NCBI GenBank assembly: GCA_902812465.1
Contig: CADDZE010000019.1
Span: forward strand, 1-64,000
DNA length: 64,000 nt
Source of the DNA: Acidobacteriota bacterium
GTDB taxonomy: Bacteria; Acidobacteriota; Terriglobia; UBA7540
Direction of reading: 5' to 3'
The notes beneath the pieces are model-generated. The model did no database searches. It saw nothing but the letters and a program-made list of their open reading frames with translations, and had not been told where the DNA came from. The position numbers and the translations under genes were made by a program. This document shows positions 1 through 64,000 of this stretch, one piece after another. Every line of letters starts with the position of its first letter. The first letter of the stretch is position 1.

Positions 1-1560
1 CGCCAGGTGCGCGGCGTGCGCCTTCGCGACGGCCGCACGGTGGAAGCGGGCGCGGTCGTGATCACCACCGGCACGTTCCTGAACGGGCTCATTCACTGCG
101 GCGAAGAGACCTATCCCGCCGGGCGTTCCGGCGAGCCGCCCTCGCTGATGCTCGGGGAAGCGCTGCGCGGCCTTGGCTTCGAGGTTGGACGGCTGAAGAC
201 GGGAACTCCGCCGCGGCTCGACGCGCGCACCATCGATTTTTCCCAGTTCCAGGTGCAGCCGGGGGATCCGATCCCTACACCCTTCAGCTTTCGCACGCGC
301 GCCATCACCCAGCCGCAGACGCACTGCTGGATTGCCTACACAAACGCACAGACCCATCGTCTGATCCGGGAGAACCTGCATCGCTCGCCGCTCTATTCGG
401 GCCGCATCAAGAGCCTGGGCCCGCGCTACTGCCCGTCGATCGAAGACAAGGTGGTGAAGTTCGCCGACAAGCCGCAGCACCAGATCTTTCTGGAGCCGGA
501 GGGGCTGGACACTTACGAGATCTACGTCAACGGGATGTCCACCTCGATGCCCATCGACGTCCAGCTTGGCATGGTGGCATCGATTCCGGGACTCGAGCGC
601 GCCGAAATGATTCGTCCCGGCTATGCCATCGAGTACGACATGGTGCAGCCCACGGAACTGACTCCCTGGCTCGAAACGAAGAAGGTGGCGAACCTGTTCC
701 TCGCGGGCCAGATCAACGGCACCACCGGCTACGAGGAAGCCGCGTGCCAAGGCATTATGGCGGGCATCAATGCTGGGCTGCGCGTCCAGGGTCGCGACCC
801 GGTCATCATCGAGCGCACCCGCGGCTACACCGGCATTCTTATCGACGACTTGGTGAGCAAGGGGGTCGACGAACCCTACCGCATGTTTACCTCGCGCGCC
901 GAGTTCCGTCTCCACCTGCGCATCGATAATGCCGACGAGCGGCTGACCCCCATCGGCTACGCGGTCGGCACCCTCAAGCCACAGGATTACGAAGCGTTCG
1001 TGGCGAAGCGCCAGCGAATCGCGGCGGCCACGCGGTTCCTGCTCGAAACGCGCCTCGATCCCGCCTCGCGTGCCGGTCAGGTCATCTACCGGAAGCTGGG
1101 CATGATGAGCGGCAACACCTTCACCGCGAACGCGCCCTTGACCGGCGCCCAGCTCCTGCGCCGCCCGGAGGTCAACATCGAGGACCTGGTGGAATGGATC
1201 AACGAAGGCTTGGCCGGGCAACACTTGCTCCCCCTCGGGGGCGGCGGCGAATGCTCGCTCTTCGCGCGCGAGGAAGCCCGCCGGTTGGAGACCGGCTTCA
1301 AGTACGAGGGCTATCTAGCCCAGCAGGAAAGGCAGATCGAGCGCCTGAAGCGCGCCGAGGCCCGCCGCATTCCCGAAGGATTTGATTACACCAAGGTCTC
1401 GGGTCTGTCCCGCGAAGTCACCGAGAAGCTGCTCAAGGTTCGCCCTCTCACGCTCGGGCAGGCCGCGCGGATTCCTGGCGTCACGCCGGCGGCGGTTTCC
1501 CTGGTAAACATCTACATCGAAATCTTCCAGCGCCGTGCTGCGGAACAAGCCACCGTGTAG
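1..1560 (+). CDS. mnmG: MnmG (GidA), tRNA U34 carboxymethylaminomethyl modification enzyme, 3' part
   Basis: FAD-dependent enzyme that, with MnmE, installs the cmnm5 group on U34 of tRNAs reading split codon boxes. The reading frame is open from base 1, so the 5' end lies outside the window; about 519 codons are present of a family length near 620-630, and the N-terminal FAD-binding GxGxxG region is missing. Family motifs visible: [14 protein letters not shown] near the left edge, [39 protein letters not shown], and the C-terminal FAD-site stretch [20 protein letters not shown], followed by the helical MnmE-binding tail ending RRAAEQATV. It converges on the SUF operon, with only 24 bases between the two stop codons. 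Function is secure from the family; only the 5' truncation at the window edge is notable. Confidence 0.97.
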
Positions 1561-1584
1561 GGCGCGCTGCGCTCCGTCGGCCGG

Positions 1585-2082
1585 TCAGGGGCCTGGAGGC
1601 GGAGAGATCGGGACGGGCGCCGCGGAAGAGATATGCACCAAGTTCCCGACCCACTGGCTCATGTCCTGCTCATTGCTCACCAGATCCTGCAAAGTGGTGC
1701 GCGCCAGCACCTGGTCGACGACTAACTGAACGGCGCGCCACAGCGAGCGAATGGAGCAGTCTATCGTGTTGGTGCAAACCTTCTCCATCCCCGCGTGCTC
1801 CTTGCAGAACTCCGGCTCAAACAGGCGCCCGCCCAGCAGCGCCAGCGCTTCGCCGGCGACGATTTGGCTGGCTGGCCGCGCCAACGTGTAGCCACCAGCC
1901 TGGCCGCGCACGCTCTTCACAAAGCCGCCGCGCCTTAGGATGCGCATCAGCTTGGCGACATAAGGAACCGAGATGCCCTCGGCGGCACTGATCTCGGCGA
2001 TGGTCAGGCTGCCGCCCTGCGGTTCGCGCGCCAGCCGCAGCAGGCAGCGCAACCCGTACTCCTCCTGGGCGCTGAGTTTCAT
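1585..2082 (-). CDS. Rrf2-family Fe-S-type transcriptional regulator
   Basis: A 165-residue winged-helix protein of the Rrf2/IscR family. The start is placed at MKLSAQEEYGLRCL, the usual family N-terminus, not 11 codons upstream. The DNA-binding helix region (EISAAEGISVPYVAKLMRIL) is followed by a wing and by three cysteines in the order C-x9-C-x5-C (FCKEH...VCTNTIDC). IscR itself uses C-x5-C-x5-C to bind a [2Fe-2S] cluster, so cluster sensing is likely but the first spacing is longer. It is the last gene of the suf operon, 117 bases after sufT, rather than the first as in many bacteria. Inference: it feeds back on the suf promoter near 9.35 kb. It could alternatively sense nitric oxide or redox stress. 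Confidence 0.9.
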   Translation of the reverse strand: MKLSAQEEYGLRCLLRLAREPQGGSLTIAEISAAEGISVPYVAKLMRILRRGGFVKSVRGQAGGYTLARPASQIVAGEALALLGGRLFEPEFCKEHAGMEKVCTNTIDCSIRSLWRAVQLVVDQVLARTTLQDLVSNEQDMSQWVGNLVHISSAAPVPISPPPGP

Positions 2083-2199
2083 GGCTTGCTCATCCTTTGC
2101 TTCTGCCGCAGCCATCGATGAAGGCGGGCCGGCTGTTGTGCCACGGCCTCTTGGACTCCTTCGTGCTCCGCCTGCCTCTCATCGAGTCGCGCTCCAGCA

Positions 2200-2511
2200 C
2201 TAAAGAATCCCCAGTTGCAGGCGCGCCGCTTCGCTCATCTTGCTTGGATCCCACGGCGGTTCCCATACTAGGTCCAGCTTGACTCCGGTGACGCCGGGCA
2301 CGGCCTTCACCTTGTACTGAATTTCGCTGGGCAGCGAAGCGGCCGCCGGGCAGTGGGGTGTGGTCAAAGTCATTTTTATGTACACCTCGCCGTTGGCCTC
2401 GACGCGCGTCTCATAGATAAGGCCCAGCTCATAGATATTCACGGGAATTTCGGGGTCGTAGCAGGTGCGCAAAGCCTCAATGACCTTGTCCTGAATGGCA
2501 ATGCGCTCCAT
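2200..2511 (-). CDS. sufT: SufT-like MIP18/DUF59 iron-sulfur assembly factor
   Basis: About 103 residues from the chosen ATG, which has CGGAG two bases before it; the frame runs 28 codons further up but that stretch looks non-conserved. The DUF59 core is visible as CYDPEIPVNIYELGLIY and TTPHCPAAASLP, including the reactive-cysteine segment typical of PaaD/SufT/MIP18 proteins. SufT proteins help mature Fe-S enzymes under high demand, probably at cluster transfer. The gene sits between sufU and the Rrf2 regulator in the same direction, so its role in the SUF machinery is supported by context as well as sequence. Confidence 0.92.
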   Translation of the reverse strand: MERIAIQDKVIEALRTCYDPEIPVNIYELGLIYETRVEANGEVYIKMTLTTPHCPAAASLPSEIQYKVKAVPGVTGVKLDLVWEPPWDPSKMSEAARLQLGIL

Positions 2512-2675
2512 AGCTCCGAGGTGGCCTGCCGGCACAGCTTCCCCGGAGTGGGAGTCCACGGGCGAATTCGTTCCTTCGTGCTGCGGGTCAACCACGGATG
2601 GACCTCTTTGTCGAAAAGATCGAACGCAACTTTGGGCTGAAACCTAGCCCTCAGGCTCCCCTCTCCACGGACTGC

Positions 2676-3158
2676 CTATCGCGCGGCCAGATCTTCGTCG
2701 CCACTTCCCTCCGTCGAAACCACTTCGGAGCCCCCGCGCAACGCGCTCTTCAGCGTGTGCCAGGCCAGCGTAGCGCACTTGACGCGTACGGGAAATTCCG
2801 ATACGCCGGAAAACACTGCCAGCTTGCCGAGCGGCGGATGTTGGTCGCCGGGGAGCGGCTGGCCTGTCACCAGGGCGTGGAAAGCGTCAAACAGTGCGTC
2901 CGCCTCCGCCCGCGTTTTGCCCTTCACGGTTTCCGTCAAAATGGAGGCTGAGGCGGTAGAGATGGCGCAGCCCGCGCCCTGGAAGCTGATATCGCTGATG
3001 CGATCACCCTCCAGCCGCAGATAGAGCTTCACCTTGTCGCCACACAGGGGATTATAGCCGTCCGCCTGCTGCGAAGCATCCGGCAGGACGCGGAAGTTGC
3101 GCGGCCGCTTGCTATGGTCAAGAATCACCTCCTGGTAGAGGCCGCTGAGATCAGGCAT
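2676..3158 (-). CDS. sufU: SufU iron-sulfur scaffold / sulfur-transfer protein
   Basis: 160 residues starting MPDLSGLYQEVILDHSKRP; a purine-rich GGGAGAAG lies a few bases upstream of this ATG, and the in-frame codon five residues earlier is not needed. The three family cysteines are in YNPLCGDKV, GAGCAISTAS and VKCATLAW, with the Asp in CGD. The roughly 20-residue insertion between the second and third cysteine (GKTRAEADALFDAFHALVTG) is the mark of SufU rather than IscU. In Gram-positive SUF systems SufU is a zinc protein that accepts persulfide from SufS. Here it follows sufS and sufA, consistent with that role. Confidence 0.95.
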   Translation of the reverse strand: MPDLSGLYQEVILDHSKRPRNFRVLPDASQQADGYNPLCGDKVKLYLRLEGDRISDISFQGAGCAISTASASILTETVKGKTRAEADALFDAFHALVTGQPLPGDQHPPLGKLAVFSGVSEFPVRVKCATLAWHTLKSALRGGSEVVSTEGSGDEDLAAR

Positions 3159-3221
3159 CCATCTTCTCCCCACTCCGGGCGAACGGCTTGTGCGGCGCCC
3201 GCGAAGGTCCCGGGCTGCGGC

Positions 3222-3539
3222 TTACGAAAATGACTTGCCGCAACTACACGTGTGCTTGGCGTTTGGGTTCTTAAACACGAAGCCGCGCTCCAGGAGCGAC
3301 TCGTGGTAACCCAGCGTCAGCCCGTCAAGGTACTGGAAGCTCTTGGGATCAACAAAGAGCCTCACGCCGTCGTACTCAAACACGTGGTCGTTGGGCCGGG
3401 GGCCACTTTCCAGCTTGAACTTGTATGACAAGCCGGAGCAACCTCCGCCTATCACGCCCAGGCGCAGACCACCGGCCATGTTGTTCTTCTCGAGTAAAGC
3501 GCGAATCTGCTTGATGGCTTCCGGAGTGACCTGAATCAT
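3222..3539 (-). CDS. sufA: A-type iron-sulfur carrier (SufA/ErpA/IscA family)
   Basis: 105 residues starting MIQVTPEAIKQIRALLEKNN. The ATG overlaps the sufS stop codon in an ATGA arrangement, which fixes this start over the far upstream in-frame codon and indicates translational coupling. The three cluster-binding cysteines are in GGGCSGLSYKF and the C-terminal CSCGKSF, as in all A-type carriers. These proteins hold [2Fe-2S] or [4Fe-4S] clusters and deliver them to apo-enzymes. SufA, ErpA and IscA cannot be separated by sequence alone; SufA is chosen because of its place in the suf operon. Confidence 0.95.
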   Translation of the reverse strand: MIQVTPEAIKQIRALLEKNNMAGGLRLGVIGGGCSGLSYKFKLESGPRPNDHVFEYDGVRLFVDPKSFQYLDGLTLGYHESLLERGFVFKNPNAKHTCSCGKSFS

Positions 3540-4798
3540 TGGAAGATCTCTTTCACCTTTTCGATGCTTCTCACCAGAGTCTCGACCTCCTCTTGAGTAT
3601 TGTAGAACGCAAAGGAGGCGCGCGCGGTAGCCGGGATGCCGAACCACTCCATGAGCGGCTGAGCGCAATGATGGCCGGTGCGAATGGCAACGCCTTCCTG
3701 GTCGAGCACCGTGCCGATGTCATGAGGATGGATGCCGTCCATCACAAAGGAGATGACCGCGGCTTTCTCACGAGCGGTGCCGATAATACGCAACCCGGGA
3801 ATCCGCGAGAGGGATTCGGTGGCGTAGACCAGCAGCTCGCGTTCCTGCCGGGCGATGCGCTCAAGGCCGATCCTCTCCAGGTAGTCGATGGCCGCTCCTA
3901 ATCCGATTGTGGCAGCGATGTTAGGTGTGCCAGCCTCGAACTTGTAGGGAATCACGTTGTAGAGCGTCTTCTCGAACGTCACCGAGCTGATCATATCCCC
4001 CCCGCCTTGGTAAGGCGGCATTGCTTCGAGGAGTCGCGCCTTGCCGTAGAGGGCGCCGATTCCGGTGGGGCCAAAGACCTTGTGGCTGGAGAAGGCGTAG
4101 AAGTCACAATCGATCTGCTGCACGTCTACCTTCAGGTGGGGCGCAGCCTGCGCCCCATCGACGAGGACTGGGATCCCCCGTTGATGGGCGAGAGCTACTA
4201 TCTCCGGGAGGGGATTGATGGTTCCTAGCACGTTGGAGACGTGGGTGACCGCCACCAGCTTAACGCGCGAACCCAGCAGTTTCTCGTATTCGTCCAGCAT
4301 CAGTTCGCCGCGGTCGTTGATGGGCGCCACGCGCAGTCGCGCGCCTTTCTCTTCGCAGAGCATCTGCCAGGGGACGATGTTCGAGTGGTGCTCCATGGCC
4401 GAGATCAGGATCTCGTCGCCTGCCTGCACATTCTTGCGCCCGTAGGTGGCCGCCACCAGGTTGATGGCCTCGGTGGTGCCGCGCACAAAGACAATTTCTC
4501 GTGCCTCGCGCGCGTTCAGCAGGCGCTGGACCTTGGTCCTGACCTCTTCGTAGGCCCGCGTTGCTCGCTCGCTGAGCGCGTGCACGCCGCGATGCACGTT
4601 GGCGTTATCGCGGAGGTAGAAGTTACGCTCGGCATCAATCACCGCCAGCGGCTTCTGCGCGGTGGCCGCGTTGTCGAGGTACACCAGCGGCTTGCCGTGG
4701 ACCGTCTGCCGCAGCACGGGGAAATCCTCCCGGATGCGCTCGACGTCCCAAGGCTCCCTCCCCTCGACGGCTACCGCTTCGCTGGTACTCGTTGCCAT
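3536..4798 (-). CDS. sufS: SufS cysteine desulfurase
   Basis: 420-residue class V aminotransferase-fold PLP enzyme that removes sulfur from L-cysteine for cluster assembly. The PLP lysine is in AFSSHKVFGPTGIG, the PLP-contacting histidine in MEHHSNIVPWQ, and the catalytic persulfide cysteine in RTGHHCAQPLMEW, the group II (SufS) form of the active-site loop. The N-terminus MATSTSEAVAVEG precedes the conserved IREDFPVL. It overlaps sufA by four bases and follows sufD by 94 bases. Group II desulfurases need a sulfur acceptor; SufU, encoded two genes downstream, is the probable partner since no sufE is seen. Confidence 0.97.
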   Translation of the reverse strand: MATSTSEAVAVEGREPWDVERIREDFPVLRQTVHGKPLVYLDNAATAQKPLAVIDAERNFYLRDNANVHRGVHALSERATRAYEEVRTKVQRLLNAREAREIVFVRGTTEAINLVAATYGRKNVQAGDEILISAMEHHSNIVPWQMLCEEKGARLRVAPINDRGELMLDEYEKLLGSRVKLVAVTHVSNVLGTINPLPEIVALAHQRGIPVLVDGAQAAPHLKVDVQQIDCDFYAFSSHKVFGPTGIGALYGKARLLEAMPPYQGGGDMISSVTFEKTLYNVIPYKFEAGTPNIAATIGLGAAIDYLERIGLERIARQERELLVYATESLSRIPGLRIIGTAREKAAVISFVMDGIHPHDIGTVLDQEGVAIRTGHHCAQPLMEWFGIPATARASFAFYNTQEEVETLVRSIEKVKEIFQ

Positions 4799-4892
4799 AG
4801 TCTTCTCCCTAGACCCTCCCCTTCCTCACCCCGTCGCGGAGACGCAGAAAGGCGGCACCCCCCTCCTCCCGAAAACGGGGGAGAGAGCGGGT

Positions 4893-6332
4893 TCACCCTA
4901 CCTCCGCCAGCTCACTCACTCGGCCGGCGCCCGGGGCGCCCGCCCCCGCTTTCCGCACGCGCACCAGGCGCTGCCGCAACACCGCGCGCAGGTGCTCACG
5001 CAGCGGCTGGTAGCGGATGCGATCGATCACGTCCTGGGCAAAGGCTTCGGTGAGCATGGCGCGGGCTTCCTCGAGCCCGATGCCGCGCGACCTCAAGTAG
5101 AACAACGCATCGGCATCGATCTGGCCAATAGTGGCGCCATGCGTGCACTTCACGTCGTCGGCATAAATCTCGAGCTGCGGCTTGGTGTTGATCACGGCGT
5201 CTTCCGATAGCAGCAGGTTCTTGTTGCTCTGCTTGGAGTCGGTCTTCTGCGCGCCAGGACGCACGATGATCTTGCCGTTGAACACGCCCACCGCCTGTCC
5301 GTCGAGGATGCCTTTGTAAAGCTCGCGGCTGGCACAGTGCGGCTGGGCGTGATCGATGGCCGTGTGGTTGTCGACGTGCTGCCGTCCGCCGATGACGTAC
5401 AGGCCGTGGAGCAACGCTTCGGCGCCCTCGCCGTTCAAGACCGTCCGCGTATCTTCGCGGTCCAGTGCGCTGCCATAAGCCAAAATGTGGGTGGTGACAC
5501 TGGAGGACCGCTGCTGGAAAACTTGCTGGGTGGACACGTGACAGGCGTCTTCGCGTTCTTCCTGTAGTTTGGTGTAGTCCACCACCGCGCCTTCGGCCGC
5601 CACCACTTCGGTCACGGCGTTGGTCCAGTAAGCAGGGCCTGGCTGGGGTGCGCCGCCGTCCAAGCAGAGGTAATGTTCGACAAAGCTGGCCTGGCTGCCA
5701 CGTCCCACCAGGATCAGCGTACGAGGATGGCACACCGCGGGCTGGCCGTCTGCCGCGGCCGTGGTGACAAACACCAGATGAATCGGCTCTTCAATCACCA
5801 CACGGTCCGGCACTTCAACCAACGCACCATCTTCCATGAAAGCTGTGTTCAGCGCCACGAAGGGATTCTGGTCGTACGCCGCGTAATGCGCCAAGTGGGG
5901 CTCGAGGGACGCCGGATCACCCGCCAGTACCGCGGCCAGGCTTCGCATCCTCACACCGGCGGGTAGGTCACCCGGGGAGGAAACCTGTTCGGCATAGCGC
6001 CCGTTAACGAACACCAACCCCGGCGACGGAACGTACCCGATACGTTGGGCCAGCGCGGACTGGCTGACCCGCCTTCCATCCGACGCTTCCCCCGAGAGGA
6101 GGCGGAAGGACGTCCGGGCAATCGGGGCGACACTCGTGTATTTCCACTCTTCATTCTTGATCGTCGGAAACCCGAGCTCGCCGAATCGCTCCATGGCCGA
6201 AGTGCGGATGCGGACGAGCCATGAGGGTTCCTGAGCCGCGCGGCGATTCTGAAGCCGCGAAAAGCTGGCGAAATAGGCGGCCAACTGTTCGTGCTGTTCG
6301 TTTTGTTTACTTTCTTCTTTTGTGGCAATCAT
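4893..6332 (-). CDS. sufD: SufD, Fe-S cluster assembly complex subunit
   Basis: 479 residues, slightly longer than typical SufD (about 420-450). The N-terminal helical part (FPTIKNEEWKYTSVAPI) and the beta-helix with DDVKCTHGATIGQIDADALFYLRSRGI are diagnostic; the C-terminal part ends with ...AFAQDVIDRI followed by an unconserved tail. SufD forms the SufBC2D scaffold on which nascent clusters are built; the conserved Cys and His of the CTHGAT segment lie at the SufB-SufD interface. The gene follows sufC after a 323-base spacer holding a duplicated AT-rich repeat, unusual inside an operon. Confidence 0.96.
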   Translation of the reverse strand: MIATKEESKQNEQHEQLAAYFASFSRLQNRRAAQEPSWLVRIRTSAMERFGELGFPTIKNEEWKYTSVAPIARTSFRLLSGEASDGRRVSQSALAQRIGYVPSPGLVFVNGRYAEQVSSPGDLPAGVRMRSLAAVLAGDPASLEPHLAHYAAYDQNPFVALNTAFMEDGALVEVPDRVVIEEPIHLVFVTTAAADGQPAVCHPRTLILVGRGSQASFVEHYLCLDGGAPQPGPAYWTNAVTEVVAAEGAVVDYTKLQEEREDACHVSTQQVFQQRSSSVTTHILAYGSALDREDTRTVLNGEGAEALLHGLYVIGGRQHVDNHTAIDHAQPHCASRELYKGILDGQAVGVFNGKIIVRPGAQKTDSKQSNKNLLLSEDAVINTKPQLEIYADDVKCTHGATIGQIDADALFYLRSRGIGLEEARAMLTEAFAQDVIDRIRYQPLREHLRAVLRQRLVRVRKAGAGAPGAGRVSELAEVG

Positions 6333-6412
6333 CGACTCACTGAGCCTCTGTGCTGTGGTGGGGGCCTATCGCTCACAGGCCGCTCCTACACTATTTTGTA
6401 TTGAAGTCAGAA

Positions 6413-6471
6413 TTTCTCCGTTGTTTCATATCTTGTTGATTTAAAACCACATTCCGGCTTTGTTTGTAAAA
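6413..6471. repeat. AT-rich imperfect direct repeat, copy 1
   Basis: About 59 bases that recur at 6576-6634 with a handful of mismatches and no length change. The invariant core is CCACATTCCGGCTTTGTTTG. Far more AT-rich than the flanking suf genes. Confidence 0.75.
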
Positions 6472-6575
6472 TTCTTCAAGTGGTCGTCGACCCGCTAAGC
6501 GTAGCTGAAAGGAGCAGGCGGACCTCCAAGGCTGACTCTGTTTATTGCTACAAGATTTCGTATTCGGTTCTCCCG

Positions 6576-6634
6576 TTTCTCTGTTATTTCGTATCATACT
6601 GATTTAAAGCCACATTCCGGCTTTGTTTGTAAAA
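6576..6634. repeat. AT-rich imperfect direct repeat, copy 2
   Basis: Second copy, 163 bases from the first, ending about 20 bases before the sufC stop codon. Shares the 20-base core CCACATTCCGGCTTTGTTTG exactly; the two copies differ mainly in their first 30 bases. Confidence 0.75.
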
Positions 6635-6655
6635 AATTTTGATCAGTGGCGGCTT

Positions 6656-7420
6656 TTACGCGCCAACACCGGCGGCGGCCTCCTGCTCGAGCCAGCCGTA
6701 GCCCTTTTCTTCGAGCTCGAGCGCCAGCTCTTTGGTTCCCGACTTGACGATCCGTCCTTCGTAGAGAACGTGGACAAAGTCAGGAATGATGTAGTTCAGC
6801 AGGCGCTGGTAGTGCGTCACGACGATAATGGCGCGCTGGGGCGACCGCAGGGCGTTAACGCCATTGGCCACGATCTTGAGGGCGTCGATGTCCAGGCCCG
6901 AGTCGGTCTCGTCCATGATGGCCAGGCGCGGTTCGAGCACCGCCATCTGGAAGATCTCATTGCGCTTCTTTTCCCCGCCCGAGAAGCCTTCGTTCACCGG
7001 GCGGTTCATCATGCTCTCGTCGATTTCGAGCAGCTTCATCTTCTCGCGCACCAAGGCCAGGAAGTCCATGGCGTCCACTTCTTCGAGCCCGCGGGCCTTG
7101 CGGATGGTGTTCAAGGCCGTTCGCAGGAAATAGACGTTGCTGACACCGGGAATCTCCACCGGGTACTGGAAGGCCATGAAGATGCCTTCGCGCGCGCGCT
7201 CCTCGGGGGCCATGGCCAGCAGATCGCGCCCGTCGTAGAGCACTTCGCCCTGAGTTACCTGGTAAACGTCGCGGCCGGCCAGGACCTGGGCGAGGGTCGA
7301 CTTGCCGGAGCCGTTAGGCCCCATGATGGCATGTACCTCGCCGAGCTTCACCGAGAGGTTGACCCCGCGGAGGATCTCCTTGTTCCCGACCGAAGCGTGC
7401 AGGTTTTTGATCTCCAGCAT
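6656..7420 (-). CDS. sufC: SufC, ABC-type ATPase of the SUF complex
   Basis: 254 residues from [14 protein letters not shown], preceded by GGAGA at a suitable distance; an in-frame codon eight residues earlier is less likely. Walker A is GPNGSGKST, the signature is [11 protein letters not shown], Walker [17 protein letters not shown], and the switch histidine lies in [12 protein letters not shown], all in the form specific to SufC. It powers conformational change of the SufBC2D scaffold and is cytosolic. It lies between sufB and sufD in the operon, separated from each by unusually long spacers (about 405 and 323 bases). Confidence 0.97.
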
Positions 7421-7825
7421 TGTGTCTCCGTTTCTTAAAACCACGAAGGGGCCCTCGCCCGAAGCGAGCCTTCTCAGCTACCCGCCTTGCTTCGTGGCAG
7501 ATGTCAGTCGAAACAAAGTTAAAACCTTCAGCGAAAGCCTTCGAAGCCACCCAGCGCCTTCCAACCGGTCATGGTCCTGCGGCCCTTCGGGCTGGCTGTG
7601 GGTGCGGGCCTGGTAGCCTTCCGGATGGGCTAATCCGTACCTGCTAGCAACCGGTCGTGAAGTAGCCAAGACGCTGGGCGGTCTCGCGGGGCGAGGCGCG
7701 CGAGGCGTTCCGGCCGCCAACCGCTAGCGCACGCGGTGGACCCCCAAGGACTTGGGCTTGGGAAGCGCTTTGCCCGCTCGGAGAAGCACCCCCGCGGCGC
7801 GCGGGAGGCGGTGCCTCGCGCGCTG
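7421..7825. other. Long GC-rich spacer between sufB and sufC
   Basis: 405 bases without a supportable gene. The one structure noted is an 8-bp inverted repeat, CCACGAAG at 7441-7448 and CTTCGTGG at 7490-7497, which could fold around a 41-base loop in the transcript just upstream of sufC. The part nearer sufB (7680-7825) is very GC-rich and full of GCGCG-type runs. Nothing else recognised. Confidence 0.5.
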
Positions 7826-9274
<1,449 letters not shown>

Positions 9275-9281
9275 CCTCAAT

Positions 9282-9287
9282 CCTCCT
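9282..9287 (-). promoter_or_regulatory. Ribosome binding site of sufB
   Basis: Perfect AGGAGG on the minus strand, seven bases before the ATG at 9274 and only one base before the upstream TTG; this spacing decides the start codon. Confidence 0.85.
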
Positions 9288-9341
9288 TAACTTGAGACTC
9301 GAAGCCTCTGGGTCGGGCTGGGACCTCGAAGTCCTAGGCTG

Positions 9342-9370
9342 ATACTACTAAATCTATACAATCCGGTCAA
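9342..9370 (-). promoter_or_regulatory. Candidate sigma-70 promoter of the suf operon
   Basis: On the minus strand TTGACC (9370-9365) and TAGTAT (9347-9342) are separated by exactly 17 bases, giving a leader of about 60 bases to sufB. The -35 matches the consensus at five of six positions, the -10 at four. The stretch is markedly AT-richer than its surroundings. An IscR-like site may overlap it but no convincing palindrome was found. Confidence 0.55.
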
Positions 9371-9570
9371 GATTAACAAACGGTTTCATTTTTGGTGCGG
9401 CGGAACAAGGTAAGCAGATCAAACCTGGAACCCTGGAATTAATCAAACTATTTATAATCAATGAGATAAATACACCAAGATCCGTCTAGCGGGGCAGGTC
9501 TGATCGCCATGCGCATCGGCTTTGGCAAGCTTGGCCAAGGCATAGAGAGGGCAGGACGGAAAAACGGCAG

Positions 9571-10401
9571 CTAGTCGAGAACGTGTCCGGAGAGCTGTTT
9601 TAGGCGCTGTTCCACCCGCTCGTAATAAGGGAACTGGCGCTCGGCGGCGCGGAAGGCCGGCGAGTGGACAATGCGCCGATGACCGTTGCGCCCAACGGGG
9701 TAGCGGACGTGGAGCATCTCGTGGTAGACGACGTAGTCGACCAGGTAAGCGGGAACCGATGGCCGGTCTAGCCACCGGGATATGGTGATCGTTCGATGGG
9801 CAGCGTCATAGTGGCCCAGCACGGTCTTGGATCGCAGAGGACTCCAGCCGATCCGCGCGATGGAAATTTCTCCGTTGAAATAAGTCTGATTCAGTCGGGC
9901 GAAAATACTTTCCAGATCGTAAAAGCATCCTTGCGCTGGCCGCAAGCGTTTCGATCCCCGCTGGCGTCGCGCTTCGTCCACCCGCTCACGAAATCGTGGG
10001 CGCATGGAATAGGCGGCATAACACTCGCGCGCTTCGCGCGAGGGCTGGCGACGGAAGAGGCGGCAGAGCAGGATTTCGGCCAAGGCTTCTAGGACGAGGG
10101 GCGGCGCGTCGGCCAGCAGGTCGGAGAATTGGGCATCGAGGGTGCCATCTCGCAGGCTGATGGTGCTGCGCAGACCAGCAAAAGGGCGAAACGCGGCACG
10201 GAACTCGACAACGGGTCGCCTGATCCGCAGCCGGCCATAAACGCGCTGGAGCAACGCCCCTAGGCTGGCGGCCGCTAGCCCTGCAGGGGGGCTGGTTTGC
10301 AGGTCCGATTGGGCCGGAACAGAGCTCGCCGTCGGAGGTTGGGGTCGCGACGGAGGGGCAGGCTCGATGGTTTCGAACGGGAGTAGGAACTGGCGACTCA
10401 T
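9571..10401 (-). CDS. SprT-like zinc metalloprotease-fold protein
   Basis: 276 residues. The zinc motif HExxH appears as YHEMLHVRYP near residue 227, with a later histidine in RIVHSPAFR, as in SprT/M48-type minimal gluzincins. Around it are YFNGEISIARIGWS and VLGHYDAAHRTITISR, typical of the SprT-like domain. The first 45 residues are Pro/Ser/Ala-rich and probably disordered; no signal peptide. Its start lies three bases from the stop of the upstream minus-strand gene, making it the last gene of the mla-like cluster. Bacterial SprT-like proteins are poorly characterised; substrate unknown. A protein quality-control or DNA-protein crosslink role is possible only by analogy. Confidence 0.8.
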   Translation of the reverse strand: MSRQFLLPFETIEPAPPSRPQPPTASSVPAQSDLQTSPPAGLAAASLGALLQRVYGRLRIRRPVVEFRAAFRPFAGLRSTISLRDGTLDAQFSDLLADAPPLVLEALAEILLCRLFRRQPSREARECYAAYSMRPRFRERVDEARRQRGSKRLRPAQGCFYDLESIFARLNQTYFNGEISIARIGWSPLRSKTVLGHYDAAHRTITISRWLDRPSVPAYLVDYVVYHEMLHVRYPVGRNGHRRIVHSPAFRAAERQFPYYERVEQRLKQLSGHVLD

Positions 10402-10404
10402 GGC

Positions 10405-11187
10405 TCAGGGGCGGTCCGAGCTATCATCCGGCTCAGCCTCTTGCTTGTGCGCCTTACGTTCCTTCTTTTCCAGCTTGCGCTCCTCCTTTTCCAGCTTCTT
10501 CTCTTGTTTGGCCTGGGCCTTGGCGTCGCGCCGGGCCTGCTGGAGCTCGCGTTTAAGCTCGCCGAACTTCTTCTCCTGGCTGGAGAAAGCGGTGGTGGCG
10601 CCATCCAGGGTATCGGACAGGTCATCGATAGCGTCGCGCAGGCTCTCGCGATAGGCGTCGAAGTGGGCGTCCGGCGATTGCTCAATGGAGCGCAATTTGA
10701 CGAGCTGCTGCGGACCCTGTGAGAGGAGCAGGCGAAGGCCACGCCGCATGTCGCCGTCGCGCTGGTATTGATAATCGATCCAGTTTTTGAGCTCGTCATC
10801 CACAGCGATGTACTCACCTAGGAGTCTGTCCAGTGCTACGCCAACGTCCTGCGGTGCGTCAGGACGGGCATCGGGTGGCCGGCTGCGGAGTTCCTCGAAG
10901 CGGCTAAGGCGTGTCTGGGCGATCTGCAGATATACCTCGATGCGTTGGCTGGGATCTTGTGCTTCTCGCAGGCGATCTTCTTCCTCGTCGCTCAGATTGG
11001 CGGGGTCCTGCTCAGTGGCTTGTAGGGGACAGAAGGGGAGCGGACTCAGCCAAGCCGCGAGCGGGCTTGCCGCGGGGACTCGACCTGGGTGCCTGGCAGC
11101 CCCGGCGCGTTTGACGCCCCCTGCCCCGGCGGCCGCAACGGCTGCGGCTACAAGGGCGACTGTCAAGCTCGACTTCATCGCAGTCAT
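10405..11187 (-). CDS. Secreted helical protein of unknown function (paralogue 1)
   Basis: 260 residues, not recognised. An N-terminal hydrophobic stretch (SSLTVALVAAAVAAAGAGG) suggests export. After residue 60 it is almost wholly helical, with an ExxxDPSQRIEVYLQIAQTRL segment at residues 75-95 and a very charged Lys/Glu-rich C-terminal coiled coil (residues 205-250: QEKKLEKEERKLEKKERKA). It resembles the next upstream protein in length of the helical core and in the E-x-(D/N)-P-x-x-R...LQ pattern, so the two may be diverged tandem duplicates. It starts five bases after that gene ends. Inference from position: works with the MCE lipid-transport proteins in the periplasm. Confidence 0.7.
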   Translation of the reverse strand: MTAMKSSLTVALVAAAVAAAGAGGVKRAGAARHPGRVPAASPLAAWLSPLPFCPLQATEQDPANLSDEEEDRLREAQDPSQRIEVYLQIAQTRLSRFEELRSRPPDARPDAPQDVGVALDRLLGEYIAVDDELKNWIDYQYQRDGDMRRGLRLLLSQGPQQLVKLRSIEQSPDAHFDAYRESLRDAIDDLSDTLDGATTAFSSQEKKFGELKRELQQARRDAKAQAKQEKKLEKEERKLEKKERKAHKQEAEPDDSSDRP

Positions 11188-11192
11188 GGCAT

Positions 11193-11732
11193 TCAGTGGG
11201 GCAGAGACGTATCCTTCTCGAAGGGTTTCTTTGCATTGCTCTCTGCGTCCAGCCGGCCGCCAGGAAACAGCGCCGCCAGAACCTTCGTTCGAAGCTGGTC
11301 GACTTCCTGTACCGCTCTATCGACTGGGGCCCGATCCTCATATGAGACGCTGTGGGCCAGATCGGTCAACACGCGTGCGCTCTCTCGCAGGCCGATATCC
11401 AAGTCGCGAAAGCCCTGGGGCTTGACTTCAGCCGCGCGGCCCGTACCCTCGAGCGTCTGCCAGGCGCGCTTCATCCAGTTGACAAACGCCTCGAGCCTCT
11501 GGCTTCCCTCTTCGGGACGGTTCTCCCGATAAAAGCCTACTGCTTGCTGCAGTTCCAGAGTCCCCAGGCGCACTTGGAGCTTGGCTCTCTTCACCGGATT
11601 CTGTTCGCGCTCGATGCGGCGGAGCAGGTCCTGCTCCGTGTCGGGATGCGACGGATAGACTACGCCCGGCGCGAGACCACTGAGGACTACCGGAAGCCAG
11701 ACGACGAGGCTGAACCGGGGTCGGAGGTACAT
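11193..11732 (-). CDS. Secreted helical protein of unknown function (paralogue 2)
   Basis: 179 residues from MYLRPRFSLVVWLPVVLSG, a start preceded directly by GGGAGGGGAG and giving a clear signal peptide; the frame extends 38 codons further upstream without conserved character. The mature part is helical: REQNPVKRAKLQVRLGTLEL aligns by eye with the neighbouring protein's REAQDPSQRIEVYLQIAQTR, and a second helical block (VNWMKRAWQTLEG, DLDIGLRESARVL) follows. It lacks that neighbour's charged coiled-coil tail. Function unknown; co-directional with mlaD upstream and the paralogue downstream. Confidence 0.7.
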   Translation of the reverse strand: MYLRPRFSLVVWLPVVLSGLAPGVVYPSHPDTEQDLLRRIEREQNPVKRAKLQVRLGTLELQQAVGFYRENRPEEGSQRLEAFVNWMKRAWQTLEGTGRAAEVKPQGFRDLDIGLRESARVLTDLAHSVSYEDRAPVDRAVQEVDQLRTKVLAALFPGGRLDAESNAKKPFEKDTSLPH

Positions 11733-11892
11733 CTCCCCTCCCTCGGCTCTCATTATAGCTGTTCGAGAGCTCTGCCGGGGACAGGCTGCCCGCTCTCTGT
11801 TGCCCTTTCTGCTTCGAGGGCGTAGGAGAGTGACCCGAGTTGGCACGGTGCGTGGCCCGCAGGAGGGAGCCAGCGCGCGTCGGGACTCGGGC

Positions 11893-12969
11893 TCAGAAGA
11901 TCCGGACGTGAATCGTCAGGTACTTGCGGGGATTCTGCCTGAATTCTGTGAGGAATTCCCGCAGCGATTTCGAGCTCTCACTGAGGTTGTTATAAAGGGT
12001 CTTGTCCGTGGAAAGCAGCCCGAGTGTGCCCTGGCCCTGCTTCATCCTTCCTGTAACCACGTCGAGGTTGTCGGTGACGCTGTTCAAATGTGCGTAGAGT
12101 TGGTCATCCGTCACAAGCTTGCCGAGGGTGCCTTGGCCCTTATTGATTTTGTCGATCAGGGCATTGGCCTTGTTCGTGACCTCGCGCATGTCGTTGTAGA
12201 TGGTGGGATCGCTAATGAGCTTGCCGACGGTGCCGTTGCCGCGCTGCACATCATCCATGAGATGGTTGAGCCGGTCGAGGGTGGCGACGGTCTTTTGATA
12301 GACGGTCTCGTCCGCGAGGAACTTGCCGAGCGTGCCGCGCCCCTTCTGCATGTCGAAGACGAGCGTTTGGAAGGCCTTGGTGGTGTCATTAAAGCGGTTG
12401 TACAGCTCATCGGAGTAGATCAGTTTACCGATGGAGCCCTTTCCGGCGCTAATCTGGTTTGTGATATCGTTGAGCGTGTTGCTGAGCACGCGCAGGTTGG
12501 AGACGACGTCGTCCGCGTTCTGCACGATTTCCTTGATGTCCTTTTCCTGGTGCGACTTCACTTCGCCGCCGTCGGGTATGACGGGCTGGCCGGGGCTGCC
12601 GCGCGAAATATCGATGTAGGCCTCACCCAGAAGACCAGCCGTAGCGGAATCGGCCATTGAATCGGCGCGGATCTCATTCTGAAAGCGGCGGCTAATGCGC
12701 ATATCAATCTCCACTGCGCGATCCGGATCGGTGTAGGGCGAGATGCGAATGCGGCTCACGTTGCCCACGGCGATGCCGGCCAGGCGAACCTGCGATCCGA
12801 CGCGCAAACCGCCGGCACTGGCAAAGTAGGACCTGATCGTGTACTTGCGCGTCAGGAATCCTACTTGGCCGCCGATGTAGAAGATTCCGACTGCTAGGAC
12901 GATAAGGCTGACGGCCACCATGATGCCCACTCGAAGCTGCGTCCAGGCAATTTCTTTGCGCTGCGGCAT
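11893..12969 (-). CDS. MlaD-family MCE protein with five 34-residue C-terminal repeats
   Basis: 358 residues. One N-terminal transmembrane anchor (residues 14-33, VGIMVAVSLIVLAVGIFYIG) is followed by a single MCE domain (about 40-125, with GGLRVGSQVRLAGIAVGNV and LLGEAYIDISRG). MCE proteins form hexameric rings that carry phospholipids or other lipids between inner and outer membranes. The C-terminal region carries five copies of G-x-G-(S/T)-(L/I/V)-G-(K/L)-(L/F) starting at residues 176, 210, 244, 278 and 312: an exact 34-residue period. Each unit continues with a D/E-x-x-(L/V)-Y motif, suggesting a regular helical rod. The ATPase gene lies just upstream; no MlaE permease is adjacent. Confidence 0.92.
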   Translation of the reverse strand: MPQRKEIAWTQLRVGIMVAVSLIVLAVGIFYIGGQVGFLTRKYTIRSYFASAGGLRVGSQVRLAGIAVGNVSRIRISPYTDPDRAVEIDMRISRRFQNEIRADSMADSATAGLLGEAYIDISRGSPGQPVIPDGGEVKSHQEKDIKEIVQNADDVVSNLRVLSNTLNDITNQISAGKGSIGKLIYSDELYNRFNDTTKAFQTLVFDMQKGRGTLGKFLADETVYQKTVATLDRLNHLMDDVQRGNGTVGKLISDPTIYNDMREVTNKANALIDKINKGQGTLGKLVTDDQLYAHLNSVTDNLDVVTGRMKQGQGTLGLLSTDKTLYNNLSESSKSLREFLTEFRQNPRKYLTIHVRIF

Positions 12970-13072
12970 GTACGCTCCTCCTTTTTAGCGTGAGTTCTCA
13001 GTGGCGATCTTGGGGCGCAGCCCGGCGCGATCCGCTATCACCCCGTCCAAGGAGCAGCCGGAGCTGCAGGCT

Positions 13073-13900
13073 TCACGCCAGGAACTTCCTCAGATAGCCA
13101 TCCTCCGTCCGAGCCAGCTCGCGTTCGCTGCCCGCAAAGTAGATCCGGCCGTCGCGCAAGACGACAAATCGCGTCACCGGACGCGGAGTTCCGCCGGGCC
13201 GTCCGTCGGTGCCGAGGGGCATTAGCCCGTCCCTTTCGGCCGAATAGGTGAAGTTCGTTAGAACCGCGGCATCCTGGAGGCGGTGCGTCACCACGATGGA
13301 CGTCACATGCCGAGTGTCGCGCAGCTTGGCCACCAGCACGGTGATGGTATGTGCCGTCACTGGATCGAGGCCTGCGGTGGGCGAGTCATAAAGCATGATC
13401 GAAGGTTGGGTGATGATAGCGCGCGCGATAGAGACCCGCCGCCGCATACCTCCCGAAAGTTCGGAGGGCATCTTGTCGATGGCGTCCTCCATTTCGACGA
13501 AGCGAAGCACCTCGCGTACCCGCTCTTCGATCTTGGTCTCGTCCCGTTCCCCCTCCTCGTAAAGTCGGTAGGAGACGTTTTCGTAGACGGAGAGCGAATC
13601 AAAGAGGGCTCCCTCTTGAAATACGATGCCCATGCGCTTGCGAAAGGCGAGCAGCTGGGTCTCGGGCAGGGGGACGATGTCCTGATTCTCAATTAAAATC
13701 TGCCCCGAGTCAGGCTTTATCAAGCCCAGGATGAGCTTCAATAGGATCGACTTGCCGCTGCCGGTTACCCCCAGTAAGAACAAAGTCTCGCCGCGAGCCA
13801 GCTGGAACGAGATATCGGAGAGCACGTGCTTTTCGTCAAAGGAGAGCGACACGTTGCGGAGCTCGATCACGGGCCCTGCCGATACGTCCACAGCCGCCAC
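13073..13900 (-). CDS. MlaF-like ABC transporter ATPase
   Basis: ATP-binding subunit of an MCE-type lipid transporter. Walker A is GVTGSGKS (with Val instead of the usual Pro/His), signature LSGGMRRRVSIARA, Walker B IMLYDSPTAGLDP, switch VVTHRLQDA. The MRRRV form of the signature helix is characteristic of MlaF. After the ATPase core there is an extended C-terminus with a Gly/Pro-rich insert (TDGRPGGTPRPVTRF). The start is uncertain: GTG at 13900 is given because homology begins right after it and a TATACT sits just upstream, but the frame is open to 13978. It is the first gene of the cluster; the usual MlaE partner is not next to it. Confidence 0.88.
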   Translation of the reverse strand: MAAVDVSAGPVIELRNVSLSFDEKHVLSDISFQLARGETLFLLGVTGSGKSILLKLILGLIKPDSGQILIENQDIVPLPETQLLAFRKRMGIVFQEGALFDSLSVYENVSYRLYEEGERDETKIEERVREVLRFVEMEDAIDKMPSELSGGMRRRVSIARAIITQPSIMLYDSPTAGLDPVTAHTITVLVAKLRDTRHVTSIVVTHRLQDAAVLTNFTYSAERDGLMPLGTDGRPGGTPRPVTRFVVLRDGRIYFAGSERELARTEDGYLRKFLA

Positions 13901-14013
13901 GCTTACAGTATAGCTCCTGCCCAAGCCGCCGACGGAAGGCCACCGCATCGGCCCGCATCCCGGGTGCGGGAGAGCCACCGTGGAGCGGAAGGCGCGGATC
14001 GGCCCGTTTGTGC

Positions 14014-14042
14014 TTGACTTGCACCGGCAGAAAGTTGATGCT
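14014..14042 (+). promoter_or_regulatory. Possible carD promoter
   Basis: TTGACT at 14014-14019 fits a -35 box; the best -10 at 17 bases, GATGCT, is poor. The leader to carD would be about 40 bases. Weak call. Confidence 0.3.
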
Positions 14043-14084
14043 AGTTAGCACCCGGTTTTCCAATACCAGAATGCGAGGCGCCAC

Positions 14085-14594
14085 ATGACCTTTCATGTTG
14101 GAGACAAAGTTGTCTATCCCAATCAGGGTGTAGGTGTTGTCGAACAAATCTCTACCCGCAATCTGACTGGCCAGCAGGAGACCTTCTACCTTCTTCGGCT
14201 GAACTCGAACGGCCTTCGCGTGATGGTGCCGATGAGCAACGCTGCCAGCGTCGGCCTGCGACACGTCGCCAAGAGCCGCGAGGTGGTGGAGGTGCTGGAG
14301 TACCTGCAGGGGGGTGCCATCAAGGCATCGCCAGACTGGAAGGGGCGCTTTAAGGAAAATTCGGACAAGATGCACAACGGATCCCTCCTTCAGGTCGCTG
14401 AGGTGTTTAAGAGCCTGCTAGTTCTGAGCCAGGCCAAGCCTCTCTCATTCCGCGAGAAACGCATGCTCGACCGGGCCTGGCAGCTCATGGTGGATGAAAT
14501 CGCGATGGTGCGCGGAGCATCGAAAGAGGTGGTGGAAGGGCAGCTGGCTAAGGCTCTAAGCAAGTCCCGCCTGAGCATTGCTCTTCCCAGCTAA
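14085..14594 (+). CDS. carD: CarD-family RNA polymerase-binding regulator
   Basis: 169 residues. The N-terminal Tudor-like RNA polymerase-interacting domain (residues 1-60) has MTFHVGDKVVYPNQGVGVVE and VMVPMSNA; the C-terminal helical DNA-binding domain includes LLVLSQAKPLSFREKRMLDRAWQL split over residues 107-130. CarD binds the beta subunit and stabilises the open complex, notably at rRNA promoters. The ATG follows GAGG at six bases. It diverges from the MlaF-like gene and precedes dciA on the same strand after 177 bases. Confidence 0.95.
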   Translation: MTFHVGDKVVYPNQGVGVVEQISTRNLTGQQETFYLLRLNSNGLRVMVPMSNAASVGLRHVAKSREVVEVLEYLQGGAIKASPDWKGRFKENSDKMHNGSLLQVAEVFKSLLVLSQAKPLSFREKRMLDRAWQLMVDEIAMVRGASKEVVEGQLAKALSKSRLSIALPS

Positions 14595-14771
14595 ACAAGT
14601 GGGCGGAAGCACCTGGGTGCCGCCGTCACTGTCCTCCCGGCGAGTGGTTGCCGGCTGTGCCTTCTCAATGGCACCTGCCCTGGCTTGCTGGGATTTTGAT
14701 CGACGAGTGGAAGGACCTTACGGCACGAAGCCAATAGGGCGCGGATGACGCGCTGAAAGTAAAGACAAGCT

Positions 14772-15248
14772 ATGGACGAGGTCGTCAAGCTTATTCCCGC
14801 GGTTTTCCGTCGCCACGTCGGTCACGGGCAGGCACCCGTGGTCGAGATTCTGGATCCGCTTTGGACGTGCGTGGCCGGCAAGACGATTGCCGCCCATTGC
14901 CGGCCGGTCTCCTTCGCTGCCGGTCGGCTGACGGTTCGGACGGGTTCACGGGCCTGGGCGACGCAACTATGTGCCCTGAAGGAAGAGCTGCGGGCAACGA
15001 TCAACAGCTTCCTAGGAGCTCCGGTGGTCAAAAGTATTATCGTCCGGCATTCGCCCTCCGCTGCGGAAGAGAAGTCCGCCATCGCCACACCCCCCCAAGC
15101 GTTTCCGCGCGAGGAAACTGTTCGGCCGGTGTCCGCCGGAAATAATTTGGGCGAGGCGGGGACGAAACTGCCTCCGCAGATCGCCGAAGTGGTGTCCCGC
15201 TCCTTCGCCCGCTATTTTGCCCGGCCCGGAGGAACCTCATGCCGCTGA
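14772..15248 (+). CDS. dciA: DciA (DUF721), replicative helicase loading factor
   Basis: 158 residues. The DUF721 core spans about residues 15-95: VVEILDPLWTCVAGKTIAAH, FAAGRLTVRTGSRAWATQL and LRATINSFLGAPVVKSIIVR. In bacteria without DnaC/DnaI, DciA interacts with DnaB and helps load it on DNA, so it would be the helicase operator here. The C-terminal part (100-158) is unconserved and probably flexible. Its stop overlaps the gatC start by ten bases, indicating translational coupling. Confidence 0.88.
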   Translation: MDEVVKLIPAVFRRHVGHGQAPVVEILDPLWTCVAGKTIAAHCRPVSFAAGRLTVRTGSRAWATQLCALKEELRATINSFLGAPVVKSIIVRHSPSAAEEKSAIATPPQAFPREETVRPVSAGNNLGEAGTKLPPQIAEVVSRSFARYFARPGGTSCR

Positions 15249-15541
15249 CCGAAAAGGACGTGCGTTACGTAGCCGAGCTGGCCCACCTGGAACTCAGCGA
15301 CGAGGAGGTAAGGCAATTTCTGCCTCAGCTGGACTCGATCCTCCAATATATGCAGAAGCTCAACGAGCTCGATACAGAGGGTGTTGAGCCTATGGCGCAG
15401 GTGACGCACGCCGGAGAAGAAAGCAGTGCCTTCCGTTCCGACGAGGTCCGGTCAACCTTCTCGCCTGAGGTGGCCTTGGCTAACGCGCCGGAGCATGACG
15501 GACGATTCTTCAAGGTTCCCCGCGTCATCGAACGGGAATGA
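15239..15541 (+). CDS. gatC: GatC, subunit C of Asp-tRNA(Asn)/Glu-tRNA(Gln) amidotransferase
   Basis: 100 residues, the family's usual length, with the typical opening [41 protein letters not shown] and the ending RVIERE. GatC wraps around the GatA-GatB interface and stabilises GatA. GGAGG lies just before the ATG, inside the end of dciA. gatA follows after 155 bases. gatB is not in the window. Confidence 0.96.
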
Positions 15542-15696
15542 CAGCGCTGCAGCGTGGTTGCCGCCCTGCCGCTGCGGCAAGGGATGGGCTCTGCCCCGCC
15601 GATAGGGCCGAAGCCAAGGCGTTGGGGGTTGCCCGGAGGAAGGGCACAGCTTCCGCACGGCGCAGGAAACCGCTGGCACGGGATCTAAAATCGTCG

Positions 15697-17148
15697 ATGG
15701 ACCTGACAGCTCTGACCGCAACTGACATTCGCGAGCTCCTTACCCGCCGCCAAGTCTCTGCGCAAGAGCTGGTACGAGCTCACCTTGACGCCATCGAACA
15801 GCGGGATAAGGAAGTTCGCGCATACCTTACACTCTGTCCGGAGCGGGCGCTCGAAAAGGCCCAGCAAGTGGACGCACTCATCGAAGCCGGCGAAGACTTG
15901 CCACCCCTGGCCGGGGTCCCGACTGCGATCAAGGACGTGATTTTGACGCGCGGCGTGCGCACCACCTGCGCATCCAAGATTTTGTGCAACTACATCGCGC
16001 CCTATGACGCCACCGCCGTCGCCAGGCTGGAAGCGGCCGGGGCGTGCGTATTGGGCAAGACCAATTGCGACGAGTTTGCCATGGGCTCGTCCACGGAGAA
16101 CTCCGGGTACTTCCCCACTCGCAATCCGCGCGACCTGGCGCGGGTGCCCGGCGGCTCGAGCGGCGGCTCGGCCGCGGCGGTCGCCGCCGGGATGGCTACC
16201 GTGGCTTTGGGCTCGGACACCGGTGGCTCCATCCGGCAGCCTGCGTCGTTCTGCGGCGTGGTAGGGATGATGGGGACCTACGGCCGCGTGTCACGCTTCG
16301 GATTAGTGGCGTTCGCGTCCTCGCTGGATCATATCGGCCCTTTCGGCCGGTCGGTACGTGACGTGGCGCGCGTGTTGGGAGTCATCGCGGGCCGCGACGC
16401 CAATGACTCGACTTCGGCGGACGTGCCCGTCCCCGATTACGAAGCCGCTCTGGACGAGAGCGTTCGCGGCATCAAGCTGGGCATTCCGGAGGAATACTTC
16501 CGGGGGCTGAGCAGCGAGATCGGCACCAATATCCAGAAGGGAATTCAACTGCTCGAGAAGCTCGGTTGTGTTGCCGTGCCCATTCGCCTGCCGCACACCG
16601 AGGCCGCCATCGCCTGCTACTACATCATCGCCACCGCCGAGGCGAGCTCCAATCTGGCGAGGTACGACGGCGTCCGTTACGGATTCCGCGCCTCAGGCTA
16701 CCGTAACCTGCGGGAGATGTACGAGAAGACACGCAACCAAGGCTTCGGCGCCGAGGTCAAGCGCCGCATTATGCTCGGCACTTATGTACTCAGCTCGGGC
16801 TACTATGATGCTTACTACCTCAAGGCGCAGAAGGTGCGAACGCTCATCACCCGCGATTTCCTCGAAGCCTTTGACGAGGTGGAAGTCATCGTGACGCCCA
16901 CTTCACCCATTCCCGCCTTCCGGCTAGGGGAACGCCTCGATGATCCCCTCCAGATGTACCTCGCCGACATCTACACCGTCACCGCCGACCTCGCCGGCAT
17001 TCCGGGCATCGCCGTGCCTTGTGGCCGCACCCGCGGCGAGCCGCCCCTGCCGGTGGGGATGCAGCTTCTGGGCAAGCACTTCGACGAAGCGCGCCTGCTG
17101 CAGGTGGCGCATGCCTTTGAGAGGGGGGGCGGCTTCGAGGTGGCCTGA
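15697..17148 (+). CDS. gatA: GatA, amidase subunit of Asp-tRNA(Asn)/Glu-tRNA(Gln) amidotransferase
   Basis: 483 residues from [19 protein letters not shown]; the frame is open 53 codons further up, but this ATG gives the normal family length. It hydrolyses glutamine to supply ammonia for transamidation of misacylated tRNA. The amidase-signature catalytic triad is present: Lys in [10 protein letters not shown], Ser in [14 protein letters not shown] and the nucleophile Ser in [18 protein letters not shown]. The C-terminus carries the usual [15 protein letters not shown]. It is followed, with overlapping stop and start, by a secreted phosphoesterase. Confidence 0.97.
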
Positions 17149-18149
17149 TGGAGTCCTTAGCCCGCAGCAATCGGCCTACAGCCTCCAGCCATCGCACACA
17201 CAGGAGCTCCCTGCGCGTGACCGAGTTGCTCGCGGCAGGAGTCCTCGTTGCCGTCATCGTGTTGCCTTGCCGTTCGCGGCCAGCCGGACAGTACACTCCT
17301 GGCGCCGAGGCGAAGCGGGCCCCGGCCCGCGTCGGAACGGCCAGCAGCAGCGTACCCGTGTTGGTCGGCGCGGGGGACATCGCCAGCTGCGACAACCTGG
17401 CGGGTGCCGAGGCGACTGCTAAGCTCCTCGATTCCATTCCCGGCACGGTCTTCACCGCCGGCGACGATGCCTACCCCGATGGCTCGGCCGAAGACTTCGC
17501 GCGGTGTTACGACCCTACATGGGGCCGGCACCGCGCCCGCACTCGCCCATCGCCCGGCAACCACGATTTCCATACCGCGCACGGCGCCGTCTATTTCCGC
17601 TATTTCGGAGCTGCTGCCGGCGAGCCAGGCCAAGGCTACTATAGCTACGACCTGGGAAGTTGGCACGTGATCGTGCTCAACAGTGACTGCGTCGATGTAG
17701 GCGGGTGCCAAGTGGGTTCGCCCCAGGAACGTTGGTTGCGTCAGGATCTGGCCGCACATCCGGCGCGCTGCACGGTGGCCTACTGGCATCACCCGCTTTT
17801 CAGTTCCGGCCGGCACGGCAACGATTCCGAGGTGAAACCGTTCTGGCAGGATTTATACCAGGCCGGTGCGGATCTGGTGATCAATGGTCACGATCATGAC
17901 TACGAGCGCTTTGCTCCCCAGGACCCCGATGGCCATGCCGATCCTGCGCGCGGCATTCGGGAGATTATCGTGGGCACAGGAGGAAAAAACCACCGCCCCT
18001 TTGGCGCCCCCAAGCCTAACAGTGAGGTGCGCAACGCCGATACCTTTGGCGTGCTCAAGATTACCCTGCACAACGGCAGTTACGACTGGCAGTTCATTCC
18101 CGAGGCAGGGAAGACTTTTACAGACTCAGGCAGCGGCACCTGTCACTAA
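17148..18149 (+). CDS. Secreted metallophosphoesterase (calcineurin-like)
   Basis: 333 residues. An N-terminal hydrophobic stretch (VTELLAAGVLVAVIVLP, residues 24-40) points to export. The metal-binding motifs of calcineurin-like phosphoesterases are in order: GAGDIASC, TAGDDAYPDGSAEDF (GD-x-x-Y instead of GDxxD), SPGNHDF, TVAYWHHPLF and INGHDHDYER. The layout resembles purple-acid/alkaline-phosphatase-type enzymes that release phosphate from esters outside the cytoplasm. The start overlaps the gatA stop (TGATG), but a shared function with GatA is unlikely. A later start within the first 25 codons is possible. Confidence 0.88.
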   Translation: MESLARSNRPTASSHRTHRSSLRVTELLAAGVLVAVIVLPCRSRPAGQYTPGAEAKRAPARVGTASSSVPVLVGAGDIASCDNLAGAEATAKLLDSIPGTVFTAGDDAYPDGSAEDFARCYDPTWGRHRARTRPSPGNHDFHTAHGAVYFRYFGAAAGEPGQGYYSYDLGSWHVIVLNSDCVDVGGCQVGSPQERWLRQDLAAHPARCTVAYWHHPLFSSGRHGNDSEVKPFWQDLYQAGADLVINGHDHDYERFAPQDPDGHADPARGIREIIVGTGGKNHRPFGAPKPNSEVRNADTFGVLKITLHNGSYDWQFIPEAGKTFTDSGSGTCH

Positions 18150-18241
18150 ACGCTCTCCGAATGCCCAGGAGGCCTTGGCTCTCAGGCAAACGGACATGAT
18201 TTCCGCCCTGGCGTAACCAGTGAAGCGCCCGTAGGCTTTAG

Positions 18242-21034
18242 TCACCGTTTCTCTCCTGCCGCGATGCGGGCCTTTAACTCTTCCGACCAGTTCAGCACCA
18301 CGGTGATTTGCGTTGGCAGGGATGGCCGCTCAGTACCCTGGATCATGACGAACCGCTGACCATCGCGGGTGATGTCGTAGTTGGGCAGGCCCGCGCCGGA
18401 GAATCCCGGTTCGTACGGCCCTTCGAAGAGCAGCTGGCGCTTGGCGGCAACGAAGGCCGGTTGAGTCGCCACCGTGACCGCCATCATCCGGCTACCGCTC
18501 CGGTAAAACAGCTCCTTCCTGTTCCATGCCCAGACTGGCTCGGCGCCGCCCTCGGTCGAAATCTGCCACTTGCCACCAGGACCGGGAAAGGGCACCACGT
18601 AGACCTCGTTCCGGCCCGACTCGTCAGAAACATAGGCAAGCCAGTGGCCGTCCGGGGAGAAGGCGGGAGCACCTTCATTGGCCGGGCTCTGCAGGAAGGG
18701 TTGCGGGTTCAACTCCCCTTCGCGCCTCAGTATCCAAATATCGAACCCAGTCCTGGGATCGACTTGCTGGAAGGCTAGCACCTTTCCGTCCGGAGTCCAG
18801 GAACCTGGCCATTGGGGGTTTTCGCTGGTCAGCAAGGGCTCAGCCGCGCCGCTGCCATCGGCGGGAATCGAGTAGAGGTTCGATGAGATGCCCGCTGCGG
18901 GCCTGAACGTCAGGTGCTTGCCGTCAGGCGTCCAAATGGGAAGCGGCACGTTTGAGGTGCTGGCGAGGCGCGTCAAAGTGCCACGCGACAGCTCGTAGAG
19001 CCACAGCCCGGCGTTCGTGCCGGTGATCCCGACGGCGAGCTGGCGGCCGTCCGGCGAGAGCCGGGGGAAAACATAAGGACGTGGGGGCAGCGGGAGAGGC
19101 TGAGGCGCGCCGTGGCGATCCACCCATACGAGCGCGCCCACGCCGAGGTGCAAGCCACCGGAAATGTAGGCCACCGAACCGTCCAGGGAAGAGCTGAAGT
19201 CAGCCGCTCCCGCGCCGCCCATACTGACACCTTCCAGAATCGCTGCCGGAGTACCCCACACCTGCTGCGTCCTGAAGTCAAAGGGTATCGCCAGCAGTTG
19301 GTCGCCCCGGACATAGACCAGATGGCCCGACGGAAGGTAATGCGCACCAGCCCCTCCCTCGATCAGGACACGCCGTTCCCCCGTTTCAAGAGAGAGCAAG
19401 CCAATTCTCGCTTCATCGGCATTGGTACCTCTCCAGATGGTGAAGAGCAATTCCTGGCCGCCCGGCAGGATTTCCGGCCAGCGGTGGCCAAACTCCCCTT
19501 GTGTGTGATCCGGGGTGGTCAGGGCCTGTGGGGTACCTCCTGCGGCGGAGACCCGAAAGAGACCCGAAGCGAGGGAGGGCGCAAAGATGATCGTGTCATC
19601 AGCGGCCCAGGTGGCGCCGCGTCCGAAGGGTGCGTTGCAAAGGACGAGCGCTCCCCCTCCGCTCAGCGAGACCTTCTTCAGCCTTCCGTCAGCGAAAAAT
19701 CCCAGCCACCGCCCTTCAGGAGAAAAGAACGGGCTGCTGGCGCCCTCGGTGCCGGGTATCGCTGTTGCTTCCAGACGGTCCATCGAGCGGAGATAGAGCT
19801 GGGTGACGCCGCCATGGTCGGCGGCATACACCAGGAGCGAGCCATCGGGCGAGAGGGCCACCGCCGGAGTCAAGCCCAGCGCCAGCCGGTCCGAACCTGG
19901 AAGCGAGACCACAAATCGCGTGACGACCCGCGACCGTGGCGGCGCGCGGCGCAGAGTCGAGAGCAAGACGCCGGCCATGATGCTGGCTAGCAGGATTCCA
20001 GCCAACACCCACCGCGGCAGGCGCGTTGGACTCTTCGGTTGTTCGCCAAGGGTCTCTGCGTCCCCGGGCCGGCGGAGCGCATCCTCAATTTCGATCCGGG
20101 CGTCAGCGATGTCGTGGAGGCGGAGCTTGGGGTCCTTTTGCAGGCAGCGCCGCAGTAACGTCCGAACGCTAGTCGGCAGGCCCTCGGGAAGGGCCTGCCA
20201 TTCCGGTTCGCCCCCAAGAATTGCGGCAAAGGTGTCCGAAAGGGTCGCTTTGCCAAAGGCCGGCTTTCCGGTCAGTAGCTCGTAGAGCACGCAGGCGAAC
20301 GACCAGATGTCTGTGCGCTTGTCCAGTTCCTCTCCCCTCGCTTGTTCCGGGCTCATGTAGCTGGCTGTGCCGACAATGATCCCCGGCCGGTCGGGGTCGA
20401 TGCTCGCAGTAAGCGCGTGGGTCTGGTTGAGGTTGACTCCGGAATCTGGGGAATGGAAAGCCTTCGCCAAGCCGAAATCCAGAACCTTGACTACTCCATC
20501 GGGCCTGATCTTGACGTTGGCCGGCTTCAGGTCGCGATGAATGATCCCTTTTTCGTGGGCTGCCTCGAGAGCGTCGGCCATTTGCCTGGCGATCTCCAGG
20601 CATTCGCCGAGTTGTAGCGGCCTTCGCTGTGAGCTACCTCGTAGCTTCGATGACTTCACGGCGTCATCCGCTGGCTGGTGAGATAAACCGGTGGCTACAC
20701 CGGGCGAAGCAGGCTCAGGGGAGTATCCAGCGATGCATTCGGCCAGAGTGGATCCTTCCACCAGCTCCATCACCAGCGCGGGCGTCAGGCCGGATTCCTC
20801 GAGGCCGTAGATGGCCGCAATGTTGGGATGATTGAGCGAGGCCAGCACTCGGGCTTCTCGCCGAAACCGCGTCATGCGAGTAGCGTCGTCCGCAAATGCC
20901 GACGGCAGGACCTTCAGCGCCACCTCGCGGCCGAGCCCGCTGTCGTGGGCGAGGTACACTTCCCCCATCCCGCCCGCTCCCAGCGGCGACAGGACCTCAT
21001 AGGGACCCAGGCGTTCACCAGCGACCAGAGGCAT
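18242..21034 (-). CDS. Serine/threonine protein kinase with C-terminal TolB/WD40-like propeller
   Basis: About 930 residues from MPLVAGERLGPYEVL. Kinase domain, residues 10-310: GAGGMGEVYLAHD, VALKVL, catalytic HRDLKPANVKI, DFGLA, TASYMSPEQARG. One transmembrane helix (WVLAGILLASIMAGVLL) near residue 345 separates it from an external part of repeated blades such as SPDGSLLVYAADHGG, SPEGRWLGFFADG, SPDGRQLAVGITG, SPDGHWLAYVSDESGRNEVY, a TolB-type propeller that may bind a ligand or protein. An insert of roughly 35 residues sits between the hinge and helix E (after LAECIAG). Such kinase-propeller proteins are abundant in Acidobacteriota. The gene is monocistronic and diverges from the ECF sigma factor. 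Confidence 0.93.
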   Translation of the reverse strand: MPLVAGERLGPYEVLSPLGAGGMGEVYLAHDSGLGREVALKVLPSAFADDATRMTRFRREARVLASLNHPNIAAIYGLEESGLTPALVMELVEGSTLAECIAGYSPEPASPGVATGLSHQPADDAVKSSKLRGSSQRRPLQLGECLEIARQMADALEAAHEKGIIHRDLKPANVKIRPDGVVKVLDFGLAKAFHSPDSGVNLNQTHALTASIDPDRPGIIVGTASYMSPEQARGEELDKRTDIWSFACVLYELLTGKPAFGKATLSDTFAAILGGEPEWQALPEGLPTSVRTLLRRCLQKDPKLRLHDIADARIEIEDALRRPGDAETLGEQPKSPTRLPRWVLAGILLASIMAGVLLSTLRRAPPRSRVVTRFVVSLPGSDRLALGLTPAVALSPDGSLLVYAADHGGVTQLYLRSMDRLEATAIPGTEGASSPFFSPEGRWLGFFADGRLKKVSLSGGGALVLCNAPFGRGATWAADDTIIFAPSLASGLFRVSAAGGTPQALTTPDHTQGEFGHRWPEILPGGQELLFTIWRGTNADEARIGLLSLETGERRVLIEGGAGAHYLPSGHLVYVRGDQLLAIPFDFRTQQVWGTPAAILEGVSMGGAGAADFSSSLDGSVAYISGGLHLGVGALVWVDRHGAPQPLPLPPRPYVFPRLSPDGRQLAVGITGTNAGLWLYELSRGTLTRLASTSNVPLPIWTPDGKHLTFRPAAGISSNLYSIPADGSGAAEPLLTSENPQWPGSWTPDGKVLAFQQVDPRTGFDIWILRREGELNPQPFLQSPANEGAPAFSPDGHWLAYVSDESGRNEVYVVPFPGPGGKWQISTEGGAEPVWAWNRKELFYRSGSRMMAVTVATQPAFVAAKRQLLFEGPYEPGFSGAGLPNYDITRDGQRFVMIQGTERPSLPTQITVVLNWSEELKARIAAGEKR

Positions 21035-21082
21035 TCTCTTCGGGGAGAATAGCACCAAAATGCGACAAATGCGTCAGTAGCA

Positions 21083-21099
21083 CAGACCTTTAAGGTCTG
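21083..21099. repeat. Near-perfect palindrome upstream of the kinase gene
   Basis: CAGACCTT, one base, AAGGTCTG: an 8-bp perfect inverted repeat about 50 bases before the kinase start, in the divergent spacer with the sigma factor. It could be an operator or a member of a REP-like palindrome family. Confidence 0.5.
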
Positions 21100-21199
21100 C
21101 GACTCGCGCCATAGCCGGGGAGTAGCCCAATCCTCCCCGTGCCGCCTCAGCAGGCGATGAACAGGCCGCGCTTGCGACTGGGCTCCAACCCGCTTATCT

Positions 21200-21847
21200 T
21201 TGGGGTTTGGCCGATACGAGCTGCGGCGACGGTCGAGCGTGAAATCTGGGTTCGCCACCTCGTCGTACTCTAAGCGTGAGAGTGCAGATTTGCCAACGGC
21301 TCGCCACAGCGAAGAGAGTCGCACCACCGATTTGAACCTGATGCGCCGGCTAGCCCAGGGCGATGAATCGGCGTTGGCCACTCTCTACGATCGCTACGCC
21401 GGGCTTGTCTATTCGGTCGCTCGCAGAGTTCTGGGGGACGCCGGCGCCGCCGAGGAGGTCATGCAGGATCTCTTTTACCAGCTGTGGTGGAAAGCGCGAG
21501 ACTACGATGCGGCGCGAGGGGGACTCGGGGCGTGGCTCTTGGTTAGCGCCAGAAACCGCGCCATTGACCGGTTGCGCCAGAGAAAACGCGCCGAAGCCCT
21601 GGCGCCGGAGCAAGTGGCACCTCTGGCATTTGACTTGGAGTCCAGCGTTGCCCAAGCCGAGTTGATCTCCCGGGTGAAGTCTGCCCTCGGTGGCCTCTCC
21701 GAGTCGCAACGCCAGGCTCTGGAGCTGGCGTACTTTGAAGGCATGACCCACTCCGAAATTTCCCAGCGGACGGGCGAGCCGTTGGGAACGGTGAAAACGC
21801 GGTTGCGCGCCGCCTTGCAGGCGTTACGCCAGGTCTTAAACCCGTGA
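21200..21847 (+). CDS. ECF RNA polymerase sigma factor
   Basis: 215 residues as given. Region 2 is LMRRLAQGDESALATLYDRY to EEVMQDLFYQLWWKARDYD; region 4 is LSESQRQALELAYFEGMTHS with the recognition helix QRTGEPLGTVKTRLRAAL. It resembles the ECF groups that pair with RskA-type anti-sigma factors. The N-terminal 45 residues before region 2 are unconserved and the annotated start is not ATG, so the real start may lie up to 40 codons downstream (a TTG at 21290 is one option). The stop overlaps the anti-sigma GTG start, so the two are coupled. Confidence 0.92.
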   Translation: MGFGRYELRRRSSVKSGFATSSYSKRESADLPTARHSEESRTTDLNLMRRLAQGDESALATLYDRYAGLVYSVARRVLGDAGAAEEVMQDLFYQLWWKARDYDAARGGLGAWLLVSARNRAIDRLRQRKRAEALAPEQVAPLAFDLESSVAQAELISRVKSALGGLSESQRQALELAYFEGMTHSEISQRTGEPLGTVKTRLRAALQALRQVLNP

Positions 21848-22632
21848 ACGAGCATCCACAGCCCGAAGAGATATTTGATGAGTACGCCTTGGGTGTGCTC
21901 GAAGGCGAAGAAAGGCATGCTTTCGAGTCCCATATCGAAGCATGCCCGGCGTGTCTGCGTAAGGTGGAGGAGGCACGAGCCCGGATGGCCTTGCTGGCGC
22001 TTGCGACGCCGCAAATACAGCTTCCGCCCGGAGCCAAGGAGCGCTTGCTGCGGCGAGTGGCTTCCCCCTCACCGGCGCCGCTCCAGCAACCTGCCCCATT
22101 CTGGGGATGGACTACGGCTGCTCTGGCTGCCGCCACCGGCGTGCTAGCTCTGGCGCTCCTGTTCATAGCTGCCCGCAATCGTGAGTTGCTGCGAAACCTA
22201 AGGGAACTGGAAGCTCGCCAGACGCAATTGCTTGAAAGCGAACGCCGGCTGGGTGAGGAGTCGGCTCGGGCGCACGCCGTGCTGGATATTCTCACATCCC
22301 CGCAGACAGTGAGGGTGTATCTGGCTTCCACACCGTCACGTCTGTTACCGGAAGGCAAAGCTTTCTATCATCCCCAAAAAGGCTTGGTCTTTTACGCCAC
22401 CAACTTGCCTCGACTGCCTGCCCATCGCACCTATCAGCTCTGGCTCGTCCCACCCCAGGGGAAGCCCGTCAGCGCAGGAGTCTTCAACACCGATCCTCAA
22501 GGAAATGGAGAGGTTTTGCTTCCCTCATTGCCGCTGGGCCTGCCGGTTAAAGCGTTTGCCGTCACGGTCGAACCGGCAGGAGGCGAGCCACAACCGACAG
22601 GGCCTAAAGTGCTGGCGGGGGTTACCTCCTAG
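21844..22632 (+). CDS. RskA-like transmembrane anti-sigma factor with zinc-finger domain
   Basis: 262 residues starting at a GTG that overlaps the sigma-factor stop. The N-terminal anti-sigma domain has the zinc motif H-x3-C-x2-C (HIEACPACLRK) within EYALGVLEGEERHAFESH. One transmembrane helix (WTTAALAAATGVLALALLFIA, residues 90-110) is followed by a short coiled coil and an external RskA-type domain (GLVFYATNLPRLPAHRTYQLW, FAVTVEPAGGEPQPTGP). It should hold the ECF sigma factor at the membrane and release it on an envelope signal. The secreted protein downstream is a candidate regulon member. Confidence 0.9.
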   Translation: MNEHPQPEEIFDEYALGVLEGEERHAFESHIEACPACLRKVEEARARMALLALATPQIQLPPGAKERLLRRVASPSPAPLQQPAPFWGWTTAALAAATGVLALALLFIAARNRELLRNLRELEARQTQLLESERRLGEESARAHAVLDILTSPQTVRVYLASTPSRLLPEGKAFYHPQKGLVFYATNLPRLPAHRTYQLWLVPPQGKPVSAGVFNTDPQGNGEVLLPSLPLGLPVKAFAVTVEPAGGEPQPTGPKVLAGVTS

Positions 22633-22859
22633 CTTTCCATCACCGAGGGCTCCCGCGGGGCTAGGCTGTTTCGCGCGGAGTCTCGCGGCCTCTTGATCCT
22701 TCGCCGGTGACCGCAATCCAAAACGCCGTCCCTGCCGTACTGCTATTGAGCTAAGGGAAGCTGGGCACGCCTGGGCTAATCCGCCTTCCTCGAAGGCGTT
22801 TGGTTCGGGATGAGGCCAAGGTTCCCGAGGTATCTTTCTGAGTCGAAGGAGAAATTCAG

Positions 22860-23816
22860 ATGATCCATTCGCGGTCACAATTACGAGACCTTAGCAAGAC
22901 TGCGCCCACCGGCCTTTGGCTTTCCCTCCTGGCGAGTTTGTGTTTGCTTCTCGCTGCCCCGCTCGCTCAAGCACAGCTGGCTCCCAACCAGACTCAGGGC
23001 TTTGGCAACGGCAGGTTGCTCGTCTTCACGTATCAGCAGAACTTTGACTGTGTTGATCAGCCCACGCTTGACCTGGATTTCAACCACGTGAAGGCCGGGT
23101 CAGACCCTAATGAGATGCAGACCCCAATCTGTCAGCCCCTTACTGAACCCACCGAGGATCCGACAGGCAAGGATATCAAGCACACCGCACATCTCTACGT
23201 GCTCATCCCCATGTTCTCGGTGGACAATGACCAAAACCCGAACGACGCTATGCCTTGCCCCAATGGCGGCAGACCCGGCGAACTCTGCGGCCCGCAGCTG
23301 GGCGCCGCGCTCATCAAGCTATTTGGCGCCGTACCCGAAGCCTGGAAGACCAAGGTGAATCCCGCCATTACCACCCAGTGTCCGGACCCCAGCCATCCCG
23401 TCCCCGGTACCTGCACCATGCATGCCTCCTCCGTGGATCTGTCGAAGACGCTGGTGGCGCTGGGAAAGTTAACAACTCCCCCCACCTCTCCGATCTTCGC
23501 GCCAACCCCGAATCATAGCCACGTGGTCGACAACGACCGCCTGAATTCGAAAACTATCTGGTGGGAAGTCCGCCCGGTACTAGTGCTGCAGCAGGGTGAT
23601 TGGCCACCCGCCGACGGAAGCAGCGGCATCAACTCCGTCGAAGCGCTGGACAAGGCAGAGGCTGCCGGCAGGGCGATCGAAGTTGGCTCCAATTTCTTCC
23701 TGTTCTTCAGCTCTAAGCTGGCCGATGACGAGGCGATGATGAAGGACATGCCGTCCATGATGGACCACGGCCACTCCTTGCCCACGGCCGCTTCAGGCGC
23801 GGGCGGGGCGAAGTAA
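22860..23816 (+). CDS. Secreted protein of unknown function with six cysteines
   Basis: 318 residues, not recognised. A clear signal peptide (hydrophobic LSLLASLCLLLAAPL, cleavage likely after AQA at residue 38). The mature part has six cysteines (residues 64, 91, 133, 143, 174, 185) that could form three disulfides, aromatic strands (IWWEVRPVLVLQQGDWP), and a C-terminal stretch rich in Met, Asp and His (EAMMKDMPSMMDHGHS), which might bind metal. It follows the sigma/anti-sigma pair by 227 bases on the same strand, so it may belong to the same stress regulon. Function cannot be assigned. Confidence 0.75.
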   Translation: MIHSRSQLRDLSKTAPTGLWLSLLASLCLLLAAPLAQAQLAPNQTQGFGNGRLLVFTYQQNFDCVDQPTLDLDFNHVKAGSDPNEMQTPICQPLTEPTEDPTGKDIKHTAHLYVLIPMFSVDNDQNPNDAMPCPNGGRPGELCGPQLGAALIKLFGAVPEAWKTKVNPAITTQCPDPSHPVPGTCTMHASSVDLSKTLVALGKLTTPPTSPIFAPTPNHSHVVDNDRLNSKTIWWEVRPVLVLQQGDWPPADGSSGINSVEALDKAEAAGRAIEVGSNFFLFFSSKLADDEAMMKDMPSMMDHGHSLPTAASGAGGAK

Positions 23817-24346
23817 CGGGGCTGTTCGGAAAGCAGCGCCGCACCCGGGCATGCCATTCCTTGACAGCCTCGAGGTATCGGCTGGACACTTGGAGAGGGA
23901 CAAGGAGGTAAAGCGGGTGCATCCAGCCGACCTCGCGGCGTTGCGAGCCGAGCATCGTGGTGGTCTTGTATAAGGGGCCGTGCACGCTTTCGGCCCCCTC
24001 CTCGTTAACTAATTGATAACCACCAGCCTTCGGGTTATCCTGTCCACTAGCCCGGCTGAGTTTTTTCATCCCGACTTGGGCCAAGCTCAGGGCCGCAAAT
24101 GCGAGGCTTCCAGCTATCCTTCCACCATGCTCCAGTTCATGCTACTGGGACCTTTTGGGGAACCGAGGGAGCATTGAGGCGGTATGGGCACCGCCGCCTG
24201 AGGCAGACCGCCTTGATTGTAACTAGCTTATTGATATCAAAATACTTAGATTCGAGTCAGCTGGCTGCCACGCCGACGACACAGTGGGCCGCGCAGCGGG
24301 CTGAGCGGCCGGGCGCTGGTGAGAAAAACCGTGGGTGACAATAAAT

Positions 24347-24495
24347 CCCATTATGTTACTGAAAATAAATGATATGTACGATTTGACCGCGATGAATCCA
24401 ACTATCTTATTGAAAATAAAGGCCAAGTTTGTCTCATTTGTCTCACCTTTTTCGCTTTCATCTGATTAATCTCACTATGTTATTGAAAATAAGTA
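24347..24495 (+). repeat. Array of AT-rich repeats reading Asn-x-x-x-Leu-Leu-Lys
   Basis: Three copies near 24347-24370, 24393-24421 and 24467-24494 share the core ACTATGTTATTGAAAATAA with few changes; the GAAAATA parts begin at 24361, 24412 and 24485, so the spacing is 51 and 73 bases. In one frame the copies translate as NPIMLLKIN, NPTILLKIK and NLTMLLKIS. A further degenerate copy may lie at 24221-24244. Related single copies are at 39531-39559 and 47409-47436. Confidence 0.7.
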
Positions 24496-24613
24496 GAGGC
24501 CCTTGAGGCTGCCACAGCGTCTGAGGGGGCTTGTTTAGAACAGGCAGTCTTGGGTTACAACTGACTAGGTTTCTGCCCTACGCCGGAACTGGGGGAGATC
24601 GGGAGGCATAAAT

Positions 24614-24646
24614 GGGGAGCGGTCAGGGGCGGGACGGCCGCTCCCC
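24614..24646 (-). terminator. Hairpin downstream of the TonB-dependent receptor
   Basis: GGGGAGCGG and CCGCTCCCC form a perfect 9-bp stem around a 15-base loop, beginning 30 bases after the receptor stop codon. The following minus-strand bases (ATTTATG) are only weakly T-rich, so it may be an imperfect intrinsic terminator. Confidence 0.55.
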
Positions 24647-24675
24647 GGCAGGTTTTGTTGCCAAGTCAGGCAATC

Positions 24676-27600
24676 TCAGAATTCGATTCTCAACCCAAAT
24701 TGGATATCCCGAGCGGGGAAGGCGCCGGTGGCGAAGCCAAACGCCCCGGTATTGATATCTCCATCTACCCCTGTCAGATTGACATTGTTGAATACGTTGA
24801 AGAACTCGGCGCGGATCTCCATCTGTGCGCCTTCCGTGCCCACGAACCAAGGGATGTGAGTCTTCTTGGCGGCGGAGAAGTCCGTGTTGATGTAGCCTGG
24901 TCCGATGAATGTGTTGCGGCCCACATTGCCGAGGGTTCCGGGGGCGGGCGCCGGGAAGAGGTTCCCGCACAGTGCCTGGGTGCAGCGAAAGATTCCGGTA
25001 TCCAGGAACTGCGTCTTCGAGAAGCCGCTCCGGGGCAGAGAGCCCGCAATGCTAGGTCGGTCGTTATTGGTGCCGTCGGCGTTGTAGTCACAGGTAGGGA
25101 AGGACGCGCCGCAGAAGACGGTAAAGGGCGAGCCCTTCTGCAGGATCGTTATGTTGCTAAGCTGCCAGCCGTTGAGGAACACATTGGCGATGCGGGAACT
25201 CGTGCCGATACGGGGCACCTGCCAAAGGGTGCTGAATGAGAGCCGCCGCGCCACGTCGAAATCTGCAAGGCCGCGCTCGGCGCGCAGGTTGAGGATATCG
25301 ACGGGCTCAGGGCCAAACGTCTGAGCCTGGTCGATCGCTTTGCCGAAGGTAAACGCTGCCTGGAAGTTGACCCCCTTCGTGAAGCCGCGATTGTGGATAC
25401 TCAGGGTTCCGCCGTTATAGGACGAGTTGTAATTGGCCTGGCCGTAGAAGAGCGCGCCAAAGCTGGTGTTGTATCCCACAATGGCGCCATTGTGGATGAT
25501 GCGGTCGCCGGCAAAGCGGTTGACGTTGAAGGAGGAATAGAGATGGTGGCCCACGGACCCGATGTAGTCAGCTTCGGCCACCCAGCTTCCTGAAATCTCG
25601 CGCTGGATGCCGAAGGACCAGTTCTGGCCGTATTGGATCTGAAGGTGGGAGTCGGTGACCACCTGGCTGGTTCGGCCGCCTACCAGCCCGTTCTTGTCGT
25701 CCAGACCGAATTGAATTCCGGTGACGCGAGGGAAGTTGTAAGGTGATTGACCGGAGGCGCCCAGGCCGAAAACGGGTTGGCAAGTAGTGACGCCGACCTG
25801 GCAGGAAGCGTTGGCGACAAGGGGGAGGTTGTTGCGGTCATTCGTAAACAACTGGTTGGCCGGGCGGTCGTAGAAAATGCCTACGCCGCCGCGCACGGAC
25901 CATTGGCCCTTCTTGGTAGGGTCCCAGGCAAAGCCGAAACGCGGCGCGAAGTTATCCAGCCGCGTATGCCAAAGCTGGGGCACATGGTCCATCTTCATGT
26001 TGGCGATCCGCTCCTGGAAGGTAGCGCCACCCTGGAAGACGCCGTTGTTCAGCCGGGCAAAGCGCTCGGTGGGCCCGGTAAAGGTTTCCCAGCGCAGGCC
26101 CAAATTAAGGGTCAGGTTGGGCTTCATCTTAAAGTCGTCCTGGATGAAGGCGCCGAGGTCACTGTCGCGGTAAGCGAAGTCCACGTTGACGACGCCGACC
26201 TGGCCGGTGCGCGGATCGAACTGGATATTGGATTCGAGGTAGGGCGAGTCGGCGGCGAATTCCAGCACGTTGGCGAACTGGAAGGTCGGACGACGGGTGG
26301 TGTCCGTAAACTCCTCGTCATCGTGGTGCCGCGCCGCGTTGGCCCCGAACTTGAGGTTGTGCCGCCCCTTGACCAGGCTGGCTACATCCTTCCATTCGTA
26401 ATTGTTCTGCTTGAACAGGCCAATGAAGCCATCGCCGGGCAAAGCCGTGCCGTCGTCCGACCCCATGGCCGGCACTTCGCAATGGTCACAGGGAGCGTTG
26501 CCAAAGGTGCGGGTGTAGCTGAGCCGCATCTCGTTGACGAAGGTTGGGCCCGCGGTATGGGTCCAATTGAGGTTCAGCAAGTGCGTGTACTCAGGCTCCG
26601 CCGGGCTGAAGTTGGGGAAGTAGACCGACGGCGAAGCGAACTCGACGGTCTGCCGCGTGGTGCGATAGAAGCTGCCATACAACCGGTCCTTGAAATTGTT
26701 CCAGTTGTGGTCCACGCGCGCGTTTACCTGCACGCCGTTGCGGAATACAGAGGTGGAAAAGTCGCCCACGCCGGCGACGGGAAAATCGCAGGGCAGCGTG
26801 CCGATGGGCGTGGCAATAGGCGTGCTCCCTGTGCAATGGGACCCGACATCGACACCCGCGGTGGTGAAGTTACGATTCGGCTCGAAGGTGGTTGGGAAGC
26901 TGGTCAGAATGCCCGTCGAAATGTTGTTGGGCAGATGGGTTTTCATGTAATCGATCAGTTGCGGGGTCGGAATCTGGGCGGGAAACGCCGTGCCCACGCC
27001 GGAACGCAGCATGTCAAACGAGCCGAAGAAGAAGTCCTTGTTCTTGCGGATGGGGCCGCCCAGGCTTCCGGCAAACTCGTTGCGGATAAATTGGGGCGCC
27101 GTCGGTTGGAAAACCGTGCGCGCATTCAGGTGGGTGTCGGTATGGAACCAATCCATGGTTCCATGGAAGTCGTTCGTGCCCGACTTGGTCTCCACGTTGA
27201 CGATAGCCGCCGCATTGCGCCCGTATTCCGCCGAGAAGGTGTTCGTTTGGATACGGACTTCCTGAATCGAGTCGGCGTTGGGCGTGAGGTTGGTCACGCC
27301 GCCGCGCGGGTTGCCGTTCGTCGTAGCGCCGTCCACCATAAAGTTGTTGGATTCGGCGCGCTGGCCATTGGCGTTCAGATTGACGCCCAGCTCGGCGTTG
27401 AAAATGTCCGCGGTGGCCTGGGCGTAGGCCTGGCCGCCGCCGCTGGGCAAGCCGGTGACGCCCGGAGTGAGCACCACCAAGCTGAACATGTTGCGGCCCA
27501 CGAGGGGGAGCTCATGCACTTTGGTCTCATTGATCTGGCCGGAGATGGCACCGGTCGAAAGGTTCACCGGTGTCACCGCAGCCGTTACGCTTACCTCTTG

Positions 27601-27948
27601 GGCGGTCGCCCCCAGCTTCAGGGTCACGTTCAGGGTGCGCGTTTCGGCCACCTGGATGCGGATGTCGGTCAGAACGGCGGTCTGAAAGCCGGTGGCCTTC
27701 ACTTCCAGCGTGAAGCTGCTTGCCGGTAGCGCCGTGAAGCGGTAGAAGCCGGCCGTGGAGGTCGTCGTCGTGTGTACGACGCCGGTGTTTACTTCCTTGA
27801 GGGTCACGGTTGCGTTGGGCACGGCTGCGCCGCTGGGGTCGAAGACGGTGCCTTCCAACCCGCTGTTGAACTGCGCAAATAGTTGGGGGGTCGCCAGGAG
27901 GAGTAAAATCAGCCAGCGCGACGCTTGAGCGATGCAAAAGGATTTCAT
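24676..27948 (-). CDS. Oar-like TonB-dependent receptor with carboxypeptidase-regulatory domain
   Basis: 1,090 residues from MKSFCIAQASRWLILLLLA, chosen because GAGGAGG lies eight bases upstream and it begins a signal peptide; the frame is open 69 codons further but without homology. After cleavage near LFAQ, residues 22-105 form a CarboxypepD_reg-like domain (GTVFDPSGAAVPNATVTL, STAGFYRFTALP). The plug domain includes LVGRNMFSLVVLTPGVTGLP and ETKSGTNDFHGTMDW; the rest is beta-barrel ending in FGLRIEF with a terminal Phe, as needed for BAM insertion. Acidobacteriota have many of these for sugar or peptide uptake. The double operator upstream and the GH127 gene nearby favour a sugar ligand, an inference only. 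Confidence 0.94.
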   Translation of the reverse strand: MKSFCIAQASRWLILLLLATPQLFAQFNSGLEGTVFDPSGAAVPNATVTLKEVNTGVVHTTTTSTAGFYRFTALPASSFTLEVKATGFQTAVLTDIRIQVAETRTLNVTLKLGATAQEVSVTAAVTPVNLSTGAISGQINETKVHELPLVGRNMFSLVVLTPGVTGLPSGGGQAYAQATADIFNAELGVNLNANGQRAESNNFMVDGATTNGNPRGGVTNLTPNADSIQEVRIQTNTFSAEYGRNAAAIVNVETKSGTNDFHGTMDWFHTDTHLNARTVFQPTAPQFIRNEFAGSLGGPIRKNKDFFFGSFDMLRSGVGTAFPAQIPTPQLIDYMKTHLPNNISTGILTSFPTTFEPNRNFTTAGVDVGSHCTGSTPIATPIGTLPCDFPVAGVGDFSTSVFRNGVQVNARVDHNWNNFKDRLYGSFYRTTRQTVEFASPSVYFPNFSPAEPEYTHLLNLNWTHTAGPTFVNEMRLSYTRTFGNAPCDHCEVPAMGSDDGTALPGDGFIGLFKQNNYEWKDVASLVKGRHNLKFGANAARHHDDEEFTDTTRRPTFQFANVLEFAADSPYLESNIQFDPRTGQVGVVNVDFAYRDSDLGAFIQDDFKMKPNLTLNLGLRWETFTGPTERFARLNNGVFQGGATFQERIANMKMDHVPQLWHTRLDNFAPRFGFAWDPTKKGQWSVRGGVGIFYDRPANQLFTNDRNNLPLVANASCQVGVTTCQPVFGLGASGQSPYNFPRVTGIQFGLDDKNGLVGGRTSQVVTDSHLQIQYGQNWSFGIQREISGSWVAEADYIGSVGHHLYSSFNVNRFAGDRIIHNGAIVGYNTSFGALFYGQANYNSSYNGGTLSIHNRGFTKGVNFQAAFTFGKAIDQAQTFGPEPVDILNLRAERGLADFDVARRLSFSTLWQVPRIGTSSRIANVFLNGWQLSNITILQKGSPFTVFCGASFPTCDYNADGTNNDRPSIAGSLPRSGFSKTQFLDTGIFRCTQALCGNLFPAPAPGTLGNVGRNTFIGPGYINTDFSAAKKTHIPWFVGTEGAQMEIRAEFFNVFNNVNLTGVDGDINTGAFGFATGAFPARDIQFGLRIEF

Positions 27949-28134
27949 GTTCGGTGCCTCCTCGCCTAGAGGTGATCTCGGGTCGGCTTGGCCCCAGAAG
28001 ACGCCCTCGGCCGACGTGCTACCTTTAGCAGTGACGAACGGAAACCCGGCCCAACCCGATGACGCGAAGGGGCAAGTCTTGTTCGTTGTCTGATGCGCTG
28101 GAGCGCGCCAGGTGCCGCTTGAGAACGCCCCTTG

Positions 28135-28162
28135 CCATCGTATGCGGAATAGCATACGATGG
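28135..28162. promoter_or_regulatory. Perfect 11-bp inverted repeat, candidate operator
   Basis: CCATCGTATGC, six bases, GCATACGATGG in the divergent spacer between the TonB receptor and the TPR gene. On the minus strand it overlaps a possible promoter (TTAAAC, 16 bases, TATGCT). The GTATGC/GCATAC arms are of the size bound by GntR-type dimers, but the regulator is unknown. Confidence 0.7.
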
Positions 28163-28167
28163 ATGCG

Positions 28168-28177
28168 TAAACGTTTA
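28168..28177. promoter_or_regulatory. LacI-type palindrome, candidate operator
   Basis: TAAACGTTTA, a perfect 10-bp palindrome with the central CG typical of LacI-family sugar-regulator sites, five bases from the larger inverted repeat and 16 bases before the TPR gene. No LacI or GntR gene is in the window. Confidence 0.5.
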
Positions 28178-28193
28178 AGCTATCTCCGCCCTC

Positions 28194-29816
28194 ATGTCAA
28201 GCGTTTTTTCTTCCCCGCGTTTTCCCTGCCGCCGCCGCGCTCCCGCCCCCGCGGCGGCGTTCCTGCTGGCCCTCTGCTCGGCACTGACCGGTCGGAGCAC
28301 CCGACCGGCCTTGGCCGATCCCAGCCAGCAGGGCCGGACGCCTGATCCCAAGCGCGCCGTGGCAGGCGGCACACTAAGCGAGTTGCGAGCCGCGGTCCGC
28401 CTCGCTCCCGCGGATCCCGCGCCTCACGATCGCCTGGGCGTTGCTCTCGCTGAAGCAGGCGCAGTGGAGGAAGCGGTGGCGGAGTTCCAGAAGGCTATCC
28501 AGCTCTCGAATCGCTATGCCTCGGCTCATTGGCATTTGGCCCTGACGCTGGAGAAGATGGGGCGCACGTCCGAGGCGGTCGCTGAGCTCGAGCGGTTCTT
28601 GTATCTAGACCCCTCTTCGGTCGATGGCCGCTATGCCTTGAGCGCGGCTTGCTGGAAGCTTGGCGATCAGGCAGGGGCCATCGAGGCCCTGCAGCGCGTC
28701 GTTGCGGATAATCCGCCCTTTGCTGCCGAGGCCCACTACAATCTGGGGCTCGAGTGGGAGAAGGTGGGGCGGCTTGCGGAAGCTGCCCGCGAGCTGGAGC
28801 AGGCCGTGAAGCTCCGTCCGGCTGCGCCGCAGTATTACGCCGCGCTGTCACAAATCGAGGCCCAGGATGGCAGGCTGGATGCCGCCGCCGAGAACGCCGG
28901 GAAGGCCCTTGCTCTAGCGCCGCACAATCCCGAGTACGTTTATAACTTGGCGGAAACGCTGAGGCTGAAGGGGGAGCTGGATCGGTCTGAGGAGTTGTTG
29001 AAGCGAGTCCTCAAGCTAAATCCCAGGTACCCGCTTGCGCACCGCCAGCTCGGCTTGGTGCTTCGCCAGAAAGGTGAGTACTCCGCGGCTCGCGCCGAGC
29101 TGGAAGCGGCGATCGCCCTGAATCCCGAGGATGCCGAGGCTTTTTACTACCTGGGTTCCGTCCGTCTGAAGCTGGGGCAAACGCCTGAGGCCATTCAGGC
29201 GCTGCGCGAAGCTATCCGCCTCGACCCCTATGAATCCGCCTGGCATAAGAGCTTGGCAACCGCGCTTAGAAAGGCGGGGCAGGTCGCGGAGGCGGACCGC
29301 GAGCTTCAGCAAGCGCGGAGGTTGGACGATCTGGCAACGCGGGCTGGGCAGTCGCGCGTCCTGCTGGGAAGTGCGAAGAGCTATCTTCAGCGGGGAGAGA
29401 TCGATCAGGCGGTGAAAGATTTGCGCCAGGCAGTGGCTTTGAGTCCCGATTATCCGGAAGCACAGCGGATGCTCGGCAAGGCGCTGCGCCAGTTGGGAGC
29501 AGTGGCTGAGGCAGAGGAAGCGCTGCGGAAGGCCATCGCGCTCAAACCTGACGATGCGGAAGCGCATTTCGAACTGGCACAGCTGCTGGTGGCGAAGGGT
29601 ATGACCGGGTCCGCCATAGCCGAGCTTGAGCGCGCCGTTCGGCTGGCCCCCAGTGCCATCGAGGCTCACCGCATGCTGGGAAAGATCGCCCTGTCGGCGA
29701 AGGACTGGAATACCGCCAGCTTCCAATTTGAGGCTATTCTCGCCTGGCATGAGTCGGATGGCGACGCGCGCCAAGGCCTTGCCCTGGCGCAGGCGCAATC
29801 GAAGCGTGGCCAGTGA
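28194..29816 (+). CDS. Exported tetratricopeptide-repeat protein
   Basis: 540 residues. A basic N-terminus and hydrophobic AAAFLLALCSALTG suggest a signal peptide. From residue 60 to the end there are about thirteen TPR units, for example EAVAEFQKAIQLSNRYASAH, EAARELEQAVKLRP, AARAELEAAIALNPEDAEAF, EAIQALREAIRLDP, QAVKDLRQAVALSPDYPEAQ and EAEEALRKAIALKPDDAEAH. TPR rods hold protein partners; no catalytic domain is seen. There is no good ribosome site before the ATG. It diverges from the TonB receptor across the double operator and is followed by the GH127 gene after 126 bases, so all three may be regulated together. Confidence 0.88.
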   Translation: MSSVFSSPRFPCRRRAPAPAAAFLLALCSALTGRSTRPALADPSQQGRTPDPKRAVAGGTLSELRAAVRLAPADPAPHDRLGVALAEAGAVEEAVAEFQKAIQLSNRYASAHWHLALTLEKMGRTSEAVAELERFLYLDPSSVDGRYALSAACWKLGDQAGAIEALQRVVADNPPFAAEAHYNLGLEWEKVGRLAEAARELEQAVKLRPAAPQYYAALSQIEAQDGRLDAAAENAGKALALAPHNPEYVYNLAETLRLKGELDRSEELLKRVLKLNPRYPLAHRQLGLVLRQKGEYSAARAELEAAIALNPEDAEAFYYLGSVRLKLGQTPEAIQALREAIRLDPYESAWHKSLATALRKAGQVAEADRELQQARRLDDLATRAGQSRVLLGSAKSYLQRGEIDQAVKDLRQAVALSPDYPEAQRMLGKALRQLGAVAEAEEALRKAIALKPDDAEAHFELAQLLVAKGMTGSAIAELERAVRLAPSAIEAHRMLGKIALSAKDWNTASFQFEAILAWHESDGDARQGLALAQAQSKRGQ

Positions 29817-29942
29817 TCGCACAAACCGCCATCTCGCGTGGTCTGCCGGGAAGCGGGCTTCAGCTGGGCAGGCTCTCCGCCCTAAGCCGCTCTCCCCAGA
29901 TGGCTGGATATCTTACCCAATACGAGGCAGAGAGGAGACAAC

Positions 29943-31895
29943 ATGAATTCCGGACGTTCCTTATCCCGCAGGCAGTTTGTTGCTAGCGCGGTCTCGGCCG
30001 CTGCCGGGGCGCTCACCTTGGGCCCGGCGAGCAAGACGGCGCAGGACCCGGTCATCGATGCTTACGCTACCGGCGGCAAGTCAGTGGCGCGCGAAGCCGT
30101 GCGATGGCGGCTCAATCCTTTTCCGCTCGAGCAGGTGAAGCTGCTTCGCGGGCCGTTCCAGGAAGCGACGGAGATCAACCGGCACTGGCTACTCTCGCTG
30201 CCACCGGACCGGCTGCTCCACACCTTTCGCCTTACCGCGGGCCTGCCCTCTTCGGCCGAGCCGCTCGGTGGCTGGGAGCGGCCGGATTGCGAGCTGCGCG
30301 GCCACTTTGCCGGAGGCCATTACCTCTCCGCCTGCGCGTTGATGTACGCGAGCACCGGCGACGAGGAGCTGAAGGAGCGCGGCAATACGATGGTTACCGA
30401 GTTCGCCAGGTGCCAGGAGAAGCACGGCAACGGCTACCTCAGCGCTTTTCCGGTCGAGTTTTTCGACCGGCTGCGCGAAGGGCGGCGCGTCTGGGCGCCC
30501 TTTTACACGTATCACAAGATCATGGCCGGACTCCTGGATATGTATGCCTACTGCGGCAACCAGCAGGCCCTGGATATGGCAGAGAAGATGGCCAGCTGGG
30601 TGTGGCACTGGCACGAGAGCATCAGCGACGAGCACATGCAGCGGATTCTGCAGACGGAGTTCGGCGGCATGGCTGAAGTGTTTTGCAATCTCTACGCCGT
30701 CACCGGCAAGCGCCAGTACCTCGACCAAGCCGGCATCTTTGAGAAAAGGATGTTTCTCGATCCGCTGGCCGAACACCGCGACGAGCTAAAGGGGCTGCAC
30801 GCCAATACGCATATCCCGCAGGTGATCGGCGCGGCGCGGCGCTTCGAACTGACCGGTGAGCAGCGCTACCGCGATATCGCCGAGTGGTTCTGGCAGGAGG
30901 TCACCGGTGAGCGCGCTTACTGCACAGGTGGCACCAGCAACGAGGAGCACTGGCGTACCGATCCTGGCAAGCTGGCCAGCGAGCTCGGCAAATATACCGA
31001 GGAGTGCTGCTGCGCTTATAACATGCTCAAGCTGACCCGGCACGTTTTTGGCTGGACTGCGGATCCTCGCACCATGGATTACTATGAGCGCACACTCTAT
31101 AACCACCGGCTCGGTACCCAGGACGCCCAAGGAATGAAGAGCTACTTCCTTCCGCTCGGGTCCGGGTTCTGGAAGTACTACAACTCGCCCTGGGATTCCT
31201 TCTGGTGCTGCACCGGCACCGGCGCCGAGGAATTCTCGAAATTTGCCGACACCATCTACTTTCATGATGAAGCTGGGGTATACGTCAACCTTTTCATCGC
31301 GTCAGAGGTCCATTGGCCGGAAAAGGCCCTTCGGCTGCGCCAGGAAACGAAGTTCCCGGAGGAGGACAGCATGCGCTTCACTCTCCGCGTTGAGAAGCCC
31401 GTGGCGATGGCGCTGCATCTGCGCATTCCCTACTGGGCAACACGCGGGGGCACTGTGAGGCTGAACGGGGAGCTGCTGCCGGTGTTCTCAAGTCCCAGCA
31501 GCTACTTGACGCTTCAGCGGACGTGGAAGGACGGCGACCGCGTTGAGCTTGCGCTGCCCATGAGTCTGCACGTCGACGCGATGCCGGACGACCCCACACT
31601 ACAGGCGGTCATGTACGGCCCACTGGTGCTGGCCGGTAAGCTGGGCAGCGGGGGCCTGAGCGACGCTCTCCAGCACCCGGGCTACGACACGGCTCCGCCC
31701 GGCGAGGCAGTTCCGGTGCCAGCGATGGCCAACAGCTCCAAAGATCCGGCCGGCTGGGTCGAGCCGGTGCAGGGGCAAACGCTTGCTTTCCAGTCCGTGG
31801 GCCAGCAAGAGAGCATAACCCTCGCCCCGCTCTATACCATTTCCGGCGAGCGCTACGCCGTGTATTGGAAAACCAGCGCGAAAGCGATCTCGTAA
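29943..31895 (+). CDS. Tat-exported GH127 (DUF1680) glycosidase, beta-L-arabinofuranosidase-like
   Basis: 650 residues with a Tat signal (SLSRRQFVASAVSAAAGAL). GH127 enzymes such as HypBA1 cleave beta-L-arabinofuranosides using a zinc-bound cysteine nucleophile; the ligands Glu-x-Cys and Cys-Cys are matched here by E354 and C356 in YTEECCCAYNMLKLT and C422-C423 in SFWCCTGTG. Other family segments: YYERTLYNHRLG and the C-terminal beta-domain (ALHLRIPYWATRGGTVRLNG). GAGAGGAGAC precedes the ATG. Substrate is not fixed by sequence; plant or EPS arabinan side chains are the family's known targets. It follows the TPR gene on the same strand. Confidence 0.9.
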   Translation: MNSGRSLSRRQFVASAVSAAAGALTLGPASKTAQDPVIDAYATGGKSVAREAVRWRLNPFPLEQVKLLRGPFQEATEINRHWLLSLPPDRLLHTFRLTAGLPSSAEPLGGWERPDCELRGHFAGGHYLSACALMYASTGDEELKERGNTMVTEFARCQEKHGNGYLSAFPVEFFDRLREGRRVWAPFYTYHKIMAGLLDMYAYCGNQQALDMAEKMASWVWHWHESISDEHMQRILQTEFGGMAEVFCNLYAVTGKRQYLDQAGIFEKRMFLDPLAEHRDELKGLHANTHIPQVIGAARRFELTGEQRYRDIAEWFWQEVTGERAYCTGGTSNEEHWRTDPGKLASELGKYTEECCCAYNMLKLTRHVFGWTADPRTMDYYERTLYNHRLGTQDAQGMKSYFLPLGSGFWKYYNSPWDSFWCCTGTGAEEFSKFADTIYFHDEAGVYVNLFIASEVHWPEKALRLRQETKFPEEDSMRFTLRVEKPVAMALHLRIPYWATRGGTVRLNGELLPVFSSPSSYLTLQRTWKDGDRVELALPMSLHVDAMPDDPTLQAVMYGPLVLAGKLGSGGLSDALQHPGYDTAPPGEAVPVPAMANSSKDPAGWVEPVQGQTLAFQSVGQQESITLAPLYTISGERYAVYWKTSAKAIS

Positions 31896-32246
31896 CCCTG
31901 AGTTTCGGGAGGCTTGGCGCGGGATGGGCGCCGAAGGTTGGATAGTCCTCGGGGCGAAGTACCGGCCGGCAGCCAGAAGAGATGCAGCGTCCGCACTCGC
32001 CTCGTGGAAGGAGCTGACCTGCCCCATAGCGGGTAATATCCTCCGGTTGCGCCACGAAGCCCTACCGGCGCCATTTTTGCCCGGGCCCGCCAGGCTCACT
32101 GGTAGCTGCCCTGCCATTTGGAGTATCATAAAGGTAAGGTCTCCCACGCGATGACGTGACCGGGCTGGGGCAAGCGTCCTTGGACGCCTGGGCGCCCGTG
32201 AGACACCTCACCGCTGAGCAATCGGCTCTTGCTGAAGGAAGGAAGC
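31896..32246. other. Spacer between the GH127 and NYN genes
   Basis: 351 bases. No gene, repeat or clear terminator recognised. A stretch TATCATAAAGG near 32130 could contribute to a promoter for the NYN gene, but no matching -35 is seen. Confidence 0.4.
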
Positions 32247-33701
32247 GTGGCTGAAGAACGGCTGAAGATCGCGGTCTTCATCGACTTTGACAACATCCAG
32301 ATCGGCGTGAAGGACACGCTGGGGAAGGATTTTGATGTCGCTCTGGTTCTCGAGGCTCTGAAAGAGCGGGGCGAGGTGGTGTCCAAGATCGCCTACGGCG
32401 ACTGGCCGCGCGCCGGCGACCAGAGCCGCCAGATGACCCAGCATGCCGTGCAGATGGTGCAGCGCAATGTCACTCCCCGGGGTGACAAGAACGGTGCGGA
32501 CATCAATCTGGCCTTGGATGCGCTCGAAATGGCCTTCACCCGCCATCACATCAACGCCTTCGCCATCGTGGGCGGTGACAGCGACTTCATGGCCCTGGTC
32601 GAAAAGCTGAAGCAGTATGACAAGCGGGTGATGGTGATAGGCGGCCGGGCGTTTACGAGTAACATTCTTCAGCGCAACTGCACAGAGTTCATCGCTTATG
32701 AAAACTTGCTGAAGAGCGCGGGCCGCGTGGGGCGGCGAGCTGACGCCACCGGCCGGACCACGTTCGAGGCACGCCCCCTCGCTGAGGCCCTGCCCAATGT
32801 AAAGCGCGCTTTGCAAGTGCTGGCCGAGCGCGAGGTGGCGCCCCAGCTCGGACTTCTAAAAAGCACCCTCCTCCAGCTGGATTCGACATTTAGCGAGCGC
32901 GACTATGGCGCGCCCTCCTTCCTGGAGTTCGCTCAGAAGATGGAGCGAGCGGGAATGATTCGCCTGAACCGCACGGAGGGAGGCTATCTGGTGGAACTCG
33001 CCGAGGGCGATGCTGAGAGGAAGGGGGAGCGGGCGGCCGGAGCTGCGGCCGCAAAATCGGAAGAGAGCTTGCCGGCAGCGTCGCGAGCCGCAGCCAGCGG
33101 CAACGGTGCCACGCCTGAAGAGGGAGGCGCTGCCACGGAGGCTTCGCCCAGTGGGACGCCGATGAGCAGCGAAGAAGCCCTGGAGCTGCTTAGGCAGGCC
33201 GTGACCGCTGCCTCCCAGAAGTCACCCCATCGTCCGCTCTACCTGCGGCATATTCGTCAGGCTTTGAAGGCGATTGACAAGGATTTCGACGAACGCCGCG
33301 CCGGCTTCCACGGTATGCTCGACTTGCTCCACCAGGCCCAGCGCGAAGGCTGGCTTCACTTGCAGCGCGACCGCAAGGGTGTTTGGCGCATGTTCCCTGT
33401 CTCCTCGGCCCTGACGGCCCCGGCGCCCCTGTCCGGGGAGCCTGCGCCGTCCGCCGGCGAAATGGCTTTGCCGGCTTCCTCCTCGTCTGTGGAGCCTGGA
33501 GACGCCGTCCCTGCTGTTCCGGAACAGCCGGTGACAAGCGAAGGGGTGGCTGCGGAGACTGCCGCCGGCCCGGGGGAGGAACAAGGTTCACGCGGGCCCA
33601 CCAAACGCACCCGCAGGTCTAGAGGCCCTAAGACAGGGAGGGTCGCTGTGCGCAAATCCTCGTCGCGCCGCAAGCCCAAGGAAGCGTCGGACGAGCGCTA
33701 A
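32247..33701 (+). CDS. NYN-domain (LabA/DUF88) RNase-like protein with two C-terminal winged-helix modules
   Basis: 484 residues from a GTG preceded by AAGGAAGGA; the frame is open six codons further. The PIN-like NYN nuclease domain (residues 5-150) has the acidic metal-binding residues in VFIDFDNIQIG, DKNGADINLALDALE and IVGGDSDFMALVEKL. Two regions resembling OST-HTH/LOTUS winged helices follow: residues 175-250 (LLKSTLLQLDSTFSERDYG, FLEFAQKMERAGMI) and 310-385 (LRHIRQALKAIDKDFDERR, LLHQAQREGWLHLQR). They are joined and ended by Ala/Pro-rich low-complexity linkers and a very basic tail (KRTRRSRGPKTGR), likely for RNA binding. Target RNA unknown. Confidence 0.88.
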   Translation: MAEERLKIAVFIDFDNIQIGVKDTLGKDFDVALVLEALKERGEVVSKIAYGDWPRAGDQSRQMTQHAVQMVQRNVTPRGDKNGADINLALDALEMAFTRHHINAFAIVGGDSDFMALVEKLKQYDKRVMVIGGRAFTSNILQRNCTEFIAYENLLKSAGRVGRRADATGRTTFEARPLAEALPNVKRALQVLAEREVAPQLGLLKSTLLQLDSTFSERDYGAPSFLEFAQKMERAGMIRLNRTEGGYLVELAEGDAERKGERAAGAAAAKSEESLPAASRAAASGNGATPEEGGAATEASPSGTPMSSEEALELLRQAVTAASQKSPHRPLYLRHIRQALKAIDKDFDERRAGFHGMLDLLHQAQREGWLHLQRDRKGVWRMFPVSSALTAPAPLSGEPAPSAGEMALPASSSSVEPGDAVPAVPEQPVTSEGVAAETAAGPGEEQGSRGPTKRTRRSRGPKTGRVAVRKSSSRRKPKEASDER

Positions 33702-33885
33702 CCGTAAGGATACGCCCGCGCACTTCCCGCTGAGCCTACAGCCAGCAGCGGACGCCATGAATCAATTGGCGAGACCAGCTTGTGGAGGCCTCTCGGGATG
33801 GCGAGGCTTTCCATCTCAGCAGACGGCGCCCGGCCCGGGCATGATCGACGGTACCAAGGCCGAAGTCGGGCCGTCTGGGTCAGGA

Positions 33886-33908
33886 GCACCGTCGCTGGGC
33901 GACGGTGC
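33886..33908. other. Perfect 10-bp hairpin upstream of the SYLF gene
   Basis: GCACCGTCGC, loop TGG, GCGACGGTGC. It overlaps an in-frame upstream start candidate of the SYLF gene, arguing for a start further downstream. It has no T-tract on either strand; it could be an operator or a leader structure. Confidence 0.5.
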
Positions 33909-33937
33909 AGGGGATAGTGAACATGGTAGAGGCGAAC

Positions 33938-34684
33938 ATGCGAAGGAGTCAAATCGGGCCGTTGGGCAAGTCACGCGCCCTGGTGCTGAGCTGGGTTTTG
34001 GCGGCACTTTATAGTGCCACAGCGGCCTCGCGCGTTGCGGCCGCAGACAAGCAAGCCCGGCAGCTTCAGAAGGCGGCGGAGGTGGTCCAAGAGATCATGG
34101 CGGCACCGGATAAGGGTATTCCCAGCGACCTGCTGGAAAAGGCGGTCTGCGTGGGAGTCGTACCCTCAGAACTCAGATTTGCGATTGGTATTGGCGGCAC
34201 ATACGGGCGCGGCGTCCTGGTTTGCCGCCGTAACGGCAATGGACCTTGGGGTGCACCCTCGATGTTCACCCTGGGTGGGGCAAATATTGGCTTCCAGTTA
34301 GGCGGTAAGGCAACCGATGTGGTCTTCATTGTGATGAACGCCCAGGGTGCGCGCAAGCTGGTTCAAGACAGCGTGAAGCTGGGAGCGGACGCTTCGGCCA
34401 CCGCGGGGCCGGTGGGACGCACCGCCGAGGGCGCAACCGATGCCCAGATGCATGCGGAGATCCTCAGCTACTCCCGCACGCGAGGCCTGTTTGCGGGCGT
34501 TTCCCTGGAAGGCGCGGTGCTGAAGCAGGACCGCAACGATAATGAGAAGCTATACGGCAAAAAGGTTTCGGCCAGGGAAATCCTGATTGAAGGCAAAGTC
34601 AGCACGCCGGAGGCGGCGCGGCCTCTCGATCGGGTGTTGACCAAGTATGCTCCCAGAGGTGGGGAGGCATTCGCCGCGAAGTGA
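33938..34684 (+). CDS. Secreted SYLF (YSC84-like) lipid-binding protein
   Basis: 248 residues from MRRSQIGPLGKSRALVLSW, a start with AGAGG six bases upstream and giving a proper signal peptide (ALVLSWVLAALYSATAASRVAAA). The SYLF domain follows: LEKAVCVGVVPSELRFAIGI, GRGVLVCRRNG, FTLGGANIGFQLGGKATDVV and the later SYSRTRGLFAGVSLEGAVLK. SYLF proteins bind phosphoinositide-type lipids in eukaryotes; bacterial members are exported and uncharacterised. Monocistronic, preceded by a perfect hairpin. Confidence 0.9.
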   Translation: MRRSQIGPLGKSRALVLSWVLAALYSATAASRVAAADKQARQLQKAAEVVQEIMAAPDKGIPSDLLEKAVCVGVVPSELRFAIGIGGTYGRGVLVCRRNGNGPWGAPSMFTLGGANIGFQLGGKATDVVFIVMNAQGARKLVQDSVKLGADASATAGPVGRTAEGATDAQMHAEILSYSRTRGLFAGVSLEGAVLKQDRNDNEKLYGKKVSAREILIEGKVSTPEAARPLDRVLTKYAPRGGEAFAAK

Positions 34685-34836
34685 GTTGTACCAGCGAGCC
34701 CGGGGCGAGGTGTTTGGCGCGTGCGCTTTGCTCGGGCGCCCCGCCGGGGACTGGCGGGCAAGCGAAGCTCAGGGTTGATGCGAACGCGTAGGCAGCCGGG
34801 GTGCAGCTGACGAAAATCGTCGTAAGCAGGCACCAT

Positions 34837-35214
34837 TTATGCTGTGAGCGGTGAAGCAGTCTCAAGGTGAGTTTCAAGGCGGCTGACGAATTGGCGGACG
34901 CGCAGGGCAAGATCAGGATCGCGGCGGATTACCGCTTCCCGAAGGCCGTCGAGAGCACTCAGCAGGCTAGCCAGGGAATCAAGGCTCTCCTGCCATTCAT
35001 ACTCAATACCCAGCAAAGGTGTAGGATTGAAGCGAACGGCGCTCATCAGCTCCCGCTCAATCTTGTCCACGGTTGCTAGCAGCGCACTCCGGCACTCCAG
35101 AGCAGCCGTCGAGGCTAGGACGCCCGGCGCCTCCGGCCGATGCGCCTGAAATGCTTCCTCGCGGCTGAGCCATTCGAGCTCTCTGGCCAGTACTAGAATG
35201 CTGCTCTCGGTCAT
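34837..35214 (-). CDS. Small helical protein of unknown function
   Basis: 125 residues from MTESSILVLARELEWLSREE; the frame is open 22 codons further up. Mostly alpha-helical, with no signal peptide or known motif (CRSALLATVDKIERELMSA, ESLDSLASLLSALDGLREA). It lies 88 bases after the ABC permease on the same strand, so it may be the last gene of the efflux operon, but nothing in it suggests transport. Not recognised. Confidence 0.55.
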   Translation of the reverse strand: MTESSILVLARELEWLSREEAFQAHRPEAPGVLASTAALECRSALLATVDKIERELMSAVRFNPTPLLGIEYEWQESLDSLASLLSALDGLREAVIRRDPDLALRVRQFVSRLETHLETASPLTA

Positions 35215-35302
35215 ACACGGCGCCTCGGCACCAATATGTCTTCGACTCTCCGGTTTGGATAGATGTGCGAGGGGCGCCAAAAGATGCCGCCGGCGGGCGC
35301 GA

Positions 35303-36415
35303 TCACAAGGTTCTGCGGAACAACAGGGTGGCGGAACCCATCATGATCGTCGCGAAGATGAGCAGAAAGGCTAAGTCACCGCTGATCGCGGTGAGGCCCG
35401 TGTTCTTGAGCAGCAAGCTTTTGAAGGCGGCGACGGCGTAAGTGAACGGGTCCACCGTGGCAATGGCCTGCATCCAGCGTGGGAATGCCTGAATAGGGTA
35501 GACGGCGCCGCTGGGAAAAAAGAGCAAGGTGTTGAGCACGCCGAACGTGGCGCGCGGCACGAGTGGATCGTTCACCCGCACCATCATCAGGAACGTCATG
35601 CTGATCAGCGCTAGGGACGCCGATAGGATCACCAGCAGCAGCTTGGCCAGCCGCGCCGGGTCCAGCGGATGGTAGATGCCGGCAATGAGCGAGCCGACGA
35701 TCGTCAGCACGGAACCCGCGAGCATGGCTTTGACCGTGCCGGCCAGGTTGAACCCGGCAATCAGCTCGAACTTGCTAATAGGTGTGACGAGATAGCCTTC
35801 GTGCAAGCCACGGGCCTTGTCGTCAATGTAGATGATACCGCCGCCGATCATGGCGGTTATGAAGATGGCCAGAACGATGGTGCCGGGCAGCAGGTATTGG
35901 ATATAGGGCACGTAGGGATAGAGCTCGACGACGGAGAGTGTGGCTGCGGGAGGCACACGTGGTTCGGGGTCTTTCTGGGCATAGGCGCGCATGAGCCCGC
36001 TGAACGCGCCCTCGAGGCTACTAACGACAAACTGGTCCGTGTTGTCTTCTACCAAGGCCACGCGCGGAGCGTTCTGCGCCAGGACGCGCCGGGAAAAGTT
36101 GGGCGGAATATTCAGCACTCCGTTCAAGCGGCCGTTACGGAGGTCGGAAAGGGCCTGGCGCAAATCAGTGTAAGCGACCGTATCGAAGGTGTGGGCGTTG
36201 GCGGTGATAGCCTGGCAGAGCTCGCGTATCTTCACGGCCTCCATGCCCCGGTCCTGGTCAATCAGGCCGATGCGAAGCTTCTTCAGTTTACTGCCGAAGG
36301 CGTTGCCCAGCACAACGAGCTGCACGATGGGGAGCACCATGGCCACGACAATCAGCGTGGGACTGCGGCGAAAGCGACGCAGATCGCGTTCGATGATGGC
36401 GAGAATTCGGTGCAT
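35303..36415 (-). CDS. ABC-2 type efflux permease
   Basis: 370 residues. One N-terminal membrane helix (TLIVVAMVLPIVQLVVLGN), a large external domain (residues 45-175), then five helices including LPGTIVLAIFITAMIGGGIIY and the ABC-2 signature region (FELIAGFNLAGTVKAMLAG, LLFFPSGAVYPIQAFPRWMQ). Same architecture as YbhR/YhhJ. With the adjacent ATPase it would form a homodimeric exporter, since no second permease gene is present. It starts eight bases after the ATPase stop. Confidence 0.93.
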   Translation of the reverse strand: MHRILAIIERDLRRFRRSPTLIVVAMVLPIVQLVVLGNAFGSKLKKLRIGLIDQDRGMEAVKIRELCQAITANAHTFDTVAYTDLRQALSDLRNGRLNGVLNIPPNFSRRVLAQNAPRVALVEDNTDQFVVSSLEGAFSGLMRAYAQKDPEPRVPPAATLSVVELYPYVPYIQYLLPGTIVLAIFITAMIGGGIIYIDDKARGLHEGYLVTPISKFELIAGFNLAGTVKAMLAGSVLTIVGSLIAGIYHPLDPARLAKLLLVILSASLALISMTFLMMVRVNDPLVPRATFGVLNTLLFFPSGAVYPIQAFPRWMQAIATVDPFTYAVAAFKSLLLKNTGLTAISGDLAFLLIFATIMMGSATLLFRRTL

Positions 36416-36423
36416 CGAAAGAC

Positions 36424-37422
36424 CTAGGGCCCCGGCCGTGGCTGATACATGAAGCTGCTGTCGTAGCGGGGTGCTTCCTGCAAAGCGTCGCGCAACTGCC
36501 GGCCGGTGTAATGCATGAAGACGTCGTCCAGCGTGGTGCTTTGCACCGAGAGCGACCTGATCTCCACTTGGGCGCGGCGTGCCGCCTCCACGAGCTCCTG
36601 CGTTGTGCGTGCTCCATTATCCGAGGCGATGCGGTAGACGTGGTCTGTGTTGGTTACCTGCCGAACCTCCGGCAGCGAGCGCAGGGTCTGGTCCCACCCG
36701 GGTGGCTCAGCGGCAAAGCTCACCTCCAAGACGTTCGTGCCGGGGATGGAAGCCTTGAGCTTTAACGGCGAATCGAGTGCCACCAGCTTGCCATGGTCGA
36801 CGATGGCAATGCGGTCGCACAGCTTGTCCGCCTCGTCCATGTAATGCGTGGTAATGAGGATGGTGAGGTCGTGCTCCTTTCGAAGCCGGCTCAGCATCTC
36901 CCAAACGGCCAAGCGCGAGGCGGGATCGAGCCCGGTGGTGGGTTCATCCAAGAAGAAGATCTTGGGCTCGTGGACGAGGCCCCGCGCGATCTCCAGCCGC
37001 CGGCGCATGCCCCCGGAGAAATGCTTCACCGGTTTATCCGCCCACGGTCCTAGACCGACCGCCTCCAGCAGCTGCGGGATGATGCGGGCGCGGCGCTCCC
37101 GTGGAATGCCGTAGAGCTTGGCAAACACTTGCAGGTTCTCCTCAGCGCTCAGCTCGAGGTCGGAGGTCATGGCTTGAGGGATGACGCCGATCGATTTCCG
37201 CACCTCGTTCGGTGAACGGATCACGTCGAAGCCGTTCACGCGGGCGCTGCCCGACGTCGGCTGGATGAGGGTGGTCAGCATGCGGACGAGCGTAGATTTA
37301 CCCGCGCCGTTGGGACCGAGCAGGCCGAAGATCTCGCCCTGCTCGACCGTAAAGCTGACGCTGTCCACGGCTGTAAAGTCGCCGAAGCGTTTGGTGATCT
37401 GGTTGACTTCAATTGCAGCCAT
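36424..37422 (-). CDS. ABC exporter ATPase (DrrA/YbhF-type)
   Basis: 332 residues. Walker A GPNGAGKST, signature FSGGMRRRLEIARG, Walker B FFLDEPTTGLDPASR, switch ITTHYMDEADKLC. A C-terminal DUF4162-like part (VSFAAEPPGWDQTLRSLP, VEAARRAQVEIRSLS) is typical of DrrA-type drug-resistance ATPases, while the order TetR-HlyD-ATPase-permease matches the ybh-type exporters. Located between the HlyD and permease genes with short spacers. Confidence 0.94.
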   Translation of the reverse strand: MAAIEVNQITKRFGDFTAVDSVSFTVEQGEIFGLLGPNGAGKSTLVRMLTTLIQPTSGSARVNGFDVIRSPNEVRKSIGVIPQAMTSDLELSAEENLQVFAKLYGIPRERRARIIPQLLEAVGLGPWADKPVKHFSGGMRRRLEIARGLVHEPKIFFLDEPTTGLDPASRLAVWEMLSRLRKEHDLTILITTHYMDEADKLCDRIAIVDHGKLVALDSPLKLKASIPGTNVLEVSFAAEPPGWDQTLRSLPEVRQVTNTDHVYRIASDNGARTTQELVEAARRAQVEIRSLSVQSTTLDDVFMHYTGRQLRDALQEAPRYDSSFMYQPRPGP

Positions 37423-37470
37423 GATGCGTGAAACGGCGTTGCTTGGGCCGGCCTCGGCGCCAACGCTCGT

Positions 37471-38517
37471 CTACAAGGGTACCGTGACGTAAGCGGTGAG
37501 GCCAGGATGCAGGCGACGGTCGCTATTATCCACGCGAAGCCGCACCTCGAAGGTTTTGATGTCGCGCTTGGAACGGCTGACGTCACGCTGCGTGGCGAAG
37601 TCCGCGTCCACTCCGCGGAAGAACACCGTCCCCTCGCGCTCGAGCCCTGAAGGAAACCGCACCGGCAGGCGGTCGCCCAGCCGGATGCGGTCGACGTAGG
37701 TTTCCTCCACGTCGGCGCGCACCCAAAGGTCGTCGAGATTGATCAGGGTGACGATCGCTTGCCCGGGGTTCACCACTTCACCCGGAAGGGCCACGCGCGT
37801 GTCCACCAGCCCGTCGATAGGCGCGCGGATGCGGGTGTACCCGAGTTCCACCTGGGCCTTCTGCTTCTGTGCTGCTACCGCTGCTACCTGGTGGCGGTTG
37901 GCCTCCAGCTGGCTCTGGCGGACAGCCACCTGCTCGCGGTTGGCGCGGGCCAGGGCCACAGCGGCACGCGCAGCCTGTACCTGGTGAGCGAGCGATTCGA
38001 CGCGCGCCTGGGCCGCCTCGTACGACGTTCGTGCTTGATCGTAGGCCTGGCGCGATACCTCTTCCTGCTCGTAGAGCCTGCTGGTCCGCTGAAAGTTCAG
38101 GCGTGCGTTTTCAAGTTCCGCGCTGGCCTCGGACTGCTGTGCCTGGGTCGCAGCCAGCTGGGCTTCCGCCTGGCGGACTTGATCGGCCGCCTGCAACTGC
38201 TGGTACCTCAGCGCGGCTTCGGCTTCTGCCACCTGTGACAAGGAGGCCTGCTGATGGTGCCGGTAGAAAGCATTGTCCGCCTCGAGCGCCTGTGGATCGA
38301 TCACAGCCAGAAGCTGCTCGCGCTTTACCGTGTCGCCTTCCTTGACCAGAAGCTGGCGAATCCGCCCCTGAATTTGCGAGCTGACGATCACTTCGCTGGT
38401 GGTTACGATGCCGGTCAGTACTAGGTCGCCCGAGCGGCGGTGGGCAGTGTGGTGGTAGTAGACGCCACCCGCGATTAACAGAAGCATGAGAGCGAGAAAC
38501 CTGAGCCTTCGCCTCAT
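37471..38517 (-). CDS. HlyD/YbhG-type periplasmic adaptor of the efflux system
   Basis: 348 residues from MRRRLRFLALMLLLIAGGV, whose ATG overlaps the tetR stop (ATGA). One N-terminal membrane anchor, a lipoyl-type half (TTSEVIVSSQIQGRIRQLLV), a long coiled-coil hairpin of about 140 residues rich in Gln/Ala/Glu, and the second half with GYTRIRAPIDGLVDTRVALP. The adaptor bridges the ABC exporter to the outer membrane; no outer-membrane factor gene is in the window. Confidence 0.94.
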   Translation of the reverse strand: MRRRLRFLALMLLLIAGGVYYHHTAHRRSGDLVLTGIVTTSEVIVSSQIQGRIRQLLVKEGDTVKREQLLAVIDPQALEADNAFYRHHQQASLSQVAEAEAALRYQQLQAADQVRQAEAQLAATQAQQSEASAELENARLNFQRTSRLYEQEEVSRQAYDQARTSYEAAQARVESLAHQVQAARAAVALARANREQVAVRQSQLEANRHQVAAVAAQKQKAQVELGYTRIRAPIDGLVDTRVALPGEVVNPGQAIVTLINLDDLWVRADVEETYVDRIRLGDRLPVRFPSGLEREGTVFFRGVDADFATQRDVSRSKRDIKTFEVRLRVDNSDRRLHPGLTAYVTVPL

Positions 38518-39167
38518 AGGACGCGGGCCTCCGGGTGGCGAAACAAACCATGACGCATCAATTCGATCAGCTCGTGCTTGGCCCGCCGCAAGTTCGCAGG
38601 CGCCAGGGGATCGACGTGGCTCACCCGCTTTATCATGGGCGCCGCCGAAAAGTAGAAGGCGCTTAACCCGAGCAGAGCGTGTGCGGCGCAATAAGGCTCT
38701 ACCCTCCGCAGCTCGCCGCAACGAACGCCTTCGCGGATCACCGCCAAAAGCTTGCGGTAGAGCGGTGCCCAGTATCGCCGCAAAAGCCGGTCGCTGGTCC
38801 GCGGCCCGCTGCTCAGAAACCAGTGCATGAGGCGGGGAAAATACGGATGCGCTTGAACAAAGTCGAAGCGCAGACTCATGAACTTCACCAGCCGGGCGCG
38901 AACCGTTTCGCGGCTGTCCAGGATTTCGTTGATTTGTGTCCCCGCTTTTTGTAATTGGTCCTCCAGCACGGCGCGGAACAGCGCGTCCTTGCTTCGGAAG
39001 TAGTAATAGAGGAGAGCCTTGTTCACCCCGGCGCGTTCGGCGATAGCCTCAGTGCGAGCGCCGTCCAATCCCAGCTCGGCGAAGATTTGCTCAGCTGCGG
39101 CGAGGATGGCAGCGCGGCCCTCCGGCCGTCGGCCGGGCCGCGATCTAGGGCTCCTTACAGGGGACAT
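38514..39167 (-). CDS. TetR-family repressor of the efflux operon
   Basis: 217 residues. N-terminal helix-turn-helix: ILAAAEQIFAELGLDGARTE, IAERAGVNKALLYYYFRSKD. The C-terminal ligand domain fits the CerR/YbiH-like type often found with HlyD-ABC exporters. It is the first gene of the operon and overlaps the adaptor gene. A perfect inverted repeat sits on its own promoter, so autorepression released by a toxic ligand is likely. Confidence 0.93.
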   Translation of the reverse strand: MSPVRSPRSRPGRRPEGRAAILAAAEQIFAELGLDGARTEAIAERAGVNKALLYYYFRSKDALFRAVLEDQLQKAGTQINEILDSRETVRARLVKFMSLRFDFVQAHPYFPRLMHWFLSSGPRTSDRLLRRYWAPLYRKLLAVIREGVRCGELRRVEPYCAAHALLGLSAFYFSAAPMIKRVSHVDPLAPANLRRAKHELIELMRHGLFRHPEARVL

Positions 39168-39237
39168 CAGGAGTTCGCCGCCGGTGCTGGCTGCGGGGCA
39201 CGCCAGCTACTTCTGCGACCGCCACTGACCACACCAG

Positions 39238-39259
39238 CCTAACTAACCAGATAGTTAGG
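39238..39259. promoter_or_regulatory. TetR operator candidate
   Basis: CCTAACTA, six bases, TAGTTAGG: a perfect 8-bp inverted repeat that overlaps the -10 box of the tetR promoter, the usual arrangement for autorepression. Confidence 0.75.
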
Positions 39260-39285
39260 ATAAACCGAGAGCTATCTGCTGTCAA
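39257..39285 (-). promoter_or_regulatory. Promoter of the tetR-hlyD-ABC operon
   Basis: Minus-strand TTGACA (39285-39280), a perfect -35, then 17 bases and TATCCT (39262-39257). The transcript would start near 39250, inside the operator, with a leader of about 80 bases. Confidence 0.7.
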
Positions 39286-39669
39286 GGAAAACAGCTCTGG
39301 CGGACGGCATCCCCGGGCTCTTCGCGTTTGCCTTGGCTGTGAGAAACGTCGACGAGCGAAACGCGGAACTAGTTCGTTTGTTTTGTATACCAGTCACACG
39401 TTGGCGTGGAGTTGAGGAAAACGGAGGAGCTGGCCTTGTTGTTCGGATTGTTTTCAGTTTGCGGTTCTGCCTTGAGCATCTCTGGGTTTCCAGCCAATTT
39501 TTTCCCGACCACTTCGGTCTGACGGTGGCACGTCTTTTCAATAACTTGGTGGCTTCGTTCCTTCAAAATTCAGAGTTTCGTTCTCCCGAGGGGGTGCGGC
39601 GACTCGCAAGTTCCGTTCTCCGGCCTGCTATCCTGCCTCTAAACAAAATGCGCCTGGCCTGGCGACCCG
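39286..39669. other. AT-rich gene-free spacer with one repeat copy
   Basis: 384 bases between the tetR promoter and the end of the isomerase-like gene. It is clearly AT-richer than the flanks and contains a copy of the dispersed repeat (39531-39559). Minus-strand frames such as one from 39541 read through the repeat and look like non-genic translation. No terminator seen. Confidence 0.55.
39531..39559 (-). repeat. Single copy of the dispersed Asn-x-x-x-Leu-Leu-Lys repeat
   Basis: Minus strand AACGAAGCCACCAAGTTATT followed by GAAAAG, reading NEATKLLKR in one frame; matches the core of the array at 24.35-24.5 kb. Confidence 0.6.
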
Positions 39670-40527
39670 TCAAGAGGCCAGCTCCTCACGGAAAAACGCC
39701 AGGCTAGCAGCCGCATCGTGCGGGATGTCTCCCTGGCCTTCGATGGAGATGCCGCCGCGAAAGCCGATCTGCTTAACCAGGGCGAAGAACCTCGGATATT
39801 GGTGGTCTTCGCCGGGGCGTTTTGGCCAAAGCCGCCCGTGGGGGTTGGCAAAGTGAAAGTGGACAATTTCGCGCTGTGCCTCCCAAATGATCTGGGGATC
39901 CTCGTTCTCCGCGCGCAAGTGGTAGTAATCGATGATCATCCGCGCGTTGGGATGGCTCACTTCCCGGACCAACCGGAGCGCCTCAGCCCCTGTATTGATT
40001 ATGTTGCTCTCCTGGCGGCGCAGAGGTTCGATCGCGATGATAATGCCGCGGGTTCTTGCAGTCTCGGCGGCCAGATGAAGAAAGTCGATGATCTGGTGCC
40101 AGGCGCGGTCGCGCGAAAAGCCTGGTGGCACGTTGCGCGATCCGGCGCTGCCCCAGACCACCACCTTCGCCCCGAGCTGGTGGCAGCGCTCGAGAGAAGC
40201 GTCGAGGTAGCGGCGCAGTTCGTCGTCGCGCACCTCGTTCCCCACCACGCGCAGCTTGCGGATGAAGCTGTTGAAGCACTCGCAGCGCAGGGGCGAGGCC
40301 AGAACCCGGTCACGGAAGGCCTGAAACGCCGACTCGCTCATGGCGGCGATTTCTGCGACCCCAGGCTCGAGGTAATCGAAACCGAAGCGTACTGCTTGCT
40401 CCAGAGCCGCGGCTGGCGCACAAACGCCAATCTTTACTGAGCCGATGCTCGCTCGTGCTGCGCGGCACGCTGCCCCCGCGGTGCCCAAAGAAATCAGGAA
40501 GTCGCGTCGTGAGATGCTGTTCATCAC
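39670..40527 (-). CDS. Tat-exported sugar phosphate isomerase/epimerase-fold protein
   Basis: 285 residues with a Tat signal (SISRRDFLISLGTAGAACRA). The body is an AP-endonuclease-2/xylose-isomerase-like TIM barrel: FGFDYLEPGVAEIAAM, VVVWGSAGSRN, GIIIAIEPLRRQESN, MIIDYYHLRAENED, IVHFHFANPHGR and GGISIEGQGD supply the metal ligands (Glu, Asp, His, Glu) in the usual strands. Family members isomerise or epimerise sugars or inositols; the export signal suggests action in the periplasm. Two adjacent ATGs make the exact first residue uncertain. Substrate unknown. Confidence 0.88.
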   Translation of the reverse strand: MMNSISRRDFLISLGTAGAACRAARASIGSVKIGVCAPAAALEQAVRFGFDYLEPGVAEIAAMSESAFQAFRDRVLASPLRCECFNSFIRKLRVVGNEVRDDELRRYLDASLERCHQLGAKVVVWGSAGSRNVPPGFSRDRAWHQIIDFLHLAAETARTRGIIIAIEPLRRQESNIINTGAEALRLVREVSHPNARMIIDYYHLRAENEDPQIIWEAQREIVHFHFANPHGRLWPKRPGEDHQYPRFFALVKQIGFRGGISIEGQGDIPHDAAASLAFFREELAS

Positions 40528-40602
40528 CTGATGGCAACGAGCGGCAGGAAGCTTGCCGACAGAAGCCTGCTTCCCGCCCCTAAGGCCGGCTGCGCGCTCA
40601 AC

Positions 40603-41661
40603 CTATCCCCGAGGCTGTAGCGTCACGGCGCCCGCTTGCCGCCGCAAGCGTCGGTAGACGATCCGTAGGGCGGCCAGCACGGGGACCGACAGGAAGCTGC
40701 CGGCGATCCCCCCGAGATATCCGCCGGCCAGTACGCCGAAGATCACCAGCAAAGGATGTAGCTGCACACCAGCCGCCATCAGCTGTGGCGACAGGACGTA
40801 GTCCTGGAAAAAGCGGAACGCCGCCGCAAAGATCAAAATCCACAGCAGATGGTGGTAGCCACTGAGGCCGGTAACCAGCAAAATCAAGACGATGGCGGTC
40901 AGCGGCCCAATCATGGGGATGAATTCGAGCGGGAAGGCGATGGCCGCCAGCAGCAGAGCATAGGGAGCGCCCGCCAGGGAAAGGAAGAGGCCCCAGGCGA
41001 CGAACGACGAGCACGCGAGCAAGACGAGCGCCCGGATGTACTGGGCCAGCAGCACGTGCAAATCCGCAGCGATATCCTCGATGAGGTCGCGGCGGTAGCC
41101 CTCGGAGAAAAATTGCAGCACGCTGTCGCGAAGCTGTTCACCATCCTTCAAAAAGAAGAAGCTGAGAATGGGTACCAAAACGATGAACACCAGGCTTCCG
41201 GCGTGCGCGAGGATGCTCAGCGCCAGCTTCGGCAGCAGAGCCAGAAGTTCGCGCGAATGGCCCGCCATCTCCTTGCGCAGGGTGGCTAGCACCGTGGCTT
41301 TCACGCTCGCGGTTTCGTTTGGTGCGGGCAGCGGTGGCTCCTGTTGAAGCCGGGAGATAAGCTCGGGAGCCCGTGAGCCCAGAGTGTTGGCCTCGACGAT
41401 CACCCGCGAGCCTACTTCGATACCGGCAACGATCAGCAACCCTACCAACACCAGATAGACGATGGCCAGGGCGGGCGTCCGCGAGCGCCCGGGCACGTAG
41501 CGGTTAAGCCGGTTAACCAGCGGCCACAGCAGGTAGGCCAGCAGCAGCGCCAAGATGAAGATAAAGATCGTCTGGCGGAGCATATAGATCAGGCCCAGAA
41601 GCAGCAGAATCACCGCCACCGTCCACGTGGCCCGTGCCGCACGACGATCCAAACCCAGCAT
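40603..41661 (-). CDS. AI-2E family (PerM/YdiK-type) membrane transporter
   Basis: About 352 residues from MLGLDRRAARATW; the frame is open to 41760, but that would leave only 22 bases to the divergent regulator. Six to eight membrane helices: VAVILLLLGLIYMLRQTIFI, ALAIVYLVLVGLLIVAGIEV, LVFIVLVPILSFFFLKDGEQ, ALVLLACSSFVAWGLFLSL, YALLLAAIAFPLEFIPMIGP and the terminal PLLVIFGVLAGGYLGGIAGS. The FLKDG and IP-(M/F)-IGP motifs are diagnostic. TqsA exports autoinducer-2, but most members have other or unknown substrates, some being ion-coupled. Confidence 0.92.
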   Translation of the reverse strand: MLGLDRRAARATWTVAVILLLLGLIYMLRQTIFIFILALLLAYLLWPLVNRLNRYVPGRSRTPALAIVYLVLVGLLIVAGIEVGSRVIVEANTLGSRAPELISRLQQEPPLPAPNETASVKATVLATLRKEMAGHSRELLALLPKLALSILAHAGSLVFIVLVPILSFFFLKDGEQLRDSVLQFFSEGYRRDLIEDIAADLHVLLAQYIRALVLLACSSFVAWGLFLSLAGAPYALLLAAIAFPLEFIPMIGPLTAIVLILLVTGLSGYHHLLWILIFAAAFRFFQDYVLSPQLMAAGVQLHPLLVIFGVLAGGYLGGIAGSFLSVPVLAALRIVYRRLRRQAGAVTLQPRG

Positions 41662-41782
41662 GCCGCTGATGGTAGCAGAAGACCCCGGGGAGCGGAAGCA
41701 ACGGGGAGCGGGTGCTGGTTGTTTCGGCTGATAACCGCCGACTATGGCTACGCGGCCCATCCTCAGTCATAATTGAATCGTT

Positions 41783-43162
<1,380 letters not shown>

Positions 43163-43289
43163 ATCGTCCCTCAGCTAGTCCCTCCCCGGGTCCTTCGCTA
43201 CTGTCGGACCGGCTCTCCTCCCCAGCCAGTGTGCGGGCAGGATCTTTCCTCATCCCCGGAGAGCAAGCTCCTTAGTTTAGTAGCACCCC

Positions 43290-44204
43290 TCAGACTCCGC
43301 GTTGGGCCTCGGCGCGGTAATCGAGCTCGGCTACAATCGCGCGGTTGTTGCGCCAGCCGCTCTCGACCCGCACAAAGAGTTCCAGGAACACCTTCGGCGG
43401 CAGGAGTCTCTCCAGTTCTTTCCGCGCGTCTATCCCGATCTGCTTGATGCGCGCCCCTCCCGCTCCGAGCACGATGGGCCGCTGCGATTCCTTCTCGACC
43501 AGGATGGTGGCGCGGATGCGAGTCAACTGGGGGCCCTCTTCGAAGCTGTCAATCAGCACAGCGGTGACGAAGGGGAGCTCCTGCCTCGTGTGCTTGATGA
43601 TGCTCTCGCGGATCAGTTCGGCGGCCAAGAAGCGCTCCGGCTGGTCGGTATAGGTGTCCGGGGGAAAGTAGGGAGGACCTTGAGGTAGAAGTCGGACGAT
43701 GGCCTCTAGTAGCGTGTTGAGTCCCTCGTGGCACCGAGCAGAGATAGGAATGATCTCCTCGAAGGGGTAGAGCTGGGCGTAGCGTTCGATAAGAGGAAGC
43801 AGCTGCGGCTTACGGATAAGGTCAATCTTGTTGAGCGCCAAGACGGTCTTGGGCGTGTACTCCCGCAGCAGATCGAGTGTGAACTGGTCGCCCTTGCCGA
43901 AAGGCTGCGAGGCGTCGGCCACGAGCAAGGCAGCGTCGCGCTCGCCGAGAGCCTGGCGCACAAACGCCATCATCTGTCGGTTCAGGTGCGAACCCGGCTT
44001 GTGGACACCGGGCGTGTCCATGAGGATCACTTGGGCCGCCGGTAGGTGGACCACGCCGAGGATGCGGTTGCGCGTCGTCTGGGGCACGGGCGTCACGATA
44101 GACACCTTCTCGCCCGTCAGCGCGTTCACCAGCGTGCTCTTGCCCACGTTGGGCCGGCCGACCACGGCCACGAATCCTGAGCGAAAGTCCGAGGCTTCAG
44201 CCAT
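43290..44204 (-). CDS. era: Era GTPase, 16S rRNA maturation factor
   Basis: 304 residues from MAEASDFRSGFVAVVG. G motifs: GRPNVGKST (G1), the switch region with PQTTR (G2), DTPGVHKPG (G3), NKIDL (G4), SARCHEG (G5). The C-terminal KH domain has ILVEKESQRPIVLGAGGARI and FLELFVRVESGWRNN. Era binds the 3' end of 16S rRNA during 30S assembly. It is the last gene of the phoH-ybeY-corC-era run. The frame is open 19 codons upstream; this start is chosen by homology. Confidence 0.96.
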   Translation of the reverse strand: MAEASDFRSGFVAVVGRPNVGKSTLVNALTGEKVSIVTPVPQTTRNRILGVVHLPAAQVILMDTPGVHKPGSHLNRQMMAFVRQALGERDAALLVADASQPFGKGDQFTLDLLREYTPKTVLALNKIDLIRKPQLLPLIERYAQLYPFEEIIPISARCHEGLNTLLEAIVRLLPQGPPYFPPDTYTDQPERFLAAELIRESIIKHTRQELPFVTAVLIDSFEEGPQLTRIRATILVEKESQRPIVLGAGGARIKQIGIDARKELERLLPPKVFLELFVRVESGWRNNRAIVAELDYRAEAQRGV

Positions 44205-44331
44205 ATGCATCGGGGCGAGGCAGGGAGGAAGCGCAAGCATCAAAGCGCTGCGACGTCTCACCTCCTGGCCGCCGCTGATCCAAAGTCATCCTCCAGAGTT
44301 TTCTCGGCCTTGCGATCTTGGTTGCTGCTGG

Positions 44332-45615
44332 TTAGGATGTCTGCGGGCCGGCCGGGGCTGCGGAACGGTGGGGCGAGAGGCGCAGCCGGACCTTCAGAAC
44401 CGTCCGTGGGTTGGCCTCGAGGACTTCGAACTGGACGCCGTTCTCTTCCACCTTCTCTCCCGGGCCCGGGACGTGGCCGAGGCGAGCCAGCACCAGGCCG
44501 GCCACGGTCGAATAATCGCGGGCTTCGAGCGGCACCTGGAGCCGCTCAGAGATCGCCGCCAGCTCCGTCTGGCCAGCCACGACATAGGTGTCGCTCGACT
44601 CACGCACGATGTCATTCTCGTGCGGCTCAACTTCATCGCGAATCTCGCCGACGATCTCCTCCACCAGGTCCTCGATCGTTACGAGTCCGGCCACGCGCCC
44701 GTATTCGTCCACGACGATGGCCAACTGGTTCGTCGACTGCTGCAGTTCCTTCAGCAGGTCGTGCGTGGGCTTGGTCTCGGGAACGAAGAGGACCGGACGC
44801 ACTAAAGAGCGCAGCGTGACCTTGGCCTGTTCTTCCGGAGGCAGTTCGATGAGGTCTTGGATGCGGACGATACCCTCAATGTTATCGAGCTGGCCCGAGT
44901 AAACGGGGTAACGCGAGTGCCGATTTTCGCGAAACAAGGCGCGCAGTTGCTCGACGGGCGAGTTGATATCCAGGGCGGCAATCTCCGGGCGCGGCGTCAT
45001 GACCTCACGCACCACCTTGTCTCCAAACTCGACCACCGACTGCAGCATCTCACCCTCGCCGCGCTCGATGAGCCCTTCCTGCTCGCCGACCTCAATGAGC
45101 TCCTGCAGATCTTCCTGCGTGCTGGGAGGTTCCGCCTTAGCTTCCAGCGGATCGAGCAGGCGCCGGATGGTAGTGGAAATGAGGATGGGGAAGGTCAATG
45201 GCAGGGCCAGAATGATAGCTGTGCGCAGGAAAGGCATCCAGCGCTTGAGGATCACCTCGGGCTCGTCGTGCCGCGCCACCAAGACAAACGGAATGAACTG
45301 GTCGCAAAGCGCGATGGCGACGAGGGTGATGAGTACCGCCACCCCTAGATTCTCCGCGACGTGGCCGGGACGCAGGAAAGCGAGCAGGCTGGCGAGACCA
45401 ACCGTGAAGAGACCCATGGCTGTGCCGTGCAGAGCGGAAAGCGAAACGCCTACCCGCTCGCGGTCGACCTGAATGCGTCCGCCCTCGGCCGCCTGAAAGA
45501 GTTTCCTTCCTGCCACCGGGCTGAGCCGGCCCATCAGCAGTCGCAGGTAGGACATGACCGAGCCTGCCACCATCAGCAGCACCAGCAAGGTCGCCCATGT
45601 CAGAACCAGCATCAT
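44332..45615 (-). CDS. CNNM/CorC-type hemolysin-family membrane protein with CBS domains
   Basis: 427 residues from MMLVLTWATLLVLLMVAGS. N-terminal DUF21-like membrane domain (about four helices), then a CBS pair (REVMTPRPEIAALDINSPVE; VVDEYGRVAGLVTIEDLVEE) and a C-terminal CorC_HlyC domain (DTYVVAGQTELAAISERLQV, ENGVQFEVLEANPR). Such proteins are linked to Mg2+/Co2+ efflux or membrane-ion homeostasis; the hemolysin name is historical. It begins four bases after ybeY ends. Confidence 0.92.
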   Translation of the reverse strand: MMLVLTWATLLVLLMVAGSVMSYLRLLMGRLSPVAGRKLFQAAEGGRIQVDRERVGVSLSALHGTAMGLFTVGLASLLAFLRPGHVAENLGVAVLITLVAIALCDQFIPFVLVARHDEPEVILKRWMPFLRTAIILALPLTFPILISTTIRRLLDPLEAKAEPPSTQEDLQELIEVGEQEGLIERGEGEMLQSVVEFGDKVVREVMTPRPEIAALDINSPVEQLRALFRENRHSRYPVYSGQLDNIEGIVRIQDLIELPPEEQAKVTLRSLVRPVLFVPETKPTHDLLKELQQSTNQLAIVVDEYGRVAGLVTIEDLVEEIVGEIRDEVEPHENDIVRESSDTYVVAGQTELAAISERLQVPLEARDYSTVAGLVLARLGHVPGPGEKVEENGVQFEVLEANPRTVLKVRLRLSPHRSAAPAGPQTS

Positions 45616-45619
45616 TGGC

Positions 45620-46135
45620 TCACCTGTGCGCACGCCGCTGGGAACGTATGCCCCGGCGCCTGGGAAGGCCGTCGAGGCCCAGCCGGGCGCGTAGGCCGAT
45701 CTCGAGTGCGGTCATCTCGCCCTGGTCGGCTTCGTGGTCGAAGCCCAAGAGATGCAATACACCGTGCAGGATCAGCCAGCAAAACTCTTGCTGAACGGAG
45801 TGTCCTTCGGCCTGGGCGTTCCTGCGCGCTGCCTCGACGCTGATGGCGATATCGCCGAGAAAGTGGCCGAGCGGTTGGTCTGGCTGGCTGGCGGGGCGAG
45901 GGGCGGTCAAATCCAAAGCCCTATCTCCCCCGGCCGGGTGCCAAGGGAAGGAAAGTACATCGGTGGGACACGCCTTCCCGCGGAAGCGCGCGTTCAACCG
46001 GCGGATCTGCTCGTCATCCATAAAGCAGACGTTGAACTCGCGCCCCTTCAGACTTAACGCTGACTTCAGCCGTTGGACGAAGCGGTTCAGGGCAACGGCG
46101 GGAAGGCGCATGCGCCGCTGGCGATTGATGACCAT
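45620..46135 (-). CDS. ybeY: YbeY endoribonuclease
   Basis: 171 residues, a zinc-dependent RNase used in 16S rRNA 3'-end maturation and ribosome quality control. Signature H-G-x-L-H-L-x-G-x-D-H is present as LHGVLHLLGFDHEADQGEM, plus RLNARFRGKACPTDVLSFPW and GDIAISVEAARRNA upstream. The C-terminus is a little longer than usual and basic. Adjacent to phoH (12 bases) and the CNNM gene, the widely conserved order. Confidence 0.95.
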   Translation of the reverse strand: MVINRQRRMRLPAVALNRFVQRLKSALSLKGREFNVCFMDDEQIRRLNARFRGKACPTDVLSFPWHPAGGDRALDLTAPRPASQPDQPLGHFLGDIAISVEAARRNAQAEGHSVQQEFCWLILHGVLHLLGFDHEADQGEMTALEIGLRARLGLDGLPRRRGIRSQRRAHR

Positions 46136-46147
46136 GCCTTTCGCGGC

Positions 46148-47173
46148 CTAGGGGAAGCCGCGCTCCCCGTTTTCCGGGCCGCCCCCGGACGACACGTCCT
46201 CAGTTTTGGCCGGCCGCCCGTTGTGGTTTTTCGCCGCCTCGTACTCTTCGTAGGCACGGATGATGCGCTGCACCAGACTGTGGCGGACCACGTCGCGCTC
46301 GGTGAAGTAAACGAAGCTGATGCCCTCGACGCGCGCCACGACGTCGATGGCCTCAATCAGGCCCGAGCGGCGCCCGTTGGGCAAATCGATCTGGGTGATG
46401 TCGCCGGTGATCACCGCCTTCGAGTTGAACCCCAAGCGGGTGAGGAACATCTTCATCTGCTCGCTGGTGGTATTCTGCGCTTCGTCGAGAATCACGAAGG
46501 CGTCATTCAGGGTGCGCCCGCGCATGAAAGCGATGGGCGCGATCTCGATGATGCTCTTCTCGACGTAGCGCTCGACGCGGTCGGGATCGAGTACGTCGTA
46601 GAGGGCGTCATAGAGGGGCCGCAGGTAAGGGTTTACCTTCTCCTGCAACGTGCCGGGCAGAAATCCCAGGCGCTCCCCGGCCTCGACCGCCGGCCGCGCC
46701 AGGATGATCCGGCTCACCTCCTTGGTCAACAGCGCGTCCACCGCCATCGCCACCGCGAGATACGTCTTGCCAGTGCCCGAGGGCCCGATGCCAAACACCA
46801 TGTCGTGGCGCTCGATGGCATCCACGTAGCGGCGTTGGTTCACGCTTTTGGGCGTAACACTCTTCTTGCCCAGACTGCGCGGGCGCCCGGCTTCGGCCAG
46901 GCGCTTGAGGGTGACGGCCCGGTCGTCGCCGAGGATGCGGAGAAACGCCTGCACTTCCGAGCTGCGGAAGTGCATTCCGCTTTCGACTAGCTCGGTGTAC
47001 TCCTCTACCAATTGGTGCACACGCCGCACCTCGCTTTCCTCACCCTCGATCTCCAGGGTTTGGTCGCCCAGGTGGGTGGACACCTGGAAACAACGTTCCA
47101 GCAGTTTCAGATTTTCGTCGAACGGCCCAACGAGCTCTTCAACGCCCTTCCCTAGCTTAACACTTGTCTTCAT
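46148..47173 (-). CDS. phoH: PhoH-like ATPase (PhoL type)
   Basis: 341 residues. N-terminal part with [20 protein letters not shown], then the PhoH ATPase domain: [19 protein letters not shown] (Walker A), [39 protein letters not shown] (Walker B) and [12 protein letters not shown]. PhoH/YbeZ proteins couple ATP hydrolysis to RNA processing and bind YbeY, which is encoded 12 bases downstream. It is the first gene of the run ending in era. Confidence 0.95.
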
Positions 47174-47408
47174 AAGTGGATAGGCGAGGGCCCACCTCCA
47201 GAATCAAACGACGGAATTGAGAGAGGTAGCGCAGTCAACCGGAGCAGGGATGGAAAAACCGGACATCAACCTGCCCTTCATTATCCTCGTCCGGGCCGCC
47301 GGAGTCAACCGTCGCCCTGGCGCCAGAGGCGCGGCGCCCCGTCAGGCAGCGGCGGCGACTCGGCCGGCGGAGCGCCCACTTTCTTGACAGCGTCGGGGCG
47401 CCCTCTCG

Positions 47409-47436
47409 ATTTTTCAACAACATATCCGGTTCGTTT
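47409..47436 (-). repeat. Single copy of the dispersed Asn-x-Pro-x-Met-Leu-Leu-Lys repeat
   Basis: Minus strand CGAACCGGATATGTTGTTGA then AAAATCG, reading NEPDMLLKNR in one frame; same pattern as the copies at 24.35-24.5 kb and 39.5 kb. Confidence 0.65.
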
Positions 47437-47620
47437 CGTCCAATGAGCGTTTGTTCCCGCGGCTGGCCGGCCGGAGGCGCGCCGCGAATAGCGCAGCGAT
47501 ACATTCGTCACAAGCCATAACCAACGTGCCACCAGACGGTCTGCCTGACAAATGATACATTGTTTACACTCTGGACCGGCCTCCGCCGGGAGGTTAGGCC
47601 TGAACGGGCCCACAATCCTG

Positions 47621-47649
47621 TTGACAGAGTGGCCGGCCGAGTTCACATT
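47621..47649 (+). promoter_or_regulatory. Possible mreB promoter
   Basis: Perfect -35 TTGACA at 47621-47626; at 17 bases the -10 is the poor CACATT. Leader to mreB about 135 bases. Confidence 0.35.
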
Positions 47650-47658
47650 GGAATCTGA

Positions 47659-48813
<1,155 letters not shown>

Positions 48814-48823
48814 ATGTATTTAG

Positions 48824-48852
48824 TTAAAATGGATTGATCGAGTTATTATACT
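48824..48852 (+). promoter_or_regulatory. Possible secondary promoter for mreC
   Basis: TTAAAA, 17 bases, TATACT (48847-48852) in the AT-rich mreB-mreC spacer, about 18 bases before the mreC GTG. Confidence 0.4.
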
Positions 48853-48870
48853 ATAGGGGCGAGCACTGCC

Positions 48871-49830
48871 GTGCCGCCGAAGTCTATCGGGCTGATGACC
48901 TTCCTCGACCTGCGTACCGCCGAACTGGCCCACCCCATAACGCCTCGAGCCCCTGAGGCGCCGCAAGTCATGCAGGCCTTTGTGGCGCGACACAAAGGCC
49001 CGCTCGCCCTAGTTGGCGTGCTGATCGCGCAGCTGCTGCTCCTCTCCTTCCAAATCAACCGTAACCGCAATGTCCGCTTGATTAAGTTCTGGACCGTATC
49101 CGCCTTCGCCCCTTTCGAACGTTCTTTAAAGGGGATCACGGACGCCTCGGCGCATGCTTGGCGGACCTATTCTCGGCTTTGGAGGGCGCAGCAGGAAAAC
49201 GAGGAGCTGCGCGCTCAACTCTTGCTGGCACGTGCTCAAATTCAGCAGCTTTCTCAGCAAGTGGCTGAAACTGAGCGACTGCGGGCGCTGCTGGATCTTC
49301 GGGCGCGGCAACCCTTCCAGACCCTAGCCGCGGAGGTGATCGCCTCCAGCCCGGGCGGCACCTCCAATGCGCTGCTGATCGACAAGGGCGGCGATGCGGG
49401 GTTGGTGTCGGACATGGCGGTAATTGCGCCTGAAGGGGTGGTGGGCAAGATTCTCGCCGTCTTCCCCCACACCGCCCAGGTGTTGCTCATCACTGATCCT
49501 GCCAGTGGTGCCGGCTCCATGCTGGCGCAGAGCCACATCCAGGGGGTGCTGAAGGGTACGGGTGGGAACCTCTGCCACCTGGACTACGTCATGAACGAGG
49601 AGTCGGTCGCGCCCGGCGAAGCGGTGGTTACTTCCGGGCTCGACCAGATCTATCCCAAAGGCCTCCCCCTGGGAACTGTGGTTCGAGTCGAGGAGGGAAA
49701 CATCTACAAGGAAATCATGGTGAAGCCGGCAGCGGCGCTGGATCGGCTGGAGTCCGTGCTCGTTGTCCTCAAGCCCACGCCTTCGGAACCCGAAGCCCGG
49801 AACCTCAGACTGCGTCCCTACACACGTTGA
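48871..49830 (+). CDS. mreC: MreC, cell-shape-determining periplasmic scaffold
   Basis: 319 residues. One membrane helix (PLALVGVLIAQLLLLSF, residues 45-61), a coiled coil (about 95-140, ENEELRAQLLLARAQIQQLS), then the beta-barrel domains with SSPGGTSNALLIDKGGDAGL, APEGVVGKILAVFPHTAQVL, LITDPASGAGSML and GLDQIYPKGLPLGTVVRVEE. MreC links MreB to the penicillin-binding elongation machinery. GTG start; an ATG eight codons later is possible. mreD, usually next, is absent here. Confidence 0.95.
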   Translation: MPPKSIGLMTFLDLRTAELAHPITPRAPEAPQVMQAFVARHKGPLALVGVLIAQLLLLSFQINRNRNVRLIKFWTVSAFAPFERSLKGITDASAHAWRTYSRLWRAQQENEELRAQLLLARAQIQQLSQQVAETERLRALLDLRARQPFQTLAAEVIASSPGGTSNALLIDKGGDAGLVSDMAVIAPEGVVGKILAVFPHTAQVLLITDPASGAGSMLAQSHIQGVLKGTGGNLCHLDYVMNEESVAPGEAVVTSGLDQIYPKGLPLGTVVRVEEGNIYKEIMVKPAAALDRLESVLVVLKPTPSEPEARNLRLRPYTR

Positions 49831-50063
49831 TGAAGTGCAGGCAGCGCCCGAGCCTTTGCCTGTCCCGGTCGGCCGGAGCCTAGCACGTTTCGGAGTGGTC
49901 CCAGCTCGTGGAGGAGCGCGTGACTATTCACGCGTTCGGCGGCCGGGGCGCGCTCCGGGGTTGCCCTCCCGATCGGGGTCAGGGCGCGGCTTCAGCCAGG
50001 GACGGCCTCTCCGACCCGGGGCATGCGAGGGCCTACCGGTCAAACTCTCAGTCACAAGTCCGG

Positions 50064-52016
50064 CTAGGCTCCCGCGCGAGCGAAGAGGGCCTCGTGAGAA
50101 GCCTCTAGCAGTTCCGCATCACGGTCGATGAAGATGCGATGCCAGATCTCGAGGTTGAGCAACCGCCAGATGCGATCGTAGTGGTCAATCAGGCGGGCGC
50201 GGTGTTCGGCAAAGATCTCGCGCACCGCCTCGGGCTTGAAGAGCCCTCGTGCCACACTGCGTGGCTCCAGCAGCAGGCCTTCGATCGCGTCCAATTGCGG
50301 ACCCGCGAGCCAGCCACGCCACGGTGTAGGGAAACCCATCTTGCGCCGGTAGATGATCGAAGCTGGCAAGAGGTCCTGCACTGCTTCCTTGAGCACGATT
50401 TTCCCGGTGAGGCCGTGCGTCTTGTAGCGGGCAGGAATAGAAGCTGCGAGTTCGACCAAGGGGTGATCCAGAAAGGGTACGCGGCTTTCGAGGGATGCGG
50501 CCATACTCATGTTGTCTTGCTTCATCAAGAGCTCGACTAAGTAGGTCTTGATGTCCGTGAACAGAATGCGGTCCAGCAGCTCTCCACGAGCCCGGTTCCA
50601 GTAGGCCATTGAGGCGCGGTAGGCGTCACCGGGCTGAGGGCGGTATTCCTCCGCGAGCACTTCGGCTGCCTCTTCCTCGGAGAAAGCACAATAGAAGTTG
50701 TCAAAGAAGAATGACGCCCAGGAGCTGCCATCGCGGGCCAAGAAGGTGTGCCGCAGGCGGTCGCGCAGCCGGGCACCGAGGTGTGGAGAACGCGCAAGCG
50801 TCGCGCGAATGCGGCGGCGGAGTTTCTCGCTCGAACAAGCGCGATAGAGGCGGTCGAAGCGAACATTCCACAGGGTGACCGCATGGCGGGGGTAGCCAGC
50901 CAGGGTTTCGTCGCTGCCCTCGCCGGTCAGAACCACCTTGACGTGTTCGCGTGCCCGGCGCGCGCAGTAGTAGAGGGCCACACTCGACGGCCAAACGATA
51001 GGCTCGTCCTCATGCCAGATGAGCTTCGGCAAGGCGTCGAAGAACTCGCGGCGGCCGACCTGGACCTCATGGTGTATGGAGCCGAGGTGCTTGGCCACCT
51101 GCCGGGCGTAGGGGAGTTCGCTGTAGGTTGACTCGGCATAGCCGACGGAAAAGGTCTCGATGGGTGCGCCGCGCTCTTTGGTCATTAGGGCGGCCACGGC
51201 ACTCGAATCCACGCCTCCGCTCAGAAACACGCCTACTGGAACGTCGCTCATCAGGTGGCTCCTCACTGCCGCTTCGAGCCCCTGACGGTACGCGTTCACG
51301 TAATAGCTCCTCGGACGTCTGTGGGCTTCCGGGTGCAGCTCCAGATCCCAATAGGCAGCAAGCTGAATCGTTCCCGTCGCCTCATCTGCTTCGAGGACAT
51401 GGCCGGGCATCAACTTGCGGATGCCGGTGAACAGCGTACTGTCTCCCGCCAGATAGCCAAACCCCAAGTACTCGGGCAGCACCTGGTGGTTGAGCTGTGC
51501 CTTGACTCCCGGGTAAGCCAGAATCGCCTTGATCTCTGAGCCGAACAGCAACCGCTCTGGGGTTAATTGGTAGTAGAAGGGCTTGATGCCCAGTCGGTCG
51601 CGAGCTGCGAACAAGCGGCGCCGGCGGGTGTCCCACAGGGCAAAGGCGAACATGCCGCGCAGGTGGCGGACGCAAGCCGGTCCGTATTCTTCGTAAAGGT
51701 GGACGAGGGTTTCCGTATCGCTGCGACTGCGATACTGGTGTCCCCGTTCTTGGAGGCGGGATTGCAGTTCCTCGTGATTGTAGATCTCCCCGTTGTAGAC
51801 GAGCCAAACCGTGCCGTCTTCGTTGCTGACCGGCTGCTGGCCAGTCTGGAGGTCAATAATGCTCAACCGCCGCATGGCCAGCCCGATGTTGCCGGAGAGG
51901 TAGAAGCCGGCGTCGTCCGGCCCGCGATGGATGATCTGCTGGTCCATCGCCTCGAGATCGGCACGTTTCACCGTCCGATCGCGCTCAAAGTTCATGACGC
52001 CGCATATTCCGCACAT
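50064..52016 (-). CDS. asnB: Asparagine synthase-type glutamine amidotransferase
   Basis: 650 residues. Class II glutaminase domain from the N-terminal catalytic cysteine (MCGICGVMNF) with MRRLSIIDLQTGQQP, NGEIYNH and SDTETLVHLYEEYG; synthetase domain with PP-loop VFLSGGVDSSAVAAL and LTGEGSDETLAGYPRH. It transfers glutamine nitrogen to a carboxylate through an acyl-AMP. True AsnB and exopolysaccharide/exosortase-associated amidotransferases share this layout; because a DUF3473 deacetylase and methyltransferase lie just upstream, modification of an EPS sugar is as likely as asparagine synthesis. Confidence 0.92.
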   Translation of the reverse strand: MCGICGVMNFERDRTVKRADLEAMDQQIIHRGPDDAGFYLSGNIGLAMRRLSIIDLQTGQQPVSNEDGTVWLVYNGEIYNHEELQSRLQERGHQYRSRSDTETLVHLYEEYGPACVRHLRGMFAFALWDTRRRRLFAARDRLGIKPFYYQLTPERLLFGSEIKAILAYPGVKAQLNHQVLPEYLGFGYLAGDSTLFTGIRKLMPGHVLEADEATGTIQLAAYWDLELHPEAHRRPRSYYVNAYRQGLEAAVRSHLMSDVPVGVFLSGGVDSSAVAALMTKERGAPIETFSVGYAESTYSELPYARQVAKHLGSIHHEVQVGRREFFDALPKLIWHEDEPIVWPSSVALYYCARRAREHVKVVLTGEGSDETLAGYPRHAVTLWNVRFDRLYRACSSEKLRRRIRATLARSPHLGARLRDRLRHTFLARDGSSWASFFFDNFYCAFSEEEAAEVLAEEYRPQPGDAYRASMAYWNRARGELLDRILFTDIKTYLVELLMKQDNMSMAASLESRVPFLDHPLVELAASIPARYKTHGLTGKIVLKEAVQDLLPASIIYRRKMGFPTPWRGWLAGPQLDAIEGLLLEPRSVARGLFKPEAVREIFAEHRARLIDHYDRIWRLLNLEIWHRIFIDRDAELLEASHEALFARAGA

Positions 52017-52074
52017 GCTCGTCCTGATGGCCGTCGGGGATCTGCCTGCCAGCGGCAGCTACCGGTTCCAGCGG

Positions 52075-52737
52075 CTACGGTGCCCCGGCCGCCGCTGCGC
52101 CGGAGGCCGTGGCAAAGAAATCGCGGCTGATGCGTTCCAGCTTTACGTCACGAGCTCCGGCAGCCGCAAACAGCGACTCAATCTGGGGACGCGTGTACAT
52201 GAACAGATCGCAGCGCCTCTTGTAGCGCAGCTTGCGCTGCCAGGCCAGCAGACCGCCGTCGACCGGAAAGCTGAAGAAGGCCTTCGAGCGGGTCAAGCCC
52301 AGAACGCGCCGGATAACGGGGACCGGCTGAGCGACATAGTCCATGAACCCCATCACGATCGAATAGTCGAAGGCCTCTTGGAAGGGGTAAGTGCTGAAAT
52401 CCGCAACCTTGAACTCACACTTATCTTCTACTCCAGCGCGCTCAGCATTTTTCCGCGCCAGCTCAATCATTCCTTCCGCAAAATCAATTCCTAGAACCCG
52501 CCGGGCGCCTTTGGCGGCGAGAGCGACGCCATAATGGCCGGGGCCGCAGCCTACGTCGAGCACCGTTTTTCCCTCGATGGGATCACAACCTTCCAGGCTC
52601 TTGACGTAGCGCAAATGCATGCTCTTGCGGAAGAGCTGGTTGATGACGCGGTTGAGAAACGTATCCTCGTTGCCATAAATGGCGTTGAAATCGTGCGAAT
52701 AAGAATCGAAAAATTCGGATACGCTGCGCTTGGGCAT
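52075..52737 (-). CDS. Class I SAM-dependent methyltransferase
   Basis: 220 residues. Rossmann-fold SAM site VLDVGCGPGHYGVALA, then VLGIDFAEGMIELARKNAE, the motif II region CEFKVADFSTYPF and YSIVMGFMDYVAQP. The C-terminal part (RCDLFMYTRPQIESLFAAAG) fits small-molecule methyltransferases. The unconserved opening MPKRSVSEFFDSYSHDFNAI suggests a sugar or lipid-linked substrate, not fixed. It starts six bases after the deacetylase gene ends. Confidence 0.9.
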   Translation of the reverse strand: MPKRSVSEFFDSYSHDFNAIYGNEDTFLNRVINQLFRKSMHLRYVKSLEGCDPIEGKTVLDVGCGPGHYGVALAAKGARRVLGIDFAEGMIELARKNAERAGVEDKCEFKVADFSTYPFQEAFDYSIVMGFMDYVAQPVPVIRRVLGLTRSKAFFSFPVDGGLLAWQRKLRYKRRCDLFMYTRPQIESLFAAAGARDVKLERISRDFFATASGAAAAGAP

Positions 52738-52743
52738 GGGTGG

Positions 52744-53580
52744 TTAACTCTCAATCAGATGGAAATTCGTCGCCGCAAAGTCTTTGAAGGTTGTCATCTC
52801 GAACTCGTTCAACAAACCGCGGATTTTGGCCTCGGTGGTGTCCAGGTTGACGTAGGACTTGAACGTTCGCGCCAAGCCCATGGGCAGGCGGGGATGAGCG
52901 GGATCGATTTCCCGCGGGTGCACGTAGAAGACGACCGGCCGTCCTTCAGCGAGAACCTTCCTGGCCATGGATCGGATGATGGAGTAAGGGAAGAGCCGCA
53001 GGTAACCTCCCCCAAAGAAGCAGATGGGCTTGCCGCACACTTCCTTCACAGTAATAGGAAACTCAATCAAGCCGTCACGCACCCAGTGGGGTGCAAACTG
53101 CCGGGTCTTCATCCCCCCGTGGGCCCGCGGTGCGGGAAAGACCGACGAATCGTATTGAAAACCGGCCTCGATCAGCCTGTCAAAGAACCAAGGCGTCTCC
53201 TCTGTTACAGAAAATCCAGACGAGCGGTATCCCATAACGGGAGCGCCGATCGCATCTTCGATGATCGCCTTGGACCGGACGGAGTCCTCGAAAAACCGCT
53301 GCGATCCCAGCCGGTAGACCAACTCGTGCGAGTAACCGTGTGAGGCAACCTCGTGCCCTCGGGCGCGGGCTTCCTTGGCGAGATGGGGGAACCTCTCCGC
53401 CACCCAGCCTAGAAAGAAGCAGGTCGCCCTCGCCCCCTTTTCGCTCAAGATATCCAGCAGCCTCCGGAAATTCGACTCTACGCGCGAGGGCAAGGAGTCC
53501 CATTCCGAGAGGTCGGGAGTGGAAGGGAGGTCCAAAATATGAAACCAGTCCTCGACATCCACAGAGAAAATACACTGCAT
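52744..53580 (-). CDS. Polysaccharide deacetylase with DUF3473 domain (exosortase/EPS type)
   Basis: 278 residues. NodB-type deacetylase: metal Asp in SVDVEDWFH, HxxxH pair in GHEVASHGYSHELVYR, GYRSSGFSVTEETPWFF and SVFPAPRAHGG. The C-terminal DUF3473 part (VFYVHPREIDPAHPRLPMGL, KSYVNLDTTEAKIRGLLNEF) marks the subfamily found in XrtA/PEP-CTERM exopolysaccharide loci. It removes N- or O-acetyl groups from a polysaccharide precursor. A broken glycosyltransferase lies just upstream and the methyltransferase just downstream. No exosortase or PEP-CTERM protein is in the window. Confidence 0.93.
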   Translation of the reverse strand: MQCIFSVDVEDWFHILDLPSTPDLSEWDSLPSRVESNFRRLLDILSEKGARATCFFLGWVAERFPHLAKEARARGHEVASHGYSHELVYRLGSQRFFEDSVRSKAIIEDAIGAPVMGYRSSGFSVTEETPWFFDRLIEAGFQYDSSVFPAPRAHGGMKTRQFAPHWVRDGLIEFPITVKEVCGKPICFFGGGYLRLFPYSIIRSMARKVLAEGRPVVFYVHPREIDPAHPRLPMGLARTFKSYVNLDTTEAKIRGLLNEFEMTTFKDFAATNFHLIES

Positions 53581-53639
53581 GGGAGCTGCTGCACTGCGGC
53601 CAGTTCATCTTCGTCCAAGCCGTGGCCATCCGGCCGGAA

Positions 53640-53950
53640 AGACGCCGCCAAAAGCCGTATAGCAATGCCCAACACACAGTCACGGAGCGTTAAAGGAAGT
53701 ACCCAGCAGAGCACCTGGTGAGAAATCAAAGCTAGCGTCTTAAAGCTGAGGACCAGAAACACGCAGATGTGGTGTAGCGTGCCCAAGCTCTCTCTGGCCA
53801 GCGCAACGCGTCGCCGGAACTCATCCTTGACCGAGCTGGCGACGAATTCGGTAGCCACCGCCTCCGGATCCTCCATGACGCGATAGCGGTGCCGGCGTGC
53901 GTTTAAGTCATCAATCACATCGGCAGGCCCAAGCTCGGGGAGCATTCGCG
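53640..53950 (-). pseudogene. Remnant of a family 2 glycosyltransferase
   Basis: Within an open minus-strand frame, about 100 residues look like the C-terminal half of a membrane GT2 enzyme: MLPELGPADVIDDLNARRHR, the typical RVMEDPEAVATEF, VKDEFRRRVALARESL and a membrane end LISHQVLCWVLPLTL. The N-terminal catalytic half (DxD motifs) is missing; upstream residues such as NISKPRGAKHYAAGS do not fit the family, and the frame then runs out of homology into the deacetylase region. The ID-D pair stands where GT2 proteins have their acceptor-site ED/DD. Most likely a 5'-deleted pseudogene of the EPS cluster. Confidence 0.65.
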
Positions 53951-54301
53951 GCGCAAGGCATGGACGCTGCACAAAATGGGAACCGTATAAGGAAACGCTC
54001 CGACAGCCTAGCGGCGCTAGCATTGGGGGCGCTCCGGAGCCGGCAGCGTAATGCTTTGCCCCTCGCGGTTTGGAGATATTCTCGCTTTTGCTGGAGAGAG
54101 TCATCCCCCTCGGGACTTTCGCTTTCCCCCTGACCGAGGCCTAACGAGCCCGACCTCCGCTACAAGGCACTATGAATTCTAGCCTTGGGTTTCGCACCGT
54201 GTCTAGCGCCAGTGCTTGCCGTTCGCCGGCCAGAACACATTGCGCGCTCCGTTCCATCGTGCTAGTTTGGAGCGCGATTCTATTGGCCATGGGGAGGCAG
54301 C
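53951..54301. other. Spacer between the EPS cluster and the microcompartment genes
   Basis: 351 bases. No intact gene. It may hold decayed parts of the glycosyltransferase. On the plus strand GGGGAGG at 54291-54297 is the ribosome site of the BMC shell gene. No convincing promoter found. Confidence 0.45.
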
Positions 54302-54607
54302 ATGTCGCTTGAAGCGTTAGGTATGATCGAGACCAAGGGACTGGTGGGGGCCATCGAGGCCGCCGATGCCATGGTGAAGGCCGCCAACGTCGTCTTGATC
54401 GGCAAGGAGTACATCGGCGCTGGCTATGTGACGGTGATGGTGCGCGGGGACGTGGGTGCCGTGAAGGCGGCAACGGACGCAGGCGCCGCGGCCGCCCGGC
54501 GTGTGGGGGAGCTCGTCAGCGTGCACGTGATCCCGCGCCCGCACAGCGAGGCCGAAAAGCTTCTGCCTGGCGGCTCGCTTTCCGGCAAGAAGGGTGCAAG
54601 TTCATAG
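54302..54607 (+). CDS. Bacterial microcompartment hexameric shell protein (BMC-H, EutM/PduA-like)
   Basis: 101 residues, one BMC fold: [20 protein letters not shown], the edge lysine in [13 protein letters not shown], pore loop [19 protein letters not shown], the long helix [18 protein letters not shown], and [12 protein letters not shown] with the conserved Arg-Pro-His at the hexamer edge. The IGAG pore loop is small, suiting a polar metabolite. The 15-residue C-terminal tail ([14 protein letters not shown]) is Ser/Gly/Lys-rich. GGGGAGG lies four bases upstream of the ATG. It is followed after 42 bases by an acylating aldehyde dehydrogenase. No pentamer (EutN/CcmL) or trimer shell gene is in the window. 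Confidence 0.95.
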
Positions 54608-54649
54608 CCTCCTGGAGCCACCTCGGTCATTCAAGGATTTAAGCGCCTC

Positions 54650-56419
54650 ATGGATCAGGACCTCCAATCCATTCAAGAAGCACGCAACCTCATCGAGAAG
54701 GCGGCCGAAGCGCAACAGGTCTTGGCGCGCTTTTCCCAAGCGCAGGTGGACACGGTCGTTGAAGCGTGCGCGCACTCCGCCGAGCAGGCCGCCGAGCCCT
54801 TGGCGCGCCTGGCGGTTGAGGAGACTACCTACGGTGTCGTGGCCGATAAGGTAGAGAAGAACCTCTTCAGTGCCCGCGACGTCTATCGCGCGATCAAGGA
54901 CATGAAGACCGTGGGAGTGATCCGGGAGGATGCTGAGGCAGGCGTCGTGGAAATTGCGGTGCCGGCGGGCGTCGTCGCCGCCATCATTCCTTGCACCAAC
55001 CCCACTTCCACCGCGATTTATAAAGTTCTCATCGCGCTCAAGGGGCGCAACACCATTGTGATGAGCCCACACCCTAGCGCCGTCCGCTGCATCCTGGAGA
55101 CGGCGCGGGTGCTGCATGAAGCGGCGCAGAAGGCTGGCGCCCCTGAAGGATGCATCGGCTGCCTGAGCTTACCGACCATGGAAGCGACGCGCGAGCTGAT
55201 GCAGCACCGCTCTACGTCCATTATTCTGGCCACGGGTGGCGCTGGCCTGGTACGCGCCGCTTATAGTTCGGGCAAGCCGGCCCTGGGCGTCGGACCAGGC
55301 AACGTGCCGGCTTACGTTCACACCTCGGCCAACATCCCGAAGGCGGTTGCGGACGTTCTGACTGGCAAATGTTTTGACAATGGCACCATCTGCTCCTCCG
55401 AGCAGCACATGGTGGTGGACCGCGCGATTGCTAACGCCGTGCGGGCAGAGACGGTCCGCCAGGGCGGCTTCTTTCTCAGCACCGACCAGGCCAAAGCGCT
55501 GGCGCGCGTCCTCATCCGCCCGGATTTTCGCGTGAATTCAAAGTTAGTGGGCCAGTCGGCCGAGCGCGTGGCCCGGGCGGCAGGGTTCCCGGTACCCGCT
55601 GGAACGCGCGTGCTGGTGGCGCCGCTCGAGGGCGTCGGCCGCGAGCATCCGCTCTCGGCGGAGAAGCTATCGCCGGTCCTCTCCTTCTCCGTGGTGAAGG
55701 ACTGGCGCGAAGCCATCGACGTGTGCCGCCGGCTGCTGGAATTCGGTGGCATGGGCCACACCATGGCCATCCACGCCACGGACGACAGCGTGATCCGTGA
55801 GATGGCGCTGGCCCTGCCCGCCTTTCGCCTGGTGGTGAACACGCCCGCGCCGCACGGCTCGATTGGCTACTCGACGGGCTTGTTTCCCGCCATGTCCCTC
55901 GGCTGCGGAACGCCCGGCAACAACGTGGTCTCCGACAATATCTCGCCGATGCATCTCATCAACATCAAGCGCTTGGCGTATGAGCGCCGCCCGGTGAATG
56001 CCGCTCGCCTAGGGGAGACTGGGGAGGTCTCAGCCGCTTCGCCCCCGCCTGGAAGGCCCCACCCCGAGGTGGGGAGCGCGTCCTCAACCACGGCTTCGGA
56101 TCGTGAGATCATCTCGCGCGTCGTCGCGAAGTTGCTAGCGGGCCGCCGTCAAGCGGCTGGCTCGCCCGCGCGTGCCTCGGCTCCGAATGCGCCCGCAGCC
56201 GGAGCATCGGGTCCTTCCGAGGCCGCTGGAAGTGAATCGCACGCATCGGCCAACCAGTCCTCTAACCCTCCCTCCCTGCGGCCGCAGGAATTTGTCTCCG
56301 AATCGGACGTCCGCCTCGCCATCACCCAGGGTCGCAAGATAGTCATTGGGCCGCGCACGATCATTACTCCGGCGGCGAAGGACATGGGCGAGGCCTCCGG
56401 AGTCTTCGTCATGCAGTAA
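54650..56419 (+). CDS. CoA-acylating aldehyde dehydrogenase (PduP/EutE-like) with encapsulation helix and C-terminal module
   Basis: 589 residues, against about 460-500 for PduP/EutE. The core (1-450) converts an aldehyde to acyl-CoA with NAD: AIIPCTNPTSTAIYKVLIAL, ALGVGPGNVPAYV, catalytic C248 in CFDNGTICSSEQHMVV and LGCGTPGNNVVSDNI. After it, a linker leads to an amphipathic helix (residues 483-500, DREIISRVVAKLLAGRR) of the type that targets enzymes to microcompartment shells, then an Ala/Ser/Pro-rich linker and a 44-residue C-terminal module (EFVSESDVRLAITQGRKIVI, TIITPAAKDMGEASGVFV) of unknown role. It sits directly after the BMC-H gene, so encapsulation is well supported. The upstream aldehyde-producing enzyme is not obvious in the window. 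Confidence 0.93.
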   Translation: MDQDLQSIQEARNLIEKAAEAQQVLARFSQAQVDTVVEACAHSAEQAAEPLARLAVEETTYGVVADKVEKNLFSARDVYRAIKDMKTVGVIREDAEAGVVEIAVPAGVVAAIIPCTNPTSTAIYKVLIALKGRNTIVMSPHPSAVRCILETARVLHEAAQKAGAPEGCIGCLSLPTMEATRELMQHRSTSIILATGGAGLVRAAYSSGKPALGVGPGNVPAYVHTSANIPKAVADVLTGKCFDNGTICSSEQHMVVDRAIANAVRAETVRQGGFFLSTDQAKALARVLIRPDFRVNSKLVGQSAERVARAAGFPVPAGTRVLVAPLEGVGREHPLSAEKLSPVLSFSVVKDWREAIDVCRRLLEFGGMGHTMAIHATDDSVIREMALALPAFRLVVNTPAPHGSIGYSTGLFPAMSLGCGTPGNNVVSDNISPMHLINIKRLAYERRPVNAARLGETGEVSAASPPPGRPHPEVGSASSTTASDREIISRVVAKLLAGRRQAAGSPARASAPNAPAAGASGPSEAAGSESHASANQSSNPPSLRPQEFVSESDVRLAITQGRKIVIGPRTIITPAAKDMGEASGVFVMQ

Positions 56420-56821
56420 TTTGAAATGCTTGGCCTTCGTAGCGGCATGAGTGCCCAATGGTTTGAGCAGCCTCGATCTTTGCGATAGCAACCACCTCTT
56501 GACCCTTTTTTTTGGGGTATCCTTCGGACAAGTCGCGTTACAGTTCACAGCCTGGAGGTGGAGCGTGCTGGGGCTGTGGTAATCGTTGTTCCTTATCCGA
56601 TTTCATCTCAACGACAAAGCACAAATGTTTTCGGGGGTCGCTCGGGGCGACCTGCGGCTGCTTGGGCTTATGAAAACGATTCGCGTCCTGGCGCCGCTGC
56701 TTATCCTGTTGGAGCCCCCGGGGTGCGTTCGCGCAGGGGGAGCTTCTTCTTTCCCTGGCCCACGGCCCGGGCTAGCGAGCTGCTGGGGTCCGCTTTCGCT
56801 ACCGTAACAAGGAGGTTTGCC
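56420..56821. other. Spacer after the aldehyde dehydrogenase gene
   Basis: 402 bases. No supportable gene; the upstream extension of the next frame into this region has no homology. A T8 tract lies near 56511 (TTGACCC then T-run), possibly part of a promoter or terminator. AAGGAGG at 56809-56815 is the ribosome site of the following broken gene. Confidence 0.45.
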
Positions 56822-57752
56822 ATGAGGGCTAAAAATAAGGCGTTGGCACACGCTATCCTGCTCGTCGGGCTCGGTTCCTCCTTCCTTTATCCGCAACCTT
56901 CGGAATTTCCCTTGCAGCCAAGCAAGACGGTCGTCGCCACAGGAGTTCGCTGGAGCATGGTGGTTGAACCTGCCCGATGCGACGCGGAGGGCAACGTGTA
57001 CGTGCGCCAGGTGCTCTCGTCCCGCCGCAGCAGGCCGTTGGCCGGCCCGGCGCTCCAGATCTCGGCGGATGGGCAGAACACGCGGACCTTCGAGGTGGGC
57101 GCAGTGCCTGACGAGGCTGTGAAGAACGGAGACATCCAGGACTTTGCCGGTGGCAAGGACGGAGTGTATCTCCTGGTGAGTACCCGTTCTTCCGAGTCCA
57201 GCCGCTATGAGCTGATCTACTTCAAGGCAGACGGCAGTACCAAGGTTCGGTGGCGCTGCCGCCGGACGTCTCCCCGTTCCATTTCGCCGTCCTCCCGGAG
57301 AGCGGAGTCTTCGTCGTCACGGGGGTCAAGCGGTCCCGTGGCACCAGCGGTGGGGCTGAGGAAGTCCCCTGCACGTTTCTGGTCGACAGTTATGGCCATT
57401 TGATTGCCAATGTGGAGCTCCCCCGCGACGCCAAGATCGGACAGCTGGCGGGGGCGGCGTCAGGGACACCGGACTTCGCTCCCGTGGCGTTGGGCTCTGT
57501 CGAGGCCGGTGATGATGGCAACGCGCGTATCTGTGGCGGCGCTCGTCGCCCCTTCCGGTCTAGGTCCTGTCTCCGAGTGGCGAGGTTGTGCGCACGCTGC
57601 AGCTCGCGTCTCCGGGCAAGGGATTCGCGCCCAGCGTGATGAAGGTCGCCAATGGCCGAATTGTGATGGATTTTTCAAAACCGGCCGCGGGAACGGATGA
57701 GCAACTGCTGGTGGCGTACGATGCCCAAACGGGTGAGCAACCGGCCGGATAA
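56822..57752 (+). pseudogene. Broken gene for a secreted beta-propeller-like protein
   Basis: Starts with a good ribosome site (AAGGAGG) and signal peptide (MRAKNKALAHAILLVGLGSS), continues in frame to DGSTKV near 57246, then homology-like sequence moves to another frame (ALPPDVSPFHFAVLPESGVF to GSVEAGDDGNA, about 57250-57520) and again to a third (YLWRRSSPLPV, stop TAG at 57561, then VLSPSGEVVRTLQLASPGKG to EQPAG and TAA at 57750-57752). Two frameshifts plus one nonsense codon. The DDGN-x-YL and SPSGEVVR phrases resemble repeat blades of secreted acidobacterial proteins. Either a true pseudogene or, for the indels, sequencing error. Confidence 0.7.
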
Positions 57753-57982
57753 CGCCCCTTGACCGGCGACGCACTCGCCTGTTATCGACGAGGGCAGGTG
57801 GCGCGGTTGAATAACCAGCAGGGTATGACGACGATCATTGCAGCGGTAGCAAGGTGAAGCCCCACGCGGATCGGATTACCCTTACAGACGCCAAGCAGGT
57901 CTGACGCCGCAAGATGCCGAGGGTTCGCGCACCCCTGAGGATTATGACGCAATGGCCCTCCCGGTGGCGGCGCCGGTCAGCC

Positions 57983-59254
57983 CTAGTAGGGCAGCAAAGC
58001 GAGCCACGCTATCCCTAGGCCTAGGGTTAGCAATGTAACTGGGATCCCGACCCGGCAGTACTCCCCCAAGGAGATAGTCATCCCTTCCTTCCTCGCCTTC
58101 TCGACCACGATCAGGTTAGCCACCGAACCGAGGATGGTGAGGTTGCCGGCCAAGGTGCTGGACATGGCCAGGGCTAGCCAGGCGGACTGGCGCGCGGCCG
58201 GCGGCATGGCGCGTAGGAGCGGCTCAAACAAGAGCACCGCAGGCACATTGCTGACCAGACTGGAGAGCGCGGCCGACGCCAAGCTGAGCAGGCCGACAGG
58301 ATGGCTCTGCAGCGGACGCCAGCCGTAAGAGTCCCAAGGGCGGAGGACCCGGACCTCGAACGCGTGCACCACGACAAACAGGCCAACGAACATAAGCAGC
58401 AGACTCCAATCGACCTCGCGGTAGACGCGCTCGGGCTTGATGCGCCCCATCAAGAGCACGGCTGCCGCGCCCGCCGCGACCACCGCCATCGGCAGTCCCG
58501 CAAAGAAGAGGACAACCGTGATGAGCGCGACGAGCGCACTCTTCCACTGCAACCGGACCAGCGCCGCATGCTGGACCGACCAACGCCTCGGCTCGGCCAT
58601 CCCCGCTTCCGGGGCATCTTCTCTCCGGCCGGCCAGTGCTCGGCGACACAAGAGGCTGATCGCGAGAAAGTCGATCACCAGGCCTGACAGCGCAACCGGC
58701 ATCAGGCGAGCGGCGAACGTGACATAGGGGATGCGTGACTTCACCCCGATGATCATGTTCTGCGGGTTGCCAGTGATGGTCGCCGCCGAGCCGATGTTGG
58801 CGGCCGTCGCTAGCCCGAGCAGGTGAGGCAGCGGATTGAATCGAAGGCGCCTCGCGACGCGCAGTACCAGCGGTGTTAGCGCCAGGCACACCACGTCATT
58901 CACCAAGAACGCCGACAGCAGGCCCGATAGCAAGATGACCAGGCCCAGCATGTGGCGGGGTGAGCGGATGGAGCGGAGCGACCACTGGGTAAGACGTGAA
59001 AAAAACCCCGACAAGCGCAGGAATCCTACCACCACCATCATCCCGAACAGCAAAAGGAGCGTCTCGTAATCGATGGACTCCGGGCTGGCTGCCTGGGCAA
59101 CGCTGAGGCTGCCCGTGCACAACATGAGCGCTGCTCCGGCAAAGGCGATGCTGGCGCGATCCATGTGCAGTTTTGGGATCTTGCCCAATGCCAAGCCGGC
59201 ATAGGTGGCGATGAATAGGATGGTGGTGAGCCACGGTTCGAATGATGCGTGCAC
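57983..59254 (-). CDS. ArsB/NhaD-type (ion transporter superfamily) permease
   Basis: About 423 residues from a GTG preceded closely by AAGGAGG (the frame is open ten codons more). Ten or more membrane helices. The family hairpin motif appears twice: TAANIGSAATITGNPQNMII and STLAGNLTILGSVANLIVVE, each with the substrate-site Asn/Pro/Thr. This is the layout of ArsB, NhaD and SLC13-like carriers; arsenite, Na+/H+ and dicarboxylate transport cannot be told apart here, and no ars genes are nearby. Divergent from the epimerase operon. Confidence 0.88.
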   Translation of the reverse strand: MHASFEPWLTTILFIATYAGLALGKIPKLHMDRASIAFAGAALMLCTGSLSVAQAASPESIDYETLLLLFGMMVVVGFLRLSGFFSRLTQWSLRSIRSPRHMLGLVILLSGLLSAFLVNDVVCLALTPLVLRVARRLRFNPLPHLLGLATAANIGSAATITGNPQNMIIGVKSRIPYVTFAARLMPVALSGLVIDFLAISLLCRRALAGRREDAPEAGMAEPRRWSVQHAALVRLQWKSALVALITVVLFFAGLPMAVVAAGAAAVLLMGRIKPERVYREVDWSLLLMFVGLFVVVHAFEVRVLRPWDSYGWRPLQSHPVGLLSLASAALSSLVSNVPAVLLFEPLLRAMPPAARQSAWLALAMSSTLAGNLTILGSVANLIVVEKARKEGMTISLGEYCRVGIPVTLLTLGLGIAWLALLPY

Positions 59255-59497
59255 ACGCCTCCTTCGTCTTCCTTTCTGCAGCACGGCTGGCCGCGAGCCC
59301 TGCCTGGGTCACCCAAAGGTAACTAAACTGTGCTGCGGTGGGTCCGGGCTCAGACGCCTGTTTAACCACGCGGCCGGGGCTCGTTGGGGGAAGAAATCAG
59401 GGCCGTGCTGCCGCGCAGCATTTAGTATAACTGCACCAGGTTGTCGCTTATTTCTGCAAACCATAAACGACCCCTCGCGGTCCACGCACCATCCGTG

Positions 59498-59525
59498 TTG
59501 ACTGGTCCTGGCAGGGCTCTATAAT
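59498..59525 (+). promoter_or_regulatory. Strong sigma-70 promoter of the epimerase operon
   Basis: TTGACT (59498-59503), 16 bases, TATAAT (59520-59525, perfect). Transcription would begin near 59532, three to four bases before the ATG at 59536, so the message is probably leaderless. An in-frame ATG at 59524 lies inside the -10 box and cannot be used from this promoter. Confidence 0.75.
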
Positions 59526-59535
59526 GCAGTTCGGC

Positions 59536-60558
59536 ATGGTGAACTCCGCTTCCAGCGCCTTTGAGGCCGCGCGGCCCACGCCCCGATTTCTGGTAACGGG
59601 CGCCAAGGGGTGTATCGGCGCGTGGGTGGTCCGGAACCTTGTGCGGCGCGGCAACCCTCCGGTCATCTTCGACGTCGACGACAGTAACCACCGGCTGAGG
59701 GCGCTGCTCTCCCCCGAAGAGTTACAGAGTGTATCGTTTGTGCGTGGTGATGTGACGCGTCTGACGGACTTGGAATCCGCCGTGGACGGGCACGGGATTA
59801 CGCACATCGTTCACCTTGCGGCTCTGCAGGTGCCAGCCTGCGCTGCACAGCCGATCATGGGCGCTATGGTGAACGTGATCGGTACGCTCAACGTCTTCGA
59901 GGCTGTGCGGCGACGGCGCGACCTCGTGAAGCAGATTGTCTATGCCAGCTCGGCTGCGGTTTACGGCCCGGAGGAATTCTACGGTGCGCGCCGCGTAGGC
60001 GAGGATGCGCCGCCTTATCCTGGTACGCATTATGGCGTCTTCAAGCAATGCAACGAAGGCAACGCGCGGGTGTACTTCGCTACCGAGGGCATCAGCAGCA
60101 TTGGGCTGCGGCCCTGGGCGGTCTACGGCGTGGGGCGCGACCAAGGGCTGACCTCCGGACCGACCAAAGCCATCAAGGCGGCGGTGCTGGGCCGGCCCTA
60201 TACCATCCGCTTCACCGGCGGGCTGGATCTGCAGTATGTTCGGGACACAGCCGAGATCTTTGTGCGCTGCGCTGAGTTGGGGCTGGAAGGGGCGCGAGTG
60301 TATTCGCTTCGCGGCACGGTGACTCAGACGTCGCAGTTCATCGAGACGCTCACGCGCCTCTTGCCGCAGGCGCGAGGCCTGGTCAGGGCTGAAGGACAGC
60401 CGCTGCCGATAGCTTACGACTTAGACGATAGTGCCCTGGTCCGGGATTTGGGTGAGGTGCCGCGCACACCGCTCGAAGACGGGATTCGCGAAACCGCCGA
60501 TCTGTTCACAAGGCTTCACCGCGAAGGCAGGTTGGATACCCGGGACCTGGATACCTGA
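59536..60558 (+). CDS. NAD-dependent epimerase/dehydratase (extended SDR)
   Basis: 340 residues. NAD-binding FLVTGAKGCIGAWVVRNLV (variant of GxxGxxG), FDVDD, HLAALQVPACA, then the active site Ser (YASSAAVYGPEE) and Y-x-x-x-K as HYGVFKQCNE, with LRPWAVYGVGRD. Extended SDRs of this type epimerise or dehydrate sugar nucleotides or oxidise sugar acids; substrate not fixed. The ATG at 59536 is chosen since the strong promoter overlaps the earlier one. An alcohol dehydrogenase and sugar-binding protein follow on the same strand. Confidence 0.9.
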   Translation: MVNSASSAFEAARPTPRFLVTGAKGCIGAWVVRNLVRRGNPPVIFDVDDSNHRLRALLSPEELQSVSFVRGDVTRLTDLESAVDGHGITHIVHLAALQVPACAAQPIMGAMVNVIGTLNVFEAVRRRRDLVKQIVYASSAAVYGPEEFYGARRVGEDAPPYPGTHYGVFKQCNEGNARVYFATEGISSIGLRPWAVYGVGRDQGLTSGPTKAIKAAVLGRPYTIRFTGGLDLQYVRDTAEIFVRCAELGLEGARVYSLRGTVTQTSQFIETLTRLLPQARGLVRAEGQPLPIAYDLDDSALVRDLGEVPRTPLEDGIRETADLFTRLHREGRLDTRDLDT

Positions 60559-60691
60559 AGGGTGATATGCCCGGAAAGCGGGAGAGGTCCCGAAGCTTCC
60601 CGTGAGGCAGAGCTATGGCGAAGCCAAAAATCCAGGAGGGTGGCCACCAGGCTTCAGCGCCTCGGCCTGACGACTCATCCCAGGTGTCCTC

Positions 60692-61828
60692 ATGAAAGCC
60701 GCCGTGCTCGAAGACGTCGCCACGATGCGGGTCCGGGAAGTACCCGATCCAGAAGTTTCCCCGCGCGAGGTGCTGATCCGGGTGAAGGCGGTGGGCGTGT
60801 GCGGCACGGATCTGCACCTGTTTCGGGGTCACGGCAACTACAACCTTGATACAGACGGCCGCCCGATTCCGCTCCGCGTCCAGCCGCAGATTCTAGGACA
60901 CGAATTCAGCGGCGAGATCGTCGAGGTAGGCAAGGAGGTAAAGGACCTGAAGCCGGGCGATCGGGTTCTCTGTGATCAAGGGCGCAACTGCGTGAGCCAG
61001 GACATCTGGCCTCGCTGCCCCTATTGCGTTTCAGGGGACTCTCACCAGTGCGAGCATTACGCCGAGCACGGTATCACGGGACTGCCCGGCGCCCTGGCGG
61101 AGTTCATTGCGATGCCAGCGGTGAATTGCCTGAAGATTCCGGACGCCATGCCAGCGGAGCAGGCAGCGCTGGTGGAGCCGCTGGGCTGCGTCCTGCACGC
61201 CAGTGAGCTGGTCGAACGTGCCCACGCCCGTTACACGTTCAGCCGGGGCGAACCAATCCGCAGTATTCTGATCCTCGGGGCAGGGCCGGCGGGCTTGCTC
61301 TTTCTGCAGTACCTTCGCAACGTGAAGAAGTTTGACGGCCAGGTGATGGTGGCTGATCTGCGTGCCAAGAACCTGGAGCTCGTGCGCCAGTTTGGCGGCA
61401 TCCCGATCGACGCAAAGCGGGAAAACCTCCGCGACGCTGTCGAAGAGCTCACACGCGCTGAACGCATTCACTACCTGATCGAAGCCACCGGCAACGCGGC
61501 CGTGTTCGCCGAGATTCCTCGCCTCCTGCGCAAGCAAGGAACGGTGCTGATCTATGGTGCTGGACATCACGGCCATGATTTCAGCCTCTTGGACCCGCTG
61601 CTGTTTCTGGAACCGACGCTAGTAGCTTCCGTGGGAGCGTCGGGCGGGTTCGATTCAGACGGCCGACCCTTAACCTACCGTCGCGCCCTCGAACTGGTGA
61701 GCTCCCGCGAGGTGGCGGTGCTTCCCTTTGTGACTCACCGCTACCGCGCCCTGGAGGAGATCCACCGCGCCTTTGAGCAGGATTTCGAGCGCGAAGACTA
61801 CATCAAGGGCGTGCTGACGCTGGAATGA
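60692..61828 (+). CDS. Zinc-dependent medium-chain alcohol/polyol dehydrogenase
   Basis: 378 residues. Catalytic zinc site: VGVCGTDLHLFRG and GHEFSGEIVEVG, with Glu in LVEPLGCVLHA. Structural zinc lobe has cysteines in NCVSQDIWPRCPYCVSGDSH and QCEH. NAD(P) site SILILGAGPAGLLFLQY. It resembles sorbitol/threonine dehydrogenase-type enzymes acting on polyols or sugar acids; the insert between the two catalytic-zinc segments (NYNLDTDGRPIPLRVQP) is longer than usual. It follows the epimerase by 133 bases and precedes the sugar-binding lipoprotein by 57 bases. Confidence 0.9.
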   Translation: MKAAVLEDVATMRVREVPDPEVSPREVLIRVKAVGVCGTDLHLFRGHGNYNLDTDGRPIPLRVQPQILGHEFSGEIVEVGKEVKDLKPGDRVLCDQGRNCVSQDIWPRCPYCVSGDSHQCEHYAEHGITGLPGALAEFIAMPAVNCLKIPDAMPAEQAALVEPLGCVLHASELVERAHARYTFSRGEPIRSILILGAGPAGLLFLQYLRNVKKFDGQVMVADLRAKNLELVRQFGGIPIDAKRENLRDAVEELTRAERIHYLIEATGNAAVFAEIPRLLRKQGTVLIYGAGHHGHDFSLLDPLLFLEPTLVASVGASGGFDSDGRPLTYRRALELVSSREVAVLPFVTHRYRALEEIHRAFEQDFEREDYIKGVLTLE

Positions 61829-61885
61829 GCTCAACCGGTCGGCAACGTTAGTGAAGTGCCTGTGATTGGCGGAAAGAGATGCGGG

Positions 61886-62854
61886 ATGGCGCACCCCTGG
61901 GTGGCCAGCGGACTGTTGTGGCTAGCCATCTTGGCGCCGGCCTGTCGGCGAAGCCATAGGCGCGTGTATGCCGTGATTCCCAAAGGGCAGGCGCACGTCT
62001 TCTGGCAGACGGTTCATGCGGGTGCTCTGGCGGCGGCGCAAGAAGCGGGCGTGGAAATCGTCTGGAACGGGCCCGCTGTTGAGACCGACCTGACGGGCCA
62101 GATCGCCATCGTCGATGACTTCATCGCCCGCCACGTGGACGGCATCGAACTGGCACCTTCGGACAAGGACGCACTGGTGCCGGCCATCCATCGTGCCCAT
62201 CAAGCCAACATTCCTCTCTCGGTGATCGATTCTGGGGCGGCGACGGACGAGTATGTCTCTTTCGTGGCGACGGACAATTATGGTGGTGGCACACTCGCCG
62301 CACGGCGCCTGGCGGAGCGCATCGGCAAGCGTGGTGAGGTGGCCGTGATTGGAGTGCTGCCCGGCGCCGCCTCTACCCTGGCGCGCGAACAGGGGTTCCG
62401 GGATACGATCGCAAAGGAATTTCCGGAGGTTAGAGTCGTAGCCTTTCAATACGGCATGTCCGACCGCGCCCGCTCCCTCAGCGTCACGGAGGACATCTTG
62501 GCGGCGCATCCGGGCCTCGCAGGTCTCTTCGCTTCGAACGAATCGAGCACCATCGGTGCCGACCAGGCCATCAAGAGCCGCGGCTTGAGCGGCCAGATCA
62601 CTTTGGTAGGTTTCGATAGCTCGCCCAGCCTTATCGACGACCTGCGCGCCGGCACTATTGACGCCCTGGTGCTTCAGAATCCTTTTCAGATTGGCTACCA
62701 GGGGCTTAAGGTGTTGCTCGATGCTCAGAGCGGCCGCCAGCCGCCGCGCCGGATCGACCTGCCGCCCACCTTGGTGACCCGTGACAACATCGACCAGCCG
62801 GCGATCCGCGAGCTCTGGAATCCTGATTTCGCGCGATATCTGGAATCGCGTTGA
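61886..62854 (+). CDS. Sugar-binding lipoprotein of an ABC transporter (RbsB/LacI-fold)
   Basis: 322 residues from MAHPWVASGLLWLAILAPAC; the lipobox LAPAC places Cys at residue 20, and the frame is open ten codons more upstream. The periplasmic-binding fold has FWQTVHAGALAAAQEAGVEI, IVDDFIARHVDGIELAPSDK, ATDNYGGGTLAARRLAERIG, GLFASNESSTIGADQAIKSR and VGFDSSPSLIDDLRAGTIDA, as in ribose/galactose-binding proteins. No permease or ATPase gene is adjacent, so it is an orphan here. Likely delivers the sugar handled by the two dehydrogenase-type enzymes upstream (inference). Confidence 0.9.
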   Translation: MAHPWVASGLLWLAILAPACRRSHRRVYAVIPKGQAHVFWQTVHAGALAAAQEAGVEIVWNGPAVETDLTGQIAIVDDFIARHVDGIELAPSDKDALVPAIHRAHQANIPLSVIDSGAATDEYVSFVATDNYGGGTLAARRLAERIGKRGEVAVIGVLPGAASTLAREQGFRDTIAKEFPEVRVVAFQYGMSDRARSLSVTEDILAAHPGLAGLFASNESSTIGADQAIKSRGLSGQITLVGFDSSPSLIDDLRAGTIDALVLQNPFQIGYQGLKVLLDAQSGRQPPRRIDLPPTLVTRDNIDQPAIRELWNPDFARYLESR

Positions 62855-62945
62855 CCGGGTGGGCTCGGAACGGTTGGGACCGGTAAGGCGACAGGGGGCG
62901 AAACTCAGGCAGGCCGGCGGCAACCTCGTGGCAAGGTCGGGCGAG

Positions 62946-62983
62946 GCGAGGAGTCCCGCTTGCACAGCTATAGGACTCCTCGC
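62946..62983. terminator. Hairpin between convergent genes, candidate bidirectional terminator
   Basis: GCGAGGAGTCC, 16-base loop, GGACTCCTCGC: perfect 11-bp stem between the sugar-binding gene (+) and sod (-). No T-tract follows on either strand, so it may be a REP-like palindrome instead. Confidence 0.45.
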
Positions 62984-63050
62984 GGCACGCCCCCGCAACG
63001 ACCCACTCTGCTGGGAGTAGGAATCCGGCTTGTTATTGCCCGTGGAGGGC

Positions 63051-63695
63051 TTACTTGCCCGTCGTAAACCGCTTCTCCGCCTCGTCCCAGTTCACCACGT
63101 TCCACCACGCGGCGATGTAATCGGCGCGACGGTTCTGGTACTTCAAGTAGTAAGCGTGCTCCCAGACGTCCAGGCCGATGACCGGATACTTGCCTTCCAT
63201 CAGCGGGCTGTCCTGGTTGGCAGTGGAGATGATTTCCAGCTTCCCCGAAGGGTCTTTCACCAGCCACGCCCATCCGGACCCGAAGCGCCCGAGGGCCGCA
63301 GCGGTGAATTTCTCCTTGAACGATTCGAAGCTGCCGAACGCGGTCTTGATGGCATCCGCCAGCTGGCCGTGCGGCTGGCCGCCCTTATGCGGCCCCATGA
63401 TTTCCCAGAACATGGAGTGGTTGGCGTGACCACCTCCGTTGTTGCGCACGGCGGTGCGAATGTTCTCGGGGACGATGGCGCAGTTGTTAGCCAGGAGTTC
63501 TTCCAGGGTCTTGCCGGCGAGCTGGGGGGCGGATTCCAGGGCTTTGTTGAGGTTGCTCACATAGGTACCATGGTGCTTATCGTGGTGGATCTCCATGGTG
63601 AGCTTGTCGATATGCGGTTCGAGCGCGTCCGCTGGATACGGCAGCGGAGGAAGAGTGAATGGCGCAACGCCTCCTTTTGCAGGTGCTGTCGACAT
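63051..63695 (-). CDS. sodB: Fe/Mn superoxide dismutase
   Basis: 214 residues from [20 protein letters not shown], with AAGGAGG just upstream; the frame is open 18 codons further. The four metal ligands are in place: His in [16 protein letters not shown], His in NHSMFWEIM, Asp and His in [28 protein letters not shown] and GSGWAWLV are typical. It disproportionates superoxide, cytosolic. Fe or Mn use cannot be decided by eye, so the symbol is approximate. Its presence implies oxygen exposure. Confidence 0.95.
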
Positions 63696-63892
63696 AAGAC
63701 CTCCTTTCTTACCTTGGATGAGCTGAGACCCCACCCCGGATGATCTCAATAGCCTACGGCATGGGGACGCAGTTGAAGCAATCCTTGCTGAGAAGTATCA
63801 GATTATCGCCGGACCGCGATGGAATCAAGTACGGGTGGCTCCGCGGGCTCCGCGCGCCATCATAGCGTTATTTCACCGCTCAGGAGGATGCC

Positions 63893-64000
63893 ATGCCCAC
63901 GAGGACTCGCAAACCGTCTTTGCGTTCTGCTCCCTCGCGGTCGCCCCGCCCGGCTCAGGCCGCGGACAAGGTCATTCGCAGCCAGCTTCTCTACCTGCTG
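63893..64000 (+). CDS. Unidentified protein, 5' end only
   Basis: Begins at an ATG with AGGAGG seven bases upstream and runs open to the window edge (36 codons): a basic, Ser/Pro-rich lead (TRTRKPSLRSAPSRSPRPAQ) then AADKVIRSQLLYLL. The opening of a helical domain such as DinB is possible but cannot be shown from so little. Confidence 0.55.
   Translation, partial: MPTRTRKPSLRSAPSRSPRPAQAADKVIRSQLLYLL

Follow-up and report, generated by a model that had tools for sequence, protein, structure and literature searches.

The window, i.e., the whole 64-kb stretch of acidobacterial DNA analysed here, contains an array of short AT-rich repeats at 24200–24500, and this raises the question whether such an array is a coding remnant, part of a mobile element, the source of a small RNA, or a regulatory DNA element. 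A repeat search of the window confirmed what the first-pass annotation had described, three clear direct repeats of about 26–29 nt that start at 24340, 24391, and 24464 (start spacing 51 and 73 nt). Identity to the reference copy is 79% for 24340–24368, 100% for 24391–24419, and 86% for 24464–24492; a weak fourth match lies at 24212–24240 (69%). The array is far above chance: with up to two mismatches, TTATTGAAAATAA has four matches in the window, three of them in the array, versus 0.20 expected, and four matches were reached in none of 100 shuffles. The array stretch has a GC content of 0.44 compared to about 0.6 around it, and sits in an 860-bp gap with convergent genes on either side:

22860..23816, + strand: upstream neighbour gene, 318 aa, no Pfam family
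24212..24245, + strand: left-end module, the position where some sister elements have a TTGAC(A/C)-N17-TA(A)TAT-like sequence
24246..24318, + strand: leader, not conserved in an alignment of the copies in the source genome
24319..24342, + strand: block before unit 1, GTGAGAAAAAYCGKGGGTGACAAT, kept in most copies of the window's unit type (type A) in the alignment
24340..24368, + strand: unit 1, AATCCCATTATGTTACTGAAAATAA, from the repeat search
24391..24419, + strand: unit 2, from the repeat search
24428..24453, + strand: stretch between units 2 and 3, TTTGTCTCATTTGTCTCACCTTTTTC, conserved in the alignment
24464..24492, + strand: unit 3, its core being exactly ACTATGTTATTGAAAATAA
24676..28155, − strand: convergent neighbour gene, encoding an outer membrane protein that resembles TonB-dependent receptors and has a carboxypeptidase-regulatory-like domain

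The left-end module is degenerate in the window copy (TTGATT, good −10 absent), and a consensus promoter scan called no promoter at 24212..24245. The first-pass annotation had listed this place as a doubtful fourth copy. It is probably no unit, since a TTGAC-type promoter-like block occupies the same position, about 130–142 nt before unit 1, in 4 of the 10 type A elements that were examined (C14, C22, C57, C60). The element is larger than first described: the repeat array was recognised correctly, while the promoter-like end and the leader beyond it had been missed. Having three good units, a decayed left end and promoter, and an unusual convergent location, the window copy is a poor example of its family. 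A short repeated motif, TGRGACAAATGRGAC, was seen alongside the arrays in two genera, in opposite orientation to the units. It occurs before unit 1 at loci of genome G037 including L059, L071, and L120, and in the window at 24428–24453 on the opposite strand.

Copies and anatomy of the element

In the source genome (G000; 3.9 Mb, 190 contigs) the 19-base core ACTATGTTATTGAAAATAA was found at 40 places with up to three mismatches, and at none in the reversed control. The genome scan proposed with the first description thus did reveal further copies. A pattern around GTAACTNNTTGA was discarded as a signal, with 20 matches versus 18 in the reversed control. The array type of the window is present at ten further loci of G000, and other unit types at about a dozen more. 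Three unit types share the core: type A (...GAATCCCAYTATGTTGTTGAAAATAA), the window type, makes up eleven elements, mostly with three units at 51 and 72–73 nt, type B (GGAACGAAGCCACYAAGTTATTGAAAATAC) is found alone or in loose groups, and type C (AAACGAACCGGATATGTTGTTGAAAATAAAGGATCG) stands alone. Contigs C16 and C18 carry a hybrid of two fused units, an expected product of recombination between units. The spacers of type A elements are similar from locus to locus and differ in length, which tends to speak against a CRISPR array, defined by identical repeats, unique spacers of similar length, and cas genes.

Within the order, core AWGTTRTTGAAAAYA occurs in 33 of 40 genomes with up to 54 copies each, while the reversed control gave one match summed over all 40. 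Among 395 genomes drawn from the whole phylum, G000 alone was high; the others had 0–4 copies, which is the background level, and copies outside the family did not exceed four per genome. Carriage by phages was discarded, as a scan of viral contigs resulted in two single matches, on AT-rich contigs of GC 0.33 and 0.36, neither of them surrounded by an array. Literature searches listed no such repeat family for Acidobacteria, a comparison that leaves aside 'Solibacter-1', a motif that the available text of PMC2864571 lists for Solibacter usitatus.

Each genus has its own composite element of about 300–450 bp, often with a sigma-70-like promoter, followed by a non-conserved leader and three to five same-strand units at fixed spacing. 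A unit consists of a lineage-specific left 'tag' and the common core RTTRTTGAAAAYA. About 28 elements were found in G011, most with five units at 52/41/54/52 nt (several elements have 63 in place of the last 52), a single inverted tag that follows unit 1, and promoters resembling TTGACA-N16-18-TGTGTACTAT. The 34 loci of G037 mostly have three units at 65–66 nt, a repeated CGAACCGGA motif, and the left edge TTGACA-N17-TAGYCT; G002, G010, G016, G027, and G029 have their own versions. These data demonstrate that same-strand arrays of fixed geometry are dispersed in the genomes. Unit spacing roughly fits helical turns (R = 0.5 at 10.5 bp, p about 0.02, best near 11.25) with phasing classes chosen by hand, and helical phasing of the units is suggestive only.

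Genomic context, coding capacity, and RNA structure

The context analysis comprised 149 loci from eight genomes, 147 of which gave a match; genes were called by a simple rule of length and GC3 and may be wrong at single loci. The elements lie between genes, mostly upstream of the next gene and in the same direction, with 3 of 147 loci inside an ORF. Tandem arrangements were co-directional at 45 loci and counter-directional at 10 (p = 2e-6), 30 loci were divergent and 9, among them the window locus, convergent; at 53 further loci one or both neighbours were unresolved. Where known, the downstream gene was co-directional in 96 of 124 loci. A common function of the neighbours was not apparent, with any given Pfam family limited to at most 4 of 92 downstream and at most 4 of 127 other neighbours.

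The exception among these diverse neighbours is guaB, which has elements upstream in G000, G011, and G037. In a scan of 30 guaB loci, the 700 bp ahead of the gene contained units on the sense strand in G000, G010, G011, G016, G017, and G037, and single weaker matches were obtained in G033 and G030, so that units precede guaB in sense in at least five genera. Another conserved promoter-like sequence is located between element and guaB, and read-through control is therefore not obvious at this gene. In many genomes of the family a promoter-like block that starts with TTGACGCT and ends with TA(G/A)AAT directly adjoins guaB. The guaB gene of G038 is without the G037 element, and the flanks do not align cleanly. 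Few loci are common to different genera, which implies high turnover.

In one frame the unit reads xATKLLKT or NPTMLLKI, and type B units at L015, L145, and L148 of G000 continue in frame into the next gene, giving the N-termini SHQVIEK and VIENK. Coding remnants or short translated ORFs (the ...LLKI/LLKT frame) could produce such a picture. However, ahead of unit 1 the three frames are open with equal frequency (13, 13, and 12 of 27 G011 elements), stops follow directly, unit bases vary at all codon positions, and few loci are inside ORFs. Based on the equal frame openness the coding explanation was rejected; as a general explanation it is largely refuted and we consider it very improbable. 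The artificial-looking N-termini are probably gene-start artefacts of ORF calling. A continuous conserved protein frame, named by the first-pass annotation as one finding that would speak against its view, gets no support from frames that are all equally open. Its proposal of DNA-level repeats of a non-coding element is supported by this result, by the scarcity of loci inside ORFs, and by the many more copies versus zero in controls.

The array could also act as RNA. A multi-copy small-RNA family would consist of promoter-driven transcripts in which the array provides single-stranded protein-binding motifs, either as a sponge in trans or as a leader RNA in cis. Strong promoters (see below), an unconstrained leader, the sense orientation to downstream genes, and type B units in sense between co-directional genes are in agreement with this, as is a conserved repeated motif on a sense strand whose folding does not exceed that of shuffled sequence (three genera, mean z +0.7, −0.2, and +0.4). 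On the other hand, unit distances are fixed despite largely free spacers, which is more natural for DNA-bound proteins, none of the 13 predicted pairs in 27 G011 elements covaried (alifold), and no Rfam family emerged: there was no gathering-level match for seven loci, and a permissive search of three loci gave two matches, both far below their gathering scores. We regard a small-RNA family as unlikely, and a structured RNA was rejected on the basis of Rfam, alifold, and folding z. The units are asymmetric and form no palindromic hairpin, with the exception of unit 1 of G011 with its inverted tag; structure was seen in G011 only, on both strands, and is attributed to this one inverted tag. A hairpin before unit 1, suspected in several genera, was dropped, as the G-rich G011 variants do not form it. 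Sponge RNAs of the CsrB/RsmZ type carry many copies of a short protein-binding motif on one transcript and are usually encoded by few genes per genome, while the elements described here occupy about 30 loci, keep a fixed unit spacing, and show no conserved fold.

Promoters, constraint, and change of the tags

Promoter statistics with controls were obtained for eight groups, with G002 scanned further upstream as well. Of 26 G011 elements, 24 had a strong promoter match ahead of the array; at the highest threshold the number was 20, compared to 0 of 26 in antisense and 0 of 130 in shuffles. In G037 a strong match was present in 26 of 31 elements and, in antisense, in 3 of 31. Enrichment was weak in G000 (6/11 versus 2/11 in antisense and 4/11 downstream), and promoters were less clear in G002 (14/34 versus 5/34, region further upstream). 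At the level of sequence prediction, this demonstrates element promoters in at least two genera.

Copies were compared within and between species. Among 26 distinct G011 elements (one near-duplicate dropped) leader identity was 0.324 versus 0.322 expected by chance, while tags and cores were 78–95% identical and spacer lengths nearly fixed. Comparison of G037 with the sister species G038/G039 gave twelve rows of orthologous sites with matching flanks. In five pairs in which both members had a located promoter, identity was 82–89% for the promoter, 46–82% for the array (only 46% in one of the five), 35–52% for the leader, and 16–41% for the left flank. The orthologous pair L066/L119 does not fit this pattern (promoter identity 29%). 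Promoter and array are thus under constraint.

The tags change in concert. The motif AACRAAC continues into CC in 40 of 47 cases in G038 and in 1 of 147 in G037, where CG or CT is found in 146 of 147, and this tag change is visible also at orthologous sites. In G002 the tag match is 0.78 within elements versus 0.59 between elements, a value reached in 0 of 2000 permutations. This requires that a reader in trans, or else homogenisation, operates across the loci. Concerted tags could result from gene conversion, and copying does happen, as seen from the identical pair L200/L206.

A constrained promoter and fixed multi-site array, a drifting leader, and sites that change together genome-wide point to a co-evolving partner. 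Our tentative reading, which we hold to be quite possible if not yet probable, is that the dispersed non-coding elements are portable transcription-control cassettes (cis-regulatory), read by a putative co-evolving factor. A putative sequence-specific protein would bind each unit in one orientation, and the bound units would build up a multi-site complex. This complex, as an operator or road-block array, would control transcription from the promoter of the element towards the downstream gene. Shifts in the specificity of the protein would drive the coordinated tag change, and copies would arise rarely and then be kept by selection on promoter and array. The binding protein, the control of transcription, and the benefit to the downstream gene are what we infer from sequence comparison.

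Copying, known repeat families, and implications

Recent copies were found as pairs. The identity of L200 and L206 is complete over a stretch that begins near the predicted transcription start and extends to the last core, L074 and L125 (G037) show 95% identity over 660 bp, and the G037 copies L059 and L086 share a sharp left edge just before TTGACA. Together with dozens of copies in unrelated flanks and the few elements common to different genera, this would be in line with a selfish non-autonomous mobile element (MITE- or REP-like), whose array would be the binding end for a recombinase or transposase that is encoded elsewhere or lost, with the promoter as a passenger and the orientation bias due to selection against antisense read-through. 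Several findings argue against it and make it, in our view, a somewhat unlikely explanation. At the inspected edges of the three copy pairs neither terminal inverted repeats (by eye) nor target duplications were seen. Y1_Tnp genes do not follow copy number, with 0 genes in G000 (40 core matches), 0 in G011 (48), and 6 in G019 (1 match), and the 25 commonest Pfam families of neighbouring genes do not include a transposase. Promoter and array are kept at orthologous sites and the leader is not, from which debris would differ. The RAYT or transposase partner suggested earlier is therefore unsupported, and we rejected the RAYT link since Y1_Tnp is absent from the repeat-rich G000 and G011. Of the 40 genomes of the order, 35 have Y1_Tnp (RAYT-like) genes, with up to 15 each; G000 has none.

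RNA-mediated copying was considered for L200/L206, whose identity starts near the predicted transcription start. This idea was abandoned, since in L074/L125 and in a G037 subfamily the shared DNA extends upstream beyond the promoter region. At L074:936–1597 and L125:944–1605 the element is joined to upstream GTAG-type REP-like hairpins (GTAGCGGCGGCTTTACGCCGCC); judged by the sequences, REP-like and array elements are copied together here. Several contigs end within a few hundred bases of elements (C27, C52, and C58 of G039; C13, C15, C18, C22, and C28 of G037), suggesting that near-identical longer repeats break the assemblies at these ends.

Correia elements (CREE) are closest in lifestyle, though their defining inverted ends and size are not those of the elements described here. 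According to the available text of PMC2649163, Neisseria has more than 100 dispersed non-coding copies of CREE, many of them located 5′ of genes; CREE are able to provide sigma-70 promoters as well as a site for binding of the protein IHF, are 69–157 bp long, and are bounded by inverted repeats. Our elements are likewise dispersed, non-coding, located 5′ of genes, and promoter-bearing (G011, G037; weakly G000, G002), but show no inverted ends, span 300–450 bp, and have three to five same-strand units with lineage-specific tags. MITEs of bacteria, as portrayed in the accessible part of PMC2229807, are multi-copy, short, and intergenic and may carry promoters or binding sites. All this applies here as well; unlike in MITEs, no terminal inverted repeats or target duplications were seen, and promoter and array are kept at orthologous sites. 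Flanking repeats are mentioned for acidobacterial Y1 transposases in the part of PMC3733652 available. Clusters of short intergenic units are shared with REP/BIME sequences and their RAYTs, but the units studied here are AT-rich, asymmetric, and non-palindromic, and G000 and G011 have no Y1 transposase.

Most described bacterial intergenic repeats are palindromes or transposon debris. It is conceivable, though on balance doubtful, that a single family-specific factor, acting in trans and binding DNA or RNA, recognises promoter-driven arrays of asymmetric units, about 30 per genome at unrelated loci, and that its changing specificity rewrites the tags genome-wide, so that sister species would have different 'alphabets' at orthologous sites; this would be a bacterial control system not described before. 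The elements may also explain the recurring odd tails (LLKT, VIEN) in adjoining predicted proteins. They would further allow the joint shift in specificity of a regulator and dozens of sites to be studied as a natural experiment.

Follow-up and report, generated by a model that had tools for sequence, protein, structure and literature searches.

The linkers that join cargo to the shell of a BMC have so far been described separately for each kind of organelle: EutQ for Eut, PduB and PduM for Pdu, and CsoS2 and CcmN for carboxysomes. In Salmonella, residues 1-99 of EutQ bridge shell and cargo, with H1/H2 (residues 9-41) associating with the shell, residues 42-61 forming a flexible tether and H3/H4 binding the encapsulation peptides (EPs) of cargo proteins (PMC12487888, 2025). 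Deletion of residues 9-41 leaves the shell apart from the cargo while EutQ itself stays with the cargo (PMC12487888), and EutM is lost in a pulldown when EutQ lacks residues 1-100 (PMC4827028). Loss of PduM causes a partial separation of shell and core (PMC9132943), and according to PMC12108088 no homology is known for PduM beyond Pdu MCPs. EPs, for their part, are known at N- or C-termini (Sutter 2021, PMC8217296).

The window, that is, the whole stretch of 64,000 nucleotides analysed from an Acidobacteriota genome, encodes a CoA-acylating aldehyde dehydrogenase (ALDH) with a long C-terminal extension (Table 1). On balance we consider it probable that the last 44 residues form a domain that docks on the inside of the BMC shell and that a helix further upstream joins the core, the ALDH being at once cargo and shell-core linker. 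Residues 2-453 match the acetylating acetaldehyde dehydrogenase family TIGR02518 better than any other family, with a score (608.4 bits) slightly under the curated cut-off of 620.1. The nearest solved structures are 5j78 and 3k9d, and Aldedh is the sole Pfam match up to an E value of 10, a scan in which the EutQ cupin domain (PF06249) was absent. The enzyme may work like the linker part of EutQ, yet it is no member of the EutQ family. In 60 of the 62 loci with enough upstream sequence for this to be judged, the ALDH gene is immediately preceded on its own strand by a BMC-H gene, usually at a distance of less than 200 bases.

Table 1. Features of the ALDH gene and of related loci (positions without a locus label are those of the window).
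Feature	Position	Strand	Evidence
CoA-acylating aldehyde dehydrogenase, 589 aa including the C-terminal extension	54650..56419	+	TIGR02518 1e-182
BMC-H shell protein, satellite operon partner	54302..54607	+	Pfam BMC 4.5e-29, EutM-like
ALDH catalytic domain, residues 1-445	54650..55984	+	TIGR02518, nearest structures, AlphaFold2
Linker 1, variable, mostly disordered, residues 446-483	55985..56098	+	mean column entropy 2.66 bits; pLDDT <50 over 457-482
Encapsulation-peptide-like helix, residues 484-501	56099..56152	+	AlphaFold2 helix; mean column entropy 1.91 bits; L496 nearly invariant
Linker 2, disordered Ala/Ser/Pro, residues 502-545	56153..56284	+	pLDDT <50 over 500-539; mean column entropy 2.81 bits
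EutQ-H1/H2-type module (proposed shell anchor), residues 546-589	56285..56416	+	pLDDT 97.6; mean column entropy 1.14 bits; EutQ/EutT/TIGR02536 homology
In-frame TGA + CTG sites	L164:5938-5940, L199:2225-2227, L207:5932-5934, L196:2136-2138, L074 (G076), L250-L274, L278		
SelB in source genome	G000:C116:78-1976		over cut-off
N-terminal module carriers	L109:5451-6647; L110:6067-6816; L111, L113, L114, L115, L116		class II aldolase, RpiB, RpiB-like, DeoC

Full-length AlphaFold2 predictions (50 sequences) resolve the extension into an 18-residue helix (block pLDDT about 65-71) with disorder on both sides, and a folded module that begins at residue 545 (blocks 85-97). Predicted alone (60 sequences), the module is a compact terminal beta-alpha-beta-alpha-beta unit with helices at 551-560 and 574-583 and a mean pLDDT of 97.6. 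The preliminary description of this DNA had read the end of the chain as an Ala/Ser/Pro stretch followed by a compact 44-residue module running to the stop, which agrees with the disordered linker and the folded residues 546-589, and had held that a disordered, unconserved module would speak against docking; the fold is predicted with confidence, and the module is conserved. Mean column entropy over 50 sequences is 1.14 bits in the module and 1.10 bits in the ALDH domain, with higher values in the helix and the two linkers (Table 1): the module is kept as strongly as the catalytic domain, while the linkers drift. This set had been fetched through the module itself; among relatives fetched with the whole protein and not the module, the module ends 53 of 53 distinct complete tails, while in G076, an additional row, an in-frame stop comes before it.

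The helix had been described beforehand as amphipathic, EP-like and internal. A helix is indeed predicted there, and it is not terminal, linker and module coming after it; its hydrophobic moment, however, lends no support, at 0.296 against a mean of 0.308 for its own shuffles (p about 0.5), and the case for an amphipathic helix is carried instead by where it sits and by four conserved hydrophobic residues, I488, V492, L495 and L496. The assignment as an EP, a class of amphipathic helices of 15-20 residues attached by a flexible linker, is accordingly a structural and positional one.

Searches with module profiles led to known BMC proteins. Against 17 E. coli eut proteins, the top two matches were EutQ (residues 8-39) and EutT (3-40). 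When 29 modules were compared with 18,950 NCBIfam models, only four models were matched by more than two of them, namely TIGR02536 (21 modules), EutQ (8) and two PduM models (5); the NCBIfam segment most matched by ALDH, EutQ and EutT modules is the C-terminus of TIGR02536 (profile about 162-205 of 207), and on the NCBIfam PduM profile the module family falls at positions about 111-158. A scan of 1301 ORFs from seven outside BMC regions put BMC genes in each of the top seven places, with Enterococcus EutQ first at 1.3e-8, while column-shuffled profiles reached 0.04 at best in 20 control runs. A profile of 12 non-ALDH modules picked the ALDH modules out of 9058 ORFs (1e-14 to 4e-6; a single extra match came at 0.09) and, on five further regions, found two PduM C-termini (E 0.002 and 0.006); it gave no convincing module in two alpha-carboxysome loci. 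By hhalign, the ALDH and non-ALDH module sets matched at 98.5%, and the ALDH module and PduM, compared directly, at 4.7%. The profile sets partly overlap the sequences that they detect, the 1301-ORF, 9058-ORF and five-region searches being the least circular, and the enterobacterial comparisons were drawn from annotated records. The homology to the EutQ N-terminus (residues 9-41) is strong at the level of sequence comparison; the putative link to PduM is weak when taken directly and runs via TIGR02536-type flavoproteins.

Beyond these families, the module matched no Pfam family (best IF-2, 0.085) and nothing significant in the PDB by sequence, and fold searches gave at best a Foldseek E of 0.34 and a VIA Z of at most 4.5 (IF2/eIF5B domains and a Mur-ligase-type enzyme). 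Kinship with the latter folds was set aside, the arrangement being a common one and the scores weak.

Across 297 Acidobacteriota genomes, a confident module is present in 97, all of which carry a BMC-H gene, and 34 BMC-positive genomes lack it (Fisher p about 2e-49 for co-occurrence, relatedness uncorrected; two doubtful matches, E 0.006 and 0.009, were excluded from the 97). The preliminary description had foreseen that a module residing mainly in proteins without BMC context would refute a docking role, and this did not occur, BMC shell genes being found in all 97 carrier genomes. The ALDH is the sole match of the module profile in the source genome, where the profile found no second copy.

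The profile searches also placed the module in roughly ten further families of BMC proteins. Its presence on other BMC-linked enzymes had been suggested beforehand, and is borne out, as far as sequence can show, by EutQ, EutT, TIGR02536, RpiB, DeoC, aldolase, PduL and malate dehydrogenase. In other Acidobacteriota the matches are weaker, and they include modules at the N-terminus of class II aldolase, RpiB, an RpiB-like protein and DeoC (Table 1); class II aldolase, RpiB and DeoC are typical enzymes of SPU or PVM-like BMCs. The same weak list holds ORFs apparently unrelated to BMCs (L112, L117), which we read as noise. On a Methylibium petroleiphilum plasmid, a malate dehydrogenase encoded in a BMC locus (L216:17286-18584) has an N-terminal module (1.3e-8 with the non-ALDH profile) and a long Ala/Pro/Ser linker. 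EutT and some RpiB carriers are without an obvious EP. In Acetoanaerobium, a protein of roughly 90 residues made essentially of module and EP-like helix adjoins PduL (L212:22034-22306 and L212:21099-22001), and this PduL itself bears an EP at one end and the module at the other, C-terminal one.

As to the organelle, contig C4 of the source genome carries three BMC-P genes (PF03319) and one BMC-H gene together with a class II aldolase (L003:6771-7556, PF00596 6.5e-49) whose tail, ...SQEELEGLVAEVLERLKAKG, was judged EP-like by eye. The ALDH lies on C19, as does a second BMC-H gene, and the draft assembly does not give the actual distance between this contig and the main locus. In a check for hydroxyacid dehydrogenases (PF00389/PF02826), the neighbouring gene examined came out as a Glu/Leu dehydrogenase. 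No PTAC/PduL (PF06130) was found in the source genome, even though its ALDH belongs to the CoA-acylating type, nor did the portions of that genome examined show any BMC-T gene. The locus agrees with the ACI type, which has been described with a satellite AldDh (Sutter 2021, PMC8217296): shared with the source genome are a class II aldolase whose C-terminus is EP-like, the triplet of BMC-P, the presence of BMC-H and the placing of the AldDh at a locus of its own. The same study assigns a C-terminal EP to type I AldDhs and, in its accessible part, makes no mention of a further module beyond the EP, whereas the source ALDH has one.

The relatives of this gene include a group with an unusual arrangement. 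In 25 Bryobacterales-type genomes (12 genera, family f5), one in-frame UGA follows the last EP helix and precedes the module; the source ALDH gene is without such a stop. The codon directly after the UGA is CUG in 25 of 25 cases (CTG, never ATG, GTG or TTG), and the ALDH tree gathers the 24 stop rows shown into a single 100/100 clade; this clade has 25 rows, and the remaining one, nested within it, has no stop. Past the stop, the module has a mean pN of 0.127 and a mean pS of 0.494 (ratio 0.256), indicative of purifying selection. Selection on a module beyond the UGA suggests programmed readthrough, which is the best reading of these genes and would give a shell-anchored and a free ALDH from one gene.

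Other accounts of the UGA were considered. A sequencing error is excluded, as 25 genomes share the stop and its context. Insertion of selenocysteine is disfavoured, not excluded: no consensus hairpin was found, which argues against it, none of the 20 stop loci examined had an Rfam match of note, folding z averaged +0.12 with no value under -2, and SelB was also found without the stop, exceeding the cut-off in 24 of 25 stop genomes and in 46 of 55 comparison genomes (source genome included). Reinitiation at the CUG is disfavoured by the invariance of the CTG and by the base at -10, the third of a conserved GGN codon, which is never the A of a Shine-Dalgarno-type signal. Two further observations concern the tails themselves. 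Those of family f5 (L220-L289) mostly have two EP-like helices ahead of the module, and the ALDH may therefore be multivalent for the core. In a single case (L167:5785-5787, equivalent to L087, G269), a TAA comes right after the ALDH domain with EP and module open in frame, possibly reflecting a pseudogene or an error.

In the arrangement that we propose, helix 484-501 would serve as an EP and tie the enzyme into the cargo core, the Ala/Ser/Pro stretch would be the tether between helix and module, and the module at the C-terminus would bind the inner face of the shell. The ALDH would then combine the roles of cargo and linker, the latter being filled by EutQ in Eut and by PduM/PduB in Pdu organelles; given a module that anchors to the shell, it probably acts as its own shell-to-cargo connector. 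The binding of the module to the shell, probably to the co-encoded BMC-H, and that of the helix to the core are both inferred, in the absence of binding data. The earlier suggestion of a second docking element or an anchor on the inner surface of the shell finds support, as far as sequence can provide it, in the alignment with EutQ 8-39, the BMC-only occurrence within the phylum and the predicted fold. The evidence on EutQ comes from Salmonella, identity is low across the module, and binding by EutQ involved EutL besides EutM.

Most carriers combine the module with an EP-like helix, which is compatible with mutual binding, and PduM acts chiefly as part of the core (PMC9132943); the module could thus be an element that builds the core by binding EPs or other cargo and not the shell. 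We regard this as unlikely in light of the work on EutQ, where the cargo-peptide site is H3/H4 (62-99), NMR with the EutC peptide shifts nothing in H1/H2, and protein without residues 9-41 remains with the cargo (PMC12487888). Quite unlikely, too, is a role that has nothing to do with docking, for instance in oligomerisation, in the timing of assembly or in binding a cofactor or small molecule common to BMC enzymes. The chemical diversity of the carrier enzymes would allow it, as would a sole fold resemblance that is weak and points to IF2/eIF5B domains and a Mur-ligase-type enzyme, but the carriers have no obvious substrate or cofactor in common, residues 9-41 of EutQ have a mapped shell-association phenotype, and the occurrence of the module tracks BMC shell genes.

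A second targeting tag that is merely redundant, with no particular partner in the shell, would need neither fold nor conservation, whereas the module is predicted to fold and is as well conserved as the catalytic domain, and it is the helix that drifts. The presence of EPs at either terminus (PMC8217296) and of two EP-like helices in many Bryobacterales-type tails can be cited in favour of such a tag, which nonetheless appears very improbable to us. As for a tail devoid of function, nothing beyond its terminal position recommends the idea, and conservation refutes it: the entropy equals that of the enzyme core, the module is present in all complete tails, and the pN/pS ratio stays low even past an in-frame stop. 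We give it practically no credence, and retain a shell-docking module as the preferred interpretation.

A wider proposal can be made only tentatively. The module may be a general metabolosome shell anchor, unrecognised as far as open-access full text shows, carried at either end by EutQ, EutT, PduM, TIGR02536, PduL, RpiB, DeoC, aldolase, malate dehydrogenase and the ACI AldDh, with UGA-CUG readthrough in the Bryobacterales-type clade tethering only a fraction of the AldDh, in the manner of CsoS2A/B. If the domain is indeed shared, it would connect EutQ, PduM and TIGR02536 across separate solutions to the fastening of contents to shells, and would name likely linkers in BMC types without one assigned (ACI, SPU, PVM-like). 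The 44-residue module is also a candidate tag for engineering, and if the UGA-CUG is read through, it would be an instance of recoding in bacteria that determines how much of the enzyme is anchored and how much is free.

Set beside the known linkers, the ALDH tail is most readily compared with Salmonella EutQ (residues 1-99, H1-H4), in that both have a shell-binding part, a flexible tether and a core-binding helical part, the assignment in the ALDH being predicted. The order is mirrored: the module is N-terminal in EutQ, ahead of the cupin, and C-terminal in the ALDH. PduM likewise joins an EP to a module-like segment, the EP being N-terminal and the segment C-terminal, an architecture that fits its phenotype of partial shell-core separation (PMC9132943, PMC12108088); it differs in having no known enzyme domain and only weak similarity to the ALDH module. 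The TIGR02536 proteins (ethanolamine utilization) differ in lacking an ALDH domain. CsoS2 of the alpha-carboxysome shares no sequence similarity that we could find with the ALDH module, but in CsoS2 one chain ties cargo and shell, as is proposed for the ALDH. The likeness may extend to the Bryobacterales-type clade, as the CsoS2 frameshift also yields forms with and without a shell-binding C-terminus (PMC11481516): CsoS2A/B arise by ribosomal frameshifting, and the two forms of the ALDH would arise by way of an in-frame stop.
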